Positions 1 to 64,000 of a stretch of DNA of 64,000 nucleotides are shown piece by piece. The notes below the pieces were generated by a model. It saw only the letters and a program-made list of their open reading frames with translations. It ran no database searches and was not told the origin of the DNA. The position numbers and the translations under genes were made by a program. The DNA lies in contig NZ_JACIDT010000010.1 in the NCBI RefSeq assembly GCF_014196495.1, forward strand, positions 1-64,000, in the 5' to 3' direction. The first letter of the stretch is position 1. Every line of letters begins with the position of its first letter. The DNA is from Sphingobium jiangsuense (GTDB taxonomy: Bacteria > Pseudomonadota > Alphaproteobacteria > Sphingomonadales > Sphingomonadaceae).

Positions 1-148
1 TAGCAAATCCGGCCCTCAACAGGCACGCTTTTGCGGGATTTTCGGCCTGATGTTGGGCCATTTTCCCGTAGCAGTTTGGGGTAGCAGATGCTCTCTGGGG
101 ACCGTTTTTCGGACGATCCCCGAGAGATTTCAAGCACTTGAGAAGTGC
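1..148. other. Unassigned sequence 3' of tRNA-Leu
   Basis: No convincing coding frame is visible. A heptamer GTAGCAG occurs twice, at 68-74 and 81-87 (13-bp period). The segment lies immediately 3' of a tRNA gene, a common place for integrated elements, but no integrase or copy of the tRNA 3' end is visible, so no attachment site is claimed. Confidence 0.4.
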
Positions 149-149
149 T
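133..149 (-). terminator. Small hairpin at the tRNA 3' end
   Basis: The perfect inverted repeat AGCACTT / AAGTGCT (133-139 and 143-149, 3-nt loop) sits directly after the CCA end of the tRNA on the minus strand. It could help terminate or process the tRNA transcript. There is no strong T-tract, so the role is only suggested. Confidence 0.3.
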
Positions 150-235
150 GGTGCCCAGAAGAGGACTCGAACCTCCACGACCTTGCGATCGCCAGCACCT
201 GAAGCTGGTGCGTCTACCAATTCCGCCATCTGGGC
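149..235 (-). tRNA. tRNA-Leu (anticodon CAG)
   Basis: On the minus strand the sequence folds as an 87-nt class II tRNA. It has the acceptor stem GCCCAGA / TCTGGGC, discriminator A and an encoded CCA (149-151). The D-arm contains GGTAGACGC, the anticodon stem-loop is CCAGC-TTCAGGT-GCTGG with anticodon CAG, the variable arm is long, and the T-arm reads GGTTCGAGTCC. Leucine identity follows from the CAG anticodon and the long variable arm. Confidence 0.95.
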
Positions 236-445
236 ACGGGGTAGGCCGCGGCATCTAGCTGCCGGGTCGGGGGCTGTCAACGCACAAAAATGAAAAAAAT
301 GAAATTCGCGCCCAGGCCGGAAAACGGGTGCGGAAAAACGGCCGGGAAAAACGGGCATTGTCTCCTCCGGCGCTCTGGTGCATGGGGAGGCCGAAGGCGC
401 GTCCGGCGCGTCGATAGAGTCCAGTTGAAGAACGGGAAGAGCATC

Positions 446-1363
446 ATGTTGGTGACGATATTCGGTGGCGGCGGCTTCGTGGGGCGCTATGTCGCGCAGG
501 AATTGCTGGCCAGGGGGATGCGCGTCCGTGTCGCGGGGCGCAATCCGGGCGATGCGATGCGGGTGAAGCCGCTGGGCGGCCTCGGCCAGACGCAGCTCGT
601 CCGCGCCGACGTCACCGATGCCGCCAGCGTGGCGCGCGCCGTCGCGGGCGCCGATGCCGTGGTCAATCTGGTCGCGGTGCTGGACGGCAAGCTCGACGCG
701 ATCAACCATCAAGGCGCGGCCAATGTCGCCCAGGCCGTCGCCGATGCGGGGATCGAAACCTTCGTCCATATCTCCGCCATCGGTGCCGACCCCGCCAGCG
801 ATTCGGCTTATGGCCGGTCCAAGGGACAGGGGGAGCAGGCCGTCCGCGCCGCCTGTCCGAATGCGATCATCATCTGCCCGTCGATCATCTTCGGGCGTGA
901 GGACCAGTTCACCAACCGCTTCGCCGGCATGGCCCGGCTGATGCCGGTGCTGCCCGTGCTGGCGCCGGAAACGAAATTCCAGCCCGTCTATGTCGTCGAT
1001 GTCGCCCGCGCCATTGCCGAGGCGGTCGCGAACGGCAAGGTCCATGCCGGGCGCACTTTCGAGCTGGGCGGACCGCAGTTGATGAGCATGCTGGAGATCA
1101 ACCGCTTCATCGCCGAGCATAGCGGGCATGGCCGCGCGCTGCTGCCGATGCCCGATGTTGCGGGATCGCTGCTTTCCCTCATCCCCTGTTCGCCGATCAC
1201 GCGCGACCAGTGGAAGATGCTGGCGCGCGACACCGTCGTCGGCCCGGATGCGGCGGGGCTGGCCGATCTGGGCATCGCGCCCACGCCGATGGGGGCGGTC
1301 GCGGACAGCTGGCTGGTGACCTATCGCAAGCATGGGCGCTTTTCCCGCCGCGCAAGGGCCTGA
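446..1363 (+). CDS. NDUFA9-like NAD(P)-binding protein (atypical SDR)
   Basis: A 305-residue Rossmann-fold protein of the complex I NDUFA9 subunit / NAD-dependent epimerase type. The N-terminus MLVTIFGGGGFVGRYVAQ holds the glycine-rich dinucleotide site (GGGGFVG, residues 7-13), and a later segment reads HISAIGADP then SAYGRSKGQGE, as in atypical short-chain dehydrogenases (YxxxK becomes YGRSK). The frame is open upstream from 290, but the start at 446 is preferred because the Rossmann beta1 strand begins there and a purine-rich AAGAACGGGAAGAG lies just upstream. Family members are linked to respiratory-chain or quinone-associated functions; the substrate is unknown. A strong terminator follows at 1408. 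Confidence 0.85.
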   Translation: MLVTIFGGGGFVGRYVAQELLARGMRVRVAGRNPGDAMRVKPLGGLGQTQLVRADVTDAASVARAVAGADAVVNLVAVLDGKLDAINHQGAANVAQAVADAGIETFVHISAIGADPASDSAYGRSKGQGEQAVRAACPNAIIICPSIIFGREDQFTNRFAGMARLMPVLPVLAPETKFQPVYVVDVARAIAEAVANGKVHAGRTFELGGPQLMSMLEINRFIAEHSGHGRALLPMPDVAGSLLSLIPCSPITRDQWKMLARDTVVGPDAAGLADLGIAPTPMGAVADSWLVTYRKHGRFSRRARA

Positions 1364-1407
1364 AGCCCGGCGGCGGGTGCCGGTTCTACCAGCTTCTATA
1401 CCGTTCG

Positions 1408-1447
1408 AACGGCGATCGCGATTTTCCGCGGTCGCCGTTTTCTTTTT
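1408..1447 (+). terminator. Rho-independent terminator
   Basis: A 13-bp stem AACGGCGATCGCG (1408-1420) pairs with CGCGGTCGCCGTT (1427-1439) through one G-U pair, with a 6-nt loop. A T-rich tail (TTTCTTTTTC) follows. It terminates the NDUFA9-like gene. Confidence 0.85.
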
Positions 1448-1513
1448 CCCGGAGGAGGCGAGTTCGGCAGGCTTATAGTACAGTATCGGACCTATATTCT
1501 TGCTGGAAATCTA

Positions 1514-1530
1514 TTGAGATCGATTCTCAA
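1514..1530. promoter_or_regulatory. Inverted repeat TTGAGA-N5-TCTCAA upstream of gltD
   Basis: TTGAGA (1514-1519) and TCTCAA (1525-1530) form a perfect 6-bp dyad in an AT-rich stretch about 125 bp before gltD. It could be an operator of the glutamate synthase operon. It vaguely resembles Fur/Irr-type dyads, but no regulator can be assigned. Confidence 0.3.
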
Positions 1531-1655
1531 AAAGAAAAAGCGTAAAAATAAGACAATATCTCTTACCTTAATTGCAGAATCCGCGTGACTCCGTCGCTCC
1601 GATCCCTTATGGGCGGGGCGAGCCCCACAATTTGATTGGCGCAGGAGCAACGACT

Positions 1656-3107
1656 ATGGGCGATAACCCCATGCTGAAATTTGTCGGCACGCGGCAGGAT
1701 TATCCCGACAAGCGCGCGGCGCAGGATCGCGCCCACGATTTTGGCGAGATCAGCCGCAGCTTCGTGATCGACAAGGCGGAGGAGCAGGCTTCGCGGTGCT
1801 CGCAATGCGGCGTGCCCTATTGCTCGACCCATTGCCCGCTGCACAATCACATCCCGGACTGGCTGCGCCTGACCGCCGAAGGCCGCCTGCGCGAGGCCTA
1901 TGAGCTGTCGAACGCCACCTCCACCATGCCGGAAATCTGCGGCCGCATCTGCCCGCAGGACCGGCTGTGCGAGGGCAATTGCGTGATCGAGTTCTCCGGC
2001 CACGGCGCCGTCACCATCGGCAGCGTGGAAAAGTTCATCACCGACACCGCCTGGAAGGAAGGCTGGGTCGAGCCGATCGTGCCCGGCAAGCCCAGCGGCC
2101 AGTCGGTCGCGGTGATCGGCGCGGGCCCGGCGGGCCTGACGGCGGCGGAATATCTGCGCGTCGCCGGGCATGAGGTGCACGTCTATGACCGGCACGACCG
2201 GCCCGGCGGGCTGCTGACCTACGGCATCCCCGGCTTCAAGCTGGAAAAGGACGTGGTGATGCGCCGCATCGATCGCCTGAAGGAAGGCAGCATCGTCTTT
2301 CACCAGAATTTCGAGGTCGGTCGCGACGCGACGCTGGAGGACCTGCGGCGCAAGCATGGCGCGGTGCTGATCGCGACCGGTGTCTACAAGGCGCGCGACA
2401 TCAAGGCGCCGGGCGTCGGCGCGCCGGGCGTGGTCAAGGCGCTCGATTATCTGACTGCCTCCAACCGCGCGAGCTTCGGCGACGATGTGCCTGAGCATCG
2501 CGACGGCAGCCTGCTGGCGAAGGACAAGCATGTCGTCGTCATCGGCGGCGGCGACACCGCAATGGATTGCGTGCGCACGGCCATCCGCCAGGGCGCCAAG
2601 TCGGTGAAGTGCCTCTATCGCCGCGACCGGGAGAATATGCCCGGCTCCCAGCGCGAGGTGCAGAATGCCGAGGAGGAAGGCGTCGAGTTCGTCTGGCTTT
2701 CCGCCCCGGTCGCGTTCGAGGGGACGGAGCAGGTCAGCGGCGTCAAGGCGATCCGCATGCGTCTGGGCCAGCCCGATGCGTCGGGCCGCCGCTCGCCCGA
2801 ACCCGATCCGGGCAGCGAATTCACGCTGCCCGCCGATCTGGTCGTGCAGGCGCTGGGCTTCGAGCCGGAGGACCTGCCCAGGCTGTTCGGCGCGGAGGAT
2901 TTGTCCGTCACCCGCTGGGGCACGGTGCGCGTCGATCACAAGACGATGATGACCTCGCTCGACGGCGTGTTCGCCGCCGGCGACATCGTGCGCGGCGCCT
3001 CGCTGGTGGTGTGGGGCATTCGCGATGGCCGCGACGTGACCGAGCATATGCACCGCTATCTGAAGGCGAAGGCTGCGGCGGGCGTGAAAGAGAAGGAAGC
3101 GGCGTGA
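1656..3107 (+). CDS. gltD: Glutamate synthase (NADPH) small subunit
   Basis: A 483-residue FAD/NADPH-binding beta subunit that feeds electrons from NADPH to the large subunit for glutamate formation from glutamine and 2-oxoglutarate. Seen are the N-terminal cysteine cluster CSQCGVPYCSTHCP and a second one around CGRICPQDRLCEGNC (two [4Fe-4S] sites), the FAD motif VIGAGPAGLTAAEYL, the NADPH motif VIGGGDTAMDCVRTA, and the C-terminal AAGDIVRGASLVVW. The frame is open from 1572, but the ATG at 1656 is chosen because the conserved start MGDNPMLKFVGTRQDYP begins there and GCAGGAG lies 10 bp upstream. The stop overlaps the next gene by 4 bp (GTGA). The length matches the family. Confidence 0.96.
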   Translation: MGDNPMLKFVGTRQDYPDKRAAQDRAHDFGEISRSFVIDKAEEQASRCSQCGVPYCSTHCPLHNHIPDWLRLTAEGRLREAYELSNATSTMPEICGRICPQDRLCEGNCVIEFSGHGAVTIGSVEKFITDTAWKEGWVEPIVPGKPSGQSVAVIGAGPAGLTAAEYLRVAGHEVHVYDRHDRPGGLLTYGIPGFKLEKDVVMRRIDRLKEGSIVFHQNFEVGRDATLEDLRRKHGAVLIATGVYKARDIKAPGVGAPGVVKALDYLTASNRASFGDDVPEHRDGSLLAKDKHVVVIGGGDTAMDCVRTAIRQGAKSVKCLYRRDRENMPGSQREVQNAEEEGVEFVWLSAPVAFEGTEQVSGVKAIRMRLGQPDASGRRSPEPDPGSEFTLPADLVVQALGFEPEDLPRLFGAEDLSVTRWGTVRVDHKTMMTSLDGVFAAGDIVRGASLVVWGIRDGRDVTEHMHRYLKAKAAAGVKEKEAA

Positions 3108-3897
3108 GCAGGGCCGTGCGTCTTTGCGCGCTTGTCGGCGCGTCGCTGCTGGCCTGTGCGGCTCCGGCGGCCCTTGCTGTTGAAGGCAAGGTGGCGGCCG
3201 ACGCCTCCGCCGCTCCGATCGCGCCCGCGCAGATCGATGCGGCGCGGCCGGTGGTCGAAAAGCTGTTTCCTGTCGGCACCTATCGGCGCATGATGGGCGA
3301 GAGCCTGTCGCGGGTGATGGACGGCATGATGGACGGCTTCATGAAGATGCCGGTCGCCGATCTCGCCCGCATCGGCGGGGTGTCCGCCGAAAAGCTGGCC
3401 GGGATGGATGCCGCCTCGATGGAGGAAGTGTCCGCGATCGTCGACCCCCATTATCGGGAGCGGACGAAGCGCGGCATGGACGCGATGATGGCGGGCATGA
3501 CCGACCTGATGGACGGGTTCGAGCCGCGCGTGCGCGAGGCGCTGATCCGGGCCTATGCCCGCAAGTTCACCTCCGGCGAGCTGGCGGAGCTGGGCGCGTT
3601 TTTCGCGACGCCCGCAGGCGGGAAATATGCCGCCCATTCGATGAGCATCTTCATGGACCCGGAGATATTGGGCGAGATGCAGGCGCTGATGCCGGAGATG
3701 ATGAAGCAGATGCCGGAACTGGCGCAGCGCGCGCAGCAGGCGACGGCATCGCTGCCGCCGCCGCGCAGGCTTTCCGACCTGTCGAAGGCGGAGCGCAAGC
3801 GGCTGGCCACGATATTGGGTGTCAGCGAGGACGATCTGAAGGACAGGCCCGCTCCGGCCTGGCCTGGTGAAGAGAACAGCGAAGAAGGGACCGAGCA

Positions 3898-3901
<4 letters not shown>
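3104..3901 (+). CDS. DUF2059-type exported protein between gltD and gltB
   Basis: A 265-residue protein read from a GTG that overlaps the gltD stop (GTGA); its own TGA overlaps the gltB start (ATGA). The N-terminus (SRAVRLCALVGASLLACAAPAALA) is a Sec signal peptide with an ALA-type cleavage site near residue 26. The middle is helical and rich in Met (MMGESLSRVMDGMMDGFMKM). The stretch with ALIRAYARKFTSGELAELGAFFATPAGGKY matches the DUF2059 signature, a domain of unknown function in exported proteins. The C-terminus is acidic. Why an exported protein is translationally coupled inside a cytosolic glutamate synthase operon is not known. The GTG start is chosen from the overlap and the signal peptide. 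Confidence 0.8.
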
Positions 3902-8436
<4,535 letters not shown>

Positions 8437-8461
8437 GCGGCGCTTCTTCCGGGAGATAAGG

Positions 8462-8497
8462 AGGCGGGGAGGGCGATGCTCTTCCCGCCTCTTTCCG
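8462..8497 (+). terminator. Terminator hairpin after gltB
   Basis: The stem AGGCGGGGAG (8462-8471) pairs with CTTCCCGCCT (8481-8490) with one G-U pair and a 9-nt loop. A pyrimidine-rich tail CTTTCCGTTT follows. Likely end of the glt operon transcript. Confidence 0.65.
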
Positions 8498-8535
8498 TTT
8501 GGGCGGAAAGGGCTATGATGCGGCGGCACCGCGAC

Positions 8536-8576
8536 CTGGACTCGTTCCTGGTCTGGATTGAACCGGAACGAGCCAG
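8536..8576. repeat. Leader hairpin 1 upstream of the NlpE/META lipoprotein gene
   Basis: The inverted repeat CTGG-A-CTCGTTCC (8536-8548) pairs with GGAACGAG-CCAG (8565-8576), with additional inner pairing. It is followed by the T-rich AATATTTCTTTGTTT. It may be a terminator, an attenuator, or part of a dispersed REP-like element. Confidence 0.6.
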
Positions 8577-8594
8577 AATATTTCTTTGTTTGCC

Positions 8595-8638
8595 GTGATT
8601 TCCGAGCCGGCAGGTGATTCCACCTGCCTCGAAATCAC
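8595..8638. repeat. Leader hairpin 2 upstream of the NlpE/META lipoprotein gene
   Basis: The arms GTGATTTC (8595-8602) and GAAATCAC (8631-8638) enclose GAG/CTC and the inner stem CAGGTG-attc-CACCTG (8611-8626). The whole structure ends 22 bp before the ATG at 8661, so it may affect transcription or translation of the lipoprotein gene. Confidence 0.6.
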
Positions 8639-8660
8639 TCTGAAGGGAAGGGATGGCTTC

Positions 8661-9446
8661 ATGAAAATCGGACGTCTGGCGATGGCCGCATTGCCGCTTC
8701 TGCTGGCGGGCGGAGGGTGTGCTCCCGTTGCCACGCAGGCGGGCGGGGCCGACGCCGCCCCGGATCCGGCTCATAGTTCGCGCAATGCGCTCGACTGGGC
8801 GGGCACCTACAAGGGCGTGCTGCCTTGCGCGGATTGCGAAGGGATCGAAACCATCGTCACGCTGGGCGGGGACGGCGCCTATTCCACCCGCTCCCGCTAT
8901 CTCGGCAAGGGTGACGGAAACAGTTTCTCGACGCAGGGCCGCTTTACATGGGACGACCGGGGAGGCAGCATCCTGCTGTCCGGCGATCAGCCCGCCCGCT
9001 ATCTGGTCGGGGAAAACCGGCTGATCCGGCTGGCGCAGGACGGCAGCCGGATCACGGGCGCGCTGGCCGATCATTATGTGCTGGTGAAGATGGACGAAAG
9101 CATCACGGAAAAATATTGGAAGCTGGTGGAACTGCACGGCAAGCCGGTGCCCGCGCTGGACCGCGAGCCGCATTTCATCCTGAGCGCGCAGGACAATCGC
9201 ATCAGCGGCTATGCCGGATGCAACGGCTTCGGCGGAAGCTATACGCTGGATGAAAAGACCTCCCGCATCCGGTTCGGGCAGATGGCCTCGACCATGATGG
9301 CGTGCGACAAGGGCATGGACGTGGAGCAGGGCTTTCACGATGTCTTGCGGCAGGCGGACAATTATTCGCTGAACGGCGACAGCATGACCCTCAACCGCGG
9401 ACGCATGGCGCCGCTCGCCCGGTTCGAGGCGGTCTATCTGCAATAA
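8661..9446 (+). CDS. Lipoprotein with NlpE-like and META (HslJ-like) domains
   Basis: A 261-residue probable lipoprotein. The N-terminus MKIGRLAMAALPLLLAGGGC looks like a lipoprotein signal with Cys20 after a slightly unusual GGG. Residues ~45-140 match the NlpE/copper-resistance N-terminal beta-barrel (WAGTYKGVLPCADCEGIET, with the CxxC pair). Residues ~150-255 match a META domain (YWKLVELHGKPV, SGYAGCNGFGGSYTLD, MASTMMACDKGMDVEQ), as in HslJ. It probably sits in the envelope and may sense or relieve envelope or metal stress. The upstream frame is open from 8586, but 8661 fits the signal peptide and lies after AAGGGAAGGG. Two hairpins precede it. Confidence 0.85.
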   Translation: MKIGRLAMAALPLLLAGGGCAPVATQAGGADAAPDPAHSSRNALDWAGTYKGVLPCADCEGIETIVTLGGDGAYSTRSRYLGKGDGNSFSTQGRFTWDDRGGSILLSGDQPARYLVGENRLIRLAQDGSRITGALADHYVLVKMDESITEKYWKLVELHGKPVPALDREPHFILSAQDNRISGYAGCNGFGGSYTLDEKTSRIRFGQMASTMMACDKGMDVEQGFHDVLRQADNYSLNGDSMTLNRGRMAPLARFEAVYLQ

Positions 9447-9498
9447 ATTGGGCGGGCTGACCTTCGCCCCATGGCCGAAAACGGCCATATGACGCAGT

Positions 9499-9533
9499 GA
9501 AAAGGCGCCGGAATTGCTCCCGGCGCCTTTTTG
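9499..9533. terminator. Bidirectional terminator between the lipoprotein gene and glcB
   Basis: An 11-bp stem AAAGGCGCCGG (9501-9511) pairs with CCGGCGCCTTT (9520-9530) across an 8-nt loop. It has A's before and T's after, so it can serve both converging genes. Confidence 0.85.
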
Positions 9534-9554
9534 ATATCGTCAGGCCCGCGCGGG

Positions 9555-11693
9555 TCAGGCCGGTTCGGCCTCGCGCTCCGCGTCCTGCGCTTTCAGCTTC
9601 GCGCGCCAGGCGTGGAGCAGCGGCTCGGTATAGCCATTGGGCTGCTCGACGCCCTTGAACACCAGGTCGCGCGCCGCCTGCCAGGCGAGGCTGGTCGCCT
9701 CATGTCCCGCCATCGGACGGTAGAGTGGATCGCCCGCATTCTGCGCGTCGACCTTCGCGGCCATGCGCGCGAAGGCGGCGTCGATATCCTGCGCGCTCAC
9801 CACGCCGTGCAGCAGCCAGTTCGCCATATGCTGCGAACTGATGCGCAGCGTCGCGCGGTCCTCCATCAGGCCGATGTCGTTGATGTCCGGCACCTTGGAA
9901 CAGCCGATGCCCTGATCGATCCAGCGCACCACATAGCCCAATATGCCCTGCGCGTTGTTGTCCAGCTCGGCGCGGATATCCTCCGCCGACCAGTTGACGC
10001 CTTGCGCTACGGGAAGGGTCAGCAGCCGGTCGAGCGAGGCGACGCCCTCGGCGCGGCGCTCTTCCTGCCGGGCGAACACGTCGACCAGATGATAATGGGT
10101 CGCGTGCAGCGTCGCCGCCGTCGGCGAAGGCACCCATGCGGTGTTCGCGCCGGTCCTGGGATGACCGATCTTCTGGTCGAGCATGTCGGCCATGCGGTCG
10201 GGCGCGGCCCACATGCCCTTGCCGATCTGCGCCTTGCCGGAAAGGCCGCAGGCGAGGCCGATCTGCACATTGCGATCCTCATAGGCGGCGATCCAGTCGG
10301 ACGCCTTCATGTCGCCCTTGCGGATCATCGGCCCGGCCTGCATCGAGGTGTGCATCTCGTCGCCGGTGCGGTCGAGGAAGCCGGTGTTGATGAACATGAT
10401 GCGGTGCCTCACCGCCGCGATGCAGGCGGCGAGATTGGCCGAGGTGCGGCGTTCCTCGTCCATCACGCCCACTTTGAGCGTGTGGCGGGCGAGGCCGAGC
10501 AGGTCCTCGATCGCGTCGAACAGCCGGTCGGTGAACGCGCATTCCTCCGGCCCGTGCATCTTGGGCTTGACGATATAGACGCTGCCGGTGCGGCTGTTGA
10601 CGAAGGCGCCGTTGCGCTTGAGGTCGTGCATCGCGATCAGGCTGGTGACGATGCCGTCGATGATGCCTTCGGGCGCCTCGCCGCCATCGGGCAGCAGGAT
10701 AGCGGGCGTCGTCATCAGATGGCCGACATTGCGCACGAACAGCAGCGAGCGGCCGGGCAGGATGAAGGTGGTGCCGTCGGGCGCGGTGTAGCTGCGGTCG
10801 CCGTTGAGGCGGCGGGTCATCATCGCGCCGTTCTTCTCGAACGTGTCCTCAAGGTCGCCCTTCATCAGGCCGAGCCAGTTGGCATAGGCCAGCACCTTGT
10901 CCGCCGCATCGACCGCCGCGACGCTGTCCTCCAGGTCGCAGATGGTGGTGAGCGCAGCCTCCAGCACGATATCGGCAAGGCCAGCCTTGTCGGTGGCGCC
11001 GATCGGATGGGCGCGGTCGATCACCAGTTCGATGTGGAGGCCGTTGTGGCGGAGCAGGAGAGTGTCGCCCGCGCGGCCGACGAACTGGCCGGGATCGGCG
11101 AGATCGGGCTCGCCGCCCGGCCAGTCGCTCCAGCTCCCTGCACGGAGCGGAACGGCCTTGTCGAGAAAGTCGCGGCCCCAGGCGATGACCTGCGCGCCCC
11201 GCGCCGCGTCATAGCCCCTGCCCGCGGGCGCGCCGGGGATCGCATCGGTGCCGTAGAGCGCATCATAGAGGCTGCCCCAGCGCGCATTGGCGGCGTTGAG
11301 GAGGAAGCGGGCGTTGAGGATCGGCACGACGAGCTGCGGCCCGGCCATGGTCGCCAGCTCCGCGTCGATGTTTGCGGTCGTCACCTCGAACGGCGCGGGT
11401 TCGGGCACGAGATAGCCGATATCGCGCAGGAACGCCTGATAGTCGGCCTGATCGACCGGCTTGCCCGCGCGCCCGCGGTGCCAGCCGTCGATCCGCGCCT
11501 GCAAATCGTCGCGCTTTGCCAGCAGCGCCGCATTCTCCGGCACGAAGCGCGCCAATATCCCCGCCGTGCCGGACCAGAAGGCCGAGGCGTCGATGCCCGT
11601 GCCGGGCAGCGCCCGCTCCTCGATGAAGCGGGCCAGATCCTCCGCGATCCGAAGACCGGCGCGCTCAACCATGGTGGTCATGTTCTTCTCCAT
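9555..11693 (-). CDS. glcB: Malate synthase G
   Basis: A 712-residue enzyme that condenses glyoxylate with acetyl-CoA to malate, the second glyoxylate-shunt step. Recognisable malate synthase G segments are [18 protein letters not shown] (the catalytic Asp/Glu metal region), NRDGTF-like [49 protein letters not shown] and [22 protein letters not shown]. The start at 11693 gives [13 protein letters not shown]; an internal start at MTTMVERAG is possible. It lies downstream of aceA and a small ORF on the same strand, consistent with a glyoxylate-shunt operon. A 14-bp tandem repeat lies in its leader. Confidence 0.96.
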
Positions 11694-11717
11694 TGCAATC
11701 AGGGGCGCAAGGCCGCC

Positions 11718-11759
11718 GTCCCTTCATCCAGGCCCCTTCATCCGGGCCCCTTCATCCGG
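11718..11759. repeat. Three tandem 14-bp repeats in the glcB leader
   Basis: The units are GTCCCTTCATCCAG, GCCCCTTCATCCGG and GCCCCTTCATCCGG, in direct succession 25 bp upstream of the glcB start. On the glcB strand each unit contains GATGAAGGGG. Such arrays can vary in copy number. Confidence 0.8.
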
Positions 11760-11773
11760 GAAGGGATGGCGGA

Positions 11774-11818
11774 AGTCGACCCGCCGCGGCTGGCGTGCGC
11801 AGCCCCGACGGGTCGACT
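11774..11818. terminator. Strong hairpin after the small ORF
   Basis: The perfect 10-bp arms AGTCGACCCG (11774-11783) and CGGGTCGACT (11809-11818) are extended inside by GGCTG/CAGCC. There is no clear T-tract on the minus strand. It may be an mRNA-stabilising or processing structure, or a weak terminator, between the small ORF and glcB. Confidence 0.55.
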
Positions 11819-11853
11819 CTTTCCTCCCCAGGAAAGCCCTTGTCGTCCGTCCG

Positions 11854-12015
11854 TCAGCCGAGGCGGCCGAGACGGTGGTACAGGTTCACGAATTTGGAGG
11901 AACGCGGTTCGTCCTGGATCTTCTTGATATATTCCCCGACCGCTTCCTTCATCAGTTCGAAGTCCTCGGTCGAAAAGACCGCGCGGGACCGGGTGGGTTC
12001 GGTGGTCGTCGTCAT
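11854..12015 (-). CDS. Small 53-residue protein between aceA and glcB
   Basis: The minus-strand frame starts MTTTTEPTRSRAVFSTEDFE, continues through LMKEAVGEYIKKIQDEPRSS and ends LYHRLGRLG. It is preceded by a good ribosome binding site, AAAGGAGCAGC, before the ATG at 12015. The sequence is charged, predicted helical and has no signal peptide or membrane segment. Its position between isocitrate lyase and malate synthase on the same strand suggests co-transcription with the glyoxylate shunt. I do not recognise a named family; a small regulator or partner of one of the enzymes is conceivable but untested. A perfect 11-bp hairpin precedes it. Confidence 0.75.
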   Translation of the reverse strand: MTTTTEPTRSRAVFSTEDFELMKEAVGEYIKKIQDEPRSSKFVNLYHRLGRLG

Positions 12016-12037
12016 ATGCTGCTCCTTTCTTCCGGGC

Positions 12038-12068
12038 GGGGACGGGTCGAAAGGGAAGACCCGTCCCC
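12038..12068 (-). repeat. Intercistronic hairpin between aceA and the small ORF
   Basis: The perfect 11-bp arms GGGGACGGGTC (12038-12048) and GACCCGTCCCC (12058-12068) have a 9-nt loop and no T-tract. It probably stabilises or sets the ratio of upstream aceA to downstream mRNA. Confidence 0.6.
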
Positions 12069-12083
12069 TGGTGATCGAAATGC

Positions 12084-13679
12084 TCAGGCGGCGAACTGGT
12101 TCATCGTGTTGTCCTTGCCGCCCGCCTTGAGGGCCGCTTCGCCGGCGAAATATTCCTTATGGTCGTCGCCGATGTCGGAACCGGCCATGTTCTGGTGCTT
12201 CACGCAGGCGATGCCCTGGCGGATTTCCTGCCGCTGGACGCCCAGAACATAACCCAGCATCCCTGCTTCGCCAAAATATTCCTTCGCCAGATTGTCGGTC
12301 GACAGGGCGGCGGTGTGATAGGTCGGCAGCGTGATGAGATGGTGGAAGATCCCGGCCCGCTTCGAAGCGTCGCGCTGGAAGGTGCGGATGCGCTCATCCG
12401 CTTCCTGCGCCAGTTCGGTGCCGTCATAATCCACGCTCATCAGCTTCGCCCGGTCATAGGCCGACACGTCCTTGCCTTCCTCGATCCAGCGGTCATAGAC
12501 CTGCTGGCGGAAATTCAGCGTCCAGTTGAAGCTGGGCGAGTTGTTGTAGACCAGCTTCGCATTGGGGACGGCCTCGCGGATGCGGTCGACCATGCCCGCG
12601 ATCTGCTCGATATGCGGCTTTTCCGTCTCGATCCACAGCAGGTCCGCGCCGTTTTGCAGCGAGGTGATGCAGTCGAGCACGCAGCGGTCCTCGCCGGTTC
12701 CGGGGCGGAACTGGTAGAGGTTGCTCGGCAGGCGCTTGGGGCGCATCAGCTTGCCGTCGCGGCTGATCAGCACGTCGCCATGACCGAGATCGGCGGCGGA
12801 AACCTCGTCGCAATCGAGGAAGCTGTTATACTGGTCGCCGATATCGCCCGCCTCGCGGACATAGGCGATCTGCTTGGTCAGGCCCGCGCCCAGCGAGTCC
12901 GTGCGGGCGACGATGATGCCGTCGTCGATGCCCAGTTCCATGAAGGCGTAGCGGCAGGCGCGGATTTTCGCGAGGAAATCCTCATGCGGCACGGTGACCT
13001 TGCCGTCCTGATGGCCGCACTGCTTTTCGTCGGACACCTGATTTTCGATTTGCAGCGCGCAGGCACCCGCCTCGATCATCTTCTTCGCGAGCAGATAGGT
13101 CGCTTCCGCATTGCCGAAGCCCGCGTCGATATCCGCGATGATCGGAACGACATGGGTTTCGTAATTGTCGATCGCATGCAGCAGGCGCTGTTCCTCGAGC
13201 CTGTCGCCGGTTTCGCGCGCCTTGTCGAGATCGCGGAACAGCATGCCCAGCTCGCGGGCGTCGGCCTGCTTGAGGAAGGTGTAGAGTTCCTCGATCAGCG
13301 CGGGCACGCTGGTCTTTTCATGCATCGACTGGTCGGGCAGCGGGCCGAATTCGCTGCGCAGCGCCGCGACCATCCAGCCGGAGAGGTAGAGATAGCGGCC
13401 CTTGGTCGATCCGAAATGCTTCTTGATGGAGATCAGCTTCTGCTGGCCGATGAAGCCGTGCCAGCAGCCCAGCGACTGGGTGTAGTTGGCCGGGTCGGCA
13501 TCATAGGCGGCCATGTCCCCGCGCATGATCTTCGCGGTGTAGCGGGCGATGTCGAGGCCGGTGCGGAAGCGGTTCTGCACCTGCATGCGGGCGACCGATT
13601 CCGCGTTGATCCCGTCCCAGCGGCCATCATGGCTCTGGATTATCTGGCCGGTGCGGTTGATCTGTTCCTGATAGGACAT
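12084..13679 (-). CDS. aceA: Isocitrate lyase
   Basis: A 531-residue enzyme cleaving isocitrate to glyoxylate and succinate, the entry to the glyoxylate shunt. The catalytic cysteine motif is KQCGHQDGK (Cys221). Also seen are IADIDAGFGN, the ENQVSDEK segment and YNNSPSFNWTLNF. It is of the long isocitrate-lyase form (about 530 rather than 430 residues). The start at 13679 (MSYQEQINRTGQIIQ) is conserved in form. A probable ScfR/RamB-like regulator gene lies divergently upstream with a 172-bp shared promoter region. Confidence 0.97.
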   Translation of the reverse strand: MSYQEQINRTGQIIQSHDGRWDGINAESVARMQVQNRFRTGLDIARYTAKIMRGDMAAYDADPANYTQSLGCWHGFIGQQKLISIKKHFGSTKGRYLYLSGWMVAALRSEFGPLPDQSMHEKTSVPALIEELYTFLKQADARELGMLFRDLDKARETGDRLEEQRLLHAIDNYETHVVPIIADIDAGFGNAEATYLLAKKMIEAGACALQIENQVSDEKQCGHQDGKVTVPHEDFLAKIRACRYAFMELGIDDGIIVARTDSLGAGLTKQIAYVREAGDIGDQYNSFLDCDEVSAADLGHGDVLISRDGKLMRPKRLPSNLYQFRPGTGEDRCVLDCITSLQNGADLLWIETEKPHIEQIAGMVDRIREAVPNAKLVYNNSPSFNWTLNFRQQVYDRWIEEGKDVSAYDRAKLMSVDYDGTELAQEADERIRTFQRDASKRAGIFHHLITLPTYHTAALSTDNLAKEYFGEAGMLGYVLGVQRQEIRQGIACVKHQNMAGSDIGDDHKEYFAGEAALKAGGKDNTMNQFAA

Positions 13680-13851
13680 GGCGTATTCCTCATTATCGAT
13701 GAACGATTGTCAGGCGCTTTTCCTCCTGACCACGCTTCGATGATGAGGCCCCCGGCATCGCCGCGCCATATAATTTGTCAAAAAAACTGGAAATATGGTC
13801 AGCATTGCCGTATCAATTTCTGTGAATTTGTAATTAATTTACAGGCAGGGC
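13680..13851. promoter_or_regulatory. Divergent promoter region aceA / regulator
   Basis: This is an AT-rich intergenic region serving aceA (minus) and the regulator (plus). A dyad CTGTGAATT (13820-13828) / AATTTACAG (13836-13844), with one mismatch and a 7-bp spacer, lies directly in front of the regulator start. It is a plausible operator, perhaps for autoregulation. Confidence 0.5.
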
Positions 13852-15252
13852 ATGACGGCGGAGCGGAAGATATTGGCGGGCCATGCGGTGCGGCGGCTGC
13901 GGCGGTCTGGCGGGCTGACGCAGGTGGCGCTGGCCGATGCGCTGGATATCTCGCCCAGCTATCTCAACCTCATAGAGAAGAACCAGCGCCCGCTCTCCGC
14001 CGCGCTGATGCTGCGGCTGGCCGAGCGGTTCGACGTCGACCCGCGCCAGTTCGGCGGCGAGGCGCCGGGCGGCGGCATCGAGGGGCTGCGGCGCCGGCTG
14101 GCTGATCCGCTGTTCGCCGACCTGTCGCTCGACCGCGCCGAGATGGAGGAATGGCTCGCCGCCGCGCCGGGCGGGGTGGAGGCGTTCACCCGCGCCTTCG
14201 ACCGGATGATCGAGGGCGGCGACGCTGCCGCCAGCGGCGCGGCCGAGGCGATGCCGGTCGCGATGGTGCGCCGGGAAATCGAGCGCTGGCGCAACCATTT
14301 CCCCGATCTCGATGCGCAGGCCGAGGCGCTGGCCGACGAACTGCGCCTCGCCAGCGGCGACCTTTACGGCGCACTGGGGGAAAGGCTGCGCCAGCGGCAT
14401 CAACTCGCGATTCGCATATTGCCCGCCGACGTGATGCCGGACCATGTGCGGCGGCTCGATCTGCATGCGCGGCAATTGCAGCTGTCGGAAATGCTGGAGG
14501 GCGCCTCGCGCACCTTCCATGCCGCCTGGCAGATCGCGGACCTGGAGGCGCGAGCGGAAATCGACGCGCTGGTCGCGGGCGCGGCCTTCGCCGACCGCCA
14601 TGCCGAGCGGCTGTTCCGGCGTCATCTCACCGCCTATTTCGCCGCCGCGCTGATGATGCCCTATGCCCGCTTCCTGCGCGCCTGCGAGGCGAGCGGCTAT
14701 GACCTGCTGTTGCTGCAACGCCGTTTCGGCGCGAGCTATGAGCAGGTCGCGCACCGGCTGACGACGCTGCAACGGGTGGGCGCGCGCGGCCTGCCTTTCT
14801 TCATGATCCGCATCGACCGCGCCGGGCAGTCGTCCAAGCGCTATGCGGGGGCGTCCGCCGCGCCGATCGTCGAGCAGGACAGCCGCTGCCCGCTCTGGGC
14901 GTTGCACCGGGCGTTCGGCAATCCGTCAGAAATCCTGCCGCAGCTGGTCGAACTGGAAGATGGCGAGCGCTGGTTCACCCTCAACCGCGCCACCATCGGG
15001 CAGGCGGCCGGGTTGCGGCAGGTGCAGGCGACCTTCGCGATCGCTCTGGGGGTGAGGGCAGATTATGCGCGCTCGCTCATCTATGCGCGCGGGCTCGATC
15101 TCGACCGGGGCGATGCGCAGCCCATCGGCCTTGGCTGCGCGGCCTGCACCCGTTCGTCCTGCACCCAGCGCAGCACCCCGCCGCGCGGCCGCCCGCTGCG
15201 CTTCAACGAACGGGAAAGGGGCCTGTCACCGTTCGATTTTGCGGCTGATTGA
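13852..15252 (+). CDS. XRE-family regulator of the ScfR/RamB type
   Basis: A 466-residue DNA-binding protein. Residues ~10-65 form an HTH (AVRRLRRSGGLTQVALADAL, then SPSYLNLIEKNQRPLSA). The middle, residues ~150-310, corresponds to the ImmA/IrrE-type domain, but the HExxH metal motif is not visible. The C-terminus has a cysteine cluster (GLGCAACTRSSC). This architecture is that of short-chain fatty acyl regulators (ScfR) and corynebacterial RamB, which control isocitrate lyase and acetate or propionate metabolism. The gene is divergent from aceA, which supports control of the glyoxylate shunt. The start at ATG 13852 follows CAGGCAGGGC. Confidence 0.85.
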   Translation: MTAERKILAGHAVRRLRRSGGLTQVALADALDISPSYLNLIEKNQRPLSAALMLRLAERFDVDPRQFGGEAPGGGIEGLRRRLADPLFADLSLDRAEMEEWLAAAPGGVEAFTRAFDRMIEGGDAAASGAAEAMPVAMVRREIERWRNHFPDLDAQAEALADELRLASGDLYGALGERLRQRHQLAIRILPADVMPDHVRRLDLHARQLQLSEMLEGASRTFHAAWQIADLEARAEIDALVAGAAFADRHAERLFRRHLTAYFAAALMMPYARFLRACEASGYDLLLLQRRFGASYEQVAHRLTTLQRVGARGLPFFMIRIDRAGQSSKRYAGASAAPIVEQDSRCPLWALHRAFGNPSEILPQLVELEDGERWFTLNRATIGQAAGLRQVQATFAIALGVRADYARSLIYARGLDLDRGDAQPIGLGCAACTRSSCTQRSTPPRGRPLRFNERERGLSPFDFAAD

Positions 15253-15384
15253 CATTCGCAACCGACAGGCGACGGCCGAGCGAGGTTCATCATCAATTCA
15301 TCGTCCATCGCCAACAGGGCGGATGTGGGATCGGCCGTGCCGCATCGGGCATGGCCATCGGCAATAAAGGGTTGCTGTTTCGTG

Positions 15385-18210
15385 ATGTTTTTCCGGGAAT
15401 TCGCGGCGGAATGCCGCCTGTCTCTGCTTCGTTCCGTTTCGGCAGGCGCGCTGCTGGCCGTGCCGGTCGCGGCATCGGCGCAGGTGCAGGACGGGAATGC
15501 GGCAGGGGCGGGGGCTTCCGTGGAGCAGCCGGCGGCGGCGGCCGATGATGCCGCCTATGACGAGGAGGATATCGTCGTCACCGGACGGGCCGTGCCGGGG
15601 GCGGTGATCGGCGACATTCCCCCGGAAAACCAGTTGCGCCCCGCCGATATCGCGGCCTTCGGCGTCAGCTCCGTCAGCGAGCTTCTCGACGAGATCGCCG
15701 AGCAGACGCAAAGCGCGCAGGGGCGCGGCTCCGGCGGCCCGGTCATATTGGTGAACGGCAAGCGCATTTCCGGCGTCAACGAGGTGGGCGACCTGCCGAC
15801 CGAGGCCATATTGCGGGTCGACATATTGCCGGAGGAAGTCGCGCTGAAATATGGCTATGGCGCGAGCCAGAAGGTGGTGAACATCATCCTGCGCCGCCGC
15901 TTCCGCTCGATGGTCGCGGACGTGCGCGGCGAAATCGCGACCGAGGGGCAGGGCGAGCAGGCGCGGGGGAACTTCACCTATACCCGCATCCAGGACAATG
16001 ACCGGCTCAACATCGCCGCGCGGGTCAAAACCGAGGCCTCGATCCTCGAAAGCGAGCGGGACATCACGCCTGCCAACCGCAACGCGACCGACCCGACCGG
16101 CACCTTCCCGCCCGAAACCCGCTATCGCATGCTGAACCCGAGCGCGCGGGACTATTCGCTCAACACCGTCTATTCCCATGGGGTGAGCAACAAGGTGACG
16201 GCGGTGCTGAACGGACGCGCGTCCCTTTCCACCAGCCGCGATCTGCAAGGCTTCGCGTCGGATGAGCTGACCGTCCCGGCGGGCAGCCCCTATGCGCAAT
16301 CCCCGTCGGGCGAGGTGATCGACCGCTATCTGTCGGACCGGGTGCTGGTGCAGAACAGCCGCACCGCGCAGCTGCATGGCGGCCTTTCGGTCAACGCGAC
16401 GCTGCCGAAGGACTGGCAGCTTTCGGTCGTGGGCAATTACGACCATGGCGACAGCCGCACCGGCACGGACAGGGGGTATGACATAACCGCTCTCCAGACG
16501 GCGATCACCGCCGGGGACCCGGCCGTCAATCCCTATGGGCTGCTGTCCCCGTCGCTGCTGGGCGACGTGCTGCGGGACAAGGCGCGGTCGCGGTCCGACA
16601 CCGGCGACGCCAGCGCGGTGGCGATGGGCAAGCTGTTCAAGCTGCCCGCGGGCGATGTGCGGACCAGCCTGCGCGTGGGCGGATCGGTGAGCGCCATCGA
16701 TTCGGAGGTGACGCGCGCCGGGGTGCTCACCAGCGCCAGCGAGATGAGCCGGTCGGAGTTCAACACGCAGGCCAGCCTCGACATTCCCCTCGCCAGCAAG
16801 AAGGCCGGTTTTCTGGGCGAGCTGGGCACGCTGACGGCCAATCTCAACGCATCGGCCACGCGGGTCTCGGATTTCGGGACGCTGGGCACCTTCGGCTATG
16901 GCCTCAACTGGTCGCCCACCGGCTGGATCAGCCTGATCGCCTCGGTCAACGAGGACAGGAGCGCGCCGAGCCTGTCGCAGCTGAACAGCCCGCTGGTGAC
17001 GACGGAGAATGTCCGCGTCTACGACTATGTGCGCGGGGAGACGGTCGCCGTCACGCGCATCAGCGGCGGCAATGCGGACCTGCGGGCCGACGACCGGCAT
17101 GTGCTCAAGCTGGGCGTGACGCTGAAGCCCGCCAGCCGCCTGACGCTGACCGCCAATTATATCGACAGCCGGATCGAGAACGGCGTCGGGTCGCTGCCCG
17201 GCATCACCGCCGCGATCGAGGCCGCCTATCCCGACCGCTATGTGCGGAACAGCAGCGGGACGCTGATCCAGATCGACAACCGGCCGATCAATTTCGCCCG
17301 GCAGGACCAGCAGCAGCTGCGCTGGGGCATCACCTTCACCAAGGTGCTGCGCGAGCCGGTGCGCCCCGCGCGCCCGCCGCGCGCGCCGGGCGAGGGCGGC
17401 GGTGCGTCATGGCGGGCGCGGGCGCAGGGCGGCGAGGCCGGAGCGGGTGCGGAACGGAGCCCCCCGCGCGGCGAGGCGGCGGAGAGCGCATCGCCGCAAG
17501 CGCAGGATCGCGACATCGTCGTCAACGGCGACCGGCAGGAGGGCGGCGATTTCGGCCCGCCGCCGCCCGACGGCTTCGGCTTTCCGCGCGGCGAGCGGCG
17601 CGACGGCATGGGGCCGCCGGACGGGTTCGGGCCTCGCCCCGGCGGGATGGCGGGCGGCGGTCCGGGCGCGGGCGGTCCGGGCGGTCCCGGCGGCTTCGGT
17701 CCGCCGCGCGGCTTCACGCCCGGCGGCAACGGCGCCAATCTGCAATTCTCGCTCTTCCACAACTGGTATCTGCGCGATCGCCTGCTGCTGGCGGATGGCG
17801 GCCCGTCGATCGACCTGCTGGACGGCGGTGCGGGGGGCGGCACGGGCGGCGGCCAGCCGCGCCACGTGGTGCAGTTCAACGGCGGGGTCACCGATAACGG
17901 CATCGGCCTGCGCCTCAGCGGCGTGTGGCAGAGCGCGACGAAGGTGAGCGCCGACCAGTCCTCCTCCACCGGCACGCTGCATTTCTCGTCCCTGCTGACG
18001 ATGGACCTGCGCCTCTTCGCCAATCTGGCGAACCGCCTGCCCCGCGAACAATGGGCACGGGGCATGCGCGTCAGCCTCGGCATCGACAATCTGTTTAACC
18101 GGCGGCAGACGGTCACCGACGACAGTGGCGCAACGCCGCTCGCCTATCAGAAGGGCTATCTCGACCCGATGGGGAGGACCGTCTCCCTGTCGGTCCGCAA
18201 GACGTTCTAG
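15385..18210 (+). CDS. TonB-dependent receptor-like outer-membrane protein with Gly/Pro-rich insert
   Basis: About 941 residues. The signal peptide ends near VPVAASAQ. The segment EEDIVVTGRAV resembles a TonB box/plug entry, followed by plug-like GPVILVNGKRISGVNEVGDLPTEAI and VVNIILRRR. Many amphipathic beta strands follow and the C-terminus ends ...LSVRKTF, a beta-barrel signal with terminal Phe. Unusual is a stretch of about 120 residues (17380-17740) rich in Gly, Pro, Arg and Asp (GPPPPDGFGFPRG, GGPGAGGPGGPGGFGPP) inserted before the last strands and containing a second DIVVNGDR motif. A GTG at 15382 is an alternative start. The ligand is unknown. Confidence 0.8.
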   Translation: MFFREFAAECRLSLLRSVSAGALLAVPVAASAQVQDGNAAGAGASVEQPAAAADDAAYDEEDIVVTGRAVPGAVIGDIPPENQLRPADIAAFGVSSVSELLDEIAEQTQSAQGRGSGGPVILVNGKRISGVNEVGDLPTEAILRVDILPEEVALKYGYGASQKVVNIILRRRFRSMVADVRGEIATEGQGEQARGNFTYTRIQDNDRLNIAARVKTEASILESERDITPANRNATDPTGTFPPETRYRMLNPSARDYSLNTVYSHGVSNKVTAVLNGRASLSTSRDLQGFASDELTVPAGSPYAQSPSGEVIDRYLSDRVLVQNSRTAQLHGGLSVNATLPKDWQLSVVGNYDHGDSRTGTDRGYDITALQTAITAGDPAVNPYGLLSPSLLGDVLRDKARSRSDTGDASAVAMGKLFKLPAGDVRTSLRVGGSVSAIDSEVTRAGVLTSASEMSRSEFNTQASLDIPLASKKAGFLGELGTLTANLNASATRVSDFGTLGTFGYGLNWSPTGWISLIASVNEDRSAPSLSQLNSPLVTTENVRVYDYVRGETVAVTRISGGNADLRADDRHVLKLGVTLKPASRLTLTANYIDSRIENGVGSLPGITAAIEAAYPDRYVRNSSGTLIQIDNRPINFARQDQQQLRWGITFTKVLREPVRPARPPRAPGEGGGASWRARAQGGEAGAGAERSPPRGEAAESASPQAQDRDIVVNGDRQEGGDFGPPPPDGFGFPRGERRDGMGPPDGFGPRPGGMAGGGPGAGGPGGPGGFGPPRGFTPGGNGANLQFSLFHNWYLRDRLLLADGGPSIDLLDGGAGGGTGGGQPRHVVQFNGGVTDNGIGLRLSGVWQSATKVSADQSSSTGTLHFSSLLTMDLRLFANLANRLPREQWARGMRVSLGIDNLFNRRQTVTDDSGATPLAYQKGYLDPMGRTVSLSVRKTF

Positions 18211-18352
18211 GGTGGATTGACATTCAGCCCATGCGGGCCTGTGAAGCGCGCTATTCTGTGCTTCGGTGCTCATGGACCCTCAAGTCCGCTGTGCTCCGAT
18301 GCTCGAACAGCACGCTTCTCGGCTCTACCTGAGCTGAATTTCGATCCACCCT
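18209..18352. repeat. 144-bp element bounded by imperfect 20-bp inverted repeats
   Basis: The left arm AGGGTGGATTGACATTCAGC (18209-18228) and right arm GCTGAATTTCGATCCACCCT (18333-18352) are reverse complements with two mismatches. Inside are two related copies, TGTGCTTCGGTGCTC and TGTGCTCCGATGCTC. The left end overlaps the stop codon of the receptor gene. It is likely a dispersed MITE/REP-like element or a large hairpin. Confidence 0.7.
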
Positions 18353-18566
18353 GAGATCATCGACATTCGCCCCTGATCGCCGGCTATTTTGCCCTATGGC
18401 TTCAAGCGCGCTTTCTTTCCCTTGCGCTTGTTTCGTTCAGATGCGTAAAATATTCCGACATTCTCAACCAAATATTCGTGAATTGGCGCGATAGGGCTAA
18501 AGGCGGTTGCGGCCGGCGGACGAAATGTCGGCCATGGCATGCAATGCGGAATAGGCGTGGGGACGG
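18353..18566. other. Non-coding upstream region of the sugar-transferase gene
   Basis: No coding frame is supported. AT-rich blocks such as GTAAAATATTCC and CCAAATATTCG could hold the promoter of the 18567 gene. Confidence 0.4.
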
Positions 18567-19955
18567 ATGGTTCGCGTTTTTAAACATTATGTGCCGCACG
18601 CGGTATTGTTTCTGGGGCTGCTCGATTTCATCGTGCTGCTCTGCTCCGCCGAGGCAAGCTGGGTCATCCGCGCGCGCGAAATCGGCATGGATGTCGATTA
18701 CATCCTCAACCGCGCCATTCCGCTGCTCAGCTTCGCGATCGCCTTTCAGGTCGCGATGATCGCGGTCGGCGTCTACGGCAACGAGGCGCTGCAATCGCGT
18801 CGCCACGCGCTGGCGCGGCTGGGCGTCGCGGCCTCGTTGAGCTTCATCTTCCTCGCGATCCTCTATTTCCTCGTGCCCGCTTTCACGCTGTGGCGGTCCC
18901 ACGCGCTCTACGCGATGCTGATCGCGACCACCGGCCTCGCGCTGGTGCGCCTGCTGCTGGGGTCGATGTTCGGCGGCGAGGTGTTCAAGCGCCGCATCAT
19001 GGTGCTGGGCGCGGGCAACCGGGCCGACCGCATCCGCAAACTGGAAAAACGCCCCGGCGCCAGCTTCGTCGTGGTCGGCTATATCGGCATGCGGGACAAT
19101 GAAACCGCCGTGCCCGAAGCGATAAGCCGCGAGGCCATCCACAACCTGTCCGACTATGTGCTGCGCCTGGGCGCGAGCGAGGTGGTGCTGGCGATGGAGG
19201 AGCGGCGCAACTCCATCCCGATGGGCGACCTGCTGCGCATCAAGACCACCGGCGTCAACGTCAGCGACTTCTCCACTTTTCTGGAGCGCGAGACGGGCCG
19301 CGTCGACCTCGACAGCGTCAACCCGAGCTGGCTGATCTTTTCCGACGGCTTCCTCGCCGGGCGGCGGCTTTCGGGGCTGGCCAAGCGCCTGTTCGACGTG
19401 ACCGCCAGCCTGATCCTGCTGGTGCTGACGGGGCCGCTGATCCTGCTGGGCGCGATCCTCGTCAAGCTCGACAGCAAGGGCCCCGCCTTCTACCGCCAGC
19501 GCCGGGTCGGCCTGTTCGGGGAGGAGTTCTGGATCATCAAGCTGCGCACGATGCGCGTCGATGCGGAGATCGACGGCAAGGCGGTGTGGGCGGAAAAGAA
19601 CGATCCGCGCGTCACCCGCCTCGGCCATTGGCTGCGCAAGCTGCGCATCGACGAACTGCCGCAAAGCTGGGTGGTGCTGAAAGGCCAGATGAGCTTCGTC
19701 GGCCCGCGCCCGGAACGGCGCGAATTCGTCGAGAATCTGGAAAAGGAACTGCGCTATTATGCCGAGCGGCATATGGTGAAGCCGGGCATCACCGGCTGGG
19801 CTCAGATCAACTATCCCTATGGCGCGTCGCTGGAGGACGCCCGGCACAAGCTGGAATATGACCTTTATTACGCGAAGAACTATACGCCTTTCCTCGACCT
19901 GCTGATCCTCATCCAGACGGTGCGGGTCATCCTCTGGCCGGAAGGCGCGCGCTGA
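18567..19955 (+). CDS. XrtA/PEP-CTERM-associated exopolysaccharide sugar transferase
   Basis: A 462-residue polyprenyl-glycosylphosphotransferase that would load the first sugar-phosphate onto undecaprenyl phosphate for exopolysaccharide synthesis. The N-terminus has about four membrane segments (e.g. AVLFLGLLDFIVLLC), then a CoA-binding-like Rossmann region (RIMVLGAGNRADRI) and one more membrane helix (FDVTASLILLVLTGPLILLG). The bacterial sugar transferase domain follows (DSKGPAFYRQRRVG, FWIIKLRTMR, KLRIDELPQ, SFVGPRPERREF, KPGITGWAQ). The type with this N-terminus is that of the PEP-CTERM/XrtA-associated EpsB-like transferase, which agrees with the prsK-prsR-prsT genes that follow with 4-bp spacing. 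Confidence 0.9.
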   Translation: MVRVFKHYVPHAVLFLGLLDFIVLLCSAEASWVIRAREIGMDVDYILNRAIPLLSFAIAFQVAMIAVGVYGNEALQSRRHALARLGVAASLSFIFLAILYFLVPAFTLWRSHALYAMLIATTGLALVRLLLGSMFGGEVFKRRIMVLGAGNRADRIRKLEKRPGASFVVVGYIGMRDNETAVPEAISREAIHNLSDYVLRLGASEVVLAMEERRNSIPMGDLLRIKTTGVNVSDFSTFLERETGRVDLDSVNPSWLIFSDGFLAGRRLSGLAKRLFDVTASLILLVLTGPLILLGAILVKLDSKGPAFYRQRRVGLFGEEFWIIKLRTMRVDAEIDGKAVWAEKNDPRVTRLGHWLRKLRIDELPQSWVVLKGQMSFVGPRPERREFVENLEKELRYYAERHMVKPGITGWAQINYPYGASLEDARHKLEYDLYYAKNYTPFLDLLILIQTVRVILWPEGAR

Positions 19956-19959
19956 CGCC

Positions 19960-22035
19960 ATGAGCGGCCCTGTGCAATTCATCGGCGACTGGGGCCACGC
20001 GCTGGGGGCCGCGCTGTTCGCCGTGCTGGCGATCTGGACCGCGCGCCGGGTGGCCGGGCAGCGGATCGGCAAGCTGCTGGTCGCGGCGCTGTCGCTCACC
20101 GCCATCTGGTCGCTGGCGATCGCCTTCGACGGGGTGGACGAGACGCATGCGGGCCTGATGGAAGGCCTGCGCAATTGCGGCTGGCTGCTCTGCCTTTCGC
20201 TGTTCCCGATGCGCACGCAGATCCGCCATCTGCGCGGCACCTGGCCGCTCTATGTGGTGCTGGCGCTGATGCTGCCCGCCCAATATGCGCTCGACATGGC
20301 GAGTGCGATCCTGCCCTTGTCGCGATCGGCGGACGCCGCCGTCGCGGACGGGCGACTGATCCTGCACATATTGTGGGCGCTGGGCGCGCTGGTGCTGACG
20401 CAGCGTGTCTACCGGACCTGCGAGGCGAAGGACGCCGCGCAGATGGCCCCGCTTGCCGCCGCGATGGCGGCGATGTGGGGCTATGACCTGCTGCTCTACG
20501 CATCCGGCCTGTTTCCGGGCGATGCGATGCCGCTGCTGTTCGCGCTGCGCGGCGTGGCGATGGCGGCGCTGGTCCCGGTCATCGCGCTGACGCTGCGCTG
20601 CCGGGGTGGCCAGCCGGTGCGCGCCTCGCGCACGCTGACATGGTATGGGCTGTGGACGGTCGTCGCGGCGGTTTCCACCGTCGCGGTGATGGCGGTGCTG
20701 ATGACGGTGGAGATGATCGCTTCCCCGCTGGGCCGCGCGATCGTGACCGGCCTGCTGTTCGCGCTGGTCGCGGGCGCGCTGCTGCTGCTGTCGGCGACGC
20801 GCTATTCGGCGCTGCTGAAGCTGTGGGTTTCCAAGCATCTCTTCCCCCACCGCTATGATTATCGAGAGCAATGGATGGCCTTTGTCGACACGATCGACAG
20901 CGCGGGCGCATCGGGCGCGCCGCTCTACGACCGGTTGCTCAAGGCGATGGCCGACATCACCACCTCGTCGGGCGCGGTGCTGCTGATGCTGGACGAGGAC
21001 GGGCAGTTTTCCTGCGACGGCGTGTGGAACTGGAAGGGGGAGGCGCCGCAGGGCTTCGCCGCTGATCCCGGCATGCTGGAACTGATGCGCAAGAAGACAT
21101 GGGTCGTCGATATCGGCCAGGCGAGGCTGGCGAAGGACGGCGCGCTGCCCGCATGGATCGCACAGGACGACACCGCCTGGGCGATGGTGCCGCTGCTGCA
21201 TTTCGGCAAGCTGCTGGGTGCGATCCTGCTCGGCCGCCCGCCGCTCGTCCGTCCGCTCGATTGGGAAGATTTCGACATGCTGCGCGCCGCCGGGCGGCAG
21301 GTGGCGAGCTATATCGCCGAGGCGCGCGGCCAGCAGGAGCTGGAGGAAGCGCGCCGGTTCGAGGAGTTCAACCACCGCTTCGCCTTCATCATGCACGACA
21401 TCAAGAATCTGGTCAGCCAGATCGCGCTCGTCGCCCGCAATGCGGAGCGCCATGCCGACAACCCGGCCTTCCGCAAGGACATGATCCTGACCCTCACCGA
21501 ATGCACGGACAAGATGAACATGCTGCTCGCCCGCCTGTCGCGCCACAGCGTGCGGGGCGAGGGCGACCGCGCGCTGTTCGCGCTGGGCGATGCGGTGCGG
21601 CAGGCGGTGGCGGGCAAGCGGAAAAGCCATGCGGTGCTGATCGAGGGCGCGCTGGGCGCGGCGGTCGAGACCGATCGCGCCTCGGTCGAGCAGATCATCG
21701 CCCATCTCGTCCAGAATGCGATAGAGGCGAGCGCGCCCGACATGCCGGTCATCGTCCGGGTGGAGCGGGCGGGCGCGACGGCGCGGATAGCGGTGATCGA
21801 TCATGGCTGCGGCATGTCGGCGGAATTTCTGCGCGACCAGCTCTACCGCCCGTTCGCCTCGACCAAGCAGGGCGGCTTCGGCATCGGCGCGTTCGAGGCG
21901 CGGGAACTGGCGCAGGCGCTGGGCGGGCAGCTGAAGGTCGAAAGCGTGGTGGGCAAGGGCAGCACCTTCACCCTCGTCCTGCCGCTGGCGGACGGGTTGG
22001 CCGACACCCGGCCGGACAAGGAAAGGGCCGCCTGA
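19960..22035 (+). CDS. prsK: XrtA/PEP-CTERM-system histidine kinase PrsK
   Basis: A 691-residue membrane sensor kinase. The first ~300 residues contain many hydrophobic helices, followed by a GAF-like segment (residues ~310-450). The dimerisation/phosphoacceptor segment is RFAFIMHDIKNLVSQIAL, with His479. The catalytic domain has the N box HLVQNAIEAS, a D-box DHGCGMS and GGFGIGAFEARELAQALGG. This architecture, with the response regulator and TPR protein directly downstream, identifies PrsK, the kinase paired with PrsR and thought to control exosortase-A-linked exopolysaccharide and PEP-CTERM proteins. The gene overlaps prsR by one base (TGATG). Confidence 0.92.
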   Translation: MSGPVQFIGDWGHALGAALFAVLAIWTARRVAGQRIGKLLVAALSLTAIWSLAIAFDGVDETHAGLMEGLRNCGWLLCLSLFPMRTQIRHLRGTWPLYVVLALMLPAQYALDMASAILPLSRSADAAVADGRLILHILWALGALVLTQRVYRTCEAKDAAQMAPLAAAMAAMWGYDLLLYASGLFPGDAMPLLFALRGVAMAALVPVIALTLRCRGGQPVRASRTLTWYGLWTVVAAVSTVAVMAVLMTVEMIASPLGRAIVTGLLFALVAGALLLLSATRYSALLKLWVSKHLFPHRYDYREQWMAFVDTIDSAGASGAPLYDRLLKAMADITTSSGAVLLMLDEDGQFSCDGVWNWKGEAPQGFAADPGMLELMRKKTWVVDIGQARLAKDGALPAWIAQDDTAWAMVPLLHFGKLLGAILLGRPPLVRPLDWEDFDMLRAAGRQVASYIAEARGQQELEEARRFEEFNHRFAFIMHDIKNLVSQIALVARNAERHADNPAFRKDMILTLTECTDKMNMLLARLSRHSVRGEGDRALFALGDAVRQAVAGKRKSHAVLIEGALGAAVETDRASVEQIIAHLVQNAIEASAPDMPVIVRVERAGATARIAVIDHGCGMSAEFLRDQLYRPFASTKQGGFGIGAFEARELAQALGGQLKVESVVGKGSTFTLVLPLADGLADTRPDKERAA

Positions 22036-23426
22036 TGACCGCAATGCCGTCGCGCCTCATGCCCAAATTGCTGGTGGTCGAGGACGATCCCGGCCTGCAA
22101 CGGCAATTGCGCTGGGCCTATGACGATTATGAGGTGCTGTGCGCCAGCACCCGCGCCGAGGCCATCGATTTGTTGCGCGCCGAGGAGCCGGGCGTGGTGA
22201 CGCTCGACCTCGGTCTGCCGCCCGATCCCGACGGGGTGAGTGAGGGCTTCGCCGCGCTGGAGGAGATACTCTCGCTCAAGCCCGACACCAAGATCATCGT
22301 CGCGTCCGGCCATGGCGCGCGGGAAAGCGCGCTGCGGGCGATCGCCGGAGGGGCGTGGGATTTCTACCAGAAGCCGGTCGACATCGACACGCTCGGCATG
22401 ATCGTCAAGCGCGCCTTCCATGTGCATGCGCTGGAACAGGAAAATGCCCGGCTGGCCGAGCGCGCCACCGACGAGTGGCGCGGCAGCGGTGGGCCGGTGC
22501 TGGGGCAGATCATCACCGCCGCGCCCGAAATGCTGAAGATCGCGCGGACGATCGAGCGGCTGGCCGATACCGGCGTTTCGGTGATGCTGCTGGGCGCCAG
22601 CGGCACCGGCAAGGAATTGCTGGCGCGCGGCCTGCACGATGCCAGTCCGCGCCGCGACGGGGCCTTCATCGCGATCAACTGCGCAGCCATTCCCGAAACG
22701 CTGCTGGAATCGGAGCTGTTCGGCCATGAAAAGGGCGCGTTCACCGGCGCGGTCAAGACCATGCCCGGCAAGATCGAGCTGGCCGAGGGCGGCACGCTGT
22801 TCCTCGACGAAGTGGGCGACATACCGCTGCCGTTGCAGGTGAAGCTGCTGCGTTTCCTTCAGGAACGGGTGATCGAGCGGATCGGCGGACGCCAGCCCAT
22901 CCCGGTCGATACCCGCATCGTCTGCGCGACCCATCGCAATCTCGACGAGATGATCGCGCAGGAAACCTTCCGCGAGGATCTCTATTACCGCCTCGCCGAA
23001 ATCGTCGTGCGCATTCCGTCGCTGGCCGAGCGGCCCGGTGACGCGGTGCTGCTTGCGCGCCATTTCCTGAAAGTTCACGCCGACGCGATGAACCGTCCGG
23101 TCAAGGGTTTCGCCGCCGACGCGCTGGCCGCGATCGACGCGTGGAACTGGCCGGGCAATGTGCGTGAACTGGAGAACCGGGTGAAGCGCGCCGTCATCAT
23201 GGCCGACGGCAAATATGCGACGGCGGCCGATCTCGACCTTGCGGCGGCGGGCGAGGAGGAGGGCGACATCCTCAACCTCAAGGCTGCGCGGGACATGGCC
23301 GACCGCGCCGCCATCCGCCGCGCGCTGGCGCGCAGCCAGGGCAACATAGCGGCCGCCGCGCGCCTGCTCGGCATCAGCCGCCCCACGCTTTACGATCTGC
23401 TGAAGAACCATGGCATCCAGATTTAG
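22035..23426 (+). CDS. prsR: PEP-CTERM-box sigma-54-dependent response regulator PrsR
   Basis: A 463-residue response regulator. The receiver domain starts LLVVEDDPG, has the phospho-acceptor Asp58 (VTLDLGLPP) and Lys in FYQKPVD. A sigma-54 AAA+ domain follows with Walker A GASGTGKE (near residue 186), the sigma-54 contact loop GAFTGA, and FLDEVGDIPL (Walker B). The C-terminal Fis-type HTH reads NIAAAARLLGISRPTLYDLL. It would act on sigma-54 promoters under PrsK. The start at 22035 overlaps the prsK stop; prsT begins inside the end of the gene (17-bp overlap). Confidence 0.93.
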   Translation: MTAMPSRLMPKLLVVEDDPGLQRQLRWAYDDYEVLCASTRAEAIDLLRAEEPGVVTLDLGLPPDPDGVSEGFAALEEILSLKPDTKIIVASGHGARESALRAIAGGAWDFYQKPVDIDTLGMIVKRAFHVHALEQENARLAERATDEWRGSGGPVLGQIITAAPEMLKIARTIERLADTGVSVMLLGASGTGKELLARGLHDASPRRDGAFIAINCAAIPETLLESELFGHEKGAFTGAVKTMPGKIELAEGGTLFLDEVGDIPLPLQVKLLRFLQERVIERIGGRQPIPVDTRIVCATHRNLDEMIAQETFREDLYYRLAEIVVRIPSLAERPGDAVLLARHFLKVHADAMNRPVKGFAADALAAIDAWNWPGNVRELENRVKRAVIMADGKYATAADLDLAAAGEEEGDILNLKAARDMADRAAIRRALARSQGNIAAAARLLGISRPTLYDLLKNHGIQI

Positions 23427-25470
23427 GGGCAGATTCAGCAGGTTCGTCCTCGTCTTGCTTTCGGGCGGCCTTGCGCTGGCGGCGGTGCCGGTTTCCCCGG
23501 TGCATGCCGACGCGCGGGCCGATGCGCGCGCGGCGATGCAACGCGGGCAGGCGGCGATCCTGCGGGGCGACCCCCGCGCGGCACGCGTCGAGCTGATGAA
23601 CGCGATCAAGGCCGATCCGCAGCTGGCCGAGGCGCGGGTGTTGCAGGCGCGCGCGCTGCTTATGCTGGGCGACGGGCGCGGCGGGCAGCAGGAGCTGGAG
23701 CGCGCACAGGCGCTCGGCACCAAGGCCGGGCCGATCCGCCATCTGCTCGCCCATGCGGCGCTGTTGCAGGGGCGCTATGACGAGGCGCTGGCGCAGGCGA
23801 CCGCGAAGGATGCCGATCCGCGCGAAGCGCCGTTCCTCGCGCGCATGGAGGGGCAGGCGTTGCAGGCGCTGGGCCGCTATGACGAGGCCGTCGCTGCCCT
23901 CGCGCGGGCGGAACGGCTGGCGCCGAAGGACGGCGCGGTGCGCGCCGATTCCGCGCGCCTGCACCTCGCGACCGGCAATATGGCCGCCGCCCTGCGCGCG
24001 GGCGACGAGGCGCTGGCGCTGGCGCCGCGCAATGCCGATGTGCTGCTGTTGCGCGCGTTGCTGGTGCGGGAGCAATATGGGCCGGAGGCGTCGCGGACGT
24101 GGTTCGACCAGGCACTCGGCGTCAGCCCGTCCTATGTCCCCGCGCTGATCGAATATGCCGCGACGCTGGCCGATCTGGGGCAGGCGTCGCAGGCGCTGGC
24201 CCTTACCCGCCGGGCGCTGGCGCAGGCACCGGGATATCCGCGCGCTTATTATATCCAGGCGCTGATCGCCGCGCGCGCGGGCGCCTATGATCTGGCGCGC
24301 GGCCTGCTGGATCGCACCGGCGGCGCGCTGGACGGGGTGGCGGGCATGCGCCTGCTGCGTGGGGTGCTGCATCTGGAATCGCACAATGCGACGCTGGCCG
24401 CCGGGCAACTCGCGCCGCTGCTGGAGAGCCAGCCGCTCAACGTCAGGGTGCGCCTGTTGCTCGCGCGCGCCTATTATGACGACGCGCAATATGCCGAGGC
24501 GGAGCGGACGCTGTTCCCGCTGGTGGAGCGCGCCGACGCGGGCAGCTATGCGCTGACGCTCGCCGCCTATATCCACGAAGCGCTCGGCAACCGCCCGCTG
24601 GCCGCCGACTTCGCCCGCCGCGCCGCACGTCTGGCGGCCGGATCGTCCGATGTCTATCGCGGCGCGGGCAGGCCGGAGGAGGTCGCCGCCGCGGCCAATG
24701 CGGACCCGGCGCGGGCGGGCCCCAATCTGCGTTATATCCGCGCGCTGCTGGAAGCGGGGCAGGGGAATGCCGCCATCGCGCGGGCGCGGACGCTCTCCGC
24801 CGCCAATCCGGGCGCGCCCGCCGCGTCGCTGGCGCTGGGGGACAGCCTGATGGCCGCCGAGCGCTATCATGAGGCCGCGCTCGCCTATGCGCGCTCGGCC
24901 AATATCCGCTTCCGTCAGGACAATGCGCTGCGGCTGGCCGATGCATGGCGGCGGGCCGGAGAGACGGAGAGCGCCGAGCGGGCACTGGGGCTGTTCGTCG
25001 CGCAGAACCCGATGGACGTGGAAGGGCAGCGGCTGGTCGCCTCGCTGCTGCTCGCCGCCGGGGAGCATGACCGCGCCTGGCGCCTGCTGTCGGTGCTGCG
25101 CGCGCGGCTGGGCAACCGGGACGCGCTGCTGATGACCGACATGGCGCGCGCGCTGGTCGGCCTGCGCCAGCCGGAGCGCGCCTTGCCCTACGCCGCCCAT
25201 GCCTATCGCCTCCAGCCGATGAGCGCGGTGACGAGCGACATATTCGGCTGGACGCTGCTGCGCGCGGGGCGCAGCCGGGCGCAGGCGCGCGAGCTGCTGG
25301 AAAAGGCGCGGTCGCTCGCGCCCGGCGAGCCGCTGGTCCAGTGGCATCTGGGCCAGCTCTATGCCGCTGCCGGGGAGAAGGATCTGGCGCGCGCCGCCCT
25401 TTCCGCCGCCGCCGGCGCACCCGGCTTCCCGGAGCGGGCCGAGGCAAAGGCCGCGCTTGAGGCGCTATAG
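23410..25470 (+). CDS. prsT: PEP-CTERM-system TPR protein PrsT
   Basis: A 686-residue exported TPR protein. The N-terminus MASRFRGRFSRFVLVLLSGG with cleavage near VSPVHA-DAR looks like a Sec signal; no lipobox Cys is seen, although many PrsT family members are lipoproteins. The rest is a long series of TPR-like helices rich in Ala (e.g. GRYDEALAQATAKDADP, GRYDEAVAALARAERLAP, RAYYIQALIAARAGAYD). By position it is PrsT, a probable envelope scaffold of the exopolysaccharide/PEP-CTERM system. It starts within prsR and its stop overlaps the converging nitroreductase by 6 bp. Confidence 0.88.
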   Translation: MASRFRGRFSRFVLVLLSGGLALAAVPVSPVHADARADARAAMQRGQAAILRGDPRAARVELMNAIKADPQLAEARVLQARALLMLGDGRGGQQELERAQALGTKAGPIRHLLAHAALLQGRYDEALAQATAKDADPREAPFLARMEGQALQALGRYDEAVAALARAERLAPKDGAVRADSARLHLATGNMAAALRAGDEALALAPRNADVLLLRALLVREQYGPEASRTWFDQALGVSPSYVPALIEYAATLADLGQASQALALTRRALAQAPGYPRAYYIQALIAARAGAYDLARGLLDRTGGALDGVAGMRLLRGVLHLESHNATLAAGQLAPLLESQPLNVRVRLLLARAYYDDAQYAEAERTLFPLVERADAGSYALTLAAYIHEALGNRPLAADFARRAARLAAGSSDVYRGAGRPEEVAAAANADPARAGPNLRYIRALLEAGQGNAAIARARTLSAANPGAPAASLALGDSLMAAERYHEAALAYARSANIRFRQDNALRLADAWRRAGETESAERALGLFVAQNPMDVEGQRLVASLLLAAGEHDRAWRLLSVLRARLGNRDALLMTDMARALVGLRQPERALPYAAHAYRLQPMSAVTSDIFGWTLLRAGRSRAQARELLEKARSLAPGEPLVQWHLGQLYAAAGEKDLARAALSAAAGAPGFPERAEAKAALEAL

Positions 25471-26055
25471 CGAAGCGACGGGCTTCCAGTCCGAAACGAC
25501 ATCGTCATAGGCCGGGCGGGGGCGTTCCTGAAGCTCCCGCGCGGGCGTGCCGATGAAGATGAACCCGGCGATCCGGTCCTTCTCCGTGCCGAAGGCGTCG
25601 CGCACCTGATCGCTATAGGCGGCCCAGCCGGTCAGCCAGCCGCCCGCAAAGCCCATCGCATGGGCCGCGTGCAGCAGGTTCATCGCCGCCGCGCCTGCCG
25701 AGAGTTCCTGTTCCCAGACGGGAATGGGCCGTGTCAGGTCGGGGCGCGACAGCAGCACGACGAGGGCGGGGGCCTGCAACGCGAATTCGCGCGCGGCCTC
25801 CACATCCTTGTCGGTTGCCTCGGGCTTTTCGGTGCGCAGCGCCTTTTCCAGCAGGCGGGCGAGCGCCTCGCGCTGGTCCTGCCCGACGATGACGAAGCGC
25901 CACGGGCCGATCTTGCCGTGATCAGGCGAACGGATCGCGATTTCCAGCATCTCGCGCAGTTGCGCGGCGTCGGGGCCGGGCGCGGCGAGATCGCGCGGCT
26001 TGCCGGAACGGCGGGTCCTGAGGAGCGAAAGCGGGGAGGAGAGATCGTTGAACAT
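25465..26055 (-). CDS. Nitroreductase family protein
   Basis: A 196-residue FMN-dependent oxidoreductase of the nitroreductase (RutE/YdjA-like) type. Seen are LLRTRRSGKPRDLAAPGPD, the FMN-contacting AIRSPDHGKIGPWRFVIV, and AAMNLLHAAHAMGFAGGWLTGW. These enzymes reduce nitro groups or quinones with NAD(P)H. The start at 26055 (MFNDLSSPLS) is preferred over the earlier in-frame start at 26091 because AAAAGGG precedes it. The gene is convergent with prsT (6-bp overlap). Confidence 0.88.
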   Translation of the reverse strand: MFNDLSSPLSLLRTRRSGKPRDLAAPGPDAAQLREMLEIAIRSPDHGKIGPWRFVIVGQDQREALARLLEKALRTEKPEATDKDVEAAREFALQAPALVVLLSRPDLTRPIPVWEQELSAGAAAMNLLHAAHAMGFAGGWLTGWAAYSDQVRDAFGTEKDRIAGFIFIGTPARELQERPRPAYDDVVSDWKPVASL

Positions 26056-26239
26056 GAGCGCCCTTTTGGGGGCGGATGCGCGACAAGGCAAGATGCCTGT
26101 GGCGTTGGGGTGTTTCGGAGTGGAAGCCCGTCGCGTCGCCGCTTCCTCACTATCGATTTGCGGTCGCGCGTTTTTCCTTTAGGTTCGCTGGCCAATCATG
26201 ATCGAGCGCATGTCCCTGTGCGCCAACCAAGGGGGTTTC

Positions 26240-27763
26240 ATGTCGGTGTCACCTGCCCAGCAGCCAGCGGAAGGAAAGGGCACTTTGCTCGGCCATCCCA
26301 AGGGGCTGTTCATCCTGTTCTTCGCCGAAATGTGGGAGCGCTTCTCCTATTACGGCATGCGGGCGCTGCTCGTCCTGTATCTCACCAAGCATTTCCTGAT
26401 GTCGGACGGCGAATCCGGCATGGTCTACGGGGCCTATACCAGCCTCGTCTACATCACGCCGGTGATCGGCGGCTATCTGGCCGACCATTATCTGGGGCAG
26501 CGCAAGGCGGTGCTGTTCGGCGGCATATTGATCGCGGTCGGTCATATATTGCTCGGCGTCGAAGGAGATGGCGGGCAGGGCGGCTTCGCGATGAACATGT
26601 TCTGGCTGGCGCTGGCCTTCATCATCGTCGGCACCGGCTTCCTCAAGGCGAACATCTCCGCCATCGTGGGCCAGCTCTATCCGCGCGACGACATGCGCCG
26701 CGACCCGGCCTATACGATCTTCTACATGGGCATCAATGTCGGCGGCATGATGGGGCCGATCATCTGCGGCATATTGGGCGAGACGGTCGGCTGGTCCTGG
26801 GGCTTCGGCGCGGCGGCGATCGGGATGATCGCGGGCATCATCGTGTTCGTGCTGGGCAAGCCGCTGCTGCTGGGCAAGGGCGAACCGGCCGAGCCGGAAA
26901 AGCTGACCGCGCCCCTCGCAGGGCCGGTGTCGGTGGAATGGGGCATCTATATCCTCTCCGTCGCCTCCGTGTTCGGCGTCGCCTGGCTGGTGCAGAACCA
27001 TGACGCGGTCGGCTGGCTGCTGATCCTCTGCGGCGCGGGCGCGGTGCTCTATCTGCTGTGGGAAGCCTTTGGCCGCATGGGAAAGATCGACCGCGACCGG
27101 ATGCTGGCGGCGCTGTTCCTGCTGGCGCTCAATCCGCTGTTCTGGGCGCTGTTCGAGCAGGCCGGGTCGTCGCTCAACCTGTTCACCGACCGCCATGTCG
27201 ACCGGCATTTCCTGGGGTGGGAAGTGCCCGCTTCCGCCTTCCAGTCGATCAACTCGATGTTCATCATCCTGCTCGCGCCCTTGTTCGCGGCGCTGTGGGT
27301 GATGCTGGCGCGGCGCGGGCTGGAGCCTTCCACCCCCGCCAAATTCGGCCTCGCGCTGGTGCAGGTGGGGCTGGGCTTTCTCGCGCTGGTCGCCGGGGCC
27401 TATTGGGCCGGGGTCGACAATGCGACGCCTGCGATCTTCATCTTCCTCCTCTACCTGCTGCACACCATGGGCGAACTGTGCCTCTCCCCGGTCGGGCTGT
27501 CGGCGATGTCGAAGCTGGCGTTGCCGCGCATGCTGGGGCTGATGATGGGCGTCTGGTTCCTCGCCACGGCGGCGGGGGATTTCATCGCGGGCATGATCGC
27601 CGCCAATATCGGCAACCGGGCCGAAGGCGCGACCGATCCCAATCTGGTGACGCTGTCGGTCTATCAGTCGGTGGGCCTGTGGGGCATCGGCATCGGCGTC
27701 GTCGTGCTGTTGCTCGCGCCGTTCGTGAAGCGGCTGATGCACCTCGACAAGCTGGCCGATTGA
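26240..27763 (+). CDS. POT/PTR-family proton-coupled peptide transporter
   Basis: A 507-residue inner-membrane transporter for di- and tripeptides. The POT signatures are FAEMWERFSYYGMRALLVLYL (ExxER motif) and GGYLADHYLGQRKAVLFGG, and the PTR2 motif FYMGINVGGMMGP. About 14 hydrophobic segments are visible. The frame is open from 26198, but the ATG at 26240 is chosen because AAGGGGG precedes it with correct spacing. Ends just before a patch of broken genes. Confidence 0.93.
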   Translation: MSVSPAQQPAEGKGTLLGHPKGLFILFFAEMWERFSYYGMRALLVLYLTKHFLMSDGESGMVYGAYTSLVYITPVIGGYLADHYLGQRKAVLFGGILIAVGHILLGVEGDGGQGGFAMNMFWLALAFIIVGTGFLKANISAIVGQLYPRDDMRRDPAYTIFYMGINVGGMMGPIICGILGETVGWSWGFGAAAIGMIAGIIVFVLGKPLLLGKGEPAEPEKLTAPLAGPVSVEWGIYILSVASVFGVAWLVQNHDAVGWLLILCGAGAVLYLLWEAFGRMGKIDRDRMLAALFLLALNPLFWALFEQAGSSLNLFTDRHVDRHFLGWEVPASAFQSINSMFIILLAPLFAALWVMLARRGLEPSTPAKFGLALVQVGLGFLALVAGAYWAGVDNATPAIFIFLLYLLHTMGELCLSPVGLSAMSKLALPRMLGLMMGVWFLATAAGDFIAGMIAANIGNRAEGATDPNLVTLSVYQSVGLWGIGIGVVVLLLAPFVKRLMHLDKLAD

Positions 27764-27785
27764 GGCGCGGGAAGGGCGGAGGGCG

Positions 27786-27950
27786 TCAGGCCGCCCGCCC
27801 TTGCTCCCCATCTCCGCGTTCGTCGAGGGTCGCGGTCACGGCCATGTCCATCGTCACATTGGCGAGCGTGCGCATGATGTCGGGGAAGGTCTCGACCGCC
27901 ACCAGCAGGCCCAGCGGCTCGATCGGCAGGCCCATGGCGAGGCAGATCGG
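27786..27950 (-). pseudogene. C-terminal fragment of a dicarboxylate/amino-acid:cation symporter
   Basis: The minus frame reads ICLAMGLPIEPLGLLVAVET, then FPDIMRTLANVTMDMAVTAT and a stop at 27786. The segment PDIMRTLANVTMDMAVTA is the conserved last part of the DAACS (GltP/DctA) symporter family. The upstream 90% of the gene is missing: to the right the sequence changes into other material. It is a remnant left by deletion or recombination. Confidence 0.75.
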
Positions 27951-28048
27951 CGCGCGATCGAGCTGATGAAGCTGATCGATCCGGGCAGAAGGAGGTGCTC
28001 GACTATCTACTGGACGTGGCGACGCGCGCCTGGGGCATCGATTTCTGA
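27945..28048 (+). pseudogene. C-terminal fragment of an unknown gene, frameshifted
   Basis: The plus frame reads RRAIELMKLIDPG up to 27986, then shifts by one base and continues KEVLDYLLDVATRAWGIDF to a stop at 28048. Restoring one base near 27987 joins the two parts. I cannot name the family. The fragment touches the symporter fragment on the other strand, so the two gene ends appear to have been joined by a rearrangement. Confidence 0.5.
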
Positions 28049-28069
28049 TCCGGCCGGGGGGAGGGCGCC

Positions 28070-29017
28070 ATGACCATATATCGCATCGAAGAACTGGTCT
28101 TCGGGGTCGAGGACCGTGCCGCCTGCGCCCGGTTCCACGCCGATGCCGGGCTGGACCCGGTCGTGCTGGACGGGGAGGGGCCGGACGGGGAGGGGGACGC
28201 GGATGTCTTCACCACCCCCGAAGGCCAGAGGATCATCCTCAAATCCATTGGCGATCCGTCGCTGCCGCCCCCGGCGGAGGCAGGGTCCGGCCTGCGCGAG
28301 ATCGTCTGGGGCGTGGGCGATCGCGCCGGGCTGGACCGGATCGCCGGGGATCTGGCGCGGGACCGGGCGGTGCAGGTGGATGGGGAAGGCGTCGTCCACA
28401 GCCGGGACGAAACCGGTTTCGGCATCGCCTTCCGGCTGCGGCGGGAGCGGCAGGTCGCGACAGAGCCTTTGCCGCGCGTCAACTCCGTCCGGCAGGTCCA
28501 GCGCTGGAACGACCCGCCGCTGCTGCCCGGCACGCGGCCGCGCCCGGTGCGGATCGTCCATCTGGCGCTCAACATCCCGAAGGCGGGGCATCGCGAGGCG
28601 ATCGATTTCTACCTCCGCCGCCTGCGCTTCCGCGCGACCGACGATATCGCGGACACCGGCACCTTCATGCAGTGCGAAGGGGATGTGGAGCATCACAATT
28701 TCTTCCTCTGCCACCGGCCGGACAGCGCGGGCATCAACCATTTCGCGCTGGAAATGCGTCATTTCGACCAGCTTATCGAGCGCGGCAACCATATGGTGAG
28801 CTGCGGCTGGAGGGAATCGCGCGTGCTGGGGCGGCATCTGCTGGGGTCGAACCTCTACCGCTTCTTCGCCTCGCCAGCGGGCGGGCGGCTGGAATTCGCC
28901 TGCGACATGGACCGCATGGACAAGGACTTCCCGACCCGCCGCTGGGATCGCAACCCCGGCCACCATATCTGGACGCTGAAAAGCTCCGGCATCGGCGCGG
29001 AGGGGCGGAACGGCTGA
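28070..29017 (+). CDS. VOC-family (type I extradiol) dioxygenase, two-domain
   Basis: A 315-residue protein with two vicinal-oxygen-chelate domains. The first is degenerate (IEELVFGVEDRAACARFHAD); the second has the expected metal ligands, His in VHLALNIPKAGH, His in GINHFALEMRHF and Glu in GGRLEFACDMD. This is the layout of 2,3-dihydroxybiphenyl-type extradiol dioxygenases, which open catechol rings next to the diol. The C-terminus HHIWTLK matches the paralogue at 38941-39822 (HHLWMLK). A GGGGGGAGGG ribosome binding site precedes the ATG. The substrate is unknown; the neighbouring Rieske oxygenase suggests an aromatic ring. Confidence 0.85.
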   Translation: MTIYRIEELVFGVEDRAACARFHADAGLDPVVLDGEGPDGEGDADVFTTPEGQRIILKSIGDPSLPPPAEAGSGLREIVWGVGDRAGLDRIAGDLARDRAVQVDGEGVVHSRDETGFGIAFRLRRERQVATEPLPRVNSVRQVQRWNDPPLLPGTRPRPVRIVHLALNIPKAGHREAIDFYLRRLRFRATDDIADTGTFMQCEGDVEHHNFFLCHRPDSAGINHFALEMRHFDQLIERGNHMVSCGWRESRVLGRHLLGSNLYRFFASPAGGRLEFACDMDRMDKDFPTRRWDRNPGHHIWTLKSSGIGAEGRNG

Positions 29018-29043
29018 GTGCGCGTCCCATCGGCGCGAGCGTC

Positions 29044-29054
29044 AACATAATGTT
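29044..29054. promoter_or_regulatory. AACATAATGTT palindrome before the Rieske gene
   Basis: An 11-bp perfect palindrome, 73 bp before the Rieske oxygenase start. The neighbouring ATGTTCACC (29050-29058) recurs at about 38807 in front of the TonB receptor. Candidate operator only. Confidence 0.25.
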
Positions 29055-29126
29055 CACCGCACGGCCTCTTCCTTCGCCCCCGCGCGCGCGACATAGTCGC
29101 TTCCGATAAGAACGAGGGAGAGAGAC

Positions 29127-30170
29127 ATGACCACATTCGTCCGCAACAGCTGGTATGCCGCCGCCTGGGTGGACGAGGTGGGCGACGCGATGGTGGCGCG
29201 GCGCATATTGGGGGAACCGCTGGTCCTCTTCCGCAGCGCCGACGAGGGCATCGTCGCCCTGCTCGACCAGTGTCCGCATCGCCTGCTGCCCTTGTCGATG
29301 GGCGTGGTGGCCGAAGGGCGCATCCAGTGCGGCTATCATGGGATAGAGTTCAACGGCGCCGGACGCTGCGTGCGCGTGCCGGGTCAGGACATGATCCCTC
29401 CCACCGCGAAGGTGCGGACATTCCCGGTGGTCGAACGCTTCGGCCTCGTCTGGGTGTGGATGGGCGACGAGGAGGCCGCCGATCCGGCGCTGCTGCCCGT
29501 GGTGGAGCGCTATGGCGCGCCGGGCTGGGCGCTGCTCGACGGCGGCTATCAGCATCATGCGTCCAACTATCGCAACATCATCGAAAATCTGATGGACCCG
29601 GCGCACACCACCTTCGTGCACAAGGGCACGATCGGCAATCCCGCCGCGACCGACGAGCCGGTGAAGGTCGGCAAGCTGGACGGCGGGCTGGTCGCCTATC
29701 GCTGGGTCGAGAATTCGCCGCCTTCGCCATTCGACCGGCTGGTGATGGAGGTGACGGGCAGTGTCGATCGCGGGCAGTTCTTCTATTATTATCTGCCGGG
29801 CACCTCCTGCGTCGACATCATCTCCATCCCCGCCGGGACGGAGCGGGAGGACGAGGTGATGGACGCGAAGGGCATGCGGGCGTTCAGCTACAAGTTCCTG
29901 ACGCCGGAGGACGAGCGCAACACCCATTTCTTCTGGCTGCACCTGCGCAATTACCGACTTGAGGACGAGGAATGGGCGGCGGGGTTGCGCGCCAATCTCG
30001 ACAAGACCTTTCTGGAGGACGCGGTCATCGTCAAGGCGATCCAGGACGAGCAGGACCGCACCGGCCTGCACCAGCGCACCGCGCTGGCGATCGACCGCGC
30101 GCCGGTGATGGCGCTGGCGATGCTCGACAAGATGGTGCGGGAGGAAGGCGCCGCCGTTGCGGCCGAATAA
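29127..30170 (+). CDS. Rieske [2Fe-2S] aromatic oxygenase, VanA/DdmC type
   Basis: A 347-residue terminal oxygenase. The Rieske centre is C49-P-H51 (DQCPHRLLP) and C68-G-Y-H71 (IQCGYHG). The mononuclear iron site is NLMDPAHTTFVH with His160 and His165. The size and type match vanillate O-demethylase VanA and dicamba O-demethylase rather than the large ring dioxygenases, so O-demethylation or monooxygenation of a substituted aromatic acid is the likely reaction. It needs an electron-transfer partner; the VanB-like ferredoxin at 57256 and SIP reductase at 57552 are candidates within the window. The ATG follows GAGGGAGAGAG. Confidence 0.9.
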   Translation: MTTFVRNSWYAAAWVDEVGDAMVARRILGEPLVLFRSADEGIVALLDQCPHRLLPLSMGVVAEGRIQCGYHGIEFNGAGRCVRVPGQDMIPPTAKVRTFPVVERFGLVWVWMGDEEAADPALLPVVERYGAPGWALLDGGYQHHASNYRNIIENLMDPAHTTFVHKGTIGNPAATDEPVKVGKLDGGLVAYRWVENSPPSPFDRLVMEVTGSVDRGQFFYYYLPGTSCVDIISIPAGTEREDEVMDAKGMRAFSYKFLTPEDERNTHFFWLHLRNYRLEDEEWAAGLRANLDKTFLEDAVIVKAIQDEQDRTGLHQRTALAIDRAPVMALAMLDKMVREEGAAVAAE

Positions 30171-30228
30171 TCTCGCCGGGTGAGGAAGAGGGGGAGGGAG
30201 GCGCCGCGGCGTTCTTCTCCGTCAGCCT

Positions 30229-31536
30229 TCAATGCGGTTGCGGGCCGGGCCGCTTTACCTTGCGGATCCGGCGGATGCCTGCCCACACCCCGGCCATGAT
30301 GACCGGGATCAGCACGATGTCGAGCCAGCCGGGCAGATGCGTACCCTGGTGCTCCGCAGCCTCGCGCAGATGGTGCCAGATGCCCAGCGCATAATAGCTG
30401 ACCGCGACCACCGACAAGCCCTCGACCGTATGCTGGAGCCGCAGTTGCAGGCCGGTGCGGCGGTCCATCGAGGCGAGCAGGTCGCGGTTGCGGCGGGCCA
30501 GTGCGGTGTCGATGCGGGTGCGCAGCAGGTCGCTGGTCCAGGCGGCGCGGCGGGAAAGGTCCTCCAGCCGCCGGGTGAAGGCGTCGCAGGTGCGCATCGC
30601 GGGCAGCAGCCGCCGTTCGGTGAAATCGTCGAGCGAGCGATAGCCGCGCACCGGCGCCACCGACAGCCGCCGGATGCGGTCGAGGCACAGCTCCGCATAG
30701 GCCTGCGTCGCAGCCATGCGATAGCGGGTGCGCGCGACGATCTGCGCCAGTTCCGCGCTCAGCGCCGACAGGTCGTCCAGCACCGCGTCGTCGTCGCTGT
30801 CGCGCGCGGCGATATGGGCGGTGATGCCGGTCAGCCGCTGTTCGAGCGCGGCCAGCAGCGGCGTCGCCTGCTGCGCTTCGGGCAGGCCCAGCAGCGTCAT
30901 CTTGCGATAATTGCCCAGTTCCTGAAGGCGCTGGACCAGCTGCGCCATCTCCGCTCCTTCCAGCCCCCGGTCCTCGATCAGCAGGCGGCCGAAGCCGTCG
31001 CCGTGCAGGCGGAAATCGCTCCAGATGCGGGCATGCCCCTGCGCCACATCGGAGATGATGAGGTCGTCGGTCGCGAAATGCGCGGCGATCTCCGCGTCGG
31101 AGGGCGGCCCGGCCACCAGGCTGATCTGGGTGGAGCGGATGATCCGGCCGGGCAGGCGCGCCAGCCATCGCGGCACCTCAGCGAACGGGGAGAGGTCGAA
31201 CAGCCCGCCGTCGCCGAGCCGCTCGTCACCGGCGGGCTGGCTGGCGATGAAGCTGTAGGTCATGAATTCGGTATGGCGCTCGCAGGCAAAGCCGAGCGCG
31301 CCGATGGCGCAGGCGAAGAAGCGCTCGCCGCGGTCGGGCGCGACGCCATGGGGCGCGAGCAGCTCCGCCAGCGCCGCATGGCTCGCCCGCGCTTCCTCCT
31401 CGTCCACCAGCAGCACGAATTGCAGCAGTCGGGCCGGGGCGGCAAAGCGCGGTATCGGCCGGGCATGCATTTCCCGCGACAGCGAGGCGCGGAGCGGATG
31501 GCTGCGATCCTGCAACCGTGCGAAGGCGTCGTCCAT
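30229..31536 (-). CDS. DUF3422 family membrane-anchored protein
   Basis: A 435-residue protein of the DUF3422 family. The N-terminus has LRASLSREMHARPIPRF and the C-terminus a hydrophobic hairpin (GLSVVAVSYYALGIW and DIVLIPVIMAGVWAGIRRI). The function is unknown; the family is widespread in Alpha- and Betaproteobacteria. Predicted as a peripheral or inner-membrane protein. It lies on the minus strand after the LigM-like gene, with a 13-bp palindrome in between. Confidence 0.85.
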   Translation of the reverse strand: MDDAFARLQDRSHPLRASLSREMHARPIPRFAAPARLLQFVLLVDEEEARASHAALAELLAPHGVAPDRGERFFACAIGALGFACERHTEFMTYSFIASQPAGDERLGDGGLFDLSPFAEVPRWLARLPGRIIRSTQISLVAGPPSDAEIAAHFATDDLIISDVAQGHARIWSDFRLHGDGFGRLLIEDRGLEGAEMAQLVQRLQELGNYRKMTLLGLPEAQQATPLLAALEQRLTGITAHIAARDSDDDAVLDDLSALSAELAQIVARTRYRMAATQAYAELCLDRIRRLSVAPVRGYRSLDDFTERRLLPAMRTCDAFTRRLEDLSRRAAWTSDLLRTRIDTALARRNRDLLASMDRRTGLQLRLQHTVEGLSVVAVSYYALGIWHHLREAAEHQGTHLPGWLDIVLIPVIMAGVWAGIRRIRKVKRPGPQPH

Positions 31537-31611
31537 GCTCGCGTCCTCCCTGTTCGATGGCCCCGGCGTGAAAGGACCGGACGCACGGGCGCCCGGTCGC
31601 TCTGATGTTAT

Positions 31612-31624
31612 TTACTCGGAGTAA
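31612..31624. promoter_or_regulatory. TTACTCGGAGTAA palindrome upstream of DUF3422
   Basis: A perfect 13-bp dyad with central G, 76 bp upstream of the DUF3422 start and 22 bp after the LigM-like stop. It is the size and shape of TetR-family operators, but no TetR gene is present in the window. Confidence 0.4.
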
Positions 31625-31645
31625 TTGTGCAGCGCAACCGGCGTT

Positions 31646-32993
31646 TCAGACCGCGTCGGCCTTTTGCCGGTAGGCGGTGCGCGCATGCTCGTTATAGGGC
31701 GAGGGCGCGACCGTGGCGCGGATGCGGGGGAAGCCCAGATCGGCGTCGGCCGGGGTGCCGGGGCCGGGATGCTCGCCCCACAGCACCTCGACCTGCGTGC
31801 CCGGCTCGGCATAACGCTCGTCCACCAGCGACAGCGCCAGCACGGTGCCGACCGGGGTCGATGAAGCCGGTGTAGAAGGTCATGCCCGCCAGCGCGCCGC
31901 CCGAGCCCTCGATCCGGTAGCGGGCATAGCTCAGCACATAGCCGGGATCCTCGCCCATCACCCGCTTCACGTCGTCGAGGTCGAACACCAGCGTCACCTT
32001 CCTGCGGTGGACGCCCTCGCGCGCCTTTTCCAGCGCGTCGCGGCCGATGAAGTCATGGTTGAACGCGATCGACTTGCCATAGCCCAGTTCGAAGGGGGAG
32101 GTGTAGTAATCCTCGATATTCTCGGAAAAATAGCTGCCGTGCAGCGGCTTTTGCCCTTCGAAGGAAAAGAGGCTGATCGACCGGCGATACTCCTCCAGCT
32201 CCGGCGCGGAATAGATGGCCGGGGTCGGCGTCGGTATCCAACCGCTTTCGATGCCGTTGGTGAAATAGGCCTTGCCGCCGACATGGACGAGGCCGAACGC
32301 TTCGCCCGCTTTCATCAGCGCATCCTTGACCGCCGCGCCGTCTTCCCAGTCGCCGATGAACTCATAGCCCGCCTGTCCCGCCATGCCGTGGCGGAAGGCG
32401 CGGAACGACCGGCCCGCCAGCGTCACCGGCGTCGAGTGGAAGAATTTGGTCTGCGGCAGTGGCCCGCCAAAGGCGCGGGCGACCAGATCGAGCGCCAGGG
32501 GCCCCTGTATCTGGTAGCGGAACAGCTTCGGCCCGCCTTCCTTGCGGACGCCCGAATCCGGGTCGAAGCTCCAGCTGACGTCATAGCCGCCTTTCTTCGC
32601 ATGATAGGCGACCCAGTTCTGCGCGGCGGGAACGCCGGAAAGCACATAGCTTTCCTCCCCGCTGCGCATCAGCACGCCGTCGGTGATCAGCAGGCCCTGC
32701 TGCGTCACCGGCACGAACTGCTTGGCCTGGCCGACGACGAAATTCTCGTAATTATTGGCGCTGACCTCCATCAGCAGGCGGCGGGCATCGGGCCCTTCGA
32801 TGAAAAGGTCGGACATATGGTGGGAGAGGTCGGAAATGGCGACCGACGCCCGCCACGCCATCTGCTCCTCGCGCCAGCCGACATATTCCGGTTCCACCAC
32901 GGGGACGGTCCAGTGCCGGGCATTGGGTTTCCAGAGCAGCCCGATCGGCGAGCCCGCCTTGTCGATACCGTCCTGTAGGCTGGGGGGATTCAT
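31646..32993 (-). pseudogene. LigM/DesA-type THF-dependent O-demethylase (GcvT family), frameshifted
   Basis: In frame from the ATG at 32993 (MNPPSLQDGIDKAGSPIGLL) the protein follows the aminomethyltransferase fold of LigM/DesA, which moves the methyl group of vanillate or syringate to tetrahydrofolate. Recognisable are SVAISDLSHHMSDLFIEGPD, RYQIQGPLALDLV, MAGQAGYEFIGDW and ELGYGKSIAFNHDFIGRDAL. At 31854-31857 a run of four G (plus strand) has one base too many. After it the family's C-terminus (VLALSLVDERYAEPGTQVEV then FPRIRATVAPSPYNEHARTA) continues in another frame to the stop at 31646. Without the extra base the product would be 448 residues, near family length. As read, the protein loses its true last ~70 residues. 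It may be a real inactivation or a sequencing error. Confidence 0.85.
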
Positions 32994-33316
32994 CTCTTCT
33001 CTCTCCTCATGTCGAATGCTGCCCGGCATTCTTACGCCGAAAGGACGGGGCGCATAGAGGGACGGCGCCCGACCTTATGTTGCAGATTCCGCAATAGCGC
33101 GCCGCATCCGGCCCCCGCGCCATTCCCCGCCAATTTCGTGCCCGGTCGAAGCTGCATCTTAGTGTTGACCGAAATGCGCCTTCCGGGCCGCGCCGCTCCG
33201 GCGTAGCAGGAAGGGGCCGGACGGAAGGGCGCAAGGCCGCCCCGCCGCCGGTTCGCCGAACCGAGGAAACAGAGAACGCCGAAGGCTGCGCTTCCGGCGG
33301 AGGGAGAGCTTGCATC
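32994..33316. promoter_or_regulatory. Divergent promoter region LigM-like / metF
   Basis: 323 bp with no supported gene. A TTGC-N7-GCAA dyad at 33080-33094 has the form of a LysR-type binding site, and a LysR gene lies nearby at 35203. The metF ribosome binding site GGAGGGAGAG is just before 33317. Confidence 0.4.
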
Positions 33317-34186
33317 ATGGGGAAGGCCGTTGCCCGCTTGCTGGACGACTATTCGCTGGAAGCGACCGCGAAGGATATCGATGCGCTGGAACAGGCGGCG
33401 CCCGCGCTGCGGCCGGGAACGCTCGTTTCCGTGCCCTGGCTGCCCGCCGAAACCATGGCGGCGCGGTGCGCGGCGGCGGTCGCCATCCGCCGCCTGGGCT
33501 TCACGCCGGTGCCGCACATCGCCGCGCGCCGGGTGAAGTCGCGGCAGGCGTTGCAGGACTTTCTTGCCCGCTGCACCGGCGAGGCGCGGGTCGATCATCT
33601 GCTCGTCATCGCCGGGGACAGCGCCGAGCCGGAGGGCCCCTATCGCGATGCGCTCGCGGTGATCGAAAGCGGGCTGCTGGCCGATCATGGCATCGCCGCC
33701 GTGACCGTTTCGGGCCATCCCGAAGGGCATCCCGCCATCGGCCGCGAGGCGCTGATGCGCGCGCTTCAGGACAAGAGCGCGGCGCTTGGCGCGCAGGGCA
33801 TGGACTGCCGGATCGCCACCCAGTTCGCCTTCGACGCCGACGCGATCCTGCGCTGGCTGGCGGAGATACGCGCGGCGGGCATCGGCCATCCGGTCAGGAT
33901 CGGCGTGCCGGGCCCCGCCTCGATCAAGGCGCTGCTGCGCTTCGCCGCGCTGTGCGGGGTGGAGGCGTCGACCAAGGTGCTCGCCAAATACGGGCTGTCG
34001 CTGACGCGCCTGATCGGCACGGCCGGGCCGGACCGGCTGGTCGATGCGCTGGAGGCGCGGCTGGACGGCGATGTGCATGGGCTCGTTCAGGCCCATTTCT
34101 ACCCCTTCGGCGGCATAGGACGCACCGTGCAGTGGGCCGTGCAATGGGCCGCCGCCCGGCAGTCAGCCGCCGAGACCGCCGCTTGA
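33317..34186 (+). CDS. metF: Methylenetetrahydrofolate reductase family protein
   Basis: A 289-residue TIM-barrel flavoprotein of the MTHFR family. Family-like segments are LVSVPWLPAE, FTPVPHIAARRVKS, HLLVIAGDSAEPEGPY, VTVSGHPEGHP and FAFDADAILRWLAEIRAAGI, then RIGVPGPASIKALLRF. It would interconvert 5-methyl-THF and 5,10-methylene-THF. Beside a LigM-type demethylase (which produces 5-methyl-THF) it would oxidise the methyl group back, as proposed for the ligM-metF pair of sphingomonads. Divergent from the LigM-like gene; purU follows 49 bp downstream. Confidence 0.88.
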   Translation: MGKAVARLLDDYSLEATAKDIDALEQAAPALRPGTLVSVPWLPAETMAARCAAAVAIRRLGFTPVPHIAARRVKSRQALQDFLARCTGEARVDHLLVIAGDSAEPEGPYRDALAVIESGLLADHGIAAVTVSGHPEGHPAIGREALMRALQDKSAALGAQGMDCRIATQFAFDADAILRWLAEIRAAGIGHPVRIGVPGPASIKALLRFAALCGVEASTKVLAKYGLSLTRLIGTAGPDRLVDALEARLDGDVHGLVQAHFYPFGGIGRTVQWAVQWAAARQSAAETAA

Positions 34187-34235
34187 CCCGCGCTGGCTGA
34201 CCTTTCTCATTTTCGCTGTTTTCAGGATCATCATC

Positions 34236-35087
34236 ATGCCCCAATCCCATATTCTCACCTTGTCCTGCGAAGACCGGCCCGGCATCGTCGCCGAGGTCAG
34301 CGGCCTCATCTTCCGCCATGGCGGCAATATCCTGGACGCGCGGCAATTCGACGATCACCAGACCGGCCTGTTCTTCATGCGGGTGCTGTTCGAAAGCGAG
34401 GAAACCGGCATCATGCTGCACTCCGCCATCGCCGACATGGCGTGGCGGCGGGAGATGAACTGGCGGCTGTCCCCGGAAAAGAGGCGGCAGAAGGTAATGC
34501 TGATGGTCAGCAAATTCGACCATTGCCTCGGCGACCTGCTCTATCGCCACCGCATCGGCGAGCTGGACATGGAGGTCGTCGGCATCCTTTCCAACCATCC
34601 GTTGTCGGCGCTGCGCATCACCGATATCGGCGATATTCCCTTTCACCACCTGCCGGTGACGAAGGAAACAAAGCCGCAGCAGGAGGCGCGGATCAAGGCG
34701 CTGGTCGAGGAAAGCGGCGCGGACCTCGTCGTGCTGGCGCGCTATATGCAGATATTGTCGGACGACCTGTCCGCCTTCCTCGCCGGGCGCTGCATCAACA
34801 TCCATCACAGCTTCCTGCCCAGCTTCAAGGGCGCGAAACCCTATCATCAGGCGCATGCGCGCGGGGTGAAGATGATCGGTGCGACCGCCCATTATGTGAC
34901 CGAGGACCTCGATGAAGGGCCGATCATCCATCAGGATGTCGAGGCGGTCACCCATGCGGATTCGCCGGAGGATCTGGTGCGCAAGGGCCGCAACATCGAA
35001 CAGCGCGTGCTCGCGCAGGCGGTGCGCCTGCACTTGCAGCAGCGGGTGCTGCTCAACGGCCGCAAGACGGTGGTGTTCAGCGACTGA
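34236..35087 (+). CDS. purU: Formyltetrahydrofolate deformylase
   Basis: A 283-residue enzyme releasing formate from 10-formyl-THF to regenerate THF. An N-terminal ACT domain (LTLSCEDRPGIVAEVSGLIF) is followed by a formyltransferase-like domain with the active-site segment INIHHSFLPSFKGAKPYHQA and HYVTEDLDEGPIIHQD (Asn, His and Asp of the family). Its placement next to metF and a LigM-like gene fits a one-carbon recycling module for O-demethylation (the equivalent in SYK-6 is called ligH/purU). Start MPQSHILTL. Confidence 0.93.
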   Translation: MPQSHILTLSCEDRPGIVAEVSGLIFRHGGNILDARQFDDHQTGLFFMRVLFESEETGIMLHSAIADMAWRREMNWRLSPEKRRQKVMLMVSKFDHCLGDLLYRHRIGELDMEVVGILSNHPLSALRITDIGDIPFHHLPVTKETKPQQEARIKALVEESGADLVVLARYMQILSDDLSAFLAGRCINIHHSFLPSFKGAKPYHQAHARGVKMIGATAHYVTEDLDEGPIIHQDVEAVTHADSPEDLVRKGRNIEQRVLAQAVRLHLQQRVLLNGRKTVVFSD

Positions 35088-35202
35088 AGCCGTGGCGTCA
35101 CCGGTCCGGCTGTTCTATCGTTGCAGGACAGGCGACGATGGAGTGCATTGAACCGGATTCGGCAACGCCGCGCGGCGCCCCGGCAGAGGAGGAAGGACAA
35201 GG

Positions 35203-36099
35203 ATGGACAGGCTGGCGACCATGGCGACCTTCGTCCGGGTGGTGCGCAACGGCAGCTTTGCCGGAGCGGGCGGCGAAACCGGCATTTCGCGCGCGCTGGT
35301 GTCGCGCCATATTTCCGATCTGGAGGCGCATCTGGGCGTCCGGCTGCTCAACCGCACCACGCGATCGGTGACGCTGACCGAGGCGGGCAAGCATTATTAT
35401 GAAAGCTGCCTGCGCGTGCTGGACGAGGTGCGCGTCGGCGAGGAAGCGGTGCAGACCATGCAGTCGGCGGTGGAGGGGAATATCTCCATCATCGCGCCCA
35501 AATGGGTCGGCTATCTGGAGGTCAGCGCCGCGCTGGCGCAATTCTGCAACCGTTTCCCCAAGGTCAATGTGCATCTGACGCTGGGTGGCCTGTCGACCAA
35601 GATGCACGATTTCCTCGATCGCGGCTTCGATGTCGCCTTCCAGACGAAGAAGCTGCCGGATTCGGGCATCCGCGTGAAGAAGATCGCGGACATATCCTAC
35701 GCCACCTATGCGTCCCCCGGCTATCTGGAGAAGAACGGGGTGCCCGCCAGCCCGCAGGATCTGGAGCATCATGCCTGCCTGATGCAGGCGATGGACGCGA
35801 TCTGGCGCTTCACCCGCGACAGCGAGGTGTTCACCGTGCGCACCCCGCCGCGCTTTTCGTCGAACAGCTATGCGGTGCTGTGCATGACCGCGCTCAACGA
35901 TCTGGGCGTGACAGTGGTGCCGCAACGGGTCGCCGACAGCTTTTCCGGCGGCGGCGGGCTGGTGCGCATCATGCAGGACTATGAACTGGAGGACCGCCCG
36001 CTCTACGCCGCCTATGCGCCGGGCGGCACCCCGCCGCGCAAGGTACGGGAACTGCTCGGCTTTCTGGGCGAATGGTTTCGCGAGCATCCGCTGAAATAG
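35203..36099 (+). CDS. LysR-family regulator (paralogue of the 54698 gene)
   Basis: A 298-residue LysR-type regulator. The N-terminal winged helix (TFVRVVRNGSFAGAG, SRALVSRHISDLEAHLGV, RLLNRTTRSVTLTEAG) is followed by a substrate-binding domain. It shares its whole layout, including RALVSRHI-DLEAHLGVRLLNRTTRS and the C-terminal AAYAPGGTPPRKVRE, with the regulator at 54698-55594, so the two are close paralogues. It probably controls the adjacent catabolic genes in response to an aromatic compound. A GAGGAGGAAGGACAAGG ribosome binding site precedes the ATG. Confidence 0.92.
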   Translation: MDRLATMATFVRVVRNGSFAGAGGETGISRALVSRHISDLEAHLGVRLLNRTTRSVTLTEAGKHYYESCLRVLDEVRVGEEAVQTMQSAVEGNISIIAPKWVGYLEVSAALAQFCNRFPKVNVHLTLGGLSTKMHDFLDRGFDVAFQTKKLPDSGIRVKKIADISYATYASPGYLEKNGVPASPQDLEHHACLMQAMDAIWRFTRDSEVFTVRTPPRFSSNSYAVLCMTALNDLGVTVVPQRVADSFSGGGGLVRIMQDYELEDRPLYAAYAPGGTPPRKVRELLGFLGEWFREHPLK

Positions 36100-36133
36100 G
36101 GCGGGGGATCAGGAGGCGGTTTTCCGACATCAG

Positions 36134-36240
36134 CCCCTCCCCTTCAGGGGAGGGGTTGGGGTAGGGTTCGGCCTCGAAATCCGGCATTTGTGCCCTGCGG
36201 CACACCCCACCCCTCGGTCTCCTCCCCTGAAGGGGAGGGA
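36134..36240. repeat. Intergenic paired-palindrome repeat
   Basis: A 22-bp palindrome-like CCCCTCCCCTTCAGGGG-type sequence (36134-36155) and CCTCCCCTGAAGGGGAGGG (36221-36239) flank a GC-rich centre. The outer parts AGGGGTTGGGGT and ACCCCACCCCT are also inverse to each other. Its form is that of dispersed intergenic palindromic elements of alphaproteobacteria. Confidence 0.65.
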
Positions 36241-36320
36241 AGGATTGATGTCCACAGATATCACCACACAAAAAAAGAGAGGCGGGCGGTCCGTCAAGAC
36301 CACCCACCCTTTTCGCTTCA

Positions 36321-38597
36321 TCAGAACCGGAAGCCCGCCGTCACGCCATAGGTGCGGGGCGCGGCCTGGACGCCGTTGTCGCTGAAATTACTGGCGCCCA
36401 GCTGCTGGAAATAGAAGGCGTTGGTCAGGTTCTTGCCCCAGACGCTGAACGTCAGGCCGCTCTGGGCCCGCCAGCTCAATGAGGCGTCGAGCAGGTCATA
36501 GGAACCTTGCGCCACCCGGTTGTCAGGGTCGGCCGCCCAGCCGTCATTATGATAATAGTTGGCGCCGATGGTGAAATCACCGATCGAGGTCGGGATGTCG
36601 TAGGTCGCGCCGAGGCTGAGCGTCCAGTCGGGCACGTTCTGCAACCGCTTGCCGCTGGCGTCGCCGATGGTCAGCGTGTTGCCGCCCGCCGCATTGGGGA
36701 TGGAGATCACCGCCGTATCGAAATTCTTGTAGCGGGCATGGGTGACGTTGACGCCGCCGGTCAGGGTCAGCCCGCCGAACGGGCGGATCTGAAAATCGGC
36801 GTCGACGCCGTAAATCTCTGCCCCGTCGGCATTGTAGACCGTCTGGATGCCGTTCTGGATCTGCATGACCTGAACGTTCTTCTGGTCGTAATAATAGCCG
36901 GCGACGTTGAAGCGCAGGCGCCGGTCGAACAGGTCGGTCTTCAGACCGACTTCATAGGCGTCGACGATTTCCGGCTTCAGCACCTTGTTTTCCAGCGGGG
37001 TGTTGAGCCCGATGTTCTGCGCGACGAAGGCGGCGCTGCGGAAGCCCCGGTTGTAGCTGGCATAGGCCATCATCTCCGGCGAGAAGCGATGGTCGATCGA
37101 CAGCCGCCACGTCGCGCGAGGGAAGGTCTTGCGGTAGGATTCGATGACCCCCTGTGGGAAGGTCTGCACCGGCAGCGGCTGGCCGGTGGTCGCGCTGTAG
37201 GTGATGCGGGAGCCGACCGCGCGGCGCTGGTCGCGGGTATAGCGAATGCCCGCGGTGACGTTGGTGGCCTCGCCGAGGCGATAGGTGCCCTGCGCGAACG
37301 CCGCCATGGATTGCAGCGTCTGCTTCACCTCCAGATCGGTGTAGGAGCGCTGCACATTGGTCTGGAACGCGTTGACGTTCCGCGACGGCTCGTAGCGGCC
37401 TTCGCCCCACATGTAGAATCCGCCGAGTACCCACTGGAAGCGGCTATCATTGTCGGACAGCAACTGCACCTCATGGGTCAGCTGCGTGTCGATCTGGTTG
37501 TTGTCGATGATGAAGCCGTGGGAAAAGCCGAGCGGCGGCGCGTTGGCGGCGGGAACGGCCGCCCAGTCGCCCTCGGTCGTGCCGTCCGGGTCGAAGCTGA
37601 CGCGCAGCTTCATCTTGCGATAACCGGTCAGGCTCATGAAATCGACGGTGCCGAAATCATGGCGCAGCTCCACGCTGCCGCCATATTGGCGCGAGCGCAG
37701 CGTGGGATCGATGTCGGAATCGATGTCGCGGCGCCCGCCGTCGGCGAACTGCCCGCGCACATTGCGGGTGAGCGGACGGAAGGCCGGGCTCGCGGCGTTG
37801 ACGCGGGAGAAATCGGCCGAGAGGGTCAGCGAGCTGGCGTCGTCTATCTCCCACAGCAGCTTGGCGCGACCCGCATAGGACTTTTCGGTCATTATCTCGT
37901 TGCCGGTGTTGACGTTCACGCCATAGCCGTCGCGGCGATTGTCATATTTGAACGCGACGCTGGCGGCCAGATTGCCGGCGAGGCCGCCCGAAAGATAGGC
38001 GCTGCCGCCGATGGTGTCGTAATTGCCGTAGCTGGCCTTGAAATCGCCGGTCAGGTCGTAGGACGGCTTCTTCGTCGTGATCTGGATGAGGCCGCCGGTC
38101 GCGTTGCGGCCGAACAGCGTGCCCTGCGGCCCCTTCAGCACCGCAACCTGCTCGATATCGTTGAGCGTCATCATCGCGCCGGTGGCCGAGCCGATATAGA
38201 TGCCGTCGATATAGGTCGCGACCGGGTTCTCGATGCCCGGCCCGGTGCCGGTCGAGCCGACGCCGCGGATGCGCGGCAGGCCGAAGCCGCCGACCGCGGT
38301 GTTGAAATTGAGGCTGGGGGCGACCGCCTTCAGGTCGGAGGTGTCGCGCACGCCCGTCGCTTCGAGCGTTTCGGCGTTCAGCGCGGTGACGGCGATCGGC
38401 ACGTTCTGCATGCTTTCCGCGCGCCGTTGCGCGGTGACGACGATATCCGCGATGCCGATCGGGGCGGCGCTTTCCTGCGGATCGACGGCTTGCGCCCATG
38501 CCGGTGTCGAAAGGGCGGACGCCGCGAAAAGGCCGGCCATCACCAGACGCCTGCGCGTGCCGTGTCCGGATGCAATATGGAATGACGCCATCCCCAT
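36321..38597 (-). CDS. TonB-dependent receptor
   Basis: About 758 residues, an outer-membrane active-transport receptor. The signal peptide ends near ALSTPAWAQA, followed by the TonB box-like IADIVVTAQRRAES and the plug domain (GVGSTGTGPGIENPVATYID, LFGRNATGGLIQI). A 22-strand barrel with many aromatic-ended strands follows and the C-terminus is YGVTAGFRF, with terminal Phe. In this catabolic block it probably imports an aromatic or sugar-linked substrate. Three in-frame starts exist (38627 TTG, 38612, 38597); 38597 and 38612 both have GGGAGAC upstream, so the exact start is uncertain by five residues. Confidence 0.92.
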   Translation of the reverse strand: MGMASFHIASGHGTRRRLVMAGLFAASALSTPAWAQAVDPQESAAPIGIADIVVTAQRRAESMQNVPIAVTALNAETLEATGVRDTSDLKAVAPSLNFNTAVGGFGLPRIRGVGSTGTGPGIENPVATYIDGIYIGSATGAMMTLNDIEQVAVLKGPQGTLFGRNATGGLIQITTKKPSYDLTGDFKASYGNYDTIGGSAYLSGGLAGNLAASVAFKYDNRRDGYGVNVNTGNEIMTEKSYAGRAKLLWEIDDASSLTLSADFSRVNAASPAFRPLTRNVRGQFADGGRRDIDSDIDPTLRSRQYGGSVELRHDFGTVDFMSLTGYRKMKLRVSFDPDGTTEGDWAAVPAANAPPLGFSHGFIIDNNQIDTQLTHEVQLLSDNDSRFQWVLGGFYMWGEGRYEPSRNVNAFQTNVQRSYTDLEVKQTLQSMAAFAQGTYRLGEATNVTAGIRYTRDQRRAVGSRITYSATTGQPLPVQTFPQGVIESYRKTFPRATWRLSIDHRFSPEMMAYASYNRGFRSAAFVAQNIGLNTPLENKVLKPEIVDAYEVGLKTDLFDRRLRFNVAGYYYDQKNVQVMQIQNGIQTVYNADGAEIYGVDADFQIRPFGGLTLTGGVNVTHARYKNFDTAVISIPNAAGGNTLTIGDASGKRLQNVPDWTLSLGATYDIPTSIGDFTIGANYYHNDGWAADPDNRVAQGSYDLLDASLSWRAQSGLTFSVWGKNLTNAFYFQQLGASNFSDNGVQAAPRTYGVTAGFRF

Positions 38598-38940
38598 TTG
38601 CCTGTCTCCCATCCTTATGTCTCCCAAAGCCCGCCTGTTTTGCGGTGCTCGTTATTCGATAAAGGCCATCAGTCTCGCCGGGCCGTTAGCGCAGGAGGCC
38701 GGGTCGGGAACGGCGCGTCCTTTGCGCAACCGGCTTTCCGTCCAGCCTTCGAACCCGACTATAGGCCGTGTCGATTGGGCGTCGATCCGCAGATAATTGA
38801 TAGTTATGTTCACCCGGCAAGACTAATGACACCGCCAAACCCCAATATCGGTATCATTTTGCTGCACAATGCGACGCGGCGCCGACGAAGAAGGATCGTC
38901 GGCGCCCGCCCGGAATTCTCGATAGGGTGCGAAGGGCGGG
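38598..38940. other. Intergenic region upstream of the TonB receptor
   Basis: About 340 bp with no supported gene. It contains AT-rich AGATAATTGATAGTTATGTTCACC (38792 to about 38815), part of which (ATGTTCACC) recurs at 29050. Probably the promoter of the receptor. Confidence 0.3.
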
Positions 38941-39822
38941 TCAATCCTGCCCGTTTGTCTTGAGCATCCAAAGATGATGGGGCGGGCTGGTTTCCCAGTG
39001 ACGGTGCGGCTCTTCCTTGCGGACCTGATCCATGTCCGCGACATATTCGAACCGCCCGCCCATGGGCGTGGCGAAGAAGCGGAATATGTTGGACCCGACC
39101 GTGTGACGGCCCAGCCGCCGGGTTTCCTTCCACCCCTGGCTGACCAGATGGTTGCCGCCTTCCACCACCTCGTCGAAATCGCGCACCTCGAAGGCGACAT
39201 GGTTGGTGCCCTTGCGGTCGGTGCGGTGGCAGAGGAAGAGCTGGTGATGATCCGTCTCGCCCTCGGCTTGCAGGAAGGTGCCGGTGGGCGCGATGGTCTC
39301 CACCGCCTTGAACCCCAGCCGCCCGGTGTAGAAGGCCACCGCCTCGTCCTTGCCCTGCTTCGGTATGTCGAGCGCGACATGGGCGATGCGCAGCGGGCGG
39401 GCGCGGCCATAGGTGCCGAGCCGGTCGTTCCAGCGCTCCACCTGTCCGAAGCTGTTGACCGGCCGCCGCTCCGCCGTGGGCGTTTCGACGCTTGCCAGCC
39501 GGAAGCCGATGACGAAGCCGGTTTCGTCGCTGGTCAGGAAGCCGCCGTCCGGCTCGTCCACGACCGCGCGGTCGCGTGCCATTTCCGCGCGGATCGCGGC
39601 GAGGGCCTGCGCCGTATCGACGCCCCAGACGATGCGGGCGATGCCGCTTTCCTCGCCTTCCCCGGCGGGATCGATGGCGATGACCTGCCCGGTGCCGGTG
39701 GCGAAGCGCGCGGCATGGCCGTCCGGCTCCAGCGGCCGCAAGCCGAAATCCGCGCAATAGCGGGCGGGGGCGTCGATATCGGCGACATGGTAGAGGACTT
39801 CCTCGGTCCTGATGATGGTCAT
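38941..39822 (-). CDS. VOC-family (type I extradiol) dioxygenase, paralogue of the 28070 gene
   Basis: A 293-residue protein with two VOC domains. The second domain keeps the metal ligands: His in IAHVALDIPKQGK, His in GTNHVAFEVRDF and Glu in GGRFEYVADMD. It is homologous throughout to the 28070-29017 protein (RIVWGVDTAQAL vs REIVWGVGDRAGL; ETSPPHHLWMLK vs HHIWTLK), so a duplication followed by divergence is likely. It would cleave a catechol-type ring. GGGAGAAGAGAG precedes the ATG at 39822. Confidence 0.85.
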   Translation of the reverse strand: MTIIRTEEVLYHVADIDAPARYCADFGLRPLEPDGHAARFATGTGQVIAIDPAGEGEESGIARIVWGVDTAQALAAIRAEMARDRAVVDEPDGGFLTSDETGFVIGFRLASVETPTAERRPVNSFGQVERWNDRLGTYGRARPLRIAHVALDIPKQGKDEAVAFYTGRLGFKAVETIAPTGTFLQAEGETDHHQLFLCHRTDRKGTNHVAFEVRDFDEVVEGGNHLVSQGWKETRRLGRHTVGSNIFRFFATPMGGRFEYVADMDQVRKEEPHRHWETSPPHHLWMLKTNGQD

Positions 39823-39973
39823 GGCTCTCTTCTCCCGGCCTTGATCTAGGCCATGGGGCGGGGGGTGGTGTCAATCCGGCCTTGTCCAGCGAGCGCAAAC
39901 CCTTTGTTCACGAAACGGGGCATTCCGCTCGCGCGCAATCCGATTAGCAGACAAGGGGAGAAGGAGATGAAAT

Positions 39974-40543
39974 ATGCGTTTGCCCGATCTGGATTTGACC
40001 ACCCTCACCGACCGGCAGAAGGAATTGCACGACCGCATCGCCGGAAAGCGCGGCCATGTGCGCGGGCCGTTCCTGCTGTGGCTGCGCAGCCCGGAACTGT
40101 GCGACAAGGTGGAGGCGCTCGGCGCCTTCCTCCGCTTCGATTCCGTGCTGCCGCTGCGCATCCGGGAACTCAGCATCCTCGTCACCGCGCGCTTCTGGGA
40201 TGCGCAATATAGCTGGGCGGCCCATGCGGAAAAGGCCGTCGCCGCCGGAGTGGACGCGCAGGCGGTCAAGGATCTGGCCGAGGGGCGGGTGCCTGCCTTC
40301 ACCAATGAGGACGAAACCGTTTTCTACAATTTCGCGATGGACCTGTTGCAGAACCACTTCGTCAGCGACGCAAATTTCGACGCCGCGCTCCGCGCCTTCG
40401 GGGAGCAGGGGATGATCGACATCATCGGCGCGATGGGCAATTTCTCGATGCTGGCGATGCTGCTCAACACCTTCCAGGTGCCGCTGCGCCCCGGCATCGA
40501 GGCGCCGTTCCCGGATATCGAGAATTTCGCCAAGGTGAAATGA
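39974..40543 (+). CDS. Carboxymuconolactone decarboxylase / AhpD-like protein
   Basis: A 189-residue helical protein of the CMD family. Seen are GKRGHVRGPFLLWLRSPELCDKVEALGAF, FDSVLPLRIRELSILVTARFW and AAHAEKAVAAGVD. The usual CxxH redox pair of AhpD is not evident; the position is occupied by FWDAQYSWAAH. In catabolic clusters such proteins act as decarboxylases or auxiliary enzymes on ring-cleavage products; the reaction is not determined. An AAGGAG ribosome binding site is present. Confidence 0.82.
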   Translation: MRLPDLDLTTLTDRQKELHDRIAGKRGHVRGPFLLWLRSPELCDKVEALGAFLRFDSVLPLRIRELSILVTARFWDAQYSWAAHAEKAVAAGVDAQAVKDLAEGRVPAFTNEDETVFYNFAMDLLQNHFVSDANFDAALRAFGEQGMIDIIGAMGNFSMLAMLLNTFQVPLRPGIEAPFPDIENFAKVK

Positions 40544-40567
40544 TGCGGGCGGCGTGGCGGCCCGGCA

Positions 40568-41974
40568 TCAGGCCGCCGCGCCCCGCATCGCCTCGCCCGC
40601 GTCGCGCGGCAGGCGCATATAGATGAGTGAGGCCGCCGCCATGAGGATGCTCACCGCCGCGAACGGCATCAGGAAGCTCGATGCGGTCAGCGCGCCGCCG
40701 CTGGTTTCCCGCCCCAGATGGATCAGCAGGCCACCCAGGCTCACCCCCATGGCCAGCCCCAGCTGTTGCAGCACCGACGCCATGGTGGCCGCGTCCGACA
40801 CCTCCGCATCGTCCAGCTCCGAATAGGCGAGCGAGTTGTTCGCGGTGAACTGCATCGACCGGCTGAGCCCGCCGGTGATCAGCACTGCGTACATCAGCAG
40901 CAGCGGCGTCGCGTTGCTGAACAGATAGGGGAAGAAGGCCGCCACCGACGCCGCCAGATTGCAGGCGATCAGCGCGTTGCGGAAGCCCAGCCAGCCGATG
41001 ACGCGCGGCGCGAAGGGCTTGGCGAGGATGACGCCGATGCTGTGGCCGATGATGATGCCGCCCGCTGCCAGCGGCGACCAGCCGAGGCCGATCTGGAAAT
41101 AGAGCGGCATCAGCAGCGGCCCCGCCCCGAACCCCAGCCGCACCACCGTCCCGGCGATCATGCTGAGGCGGAAGGTGGTGTAGCGGAACAGCTGGAGGTT
41201 CAGCACCGGCCGCTCCCGCCGCAGCGCATGGCGGATGTAGCCCGCCATCAGCAGCAGCGCGCCCGCCACCGCGCCTATCGAGAAATAGAGCGGCAGGCCC
41301 ACGCCGCTCAGCTCGATCGCGCCGATGAACAGGATCATCGCGCTGGCGGTCAGCACGAAGCCCTGCATGTCGAAGGTGCGGATGTTCCGGTCCTCCGCCG
41401 TTTCGGGCACCAGCAGGCGGATGGCGACGATCGCCAGCACCGACACCGGCAGGTTGATGAGGAAGATCCAGTGCCAGTTGGCGATCGACAGGATGAAGCC
41501 GGACAGCGGCGGCCCGATCAGCGGGCCGAGCAGCCCCGGTATGGTGAACCACGCCATCGCCGACACCAGATTTTCGCGCGGGGTGGAGCGCACGATGATC
41601 GTGCGCGCGACCGGCAGCATCAGCGCGCCGCCCAGCCCCTGAAGGAAGCGCGCGGCGACGAGCATGGCAAGGTTGGCGGAAAGCGCGCAGGCGAGCGACC
41701 CGGCCATGAAGATGCCGATCGCGATCATGTAGACGCGCCGTGCGCCGAACCGGTCGGACAGCCAGCCGCTCGCCGGGATGAACATGGCAAGCGCCAGTAC
41801 ATAGGTGGTGAGCGCCAGCTTCAACTCTTCCGGCGGAATGCCGAATTCGCGCGACAGTGTGGGCAGGGCGGTCGCCAGCGAGGTGCTGTCGATGAACTCC
41901 ATCAGCAATCCGCCCGCCACCGCGATGGAGGTCAGCCGCGAGCGCAGCGGGGAAGGGGAAGACGGTGCGGACAT
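40568..41974 (-). CDS. DHA2-type MFS transporter (14-TM)
   Basis: A 468-residue inner-membrane transporter of the DHA2 drug:H+ antiporter group, with motif A GWLSDRFGARRVYM, motif C-like PGLLGPLIGPPLSGFIL and about 14 hydrophobic segments. It could export toxic intermediates or move aromatic acids. The frame is open from 42130, but the ATG at 41974 (MSAPSSPSPLRSRL) fits the family start; 42079-42130 overlaps the next gene and is not used. Confidence 0.85.
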   Translation of the reverse strand: MSAPSSPSPLRSRLTSIAVAGGLLMEFIDSTSLATALPTLSREFGIPPEELKLALTTYVLALAMFIPASGWLSDRFGARRVYMIAIGIFMAGSLACALSANLAMLVAARFLQGLGGALMLPVARTIIVRSTPRENLVSAMAWFTIPGLLGPLIGPPLSGFILSIANWHWIFLINLPVSVLAIVAIRLLVPETAEDRNIRTFDMQGFVLTASAMILFIGAIELSGVGLPLYFSIGAVAGALLLMAGYIRHALRRERPVLNLQLFRYTTFRLSMIAGTVVRLGFGAGPLLMPLYFQIGLGWSPLAAGGIIIGHSIGVILAKPFAPRVIGWLGFRNALIACNLAASVAAFFPYLFSNATPLLLMYAVLITGGLSRSMQFTANNSLAYSELDDAEVSDAATMASVLQQLGLAMGVSLGGLLIHLGRETSGGALTASSFLMPFAAVSILMAAASLIYMRLPRDAGEAMRGAAA

Positions 41975-42078
41975 GGCGGGCCCTATACGCAAAAAGGACA
42001 GGGAACGATAATGCGTTCCCTGCCGTCGGGTGGCGGAGCGGGCATGGCCGTGCCCGGCATGGTGGTCATCGCGGGCGC

Positions 42079-43116
42079 TCAGTCCACGGCGATGCCCAGC
42101 GCGGCGGCGGTCTGGCTGATATCCCCCCAAAGTTTGGGCGCGACGACGATGCCCTTTTGCGCCCGCTCGGCCGCCGCCGCCGCGCCCCGTTCGCCGGGGG
42201 CGAGCACCGGCACTGCCTCGTCGGCGCGGGGCAGGGCATGGAGCGCGCCGACCGCCTCCGACACGGCGGCGCGGAAGGCCGCGACGTCCCCGAAGGCGGC
42301 GGGATCAACGGCGATCAGCGCAGCGTTCTGGCGATGCTTCTTCGCGCCCTCCGCCCTGGCGTGGAAGGGAGCGAAGGTCGGTACGCCCGCCAGCACGCCG
42401 GTCAGTATCTCGAACATGAAGGACATGCCCGATCCCTTGGGCCCGGCCATCGGCGTCGGGATCGCGGCGAGGGCGGGATCGGTCGTCGGCTCGCCCGCCT
42501 CGGTCAGCGCCGCGCCTCCGGGCAGCGGCAGGCCCTTCGCCTTGTACTGCTTGATGCGGCCGAGCGCGATGGTCGCGGTCGCCATGTCGAGCAGCACGGC
42601 GCCCTTTTCGGAGGGCGCGGCGATGGTGAGCGGGCTGGTCGCGACGGCGGCGCCCTTCACCCCGGCATAGCCCATGTTCGGCATGCCCGCGCAGATGCCG
42701 ATGCCGACCATCCCCGCTTTCGCGATGCGCTCCGCATAATAGCCGATCGCGCAGATATGCGTCGTCATCGCCACCGACGCCCAGCAGGTGCCGGTTTCGC
42801 GCGCGACGGCGATCGCCTCGTCGGCGGCGCGGGTCATCGCCACCGGCCCGGCCGCGCGGTCCGCATGGATGGCGAGCACCGCCGCGCGGGGGCGCTCCAC
42901 CCGGATGGCGGGCGCGGCCTTGACGATGCCCTTGTCGATCCACTCCATCGTCGGCACCAGGCGGGTGATGCCGTGGGAATCGACGCCGCGCAGGCTGGCC
43001 CAGACCAGCACCTCGGCCATGGTCGCGGCATCCTGTTCGGGCATGCCCTTGGCCGCCAGCATCTTCGCGGCGAGGGCCCGGAGCGCGTCGGCGCCGATGG
43101 TCTTGCGTTCGGACAT
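42079..43116 (-). CDS. Ldh_2 family (malate/L-lactate type) NAD(P)-dependent dehydrogenase
   Basis: A 345-residue protein of the Ldh_2 fold, found in malate, L-lactate, ureidoglycolate and 2-hydroxy-acid dehydrogenases. The active-site segment ASLRGVDSHGITRLVP and the conserved MTTHICAIGYYAERIAKAGM, SPLTIAAP and LDMATATIALGRI are present. It would oxidise or reduce a 2-hydroxy acid. Last gene of a minus-strand operon (hydrolase, two aldehyde dehydrogenases, this gene), 26 bp after the aldehyde dehydrogenase. Confidence 0.88.
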   Translation of the reverse strand: MSERKTIGADALRALAAKMLAAKGMPEQDAATMAEVLVWASLRGVDSHGITRLVPTMEWIDKGIVKAAPAIRVERPRAAVLAIHADRAAGPVAMTRAADEAIAVARETGTCWASVAMTTHICAIGYYAERIAKAGMVGIGICAGMPNMGYAGVKGAAVATSPLTIAAPSEKGAVLLDMATATIALGRIKQYKAKGLPLPGGAALTEAGEPTTDPALAAIPTPMAGPKGSGMSFMFEILTGVLAGVPTFAPFHARAEGAKKHRQNAALIAVDPAAFGDVAAFRAAVSEAVGALHALPRADEAVPVLAPGERGAAAAAERAQKGIVVAPKLWGDISQTAAALGIAVD

Positions 43117-43142
43117 GAAAATTCTCCGTTGGAAAGGATGGC

Positions 43143-44585
43143 TCAGCCGGCGGCGGTGTAGGCCGTCTTGACGCTGGTGTAGAATTCGGCGGCGTAGCGG
43201 CCCTGTTCGCGCGGGCCGTAGCTCGACCCCCGGCGGCCGCCGAAGGGCGCGTGATAATCGACGCCCGCCGTGGGCAGGTTCACCATCACCATGCCCGCAT
43301 TGCTGTTACGCTTGTAATGGCTCGCATATTTGAGGCTGGTGGTGCAGATGCCCGACGACAGGCCGAATTCCGTGTCGTTGGCGACGGCGAGGGCTTCCTC
43401 ATAATCCTTCACCCGGATCACGGCGGCGAAGGGGCCGAAGGTCTCCTCCCGCGCGATTCTCATGTCGCTGGAAACGTCGGTGAACAGCACCGGCGTCATG
43501 TAGAAGCCGGGCGTGCGCGCCTGCGTGCGCTCGCCTCCGAAGGCGAGCGTCGCGCCCGCCTCGCGGCCGAGGCGCACATAGTCGAGATTGCTGTCGAGCT
43601 GGCCTTCGCTGACCACCGGGCCGACGATCGTGTCCGGGTCGAGCGCATGGCCGACCTTCATCGCGGAGAGCTTCTCGATCGCGGCGGCGACGAAGCGATC
43701 GTGAATGCCTTCGGCCACGATCAGCCGCTCCGGGCTGGTGCAGCGCTGGCCGGTCGAGAGATAGGCGCCGTTCACTGCCACGTCGACCGCGACGACGAGG
43801 TCGGCGTCGTCCAGCACGATCAGCGGGTTCTTGCCGCCCATTTCGAGCTGCACCTTCTTCATCGGGCTGGCCGCGACGCAGGCCGCCGCGACCGAACGGC
43901 CGGTGCCGACCGAGCCGGTGAAGCTGATCGCGTCGATGCCGGGGTGGGATGTCAGCGCAGTGCCGACGACCCGGCCCTTGCCGAAGACGAGGTTGAACAC
44001 GCCAGCGGGCACGCCCGCCTCCACCAATATCCGCGCCAGCGCATAGGAGGAGGCCGGGACCATTTCGGCGGGCTTGAACACGACGCAATTGCCGAAGGCG
44101 AGCGCCGGGGCGATCTTCCACGCGGGGATGGCGATGGGGAAGTTCCACGGCGCGATGATGCCGACCACGCCCACAGGCTCGCGGGTGATCTCCACGTCCA
44201 CGCCGTCGCGGATCGAGGGCAGTTTCTCGCCGCCCAGGCGCAGGGCCTCCCCGGCGAAGAAGCCGAAGACATGGGCGGCGCGCACGACCTCGCCGATCGC
44301 CTCCGCGATGGGCTTGCCTTCCTCGCGGGCGAGCAGCGTGCCCAGTTCCTCGCGCCGCGCCATGATCGCGTCGGACGCGCGGCGCAATATGTCGTGGCGC
44401 AGCTGGATGTTGCTGCGCGCCCAACCGTGCTTCGCGGCCAGCGCGGCCTCGATCGCCGCATTGACCAGCGCTTCGTCGCCGGTCGGGAATTCCCCGACGA
44501 TCTCGCCGGTGTCGGACGGGTTGATATCGGGGACGAGATCCGTCCCCGCGATCCACTCGCCGCCGATCAGGTGATGCCCCTTCAT
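43143..44585 (-). CDS. Aldehyde dehydrogenase (2-oxoglutarate-semialdehyde-dehydrogenase-like)
   Basis: A 480-residue NAD(P)-dependent aldehyde dehydrogenase. The catalytic Cys282 lies in TGQRCTSPERL and the general-base Glu248 in QLEMGGKNPL; the cofactor segment SFTGSVGTGR and the PWNFPIAIPAWK motif are typical. The closest type is alpha-ketoglutaric semialdehyde or vanillin-like dehydrogenase. It lies 3 bp after the second aldehyde dehydrogenase gene and belongs to one operon with it. In the pathway it would oxidise an aldehyde from ring cleavage to an acid. Confidence 0.9.
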   Translation of the reverse strand: MKGHHLIGGEWIAGTDLVPDINPSDTGEIVGEFPTGDEALVNAAIEAALAAKHGWARSNIQLRHDILRRASDAIMARREELGTLLAREEGKPIAEAIGEVVRAAHVFGFFAGEALRLGGEKLPSIRDGVDVEITREPVGVVGIIAPWNFPIAIPAWKIAPALAFGNCVVFKPAEMVPASSYALARILVEAGVPAGVFNLVFGKGRVVGTALTSHPGIDAISFTGSVGTGRSVAAACVAASPMKKVQLEMGGKNPLIVLDDADLVVAVDVAVNGAYLSTGQRCTSPERLIVAEGIHDRFVAAAIEKLSAMKVGHALDPDTIVGPVVSEGQLDSNLDYVRLGREAGATLAFGGERTQARTPGFYMTPVLFTDVSSDMRIAREETFGPFAAVIRVKDYEEALAVANDTEFGLSSGICTTSLKYASHYKRNSNAGMVMVNLPTAGVDYHAPFGGRRGSSYGPREQGRYAAEFYTSVKTAYTAAG

Positions 44586-44588
44586 CGT

Positions 44589-46028
44589 TTACCTCAGCCT
44601 GTGCGAGATGCGCTTGGTGACGAGATAGGCGTCGAGCGCCTCGGCCCCGCCTTCGCGGCCATGTCCGCTTTCCTTGACCCCGCCGGAGGGGGCCTCGCTC
44701 ACCGACCCGCCGGTGTGGTTGATCGAGAGGATGCCCGCTTCCAGCCGCCGGCCGAGGTCCGCCGCCGTCGCCGCGCTCTCGGTGAAGCCGTAGGCTGCAA
44801 GGCCATAGGGCAGGCTGTTGGCGATGGCGAAGGCGTCCTCGATGTCGGAAAAGGCGACGACCGGCGCGACCGGGCCGAACGGTTCCTCCTTCATGATGCG
44901 CGCATCGAGCGGCACATCGCGCAGCACGGTGGGCGCGTAGAAATTGCCCGTCTCGCCGATGCGATGCCCGCCGGTGGTCAGCGTCGCGCCCGCCCGCACC
45001 GCGTCCTGCACCAACTCGTCGACGGCGGCGAGGCGGCGGGCATTGGCGAGTGGACCCATCTGCACGCCGTCCTTCAGTCCGTTGCCGACCTTCACCGCCT
45101 TCGCGGCCTCGGTCAGCGCCTCGACGAAGCGCTCATAGAGGCTTTCATGCACGATGAAGCGGCTGGGCGAGGTGCAGACCTGCCCGGCATTGACGAACTT
45201 GCCCGCCGCGCAGGCCTTTGCGGCCTTCACCGGATCGGCATCGGCGCAGATGATCACCGGGGCATGGCCGCCCAGCTCCATCAGCGTCGGCTTCATTTGC
45301 GCGGCGGCCATGGCGGCGAGCTGCTTGCCGACCGGGATCGAGCCGGTGAAGGCGACCAGCCGGATGATGGGCGAGGCGATGAGATGTTCCGAAATCGTCG
45401 GCGGATTGCCGAAGACGAGGTTGACGACGCCCTTGGGCACGCCCGCCTCGACAAGGCATTCGACGATGGCGACCGCCGTGGCGGGGGTTTCCTCCGAGGG
45501 CTTGAGCACCACCGAGCAGCCCGCCGACAATGCTGCGGCAAGCTTGCGCATCGGCGATCCGGCCGGGAAGTTCCACGGCACGAACGCCGCGACCGGGCCG
45601 ATGGGCTGGCGGATGACGGAAAGCTGCGTGTCCGGGTCGGTCGGGATGATGCGGCCATAGGCGCGGCGGGATTCCTCCGCGTCCCATTCCAGCGTGCCCG
45701 CGACGCGCTGCGCCTCGCCGGTCGCTTCCTTGATCGGCTTGCCCTGTTCCAGCGTCATCGCCTCGCCGACACGCGGCGCACGCTCGCGCAGCAGGCGCGC
45801 GGCGGTGCGCAGGATGCGGGCGCGCTCCGCCACAGGCGTGTCGCGCCACACGGGGAAGGCGCGCTCGGCGGCGGCGAGCGCGGCGTCGAGATCGGCGATG
45901 GTCGCGTGCGGAACCGTGCCGATCGTCTCGCCGGTGACGGGATTGACGACGGGAGAGCTCTCGGTGCCGCTGCCTTTCGTCCATTCCCCGTCGATCAGCA
46001 GGCGGATTTCGGGATAGGAAACGCTCAT
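44589..46028 (-). CDS. Aldehyde dehydrogenase (succinate-semialdehyde-dehydrogenase-like)
   Basis: A 479-residue NAD(P)-dependent aldehyde dehydrogenase. The catalytic Cys285 is in NAGQVCTSPSRF and Glu251 in LMELGGHAPVI; FTGSIPVGKQL and PWNFPAGSPMRK are also seen. The type is that of succinate-semialdehyde/GABA-associated dehydrogenase (GabD-like). The ATG at 46028 overlaps the stop of the hydrolase gene (ATGA), so the two are coupled. A longer frame to 46100 is open but lies in the hydrolase. Confidence 0.9.
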   Translation of the reverse strand: MSVSYPEIRLLIDGEWTKGSGTESSPVVNPVTGETIGTVPHATIADLDAALAAAERAFPVWRDTPVAERARILRTAARLLRERAPRVGEAMTLEQGKPIKEATGEAQRVAGTLEWDAEESRRAYGRIIPTDPDTQLSVIRQPIGPVAAFVPWNFPAGSPMRKLAAALSAGCSVVLKPSEETPATAVAIVECLVEAGVPKGVVNLVFGNPPTISEHLIASPIIRLVAFTGSIPVGKQLAAMAAAQMKPTLMELGGHAPVIICADADPVKAAKACAAGKFVNAGQVCTSPSRFIVHESLYERFVEALTEAAKAVKVGNGLKDGVQMGPLANARRLAAVDELVQDAVRAGATLTTGGHRIGETGNFYAPTVLRDVPLDARIMKEEPFGPVAPVVAFSDIEDAFAIANSLPYGLAAYGFTESAATAADLGRRLEAGILSINHTGGSVSEAPSGGVKESGHGREGGAEALDAYLVTKRISHRLR

Positions 46029-46807
46029 GCCGCCATCTCCGGGTAGATGGTCAGCAGCGCCCGGTGCACCACATGGTTGAACACGTCCGGCATCTCCCAA
46101 TACATTGAATGCGGGCCGTTGGGGACGATGGTGAGGTGCGATCCGGGCAGCTTTTCATGGGCGCGCCGGACGGTGGAGTTCCACAGCACCGCGTCGCGCT
46201 CCCCGGCGATGAAGTGCAGCTTCGGGGCGATCGCCTGCACCTGCTCCAGCGAGGGGCCTTCCGCCGACAGGTTGCGCAGATCCTGCATCGTTGCATGGTT
46301 GAACGTGCCCATCTGCCTGAACAGGAAGGTTTCGGCCGGGCGGCCCGACTGGAATTCCTTCGTCAGCAGCCGGTCGATCACCGGCAGCTTTTCCGCCTCG
46401 GCACGATTGGCGGCGGCCAGCTGCTTCAGCTCCGGGTCGGAAATGCCGCCCAGCGAATGGGCGAGCAGCACGCCGGACACGCGTTCGGGCTGCTCCACCG
46501 CGATGCGCAGCGCCGGGCTGGCGCCGATCGACTGGCCGAGAATGGCGCAGGGGCCGACGCCGCTATGGTCGAGCACGGCGGCGATATCGGCGGTGAAATC
46601 GCGCGCATCCGGGCCGCCCTCCACCGGATCGCTGTTGCCGAAGCCGCGCAGGTCGATCGTCAGCACCGTGAACCAGCGCGACAGATAGGCGGTCTGGCGC
46701 CACCAGGCGGTATGATGCCCGCCCGACCCGTGGACGAACAGGATGGCGGGGCCGGTGCCGTGGCTTTCATAATAGATATTGACACCACTCGCATTGGTAT
46801 AGGGCAT
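46025..46807 (-). CDS. Alpha/beta hydrolase, meta-cleavage-product hydrolase-like
   Basis: A 260-residue alpha/beta hydrolase. The triad is Ser93 in GQSIG, Asp205 in AGERDAVLW and His233 in NGPHSMYW; the oxyanion segment is FVHGSGGHHTAW. In an aromatic cluster a BphD/MhpC-type C-C hydrolase for ring-cleavage products, or an ester/lactone hydrolase, is likely. The ATG at 46807 follows AGGAGAG; it is the first gene of a four-gene minus operon, and the next start overlaps its stop. Confidence 0.85.
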   Translation of the reverse strand: MPYTNASGVNIYYESHGTGPAILFVHGSGGHHTAWWRQTAYLSRWFTVLTIDLRGFGNSDPVEGGPDARDFTADIAAVLDHSGVGPCAILGQSIGASPALRIAVEQPERVSGVLLAHSLGGISDPELKQLAAANRAEAEKLPVIDRLLTKEFQSGRPAETFLFRQMGTFNHATMQDLRNLSAEGPSLEQVQAIAPKLHFIAGERDAVLWNSTVRRAHEKLPGSHLTIVPNGPHSMYWEMPDVFNHVVHRALLTIYPEMAA

Positions 46808-46916
46808 GAATCTCTCCTGATCCGCAGGTCCGGCGCGGACTTGATGACGCATAATGTCTAGTCGCCGGGATCGCGAAAGGGGAGAGCGCGGACTGTAAAA
46901 GCAGTTTTGCCTATTT

Positions 46917-46943
46917 GTAACCAAAGGACAGGAAACTGGTTAC
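46917..46943. promoter_or_regulatory. GTAACCA-N13-TGGTTAC operator-like dyad
   Basis: The perfect 7-bp inverted repeats GTAACCA (46917-46923) and TGGTTAC (46937-46943) lie two helical turns apart in the divergent region between the hydrolase operon (minus) and the FAH operon (plus). Such spacing fits a dimeric repressor or activator site controlling both operons. Confidence 0.5.
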
Positions 46944-47033
46944 GCTGGTGCAACCAACTGTCCACCCGGCGGCCGCTATACAGGCCCGCCCGCCCGACCT
47001 ATCCAGAAGGCTGCGAGGAAAGGAGCATTCGGG

Positions 47034-47831
47034 ATGAAGCTGTGTCGGGTGGCCGGTGCGTCCGGCCCTGTTTACGGCATTGTGAAGGAAGAAGACGAGG
47101 TGGTCGCCCTTGCCGGCGATCCCTTCGGCGCGCATGGCGAGGGCGAGGTGATCGGGCGGCTGGCCGACCTTACCCTGCTTCCGCCAGTGATACCCAATGT
47201 CTTTTACGCGGCGGGCCTCAACTTCTATCATCATATCGAGGAGGCGCGGCGCAAGGGCAACATGAAGGCGGTGGTTCCGCAGCGCCCGGATATCGGCCAC
47301 CGCGCCAATAATGCGCTGGTCGGCCATGGCGCCGATATCGTCCGTCCCGCCGATTTCGAAGGGCGCCTCGAATATGAGGGCGAGATCGTCGCCGTGGTGG
47401 GCAAGACGCTGCGCCGCGCCAGCCGCGAGGAGGCGAGTGACGCCATTTTCGGCTGGACGCTGGGCAATGACGTCAGCGCGCGCGAATGGCAGCATGGCGA
47501 CCGCACCATGTGGCGCGGCAAGAACAGCGACAGCTTCAAGCCGATGGGCCCGTGGATCGACACCGACGCGCAGCCGATGGGCGAGGACCTGTCCGTCATC
47601 ATCAACGGCGTGGTGGACAGCGACTATCGGCTGGATGGCATGATCTACGACGCCGAGGATTTCATCGTTGAAATCACCCGATATATCACGCTCACGCCGG
47701 GCGACATGATCTGGCTGGGCACCGACCGCACCGCCGGAATGCAGGTGGGCGACCTGGTGGAGGTACATGTTCCCTGCCTCGGCACGCTGTCGAACCGGGT
47801 TGTTCATGAAATATTACATGATATATCTTAA
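47034..47831 (+). CDS. Fumarylacetoacetate hydrolase (FAH) family protein
   Basis: A 265-residue protein with the FAH fold. Metal-binding acidic residues are in FEGRLEYEGEIVAVVGK and the catalytic/phosphate region in GNDVSAREWQHGDRTM and KNSDSFKPMGPW. FAH relatives hydrolyse acylpyruvates, decarboxylate oxaloacetate or hydrate 2-oxo-pent-4-enoates, typical late steps of meta-cleavage pathways. It starts a plus-strand operon (FAH, VOC, HbpS-like, MetE-like) divergent from the hydrolase operon. Confidence 0.88.
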   Translation: MKLCRVAGASGPVYGIVKEEDEVVALAGDPFGAHGEGEVIGRLADLTLLPPVIPNVFYAAGLNFYHHIEEARRKGNMKAVVPQRPDIGHRANNALVGHGADIVRPADFEGRLEYEGEIVAVVGKTLRRASREEASDAIFGWTLGNDVSAREWQHGDRTMWRGKNSDSFKPMGPWIDTDAQPMGEDLSVIINGVVDSDYRLDGMIYDAEDFIVEITRYITLTPGDMIWLGTDRTAGMQVGDLVEVHVPCLGTLSNRVVHEILHDIS

Positions 47832-47869
47832 TTGATTTCAGATATATTCCTATCAGGAGAGCACAGCCC

Positions 47870-48271
47870 ATGAGCCATCTTCCCCATACCATTCACCATG
47901 TGAATTTCCCGACCACCGATGCCGAGCGTACCAGGGACTGGTACGGCAAGGTCTTCTCGATGAAATGGGTGGATCCCAAGAGCAATACCGACGTGCTGCT
48001 GATGACGCGCGGCAACTGGGACCTGCATTTCACGCCCGTTCCCAAGGACGAGATGCCGCGCATGATGCCGTCCCATTTCGCGATCGAGGTCGAGGATTTC
48101 GAAGGCTTTCTCGCGCATCTGAAGGGGCTGGGCATCCGCTATACCAAGCCGGTCGAGCGGCCGCAGAACAACAGCAAATTCTGCTACATCACCGACCCGG
48201 ACGGCACCGTGATCGAGCTGACCTATCATGGCAAGCTGCACATGGAATCCTCCGTGGACATGAACGCCTGA
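47870..48271 (+). CDS. Single-domain VOC protein
   Basis: A 133-residue vicinal-oxygen-chelate protein. Ligand-like residues are His in IHHVNFPTTDAERT, His in PSHFAIEVEDFEGF and Glu in DGTVIELTYHGK. Members act as extradiol dioxygenases, isomerases or glyoxalases. It lies 38 bp after the FAH gene behind a CAGGAGAG ribosome binding site. The exact reaction is not deducible; a ring-cleavage or isomerisation role in the same pathway is likely. Confidence 0.8.
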   Translation: MSHLPHTIHHVNFPTTDAERTRDWYGKVFSMKWVDPKSNTDVLLMTRGNWDLHFTPVPKDEMPRMMPSHFAIEVEDFEGFLAHLKGLGIRYTKPVERPQNNSKFCYITDPDGTVIELTYHGKLHMESSVDMNA

Positions 48272-48304
48272 ATCCCGAACCCGAACAAGCCTGAAGGACA
48301 GAAA

Positions 48305-48748
48305 ATGGGACCGACCCTTGCCGAGGCAAAAGCCTTGATCGCGGCCGCGCAGAAGGTTGCCGCCGAAATCGACAAGCCGATCACCACCGTGGTGGTCGAC
48401 AGCGGCGGCTTCATCGTCCCCTGCGAGCGGATGGAGGGCGCGCGCCCGCTGACGCCGAGCATCGCCACCGCCAAGGCCTACACCGCCGCGATCATGCAGC
48501 GCCCGGCCAAGATGCTGAAGACCTGGTGCCAGACGCAGCCGGAATTCTTCGCGCAGGTGTCGCGCATGGGGCATCACCCGATCGTCGCGACCGAGGGCGG
48601 CGTGACGCTGAAGCGTGAGGGCGTGCTGCTGGGCGGCATCGGCGTTTCCGGCGGCACCGGGGACGAGGATCAGGAAATCTGTGAGAAGGCGCTGGCGGCG
48701 ACCGGCTATGATATCGATTTCGCCGAGTGGAACCGGGTGAAGAAATAA
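48305..48748 (+). CDS. HbpS/GlcG-like heme-binding family protein
   Basis: A 147-residue protein of the DUF336/GlcG-HbpS family. Seen are LAEAKALIAAAQKVAAEI, ITTVVVDSGGFIVPCERMEG, ARPLTPSIATAKAYTAAI and GGVTLKREGVLLGGIGVSGGTGDEDQ. The family binds heme or is found as an auxiliary factor beside oxidases and dioxygenases. It is 33 bp after the VOC gene, so they probably work in the same process. Confidence 0.85.
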   Translation: MGPTLAEAKALIAAAQKVAAEIDKPITTVVVDSGGFIVPCERMEGARPLTPSIATAKAYTAAIMQRPAKMLKTWCQTQPEFFAQVSRMGHHPIVATEGGVTLKREGVLLGGIGVSGGTGDEDQEICEKALAATGYDIDFAEWNRVKK

Positions 48749-48766
48749 GGAGGGAGGAGCGCCGCC

Positions 48767-49627
48767 ATGGCCAATCAACTGCGTTTCCGGTCCGACCATG
48801 TCGGCCTGCTGATCGCTCCGCCCGATGGCGGGGAAGGGGATGCGCTGCGCCGCAAGCTGATCGCGATGCAGCGCGCGGCCAATTGCTCGGTCGCGACGGA
48901 CGGGGAGCTGTTCCGTTCCCATTTCATCGAGGCGATCCAGACCGCCGACGCGCCCATCCTCGCGGAGGCGGAGGGCAAGCCGATGGTCGCGCTCGCCAAT
49001 ATGGACGTGAAGGTGTCGCTGCCGTCGGCCTCGGCGCTGATGGAGCGGACCGGCATGACCGAGGGCGCCGCCGTCGGCGCGATCCGGCGCGAGGTCGCGG
49101 CGCTGATCGAGGCGGGGGTGCCCTATATCCAGCTCAACGGCACCGCCTACGGCCCGCTGCTCGACGAGGGCAGGGATATCGACGCCCAGCTGGCGGCCGA
49201 CCGCGCCGTTGTCGATGGGCTGGCGGGCGGGGAGGAGCATCGCCTGGCGCTGCGCATCGGCCGGCAGGGCGCTTCGCCCGAATGGAATGCGGACGATGCG
49301 CGGCTGAAGGCGCTGTTCGGCCTCGGCTATGACCGCTATCTGCTCGATTTCGGCACGCAGCCGCGCGGGTTCGAGGTGCTGGCGCTGATCCCCGATCCGG
49401 CGATGGTGGTGCTCGGCCTGATCGACCAGAGCGTCGCCGAATTGCAGCCGATCGACCCGATACTCGACCTGATCGACGCGGCGGCGGAGGTGATCGACGG
49501 CGACAGGCTGGCGCTCAGCCCGCGCGGGGGCTTTTCCGCCAAATCCGGCCTCAGCTGGGCCGATCAGGACAGGAAGCTGGCGCAGGTGGCCGATGTTTGC
49601 GTGCGCTGGTGGGGATTCGCGCGCTGA
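48767..49627 (+). CDS. MetE-like (cobalamin-independent methionine synthase C-terminal) protein lacking zinc ligands
   Basis: A 286-residue UROD/MetE-like barrel protein. Similarity is clearest in VALIEAGVPYIQLNGTAYG, VVLGLIDQSVAEL and LALSPRGGFSAKSGLSW. In true methionine synthases the zinc ligands lie in a HxCxGN-type segment and in SPxCGF. Here they read LALRIGRQG and SPRGGF, so the His and Cys ligands are absent. The N-terminal MetE domain is also missing. It probably has another role, perhaps in methyl transfer or binding of a methylated aromatic. Last gene of the FAH operon; a terminator follows. Confidence 0.75.
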   Translation: MANQLRFRSDHVGLLIAPPDGGEGDALRRKLIAMQRAANCSVATDGELFRSHFIEAIQTADAPILAEAEGKPMVALANMDVKVSLPSASALMERTGMTEGAAVGAIRREVAALIEAGVPYIQLNGTAYGPLLDEGRDIDAQLAADRAVVDGLAGGEEHRLALRIGRQGASPEWNADDARLKALFGLGYDRYLLDFGTQPRGFEVLALIPDPAMVVLGLIDQSVAELQPIDPILDLIDAAAEVIDGDRLALSPRGGFSAKSGLSWADQDRKLAQVADVCVRWWGFAR

Positions 49628-49650
49628 TCCTCCGCCCGATATTTACCACG

Positions 49651-49685
49651 AAAGCCCGCTGTTCCACGGAATGGCGGGCTTTTTT
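49651..49685 (+). terminator. Rho-independent terminator after the MetE-like gene
   Basis: AAAGCCCGC (49651-49659) pairs with GCGGGCTTT (49674-49682), followed by a run of T's. Confidence 0.85.
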
Positions 49686-49710
49686 GATGGCGCGTTGCCG
49701 TTGTGGGAAA

Positions 49711-49796
49711 ACCGTTCGGGCTGAACTTGTCGACCGACCGGCTGTCGTTCTTCGTTCAAAGAAGTACAGGGCTTCGGCAGGCTCAGCCCGAACGGT
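49711..49796. repeat. Inverted repeat element between the MetE-like and ThDP-enzyme genes
   Basis: The 14-bp arms ACCGTTCGGGCTGA (49711-49724) and TCAGCCCGAACGGT (49783-49796) are perfect reverse complements. The inner parts (ACTTGTCGA and GGCTTCGGCAGGC) also resemble one another. The sequence has the form of a dispersed sphingomonad intergenic repeat. Confidence 0.7.
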
Positions 49797-49882
49797 GTGG
49801 GGGGCGGGCGATCATCGTCTCCAATCCGCTTGGGGAGCCGAGGCCCGCCCCGCTCGGAGGCGGAGCGGCTTCTGGAGCCCGC

Positions 49883-51574
49883 CTATTTCTCCAGCATCAC
49901 GTTCAGGATCGCGGAGCGGCCGCCTTGCACGGCGGCGACCGCGTCGGCCAGCGCCCGTTCCAGTTCGGCGGGGTCGCTCACCGCGGCGCAATGCATGCCG
50001 AACGGCTCGCCAAAGGCTTCCAGCGGCGGCTGGCCGGAGAGGTCGACGCCATATTCATAGCCGCCCGCCTTCGTCACCCCGTCCGGGTAGAAGCGCATAT
50101 GGTTGTAGTGCATCGACAGATATTTGCGGTTGTTGAACACGAGGATCAGCACCGGCAGATCATTGTTCCGCGACGCCGCGAGCGCCTGCACGATCGGGTT
50201 GTAGAGCAGCGAGCCGTCGCCCACGGTCAGCACGACGAAGCTCTGCGGCGCGGCGAGCTTCACGCCCAGCGCGACGCCGATGCCCTGTCCGAGCCCGCCC
50301 TGCACATAGAAATAGCGATGGGGCTCGTCCCAACTGAGATGCTGCTGCACGATGCGGCTGTGGGTGATGGTTTCATCGACGAAGATCGTGTCGTCCGGCA
50401 CCGCCTCGCGCAGGGCGGCGACGAGGCCGGGCGCGGTGATGCGCGGGCTGTCCTTCGCGGCGGCTTCCGCCCTGGCGATGCGCTCGCGCTGCGCCTTGTG
50501 CGTTTCGGCATGGCGCGCGCGGCGGGACGCATGATCGGCGGGGGCGGCCTGTTCGGCGGCGCGGCGCAGCGTGTCGGCGATCTCGCCCTCGATATAGCGG
50601 TCCGCGAACAGCACCTGATAGACCGACTGCGGCCGCTGCGGCACCGGATCGATGACGATGGTGCGCGCCTGCGCGGGCTTGTTCGACGGCGCATACCAGG
50701 GCGCGCGGCAGGCGACCAGCAGCACGAGGTCGGCCGTGTCGCGCAGCGCGCCGATCTCATTGCCGAGATAGAGCGGATGCTCCTTCGGGAAATTGCCGCA
50801 GACGGTCGACTGGGGCTCGATCACCGGGATGCCGAACGCCTCGGCGAACTGCACCAGCGCGTGGAAGCCTTCGGGATCGCGCCCGGCGGATTCGGTCATG
50901 ATGACCGGCTCCCTGGCCGCACGGATCGCCTCGACCAGCGCGTCGATATCCTCCTGCGGGCTGATCTTGCGGGCGGGCGGGGCGACCTGCATCGGGAAGG
51001 GCGAGGGTTTCCATTCCTCCAGCAGCACCTCGACCGGCGCATTGAGATAGACAGGGCCGCGCGGCTGGCGCTGGCTGATCTCGCCCGCGCGCTTCACCAT
51101 CTCGTAGAGGGTTTCGATGCCGGGGATCTGGTTCGACCATTTGACGAAGGGCGCGGCGAGCCCGTGCGGCCCGCCGACGATCGACAGGTTGCGATACCAT
51201 TGCGAGCCGGGATCGACGCTTTCCCGCTCGCCATAGCTGTTGGCCTCGGAGGAGAAGACGAGCATCGGCACCTCGGCCAGCAGCGCGCCATGGATGCCGC
51301 AGGCGCCCTGCAACAGCCCCGGCGCGGCATGCAGCAGCACCGCCTGCATCCGCCCGGTGACGAGGCCGTAGCCGATCGCCATGTCCACCGCGAGCGTTTC
51401 GTGCCAGAGGTCGATATAGCGCGGGCCGGGCGCGCCCGCCTCGGCCTGGCGCGCGACGGCTTCCCACAGCGGCGCCCATTCGGAACCGGGCGAGGAAAAC
51501 ACATAATCCACCCGGAGGTCGCGAAACGCCTCCAGCAACCCTTCGCCGCCATCCTGATAGATACGCCCCGTCAT
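49883..51574 (-). CDS. Thiamine-diphosphate-dependent decarboxylase/lyase family enzyme
   Basis: A 563-residue protein of the acetolactate-synthase/benzoylformate-decarboxylase superfamily. The ThDP-binding motif is GDGSLLYNPIVQA to NNRKY in the C-terminal domain, and the conserved Glu is in LWHETLAVDMAIGYG near the N-terminus. The central domain has QARTIVIDP. It would decarboxylate a 2-oxo acid or join aldehydes; the substrate is unknown, though an aryl or ring-cleavage 2-oxo acid fits the block. The ATG at 51574 follows GAGGAGCG; earlier in-frame ATG at 51634 is less likely. Confidence 0.85.
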   Translation of the reverse strand: MTGRIYQDGGEGLLEAFRDLRVDYVFSSPGSEWAPLWEAVARQAEAGAPGPRYIDLWHETLAVDMAIGYGLVTGRMQAVLLHAAPGLLQGACGIHGALLAEVPMLVFSSEANSYGERESVDPGSQWYRNLSIVGGPHGLAAPFVKWSNQIPGIETLYEMVKRAGEISQRQPRGPVYLNAPVEVLLEEWKPSPFPMQVAPPARKISPQEDIDALVEAIRAAREPVIMTESAGRDPEGFHALVQFAEAFGIPVIEPQSTVCGNFPKEHPLYLGNEIGALRDTADLVLLVACRAPWYAPSNKPAQARTIVIDPVPQRPQSVYQVLFADRYIEGEIADTLRRAAEQAAPADHASRRARHAETHKAQRERIARAEAAAKDSPRITAPGLVAALREAVPDDTIFVDETITHSRIVQQHLSWDEPHRYFYVQGGLGQGIGVALGVKLAAPQSFVVLTVGDGSLLYNPIVQALAASRNNDLPVLILVFNNRKYLSMHYNHMRFYPDGVTKAGGYEYGVDLSGQPPLEAFGEPFGMHCAAVSDPAELERALADAVAAVQGGRSAILNVMLEK

Positions 51575-51697
51575 GCTCGCTCCTCTGGCCGGACCTTCGC
51601 CCCGATGCGCGGGACCGATCCCGTTCTTCTCCATTCCGTGAAAAGTCTCAACCGTGCCGGGGAGGGGGGAGAAAGTCCCTCCCCGGTTCCGGTCGCG

Positions 51698-52576
51698 TCA
51701 GGCCGCGGCCTGCTCGGCGGTGACCGGCCAGTCGAGCGCCTTGCAGATGCCCAGGCCCATCACCTGCTCCAGCGCCTCCTGCGACAGGCCCATATGCTTG
51801 GTGAAATGCTCGACCGTCTGGAGGTAGGTAAGGCCCTTGGCGTCCATCAGGCGGGTGAGGTCGGTGCCCCAGAAGCAGCGATCCGGCCCCATGCGCTCGA
51901 TCATCTTACGGACATAGCCGTTGATGTTCTCATAGGGATAGGGGTGGGTCGAATAGCCCGGCACCGCCGACACCTTGACGTGGATGTTCGGGTGGACGTG
52001 CAGGTCGGCGGTCTCGTCCATCCAGTAGCCGATCGCGTCGTCCACCGAGCGGGCGAGGATGCCCATGTGGTCGATGATCAGCTTGAGGCCGGGGTGGCGG
52101 GCGGCGATCGCGCCCATTTCCGCCTTCCAGATCGGCGCGTGGATCATCAGCGGCAGCTGCAGCTCCTCGGCCAGCGGCCAGATCCAGTCGCAGGTGCCGT
52201 CGATCATCCAGTTGCGGTCCTGCGGGCGGTGGAAGGTCAGGCGCAGGCCCTTGATCGCGTCCACGGTGGCGAAATCGCGCATCATCGCCGCGCCTTCGAC
52301 CGGGTCGTTCTGGACCACGCGGGCCATCACGCAGAAGCGGTCGGGGTGCTTTTCCGACGCCTCGATGCCGTAATCGACGCGATCGCCTTCCCACGAGGGC
52401 GGGACGATGCAGACGCGGTTCACGCCCGCGCTGTCCATATGCTCCAGGCATTCCTCATAGGTGAAGGGTTCGAGGCGGTGGCCGTTCAGCACCATGCGCT
52501 CGCGCGCGCCGGGGATCCACGGGCGGTCCGGGGTTTCTTCCTTCCAGATGTGAATTTGGGAATCAACGATGAACAT
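51698..52576 (-). CDS. Amidohydrolase-2 family (LigI/lactonase-like) protein
   Basis: A 292-residue TIM-barrel hydrolase of the amidohydrolase_2 group, to which 2-pyrone-4,6-dicarboxylate hydrolase LigI and sugar lactonases belong. The N-terminal DxHxHxW motif reads DSQIHIW, so the first His is replaced by Gln7. Later segments are LMIHAPIWK, LIIDHMGIL and CFWGTDLTRLMD with the conserved Asp. It probably opens a lactone or pyrone formed from an aromatic. It lies between the ThDP enzyme and an aromatic-acid transporter on the same strand. Confidence 0.85.
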   Translation of the reverse strand: MFIVDSQIHIWKEETPDRPWIPGARERMVLNGHRLEPFTYEECLEHMDSAGVNRVCIVPPSWEGDRVDYGIEASEKHPDRFCVMARVVQNDPVEGAAMMRDFATVDAIKGLRLTFHRPQDRNWMIDGTCDWIWPLAEELQLPLMIHAPIWKAEMGAIAARHPGLKLIIDHMGILARSVDDAIGYWMDETADLHVHPNIHVKVSAVPGYSTHPYPYENINGYVRKMIERMGPDRCFWGTDLTRLMDAKGLTYLQTVEHFTKHMGLSQEALEQVMGLGICKALDWPVTAEQAAA

Positions 52577-52686
52577 GGGTGTTCCTTTTCCTGTGAAAGC
52601 TGATTTTGACTATTCCGGTCGATTGGAAATTACATCTGGCCCAATCTTGGCCTTTGCGTTCATGCCCGGTTGACAATGGACCCGGC

Positions 52687-53973
52687 TCAGGCGGCGCCCT
52701 GCGGCGCCTTGGCCGCTTCCCGCGCACCGGCGGCCGCTCCCCCTTCCAGATCGGTCTTGCGCGCGGTGGTGAGGGCGAGGATGAGCAGACCGGCGACCAG
52801 CGCGACGGGCGCCATCACCAGCACCGCCTGGTTCTCCGAGGATCCCCTGCCGATGAAGCCGCCGATCAGGATCGGGCCAAGCACCGATCCGATCCGCCCC
52901 ATCGCCACCGCTATGCCGACGCCCGATCCCCGTCCGGCCAGCGGATAGAGGCGCGGTGCCACGCCGTAGAGCGAGAATTGCGCGCCCAGCACGCCGAAGC
53001 CGACCAGCCCCGCGACCAGCAGCAGCGCCGCCGGCGTCTGGGTATGGGCGAAGACGAACAGGCTGGCGGCGGTGGTGAGGTAGAGGCCCAGCATCGGCCA
53101 GCGCACGCCGTGCCGGTCGATCAGCCGGCTGATCGCGATGCCGCCGATGATCCCCCCGACATTGAGCGCGATGATCGCGTTGAGACCGACGAACCTGGGC
53201 AGGCCCTTGCCCATGACGAGCAGCGGCGTCCAGCTGAGCAGCACCGAGAGCAGCGCCAGCGTCACGATGAAGGCGAGCCAGAGCAGCACGGTTCCGGCCG
53301 CGCGCCCGTCGTGGAACAGCGCCTGCGCGGTGGTCAGCGCCTTTGCCCCGCCGCCACCTTGCCCGCGGCCATGCGCCGATCCGCCCGGCTTCGTTTCCGG
53401 CAGCCCCCAGACCAGCAGCGGCGCGACCAATATGGTCAGCGCCCCGCCGATCAGGAACAGGCTCTGCCAGCCATAATGGGAGGCGATGGTCTGGCCGACC
53501 AGCGCGGAGATGATGCCGCCGGTCGGCTGGCCGCAGATCATCGTGGTGACGGCGCTCGTCGTCTTGCCGCCGCCGGAAACCTCGGCCACCAGCGCGATCA
53601 GCGTCGGCATCGCGCCGCCCAGCCCCACGCCCGCGAGGATGCGGATGACCAGCAGGGATTCGAAATTATACGCATAGGCGGTCGCCACCGTGAAGATGCC
53701 CAGCGCCAGCACCGATCCGATCAGCGCGGGCTTGCGCCCGAACCGGTCGGCCATCCAGCCCCCGGCGATCGCGCCGAAGGCGAGGCCGATCAGGCTGGCG
53801 CTGAAGAACCAGCCGATCTGGCCGGGGCTGAGGTTCATCGCCGCGCGCAGTTGCGGCCCGGCGGAGGAAATGACCTGCAGGTCGTATCCTTCCAGCACGG
53901 CGACGAGAAAACAGAGCGGCATGGTAAGCCGCGAAGCGGGCGACGCCGGTGAAGGTCCGGTCCCAGGCTGCAT
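52687..53973 (-). CDS. AAHS-type MFS aromatic acid transporter
   Basis: A 428-residue 12-TM transporter of the aromatic acid:H+ symporter group. The motifs are GYDLQVISSAGPQL (the DxxD-like start of helix 1), GWMADRFGRKPALI (motif A), RILAGVGLGGAMPTLIALVAE and AVAMGRIGSVLGPILIGG. It would bring an aromatic acid into the cell for the enzymes of this block. Placed upstream of the amidohydrolase with a 110-bp gap. Confidence 0.9.
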   Translation of the reverse strand: MQPGTGPSPASPASRLTMPLCFLVAVLEGYDLQVISSAGPQLRAAMNLSPGQIGWFFSASLIGLAFGAIAGGWMADRFGRKPALIGSVLALGIFTVATAYAYNFESLLVIRILAGVGLGGAMPTLIALVAEVSGGGKTTSAVTTMICGQPTGGIISALVGQTIASHYGWQSLFLIGGALTILVAPLLVWGLPETKPGGSAHGRGQGGGGAKALTTAQALFHDGRAAGTVLLWLAFIVTLALLSVLLSWTPLLVMGKGLPRFVGLNAIIALNVGGIIGGIAISRLIDRHGVRWPMLGLYLTTAASLFVFAHTQTPAALLLVAGLVGFGVLGAQFSLYGVAPRLYPLAGRGSGVGIAVAMGRIGSVLGPILIGGFIGRGSSENQAVLVMAPVALVAGLLILALTTARKTDLEGGAAAGAREAAKAPQGAA

Positions 53974-54094
53974 CCGAAAATCTCCTTATCCTGTCGTTCT
54001 GATGGCCTAGCATAGTGCGACTTGGCCGGTCCCGAACCCGCGCAATCCGCGAAACTAATGTTCGTGTGGCGTGACCAATCCCGGTGGGTATCAA

Positions 54095-54106
54095 TCAATA
54101 TATTGA
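54095..54106. promoter_or_regulatory. TCAATATATTGA palindrome
   Basis: A perfect 12-bp palindrome in the AT-rich divergent region between the AAHS transporter (minus) and the cupin gene (plus). MarR- or LysR-type operators have similar sequences. Candidate operator. Confidence 0.45.
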
Positions 54107-54223
54107 AAATATTCGGATATTTCCGGTTTCAGGGTCAAGCCGGAGGAGCGGGGCGTAATTGACAATCGACGGGGCAAGGCAGACCTCGTCTCCATTCCCA
54201 TGGAGAACAGAGGCAAAAGGACA

Positions 54224-54652
54224 ATGAGCGAAGAAACCGGCCCCACCATCGTCAAGATAGAGGATGTCCGCGTCCTCGAACGCGGCAGCGGCATCCGCAC
54301 CTGGCCGCTCATCACCCACCACAATGCGGCAGGCGCGAAGTTCACCACCGGCATGAGCGTCTATCCCAGAGGTGAGGGCGCGCCGATGCACTGCCATAAT
54401 TGCGACGAGCAGGTGACCTTGCTGGAGGGCGTGGGCGAGGTGGAGATAGACGGCGTGGTGACGCCGCTGGTGCCCTATGATTCCACCTATATTCAAGCCA
54501 ATAGGCAGCATTGCTTCCGCAATCGCGGCGATGGACCGATGCGCATTCTGTGGATATACGCTTCGCAGAATGTCACGCGCACCTTTGGCGACACCGGCGA
54601 GACCGTGGAGCATCTCTCCGCCGCCGACCTCATGGGCGCGCCGGACGAATAA
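54224..54652 (+). CDS. Cupin-domain protein
   Basis: A 142-residue single-cupin protein. The first motif is GEGAPMHCHNCDEQVTLLEG (with His-Cys-His ligands), followed by GVVTPLVPYDSTYIQANRQHCFRN (second motif with His). It may be a small dioxygenase or a binding protein. The frame is open from 54200, but the ATG at 54224 follows AAAAGGAC. It is followed 45 bp later by a LysR gene on the same strand. Confidence 0.85.
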   Translation: MSEETGPTIVKIEDVRVLERGSGIRTWPLITHHNAAGAKFTTGMSVYPRGEGAPMHCHNCDEQVTLLEGVGEVEIDGVVTPLVPYDSTYIQANRQHCFRNRGDGPMRILWIYASQNVTRTFGDTGETVEHLSAADLMGAPDE

Positions 54653-54697
54653 GGCGCCGGGACGGATATCGTCACCGGCAGCAGCGGGGGGAAGAAG

Positions 54698-55594
54698 ATG
54701 GACCGTTTCATGACCATGACCACCTTCGTGCAGGTGGTCCGCAAGTCCAGCTTCACCTCCGCGGCGCGCACGCTCGGCATATCGCGGGCGCTGGTGTCTC
54801 GGCACATTGCGGAGCTGGAGGCGCATCTGGGCGTGCGCCTGCTCAACCGCACGACGCGCTCGATCAGCATGACGGAGGCAGGGAAGGATTATTTCGATTT
54901 CTGCACCCGCATCCTCGACGAGATTTCCAGCGTCGAGGGGCAGATCACCGACCGCAATGACGAGGCGGAAGGCAATTTGTCGGTGATCGTGCCCAAATGG
55001 ATCGGCAGCATGGATATCGCCGATGCCGTCACCGAATTCTGCCTCGCCTATCCCGGCATCACGATGAACCTGCATCTGGGCGGCATGTCGCAGAAAACCT
55101 ATGATTTCATCGAGCGCGGCTTCGACGTCGCGCTGCACACGCGCAATATTCCCGACTCGCTGGTGCGGGTGAAGAAGATCGCGACGCTGCATTATGCGAT
55201 GGTCGCGACGCCCGGCTGCATCGCCCGGCACGGCATGCCGGAGCATCCCCGCGACCTCGCCGAAAAGCCCTGCATCACGCAGGATACCGACCAGAGCTGG
55301 CGCTTTCTCGCCGGGGATACGACCCTTACCGTCAAGGGCAAGGTGGCGGCGTCGTCCAACACCTATCTGGTGCTGCGCAAGATGGTGCTGGGCGGGCTGG
55401 GCTTCGGCGTCCTCCCGCGCCAGATGGTGCGGGAGGATATCGTCGCGGGCGAGCTGGTCGACGTGCTGCCGGAATATCCGCTGCCCGAACGCCCGCTCTA
55501 TGCGGTGTTCGCGCCCGGCGGCACGCCGCCCAAGAAAATCCGCGTGTTCAACGAATTCCTGTCGCGCTGGTTCAAAAAGCATCCGATCGAGTGA
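54698..55594 (+). CDS. LysR-family regulator (paralogue of the 35203 gene)
   Basis: A 298-residue LysR-type regulator. The N-terminus MDRFMTMTTFVQVVRKSSF leads into the HTH (SRALVSRHIAELEAHLGV, RLLNRTTRSISMTEAG). It has the same length and near-identical HTH as the 35203-36099 regulator, and the same ending motif (AVFAPGGTPPKKIRVF). It probably acts on a promoter in the block, e.g. the divergent site at 54095. Confidence 0.92.
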   Translation: MDRFMTMTTFVQVVRKSSFTSAARTLGISRALVSRHIAELEAHLGVRLLNRTTRSISMTEAGKDYFDFCTRILDEISSVEGQITDRNDEAEGNLSVIVPKWIGSMDIADAVTEFCLAYPGITMNLHLGGMSQKTYDFIERGFDVALHTRNIPDSLVRVKKIATLHYAMVATPGCIARHGMPEHPRDLAEKPCITQDTDQSWRFLAGDTTLTVKGKVAASSNTYLVLRKMVLGGLGFGVLPRQMVREDIVAGELVDVLPEYPLPERPLYAVFAPGGTPPKKIRVFNEFLSRWFKKHPIE

Positions 55595-55612
55595 GTTCCG
55601 GCATCGGCTGAC

Positions 55613-55912
55613 TCAATCGGAAAACGCGACGATCTCGCTGTGCTCGACCACCGGGGCGGCGGCGAAATACTGCCCCACCGTCGCCCGCCATGTCTGGAAA
55701 TCCTCTGACTCGCGGAAGCCGATGATGTGGTCCTCCAGCCTGTCCCATTCGACCAGCAGCTGATAGCGGCCGGGCACCTCGATCACCCGGCGCAGCGACA
55801 TGGCGCGGCATCCCTTCGCGCGGGCGAACAGCGGCCGGCACCGGCCCACGCCTGCCTCGAACGCGGCTTCCTGGCCCGGCACTATGTCGAAAATCGCAAC
55901 TTCCAAGATCAT
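55613..55912 (-). CDS. Antibiotic-biosynthesis-monooxygenase (ABM) domain protein
   Basis: A 99-residue protein with one ABM fold: MILEVAIFDIVPGQEAAFEA, FARAKGCRAMSLRRVIEVPG, RYQLLVEWDRLEDHI and FRESEDFQTWRATV. Such small proteins act as cofactor-free monooxygenases or quinone-handling enzymes. The ATG at 55912 follows AGGAAGTC; the in-frame ATG at 55945 is rejected. It converges with the LysR gene. Confidence 0.85.
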   Translation of the reverse strand: MILEVAIFDIVPGQEAAFEAGVGRCRPLFARAKGCRAMSLRRVIEVPGRYQLLVEWDRLEDHIIGFRESEDFQTWRATVGQYFAAAPVVEHSEIVAFSD

Positions 55913-56056
55913 GGGACTTCCTCCTTTCCCCCTGCATGGCCGCACCGGGCGGCGGATGCAATTTCGCCGCGCGCCGGATTGGTCATGCTGCGCGTCTTAT
56001 AGGTTTACCGCTGATCCCGTTGTCATCGGCGCGGGCCGCCCATAGCGTCCCTGTTC

Positions 56057-57259
56057 ATGAACGACTTCATCATCATCGGCGGGGGGATCGTCGGACTGGC
56101 GACGGCCCTCGGCATATTGGAACGCTGCCCCGGCGCCTCGCTCGTCCTGATCGAGAAGGAGGGGCAGGTCGCCCGGCACCAGACGGGGCATAACAGCGGC
56201 GTCATCCATTCCGGCATCTATTATGCGCCGGGCAGCCTGAAGGCGCAGCTGTGCCGTGAGGGGGCGAGCGCGACCGTCGCCTTCTGCCGCGACAACGGGA
56301 TCGACCACGAGGTCTGCGGCAAGATGATCGTCGCCACCAACGATCTGGAGCAGGGGCGCATGAACGCGCTCTTCGCCCGCGCGGCGGAGAACGGCATCGA
56401 GTGCGAGCGGATCGACGCAGCCGAGCTGAAGCGCCGCGAGCCCAATATCGAGGGGGTGGGCGCGCTCTACATCCCGTCCACCGGCATCGTCGATTATCCG
56501 GCGATGTGTCGCGCGATGGCGCGACGGATCGGCGAGCAGGGCGGGGAGATCGTGCTGGGCGCGGGCGTCACGGCGATCGAGGAAGGCCCGGCGGGCGTCA
56601 CCGTCCGCGCCGGGGAGCGCACATGGCAGGCAAGGCAACTGATCGCCTGCGCCGGGTTGCAGGCCGACCGCATCGCCCGGCTGGGCGGCATCGTGCCCGA
56701 TTTCCAGATCATCCCGTTCCGGGGCGAATATTATCGCCTGCCGCCGGAAAAATCGGGGATCGCCAAGACGCTGGTCTATCCCGTGCCGGACCCGGACCTG
56801 CCGTTCCTCGGCATCCACCTCACCCGCATGATCGACGGCGGCATGACGGTGGGGCCCAATGCGGTGCTGGGCTTCGCGCGGGAGAAATACGCCAAATTTT
56901 CGTTCGACCTGCGCGACGTGGCGACCTATGCGCGCTTCCCCGGCTTCTGGCGGGTGATCGGCGCCAATCTTTCCTCCGGCCTTGTCGAGATGCGCAATTC
57001 GCTGTCCAAGCGCCATTATCTGGAGGCCTGCCGCAAATATTGCCCGCAGCTGGAACTGGACGACCTCCAGCCGGAAGAAGCGGGCATCCGCGCGCAGGCG
57101 GTGATGCGGGACGGGGCGATCGTGCATGATTTCCTCGTCCGCACCACGGCGCGGTCCGTCCATGTCTGCAATGCGCCGTCGCCTGCCGCGACCTCCGCGC
57201 TGCCGATCGGGGGGATGATCGCCCGCATGGTGCTGGAGCAGCGGGAAACACTGGGATGA
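56057..57259 (+). CDS. lhgO: L-2-hydroxyglutarate oxidase-like FAD protein
   Basis: A 400-residue FAD-dependent oxidase of the DAO fold. The FAD motif is IIGGGIVGLATAL, followed by VARHQTGHNSGVIHSGIYY, PSTGIVDYPAMCRAMARRI and the C-terminal CNAPSPAATSALPIGGMIA, which are typical of LhgO. The standard enzyme oxidises L-2-hydroxyglutarate to 2-oxoglutarate. Here the stop overlaps the ferredoxin start (ATGA), so it is coupled to an iron-sulfur protein and a flavin reductase, which is unusual for an oxidase using oxygen or quinone. It may act on a 2-hydroxy acid of the catabolic pathway. Confidence 0.88.
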   Translation: MNDFIIIGGGIVGLATALGILERCPGASLVLIEKEGQVARHQTGHNSGVIHSGIYYAPGSLKAQLCREGASATVAFCRDNGIDHEVCGKMIVATNDLEQGRMNALFARAAENGIECERIDAAELKRREPNIEGVGALYIPSTGIVDYPAMCRAMARRIGEQGGEIVLGAGVTAIEEGPAGVTVRAGERTWQARQLIACAGLQADRIARLGGIVPDFQIIPFRGEYYRLPPEKSGIAKTLVYPVPDPDLPFLGIHLTRMIDGGMTVGPNAVLGFAREKYAKFSFDLRDVATYARFPGFWRVIGANLSSGLVEMRNSLSKRHYLEACRKYCPQLELDDLQPEEAGIRAQAVMRDGAIVHDFLVRTTARSVHVCNAPSPAATSALPIGGMIARMVLEQRETLG

Positions 57260-57534
57260 GCGATAGCGACGCGCCCTTCCGCCTCGTCGCCGCCCGGTCG
57301 GGCCGTGCGCTGGAAGTGGGCGTGGACCAGAGCATCGCCGAGGCGCTCGCCGCGGTGGGGGTGGAGGCGCGCACCGGCTGCCTGGGCGGCGGCTGCGGCG
57401 CCTGCATCACGCGGATCGTGCAGGGAACCGCCGACCATCGCGATGCTTATCTGACGCAAGAGGAACGGGACAGCGGCCTCATCGCGATCTGCGTGTCGCG
57501 CGCGCTGGGGCCGGAACTGGTGCTCGACATATGA
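57256..57534 (+). CDS. Plant-type [2Fe-2S] ferredoxin, VanB C-terminal-like
   Basis: A 92-residue ferredoxin with cluster cysteines Cys42, Cys47, Cys50 and Cys79 (GCLGGGCGAC ... CVSRA). The segment ADHRDAYLTQEERD and the ending CVSRALGPELVLDI resemble the C-terminal ferredoxin domain of phthalate-dioxygenase-reductase-type proteins such as VanB, but here as a free protein. It probably carries electrons from the next gene's flavoprotein to an oxygenase or to the LhgO-like protein. It overlaps lhgO by 4 bp. Confidence 0.9.
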   Translation: MSDSDAPFRLVAARSGRALEVGVDQSIAEALAAVGVEARTGCLGGGCGACITRIVQGTADHRDAYLTQEERDSGLIAICVSRALGPELVLDI

Positions 57535-57551
57535 GGAGAGGAGAAGGCGCG

Positions 57552-58307
57552 ATGGAGGAAGAACGCAGGATCATCCGCATGCGTCATGAAACGAGGCGCC
57601 GCACACTGACCGTCGCGGCGCGGGAGCAGGTAACGCCGAACCTGCTTTCGATCCGGTTCACCAGCGACGAACTGCACGATTTCATCTCGGCCTCGGCCGA
57701 CGATCATGTGAAGCTGTTCGTGCCGGACGCGGCGCGGGAGGGGGAGAGGCCGCCGATGCGCGATTATACGCCCCGGTCCTTCGACGCCGACGAGGGCGAG
57801 ATCGTGATCGAGTTCGCTCTGCACGACGACCCCGGCCCGGCAACGGCCTGGGCTATGGCGGCGCGGCCGGGCGACAGCATCCAGATCGGCGGGCCGCGCG
57901 GGTCGGTGGTGATACCGGACAGCTATGACTGGTATTGGCTGATCGGCGACGAGACGGCGCTGCCCTCCATCGCCCGGCGCATTGGGGAATGGCCCTATTG
58001 CAGCATCTATGCGCTGGTCGCGGTGACGGGGGCGGAAGAGGAAATCGCATTCGAGCGGCGTCCGGGCCTGACCGTCGACTGGGCGCATCGCCCGGCCGCC
58101 GCCGCGCACGACCCGGCAGCCCTGCTCGACCGGATACGGGACCGGCCCTTCCCGCAAGGGGACGGCTTCATCTGGATCGCGGCCGAGGCGGGCGTCGCCA
58201 GGGCGCTGCGCCAGCATGTCCTCGACCGGGGCCATCCCCCCGCGCGGATGAAGGCGGCGGGATATTGGACCCACGGCGCCGCCGATACCACGGAACGTTT
58301 CGACTGA
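57552..58307 (+). CDS. SIP/ViuB-type FAD-binding reductase
   Basis: A 251-residue flavoprotein of the siderophore-interacting protein family. The FAD-binding motif is MRDYTPRSFD (RxYTxR). Also seen are FTSDELHDFI near the N-terminus, a GGPRGSVVIPDSYDWYWLIGDETALPSIAR segment, FIWIAAEAGVARALRQH and a C-terminal GYWTHGAADT. Such proteins use NAD(P)H to reduce iron or flavin. As the ferredoxin's neighbour it is a candidate electron donor, a replacement for the usual FNR-type domain of VanB. The ATG at 57552 follows AGGAGAAGG; an ATG at 57531 overlapping the ferredoxin stop (ATGA) is also possible. Confidence 0.85.
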   Translation: MEEERRIIRMRHETRRRTLTVAAREQVTPNLLSIRFTSDELHDFISASADDHVKLFVPDAAREGERPPMRDYTPRSFDADEGEIVIEFALHDDPGPATAWAMAARPGDSIQIGGPRGSVVIPDSYDWYWLIGDETALPSIARRIGEWPYCSIYALVAVTGAEEEIAFERRPGLTVDWAHRPAAAAHDPAALLDRIRDRPFPQGDGFIWIAAEAGVARALRQHVLDRGHPPARMKAAGYWTHGAADTTERFD

Positions 58308-58361
58308 CACGGGAAAGGACGGGACGCCCGCATTGCAGGGCTTGCCGCGAAAGGGAAAGAT

Positions 58362-58535
58362 ATGAACGAGAAACTGGCCGGGCCCGCCGCGCTGGCGCAA
58401 CGGAGACGTCAGCAGCCGCCCACCGCCTATCCGGCGGCCCGCCCGCGCGTGGCGGGATCGGGCGTGGGGTCGCGTGCGCTGGCGGCGGCGCTGCTCTATG
58501 CCGGAAGCGCGGCGGCGCGGCGGAAAGGGGGCTGA
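58362..58535 (+). CDS. Possible small basic protein
   Basis: A 57-residue frame, MNEKLAGPAALAQRRRQQPP to ...AAARRKGG, starting 6 bp after AAGGGAAAG. It is rich in Arg, Ala, Pro and Gly with a short Ala-rich hydrophobic stretch near the end. No family is recognised. The composition could equally be chance in GC-rich DNA, although the ribosome binding site and placement are reasonable. Confidence 0.35.
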   Translation: MNEKLAGPAALAQRRRQQPPTAYPAARPRVAGSGVGSRALAAALLYAGSAAARRKGG

Positions 58536-58662
58536 TCGCTCCCGCCCCGGCAATGCGAAGATGGATAGTGGCAGGATGACAGGTTGACCGGGTCGAGGAT
58601 TTCGCCCAACCCTGTCGGCCCATGCATAGTCTGCATTTCACTGCTTGTCGGAGCAAATCGAA

Positions 58663-61356
58663 ATGGAAATATCCCGCAGGTTCAACCGTCTGAAACGCGC
58701 CTCGGCGCCGCTGGCGCTCGCGCTGGCGATCATGGCCGCGCCGCAAGGGATGGCGCAGACCGGCGACGGCCCGGCCGCCGGCGTCACCACCCAATTGCCG
58801 CGCGGCGTCGTACCCGGCCATTATGCGATCCGCGTTACGCCCGATGCGGCCAATCTCCGCTTCACCGGCGAGGTGACCATCGACCTGACGCTGGCGCAGG
58901 CGACGAACGCGATCACGCTGAACGCCGCCGACCTCGCTTTCGCCTCCGCCGCCATCGCCCCCGAAGGGAAGGGCAAGGCCGCGAACGGCACGGTGGCGGT
59001 GAATGCGGCCGCGCAGACGGCGACGATCCGCTTCGCCAAGGAGCTTGCGCCCGGCAAGTACAAGCTTTCCATCCGCTATTCCGGCGTCATCAACCAGCAG
59101 GCCAATGGCCTGTTCGCGCTGGATTACAAGGACGGTTCGGGCGCGGACAAGCGCGCGCTCTTCACCCAGTTCGAGGCGCCCGACGCGCGCCGCTTCGTGC
59201 CGAGCTGGGACGAGCCGAGCTACAAGGCGACCTTCGACCTGTCGGTCGTCGTGCCCAAGGGGCAGATGGCGGTCGGCAACATGCCGATTACGCAGAGCAC
59301 CCCGCAAAAGGATGGCTCCACGCTCGTCACCTTCGGCACCACGCCCAAAATGTCGACCTATCTGCTGTTCCTCGGTCTGGGCGAGTTGGAGCGGATGACG
59401 ACGAAGGTGGGCGAAACCGAGCTGGGCGTCGTCACCGGCAAGGGCAATGTGAAGAAGGCGCAGCTCGCGCTCGACGCCTCGGCGGAGATATTGCCCTGGT
59501 TCAACGACTATTTCGGCGTCCCTTTCCCGCTGCCCAAGCTCGACAATGTGGCCGGGCCGGGACAGAGCCAGTTCTTCTCCGCAATGGAGAATTGGGGCGC
59601 GATCTTCACCTTCGAGCGCGCAATGCTGGTCGATCCCAAATCCACGTCCGAGGCGACCCGGCGCACCGTCTATGAAATCGTCGCGCATGAAATGGCGCAT
59701 CAATGGTTCGGCGATCTCGTCACCATGGCGTGGTGGGACGACCTTTGGCTGAATGAGGGCTTCGCCAGCTGGATGGCCACCAAGGTCACCGACAGGATGA
59801 AACCCGAATGGGACATGTTGCTGACCCGCGTCGACGGGCGGGAGCGGGCGATGGGCCTCGATGCCTATGCCACCACCCATCCGGTGATCCAGCAGGTGCG
59901 CACCGTGGACGAGGTGAGCCAGGCGTTCGACGCGATCACCTATCAGAAGGGCGAGGCGGTCATCACCATGCTGGAAAGCTTCGCCGGCGAGGATGTGTGG
60001 CGTGAGGGCATCCGCGCCTATATGAAGGCCCATGCCTATGGCAACACCGTCACCAACGACCTGTGGACGGCGGTCGAGAATGCGGGGGCGAAGGGGCTGA
60101 CCGCCATCGCCCACGACTTCACGATGCAGCCGGGCATTCCGCTGGTGAAGGTCGATGCCGCGCAATGCGTGAACGGCACGACGCGGCTCGCCCTGTCGCA
60201 GGGCGAGTTCAGCCGCGACGCGAAGGACAAGACGCCGCTGAAATGGCACGTGCCGATAAAGGCGCAGGTGGCGGACGGCGAAACCCGCTCGATGATCCTG
60301 GAAGGCAAGGGCACGCTGGAGCTGCCCGGTTGCGGCGCCTATGTGGTCAATCTGGGGCAGGCGGGTTATTATCGCTCGCTCTATCCGGCGGAAAATGTCG
60401 CTGCACTGGCGAAGGACTTCACCAAGCTCGCGCCGATCGACCAGAGCGGCCTGCTCGCCGACAACTGGCAGTTGGGCCTCGGCGGCTATCAGCCGATGAG
60501 CCGGGCGATGGATCTGGTCGATGCGGTTCCTTCCGACGCCAGCGACATCATCCTCGCCGACCTGCCCGCCTATATGAACGGGCCGCGCGACATCTTCGTG
60601 GGCGACGAAGGGACGCAGAAGCGGATATTGGCGTATAGCTCGGCCAAGCTGACGCCGATCCTCACCCGCATCGGCTATGACGCGAAGGAAGGCGAGGGCG
60701 CGCAGGTGCCGGTGCTGCGCCAGAGCATCATCGCCACGCTGGGCGGCATGGGTGACGAAGCCGTGCTGGCCGAGGCGCGCCGTCGCTTCGCCGCGCTGGA
60801 GGAGAACCCGGCCGCGCTCGACGGGCCGCTCAAGTTCGTGTGGCTGGGCGTCGTCGCCCAATATGCGGACCAGCCGACATGGGACAGGCTGCGCGCGATG
60901 GCCAATGCCGCGCCTTCCGCGCTGGAGCGGAGCCAGCTCTTCACGCTGCTGGGCCGCGCGAAGGACCCGGCGCTGGCGGAACAGGCGCTGAAGCTCGCGC
61001 TGACCGACGAGCCGGGCAAGACGACCAGCGCCGCCATCATCGCGGCGGTGTCGGTCGATCATGACCGGCGCGCGGTCGATTTCGTGCTCGCCAATCGCGA
61101 GAAATATGAGGCGCTGATCGACGTTTCCGCGCGTAGCCAGGCGCTGGCGCGGCTGGGCGGCAATTCGGCCGACCTTGCAATGGCGGACAAGCTGAACGCC
61201 TATGCCGACCGCTATCTGACGCCGGAATCGCGCAAGGTGATCGACCGCGCCATCGCTGCGATCCGCACGCGGGTGGTGACCTGGGCGCGGCTGAAGCCGG
61301 AGATCATCGCCTGGCTGGACGCGAAGGAGAAAGCGGGCGCGGCGCGCAGGCGCTGA
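58663..61356 (+). CDS. M1-family aminopeptidase
   Basis: An 897-residue zinc aminopeptidase. The signal peptide LALALAIMAAPQGMAQ points to export. The exopeptidase motif is SAMENWG (near residue 306), and the zinc site is HEMAHQWFGDL (residues ~342-346 for HEMAH) followed by LWLNEGFASWM. The C-terminal half is the helical ERAP1-like domain. It removes N-terminal residues from peptides, probably in the periplasm. The ATG at 58663 is chosen over the TTG at 58645; GGAGC lies upstream. Convergent with rplL. Confidence 0.95.
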   Translation: MEISRRFNRLKRASAPLALALAIMAAPQGMAQTGDGPAAGVTTQLPRGVVPGHYAIRVTPDAANLRFTGEVTIDLTLAQATNAITLNAADLAFASAAIAPEGKGKAANGTVAVNAAAQTATIRFAKELAPGKYKLSIRYSGVINQQANGLFALDYKDGSGADKRALFTQFEAPDARRFVPSWDEPSYKATFDLSVVVPKGQMAVGNMPITQSTPQKDGSTLVTFGTTPKMSTYLLFLGLGELERMTTKVGETELGVVTGKGNVKKAQLALDASAEILPWFNDYFGVPFPLPKLDNVAGPGQSQFFSAMENWGAIFTFERAMLVDPKSTSEATRRTVYEIVAHEMAHQWFGDLVTMAWWDDLWLNEGFASWMATKVTDRMKPEWDMLLTRVDGRERAMGLDAYATTHPVIQQVRTVDEVSQAFDAITYQKGEAVITMLESFAGEDVWREGIRAYMKAHAYGNTVTNDLWTAVENAGAKGLTAIAHDFTMQPGIPLVKVDAAQCVNGTTRLALSQGEFSRDAKDKTPLKWHVPIKAQVADGETRSMILEGKGTLELPGCGAYVVNLGQAGYYRSLYPAENVAALAKDFTKLAPIDQSGLLADNWQLGLGGYQPMSRAMDLVDAVPSDASDIILADLPAYMNGPRDIFVGDEGTQKRILAYSSAKLTPILTRIGYDAKEGEGAQVPVLRQSIIATLGGMGDEAVLAEARRRFAALEENPAALDGPLKFVWLGVVAQYADQPTWDRLRAMANAAPSALERSQLFTLLGRAKDPALAEQALKLALTDEPGKTTSAAIIAAVSVDHDRRAVDFVLANREKYEALIDVSARSQALARLGGNSADLAMADKLNAYADRYLTPESRKVIDRAIAAIRTRVVTWARLKPEIIAWLDAKEKAGAARRR

Positions 61357-61632
61357 CGGCGAGGCGCGGCTTTGCCTCGCTGGACGCGTAACGGCAGGAG
61401 GAAAGGGCGGGGCTTTGCGGCCTCGCCTTTTTCCTTTGCGCACATCGCTAAGGAAAATCGTCATGCTGAACTTGTTTCAGCATCCATCAAGCCCAACAGG
61501 CCCTTGGTCAGTTCGACGAAATGGACCCTGAGCCGAAGGCCAGCGCAGCTAAACAAGTTCAGGGTGACGATAAGGGGTGAGGCCGACCAATCAGGCGAAA
61601 GCAACAACGCCGCCGGCATCTGCTCGACCCAC
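61357..61632. other. Intergenic region between M1 peptidase and rplL
   Basis: No gene is supported. It contains the 115-bp inverted-repeat element (61457-61571) listed separately and lies next to the rplL terminator. Confidence 0.5.
61457..61571. repeat. 115-bp inverted-repeat element
   Basis: The left arm ATCGTCATGCTGAACTTGTT (61457-61476) and right arm AACAAGTTCAGGGTGACGAT (61552-61571) are reverse complements with two mismatches. It is similar in design to the element at 49711-49796 (GAACTTGT core). Likely a dispersed REP/MITE-like element. Confidence 0.65.
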
Positions 61633-61665
61633 AAGAAAAGGGCGGCCCCATGTGGGTGCCGCCCT
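61633..61665 (-). terminator. Rho-independent terminator of rplJL
   Basis: On the minus strand AGGGCGGC / GCCGCCCT (61658-61665 and 61639-61646) is followed by TTTTCTTG. It ends the rplJ-rplL transcript just after rplL. Confidence 0.8.
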
Positions 61666-61712
61666 CTCTTTTTCGGAAGGATCCGAAAGAACCCGCGTAT
61701 CGCGGAACCGAA

Positions 61713-62090
61713 TTACTTCAGTTCGACGGTCGCGCCAGCTTCTTCCAGCTTCTTCTTCAGTTCTTCGGCTTCCGCCTTGCTCACGCCTTCCTTGACGGCC
61801 TTGGGCGCGCCTTCGACGAGCGCCTTGGCTTCGGTCAGGCCGAGGCCGGTGATCGCGCGGACTTCCTTGATGACGTTGATCTTCTTGCCGCCGTCGCCGG
61901 TCAGGATCACGTCGAATTCGGTCTGCTCTTCGGCGGCCGGAGCGGCGCCGCCAGCGGCGGGAGCAGCAGCGACCGCAACGGCGGCGGCAGCCGAAACGCC
62001 CCACTTTTCTTCCAGAGCCTTGCTGAGTTCAGCGGCTTCGAGGACGGTGAGAGCCGAAAGCTGTTCGACCAGAGCTTGGATATCAGCCAT
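61713..62090 (-). CDS. rplL: 50S ribosomal protein L7/L12
   Basis: A 125-residue stalk protein that recruits translation factors. The N-terminal dimerisation helix starts [20 protein letters not shown], the Ala/Pro-rich hinge is [20 protein letters not shown], and the C-terminal domain contains the conserved [30 protein letters not shown]. Typical length. It follows rplJ on the minus strand with 72 bp between, and a terminator lies directly downstream, so rpoB does not follow as it does in many bacteria. Confidence 0.98.
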
Positions 62091-62162
62091 GTTTAACCAT
62101 TTACCTTTCTGGGCGGGGCGTGGCCCCTGATACTAGAGTGAAAACAAAGAAATTGGGTATGC

Positions 62163-62678
62163 TCAGGCGGCTTCTTTTTCCGCATAAGCATTGAAGACCC
62201 GCGCCAGCTGCGCGGCGGGAGCCTGGGCGATCTGGGCCAGCTTCGTTGCCGGGGCCTGAATGAGGCCGACAAGCGTAGCGCGCATTTCGTCCAGCGACGG
62301 CATCGAGGCGAGCGCCTTGATGCCTTCCGCGTCGAGCAGGGTGCTGCCCATCGCTCCGCCAACGATTTCGATCTTGTCGTTGGTTTTCGCGAACTCGATC
62401 GCGACCTTGGCGGCGGCGACCGGATCGGCCGAAGTGGCAAGCGCGATCGGACCAGTCAGCATGTCGCTGAGCTGCTCGTACTGCGTATCCTTCAACGCGA
62501 TCTTGGCGAGGCGGTTCTTCGTAACCTTGAAGGTAGCGCCGGCATCACGCATCTTCTGCCGCAGGGCCGTCGACTGGGCGACGGTCATGCCGAGGTTGCG
62601 CGTCACCACGACGACCCCGATTTCGGCAAAAGTAGCATGCAGCGTGGTCACCACCTCAGATTTCTGGGTACGATCCAT
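62163..62678 (-). CDS. rplJ: 50S ribosomal protein L10
   Basis: A 171-residue protein anchoring L7/L12 to the 23S rRNA. It has [54 protein letters not shown] and the helical tail [16 protein letters not shown] that binds L12. The start follows GGAGAATGGC. The gene is preceded by a leader with a perfect hairpin, fitting autogenous control. Confidence 0.98.
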
Positions 62679-62996
62679 GCCATTCTCCAGTTACGTCCTG
62701 CCGGACCATCCGGCAGGATGAAGCGGCCATGCCGGGGCATGACTGCGAATTGTCCGAAGGGGGAAGGATCAACCGCGCACTCTGACCCCGAAAGGGCAGG
62801 AGAGGCAGGGCCGGAAACGGTGCGCAAGGGCACGCGGCCGGCAAGAAACTTGTCCCCGTCTAGGCCGGGAATTAAGAAGGGCCAATTCCCTTCACCGACT
62901 GTCTCGGACGGCGCATCGAGGGGGAAACCCCGCAATGCAGGGCCGCCCTTAGCGGATGGCGGGGCGCTTGTCCAGCCCCCTCGGCTCCGCGCGGGC
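62679..62996. promoter_or_regulatory. rplJ leader region with hairpin
   Basis: 318 bp between greB and rplJ without a gene. On the minus strand a perfect 8-bp hairpin CCTGCCGG / CCGGCAGG (62697-62717) lies just in front of the rplJ ribosome binding site, as expected for a leader bound by L10-L12 for translational autoregulation. A further G/C-rich region lies upstream (e.g. 62877-62945). The exact L10-binding fold cannot be proved by eye. Confidence 0.45.
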
Positions 62997-63479
62997 TCAG
63001 CCGGGGTAGCTGATCTCCATCACCTCATATTCCTTTTCCCCGGCGGGCAGGCGGACGGTGCGCAGGTCGCCCGGCCCCGCGCCGCGCAACGCGCGGGCGA
63101 GCGGTGCGTCCCAGCCGATGCGCCCGGCGCCGCTGTCCGTCTCGTCATTGCCGACGAGGGTGACGGTGCGCCGGTTGTCGTCCTCGTCCGCGATGGTGAC
63201 GGTGGCGCCGAAGAAGACGCGGCTCTTGTCCGGCTGCCGCGCGGGGTCGACGATGCGCGCATCCTTCATCTTGCGCGCGAGGCGGCGGAGCTGGCCGTCG
63301 ATCTCGCGCATGCGCTTGCGGCCGTAGAGATAGTCGCCATTCTCGCTGCGGTCGCCATTGCCCGCCGCCCAGCTGACGATCTCCACGATCTTCGGGCGCT
63401 CCTCGCCCAGCAGCCGGTCATATTCGGCGCGCAGCGCGGCGAAGCCCTGAGGCGTGATGTAGTTGGTCTTTCCCTGCAT
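62997..63479 (-). CDS. greB: Transcription elongation factor GreB
   Basis: A 160-residue factor that stimulates transcript cleavage by stalled RNA polymerase. The N-terminal coiled coil has NYITPQGFAALRAEYDRLLG and ENGDYLYGRKRMREID, with the acidic tip GDRSENGDY. The C-terminal FKBP-like domain includes GATVTIADEDDNRRTVTLVG and GWDAPLARALRGAGPGD. Length and the YGRKRMREID segment point to GreB rather than GreA. 16 bp after the transglycosylase stop on the same strand. Confidence 0.95.
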   Translation of the reverse strand: MQGKTNYITPQGFAALRAEYDRLLGEERPKIVEIVSWAAGNGDRSENGDYLYGRKRMREIDGQLRRLARKMKDARIVDPARQPDKSRVFFGATVTIADEDDNRRTVTLVGNDETDSGAGRIGWDAPLARALRGAGPGDLRTVRLPAGEKEYEVMEISYPG

Positions 63480-63495
63480 GACGGCGGCGCGTCTA

Positions 63496-64000
63496 TCAGC
63501 CCGGCGTGGTCTTGCCCAGATAGAAGCTCAGCGGCGCGGCGGGTAGCTTCGTGCCGTTCTTCTCCGCGCGCATAGCGTCGTAGACGACCGCATTCTCCAG
63601 CACCCGCTGGACATAGTTCTTCGTTTCGTAGATCGGGATGTTCTCGATCCAGCGGAGAATGTCGACGCCGGGCTGGCGCGGGTCGCCATTGGCGGCGAGC
63701 CATTTGTTCACATTGCCGGGTCCGGCATTATAGGCGGCGACGGCCAGCGGATAGCTGCCCCCATAATAATTGAGCATGCGGCGGAAATAGGTGCTGCCCA
63801 GCTGGATGTTGTAGCTGGTGTCGGTGGTGAGGCCGCCCAGATTGTAGGACAGGCCGATCTTGCCCGCCGTTTCCCGCGCGGTGCCGGGCATCAGCTGCAT
63901 CAGGCCGCGCGCGCCCGCATGGCTGACGGCGGCCTTGTCGAACTGGCTTTCCTGCCGCGATATCGCATGGATCATCGTCCAGTTGCCGCTATGGTCGCCG
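63496..64000 (-). CDS. Soluble lytic murein transglycosylase, C-terminal part (partial)
   Basis: The gene runs beyond the right edge of the window; the frame continues as GDHSGNWTMIHAISRQESQFD into the window edge. The SLT catalytic Glu is in SRQESQFD, followed by GARGLMQLMPGTA, and AYNAGPGNVNKW is the third conserved motif. It cleaves peptidoglycan glycan strands. Only the C-terminal catalytic domain (~168 residues) is seen. Confidence 0.92.
   Translation of the reverse strand, partial: GDHSGNWTMIHAISRQESQFDKAAVSHAGARGLMQLMPGTARETAGKIGLSYNLGGLTTDTSYNIQLGSTYFRRMLNYYGGSYPLAVAAYNAGPGNVNKWLAANGDPRQPGVDILRWIENIPIYETKNYVQRVLENAVVYDAMRAEKNGTKLPAAPLSFYLGKTTPG

Follow-up and report, generated by a model that had tools for sequence, protein, structure and literature searches.

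The window, which is the whole stretch of 64,000 nucleotides of Sphingobium jiangsuense DNA that was analysed, carries a demethylase gene interrupted by a one-base frameshift together with metF-like and purU genes, a LysR-type regulator and a Rieske oxygenase (Table 1). Translation in frame 0 from the ATG at 32993 gives a 433-aa product with its stop at 31692-31694, and this product departs from the family sequence past '...TFYTGFID', at about residue 377. The shifted frame continues the family sequence as PVGTVLALSLVDERYAEPGTQVEVLWGEHPGPG...YRQKADAV to a stop at 31646-31648, and the final 70 codons of the gene are open in this other frame down to the normal stop. A homology-free frame-change detector independently placed a switch at 31856. 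No second frameshift or internal stop was found within the demethylase gene. The sequence-only reading of this DNA had described a LigM-like gene with a one-base frameshift and with its one-carbon partners intact. The frameshift was confirmed, with GGGG at 31854-31857 and the family C-terminus in the other frame, and metF and purU were both found to be open, as was the Rieske oxygenase gene. Runs of exactly four are common on the forward strand of the window (209 of G and 141 of C, 350 in total) and the four-base run at the frameshift is therefore, as such, not special. A scan of the locus for promoters and terminators returned nothing useful.

Table 1. Features of the demethylase locus in the window, and the second gene set of the same genome.
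Feature	Position	Strand	Basis or remark
Glyoxalase-fold (VOC) protein	28070-29017		flanks the cluster
Rieske oxygenase (VanA_C)	29127..30170	+	closest solved relative DdmC; with the demethylase in four Sphingobium clusters
LigM/DesA-like gene, frameshifted (GcvT-fold, folate-dependent O-demethylase type)	31646..32993	-	GCV_T match; two frames jointly span the whole ortholog
Detached C-terminal coding part, open in the shifted frame, normal stop	31646..31853	-	71.2% identical to L033 at the amino-acid level
Out-of-frame tail of the frame-0 product, to the premature stop	31692..31853	-	low model confidence
Frameshift site, a four-G run on the + strand (coding strand CCCC)	31854..31857	.	8/8 orthologs in one frame here
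metF-like gene	33317..34186	+	PF02219, 33.6 bits; adjoins the demethylase in 8/9 orthologous loci
purU, formyltetrahydrofolate deformylase	34236..35087	+	TIGR00655, 332.1 bits vs cut-off 285.95; 8/9 loci
LysR-type regulator	35203..36099	+	kept in the cluster, 8/9 loci
TonB-dependent receptor-type protein	36321..38540	-	named from sequence alone; ~70% to copies in four Sphingobium clusters
Glyoxalase-fold (VOC) protein	38941-39822		flanks the cluster
Second full set: DesA, alpha/beta hydrolase-like ORF, metF, purU, folD	L068 3297-8237 (contig C26)		

The frame-0 product matched the folate-binding domain GCV_T (PF01571) with 120.9 bits against a cut-off of 25.6, and the solved chains closest to it were those of the vanillate/3-O-methylgallate O-demethylase LigM (5tl4 and 5x1i, 304.8 bits or about 305, residues 3-346). 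The scores against the curated equivalog models were lower than their cut-offs in the window gene and in its intact relatives alike. For the LigM model (NF047885, cut-off 580) the frame-0 product scored 362.9 and three intact orthologs 393.8, 402.8 and 418.1, and for the model of the syringate O-demethylase DesA (NF047633, cut-off 800) the scores were 377.1 and, in three intact orthologs, 415.4, 415.9 and 417.6. The Pfam model GCV_T_C found no match in the three intact orthologs scanned or in the window, and since it is missing from intact orthologs too its absence in the window proves nothing.

In a midpoint-rooted FastTree phylogeny of 44 rows, the window gene and its orthologs, 12 rows from 10 distinct genomes, formed one clade on a long stem with a local support of 1.0. 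All 12 rows of the clade have Val at an aligned column where Arg occupies 28 of the 32 other rows, including the DesA of this genome, and where the four non-Arg rows outside the clade have Ile, Pro, Gly and His. We take this column to be Arg122 of LigM, the residue holding the substrate carboxylate. Tyr was present in 44 of 44 rows, the window included, at the column that presumably corresponds to the catalytic Tyr247 of LigM. The window gene shares with LigM the GcvT fold and the presumed catalytic Tyr, while it differs in having Val for Arg122, in its lost C-terminus and in its score below the equivalog cut-off; it is likewise of the same family as DesA, although its clade is separate and the three intact orthologs scored lie below the cut-off of 800.

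Of the LigM-like identity first assigned to the gene, the part that stood was that of a folate-dependent demethylase gene of the LigM/DesA type, while the gene is not LigM proper, as the curated cut-offs were missed and the Arg is absent. The gene should not be filed as LigM or DesA, though its product would be expected to work like an enzyme of that kind. With the cut-offs missed and Val in place of Arg, vanillate and syringate may be a wrong choice for an assay, and the Val residue hints at a substrate lacking the usual carboxylate.

Predicted structure models were compared for an intact ortholog and for the frame-0 product. The ortholog model had a mean pLDDT of 75.0 and was weak in two stretches, 406-419 and 440-444; in it the part that is lost from the window gene forms three strands (382-390, 399-404 and 421-428) and a helix (432-442) of the C-terminal domain. 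The mean pLDDT of the frame-0 model was 66.3 and its foreign tail had values of 23-52 per ten-residue block beyond residue 370. A complete C-terminal domain is a trait of the LigM/DesA O-demethylases and is lacking in this product, in which the family frame is lost after residue 377 or so. Both models are of modest confidence by these means; judging from them, the frameshifted product is likely to be misfolded or inactive.

Orthologs were sought in named genomes by a pattern-based search, which identified 12 loci, eight of which (L033-L040) were at 68-73% identity and came from one metagenome genome labelled Gammaproteobacteria (L033), three Sphingobium and four Novosphingobium genomes; a ninth genome with an ortholog, G046, was also a Sphingobium. 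One continuous ORF of 442-444 aa passed through the frameshift site in all eight close orthologs, and the ortholog of G046 was uninterrupted as well (442 aa), leaving the gene intact in nine of nine genomes. Taken whole, the frame-0 product was 67% identical to the L033 protein. Identity to L033 was 72.9% over the 376 residues before the shift and 71.2% over the 66 residues after it when these were read in their own frame. Differences from L033 per site at codon positions 1, 2 and 3 were 0.184, 0.165 and 0.479 before the shift and 0.273, 0.091 and 0.500 after it. The equal conservation on either side, along with the excess of third-position differences, points to a recent break, with selection having acted on the tail, in the frame proper to it, until very recently.

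Genomes closer to the sequenced strain were also sought. The search found no other genome of this species, the nearest ortholog being only 73% identical, and a DNA search that took in the strain's genome together with 93 more from its genus gave near-full-length matches in 4 of the 93 and no close strain. Among plasmids, none of 34 records in the DNA search covered 80% of the query and none of 241 in the protein search reached at least 60% identity, with remote homologs only in both.

The neighbours of the demethylase gene were for the most part conserved along with it, and L033 was the sole locus of the nine in which the metF-like, purU and LysR regulator genes were not next to the demethylase. 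This locus, which holds the nearest ortholog, had no metF or purU match within its 13 kb, and a mislabelled genome or a transfer is possible in its case. A folD gene followed purU in L034, the one relative scanned for it, and none was present in the window cluster. The two VOC proteins that flank the cluster are 48% identical to each other, and a homolog near the intact demethylase in L033 is 52% identical to the one at 28070-29017; they are possibly ring-cleavage enzymes of the same pathway.

The closest solved chain to the metF-like product was 7xg9 with 296.9 bits, far above the next MTHFR chain with 45.8. We read 7xg9 as the structure of S6MTHFR, a MetF homolog from S. lignivorans SYK-6, and the window MetF is probably of the type that oxidises methyl-THF. 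The SYK-6 homolog runs in the oxidising direction in a strain described as lacking the glycine cleavage system (PMC12585457), whereas the window copy of metF adjoins purU and a glycine cleavage P-protein is encoded in the genome.

Two more relatives of the demethylase gene, at 44% and 41% identity, were found in the genome on contigs C26 and C11. The C26 copy passed both curated cut-offs, scoring 859.3 against 800 for DesA and 623 against 580 for LigM, and the C11 copy passed neither (549.4 and 543.1). The C26 copy belongs to a second full set of genes (Table 1) in which folD was assigned by family search, purU and the alpha/beta hydrolase-like gene were recognised from ORFs, and the metF-like gene is 53% identical to that of the window. 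Genes for folD were located on contigs C1 and C26. In N. aromaticivorans, LigM and DesA have been described as partly substituting for each other on vanillate (PMC8091115). By analogy, with an intact DesA alongside metF, purU and folD in this genome, the loss of one paralog may be tolerated.

On balance we lean towards a third, dispensable LigM/DesA-type paralog in which a single inserted base has recently abolished function in the sequenced strain. The intact enzyme would transfer the methyl group of a methoxy-aromatic to tetrahydrofolate, after which oxidation of methyl-THF by the metF-like neighbour would give methylene-THF, a FolD whose gene lies elsewhere in the genome would carry this on to formyl-THF, and PurU would yield formate and THF. 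The succession from methyl-THF through methylene-THF and formyl-THF to formate follows from the known reactions of these enzymes. Translation of the interrupted gene would give about 377 correct residues followed by about 56 unrelated residues, and with its normal last 70 residues lost the product would probably have the misfolding or inactivity suggested by the models. We infer the reaction and the substrate, and likewise that the organism itself carries the extra base, that it can do without the gene and that the product is inactive.

The two options left live by the sequence-only reading, a recent loss and a sequence error, were both supported, and an isolated sequencing or assembly error in a gene that is intact in the organism is a substantial possibility, though the lesser of the two. 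Such an error would fit a downstream part that, read in its own frame, keeps full conservation and a proper stop, a gene otherwise unbroken, orthologs that are intact in all nine genomes, and intact metF and purU partners. The absence of further decay in the gene suits a very recent break and an error alike, and because the nearest ortholog is merely 73% identical an isolated assembly error is indistinguishable from a real mutation by comparison with relatives. Against an error, a run of four bases is no hard homopolymer in a window with 350 G or C runs of that length, and the genome has a completeness of 100 and a contamination of 0.24.

The other evidence against an error was a frame-model scan that took in the window and, in all, 838,127 bases or 17% of the genome. 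Five frameshift-like calls were made under the strict rule and four of these, on our reading, were ordinary gene junctions or an antisense call, such that no other true frameshift was found in the 838 kb and only the 31856 site remained. In a control under the loose rule 49 of 54 planted insertions were found, with 66 of 120 draws unusable as the drawn ORF was not coding according to the model. Controls under the strict rule, with 250 draws each and in ORFs of at least 900 bases, recovered 92 of 119 planted insertions when these lay 250 bases or more inside the ORF ends and 72 of 116 when the distance was 100 bases or more. The survey is informative yet incomplete, with between about a quarter and about two fifths of the planted insertions going undetected, and the absence of other frameshifts is therefore no proof of a clean assembly. 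An assembly ridden with indels was rejected on the survey and its planted-insertion controls.

Four relatives were scanned under the strict rule over 400,000 bases, where three of five calls read like true frameshifts (two in G046 and one in G051) and two like junctions, on our reading. Breaks of this kind are thus common among these bacteria or in the assemblies made of them, with fewer, if anything, in this genome, although the frameshifts read in the relatives could themselves be errors. The weight given to a real mutation was kept despite the weaker strict control because of these three frameshift-like breaks. The survey favours a real mutation without deciding a single site. The break in G051 lies on contig C69 near 70153 (position 30153, minus strand, of the joined stretch L092, L083-L085), where a flavin-monooxygenase-like gene close to a like cluster is seemingly frameshifted.

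It had also been proposed that the demethylase was lost since the neighbouring Rieske oxygenase took over demethylation, which we regard as very improbable. An O-demethylation role for the oxygenase is plausible from its VanA_C domain and its closest solved relative, the dicamba O-demethylase DdmC (189.9 bits). However, an ortholog of 61-63% identity is present in the cluster with an intact demethylase in four of four Sphingobium genomes, where the two look like long-standing partners, and a replacement of one by the other therefore finds no support. The intact DesA of the genome is a closer substitute. The partnership is also not general, as no Rieske gene turned up in the 13-kb loci of L033 and the four Novosphingobium genomes, whose flanks may be too short to include it.

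A functional shift, by the phase variation that had been suggested at the run or by programmed +1 frameshifting yielding a full protein, is scarcely credible. All that favours it is that both frames are open and that CCC-C could in principle allow the ribosome to slip. Against it, the run is of only four bases without a long repeat or homopolymer tract, and 8/8 orthologs are in one frame without the run (tract in 0/8), indicating that a slip site is not conserved.

As a frameshift the case is ordinary, whether a redundant catabolic gene has recently broken or a single base is wrong. Its interest is that the gene is not a vanillate demethylase and marks a separate clade with a conserved cluster of metF, purU and a LysR regulator, joined in Sphingobium by a TonB-type receptor and a Rieske oxygenase. 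We tentatively propose, as an idea that may well prove wrong in its full extent, that this clade, found in the window and nine other genomes, represents an uncharacterised type of folate-dependent O-demethylase acting on methoxy-aromatics that lack the usual carboxylate. Its Sphingobium members would work in tandem with the DdmC/VanA-like Rieske oxygenase inherited alongside them, both acting on a single substrate that carries more than one methyl ether, the folate half having just been lost in the sequenced strain. A literature search returned no title or abstract opening that was recognised as describing the clade, which is no proof of its being unpublished. The THF-dependent dicamba demethylases Dmt, Dmt50 and Dmt06 are of the same enzyme type (PMC9404685); no entry named Dmt was among the matches listed in the plasmid searches.

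A second, remote gene of the demethylase type (28-30% identity) was observed in three of the four Novosphingobium loci, at 1420-2742 in L038, 900-2198 in L039 and 917-2197 in L040. The L038 copy matches GCV_T and has a metallo-beta-lactamase-fold gene following it.
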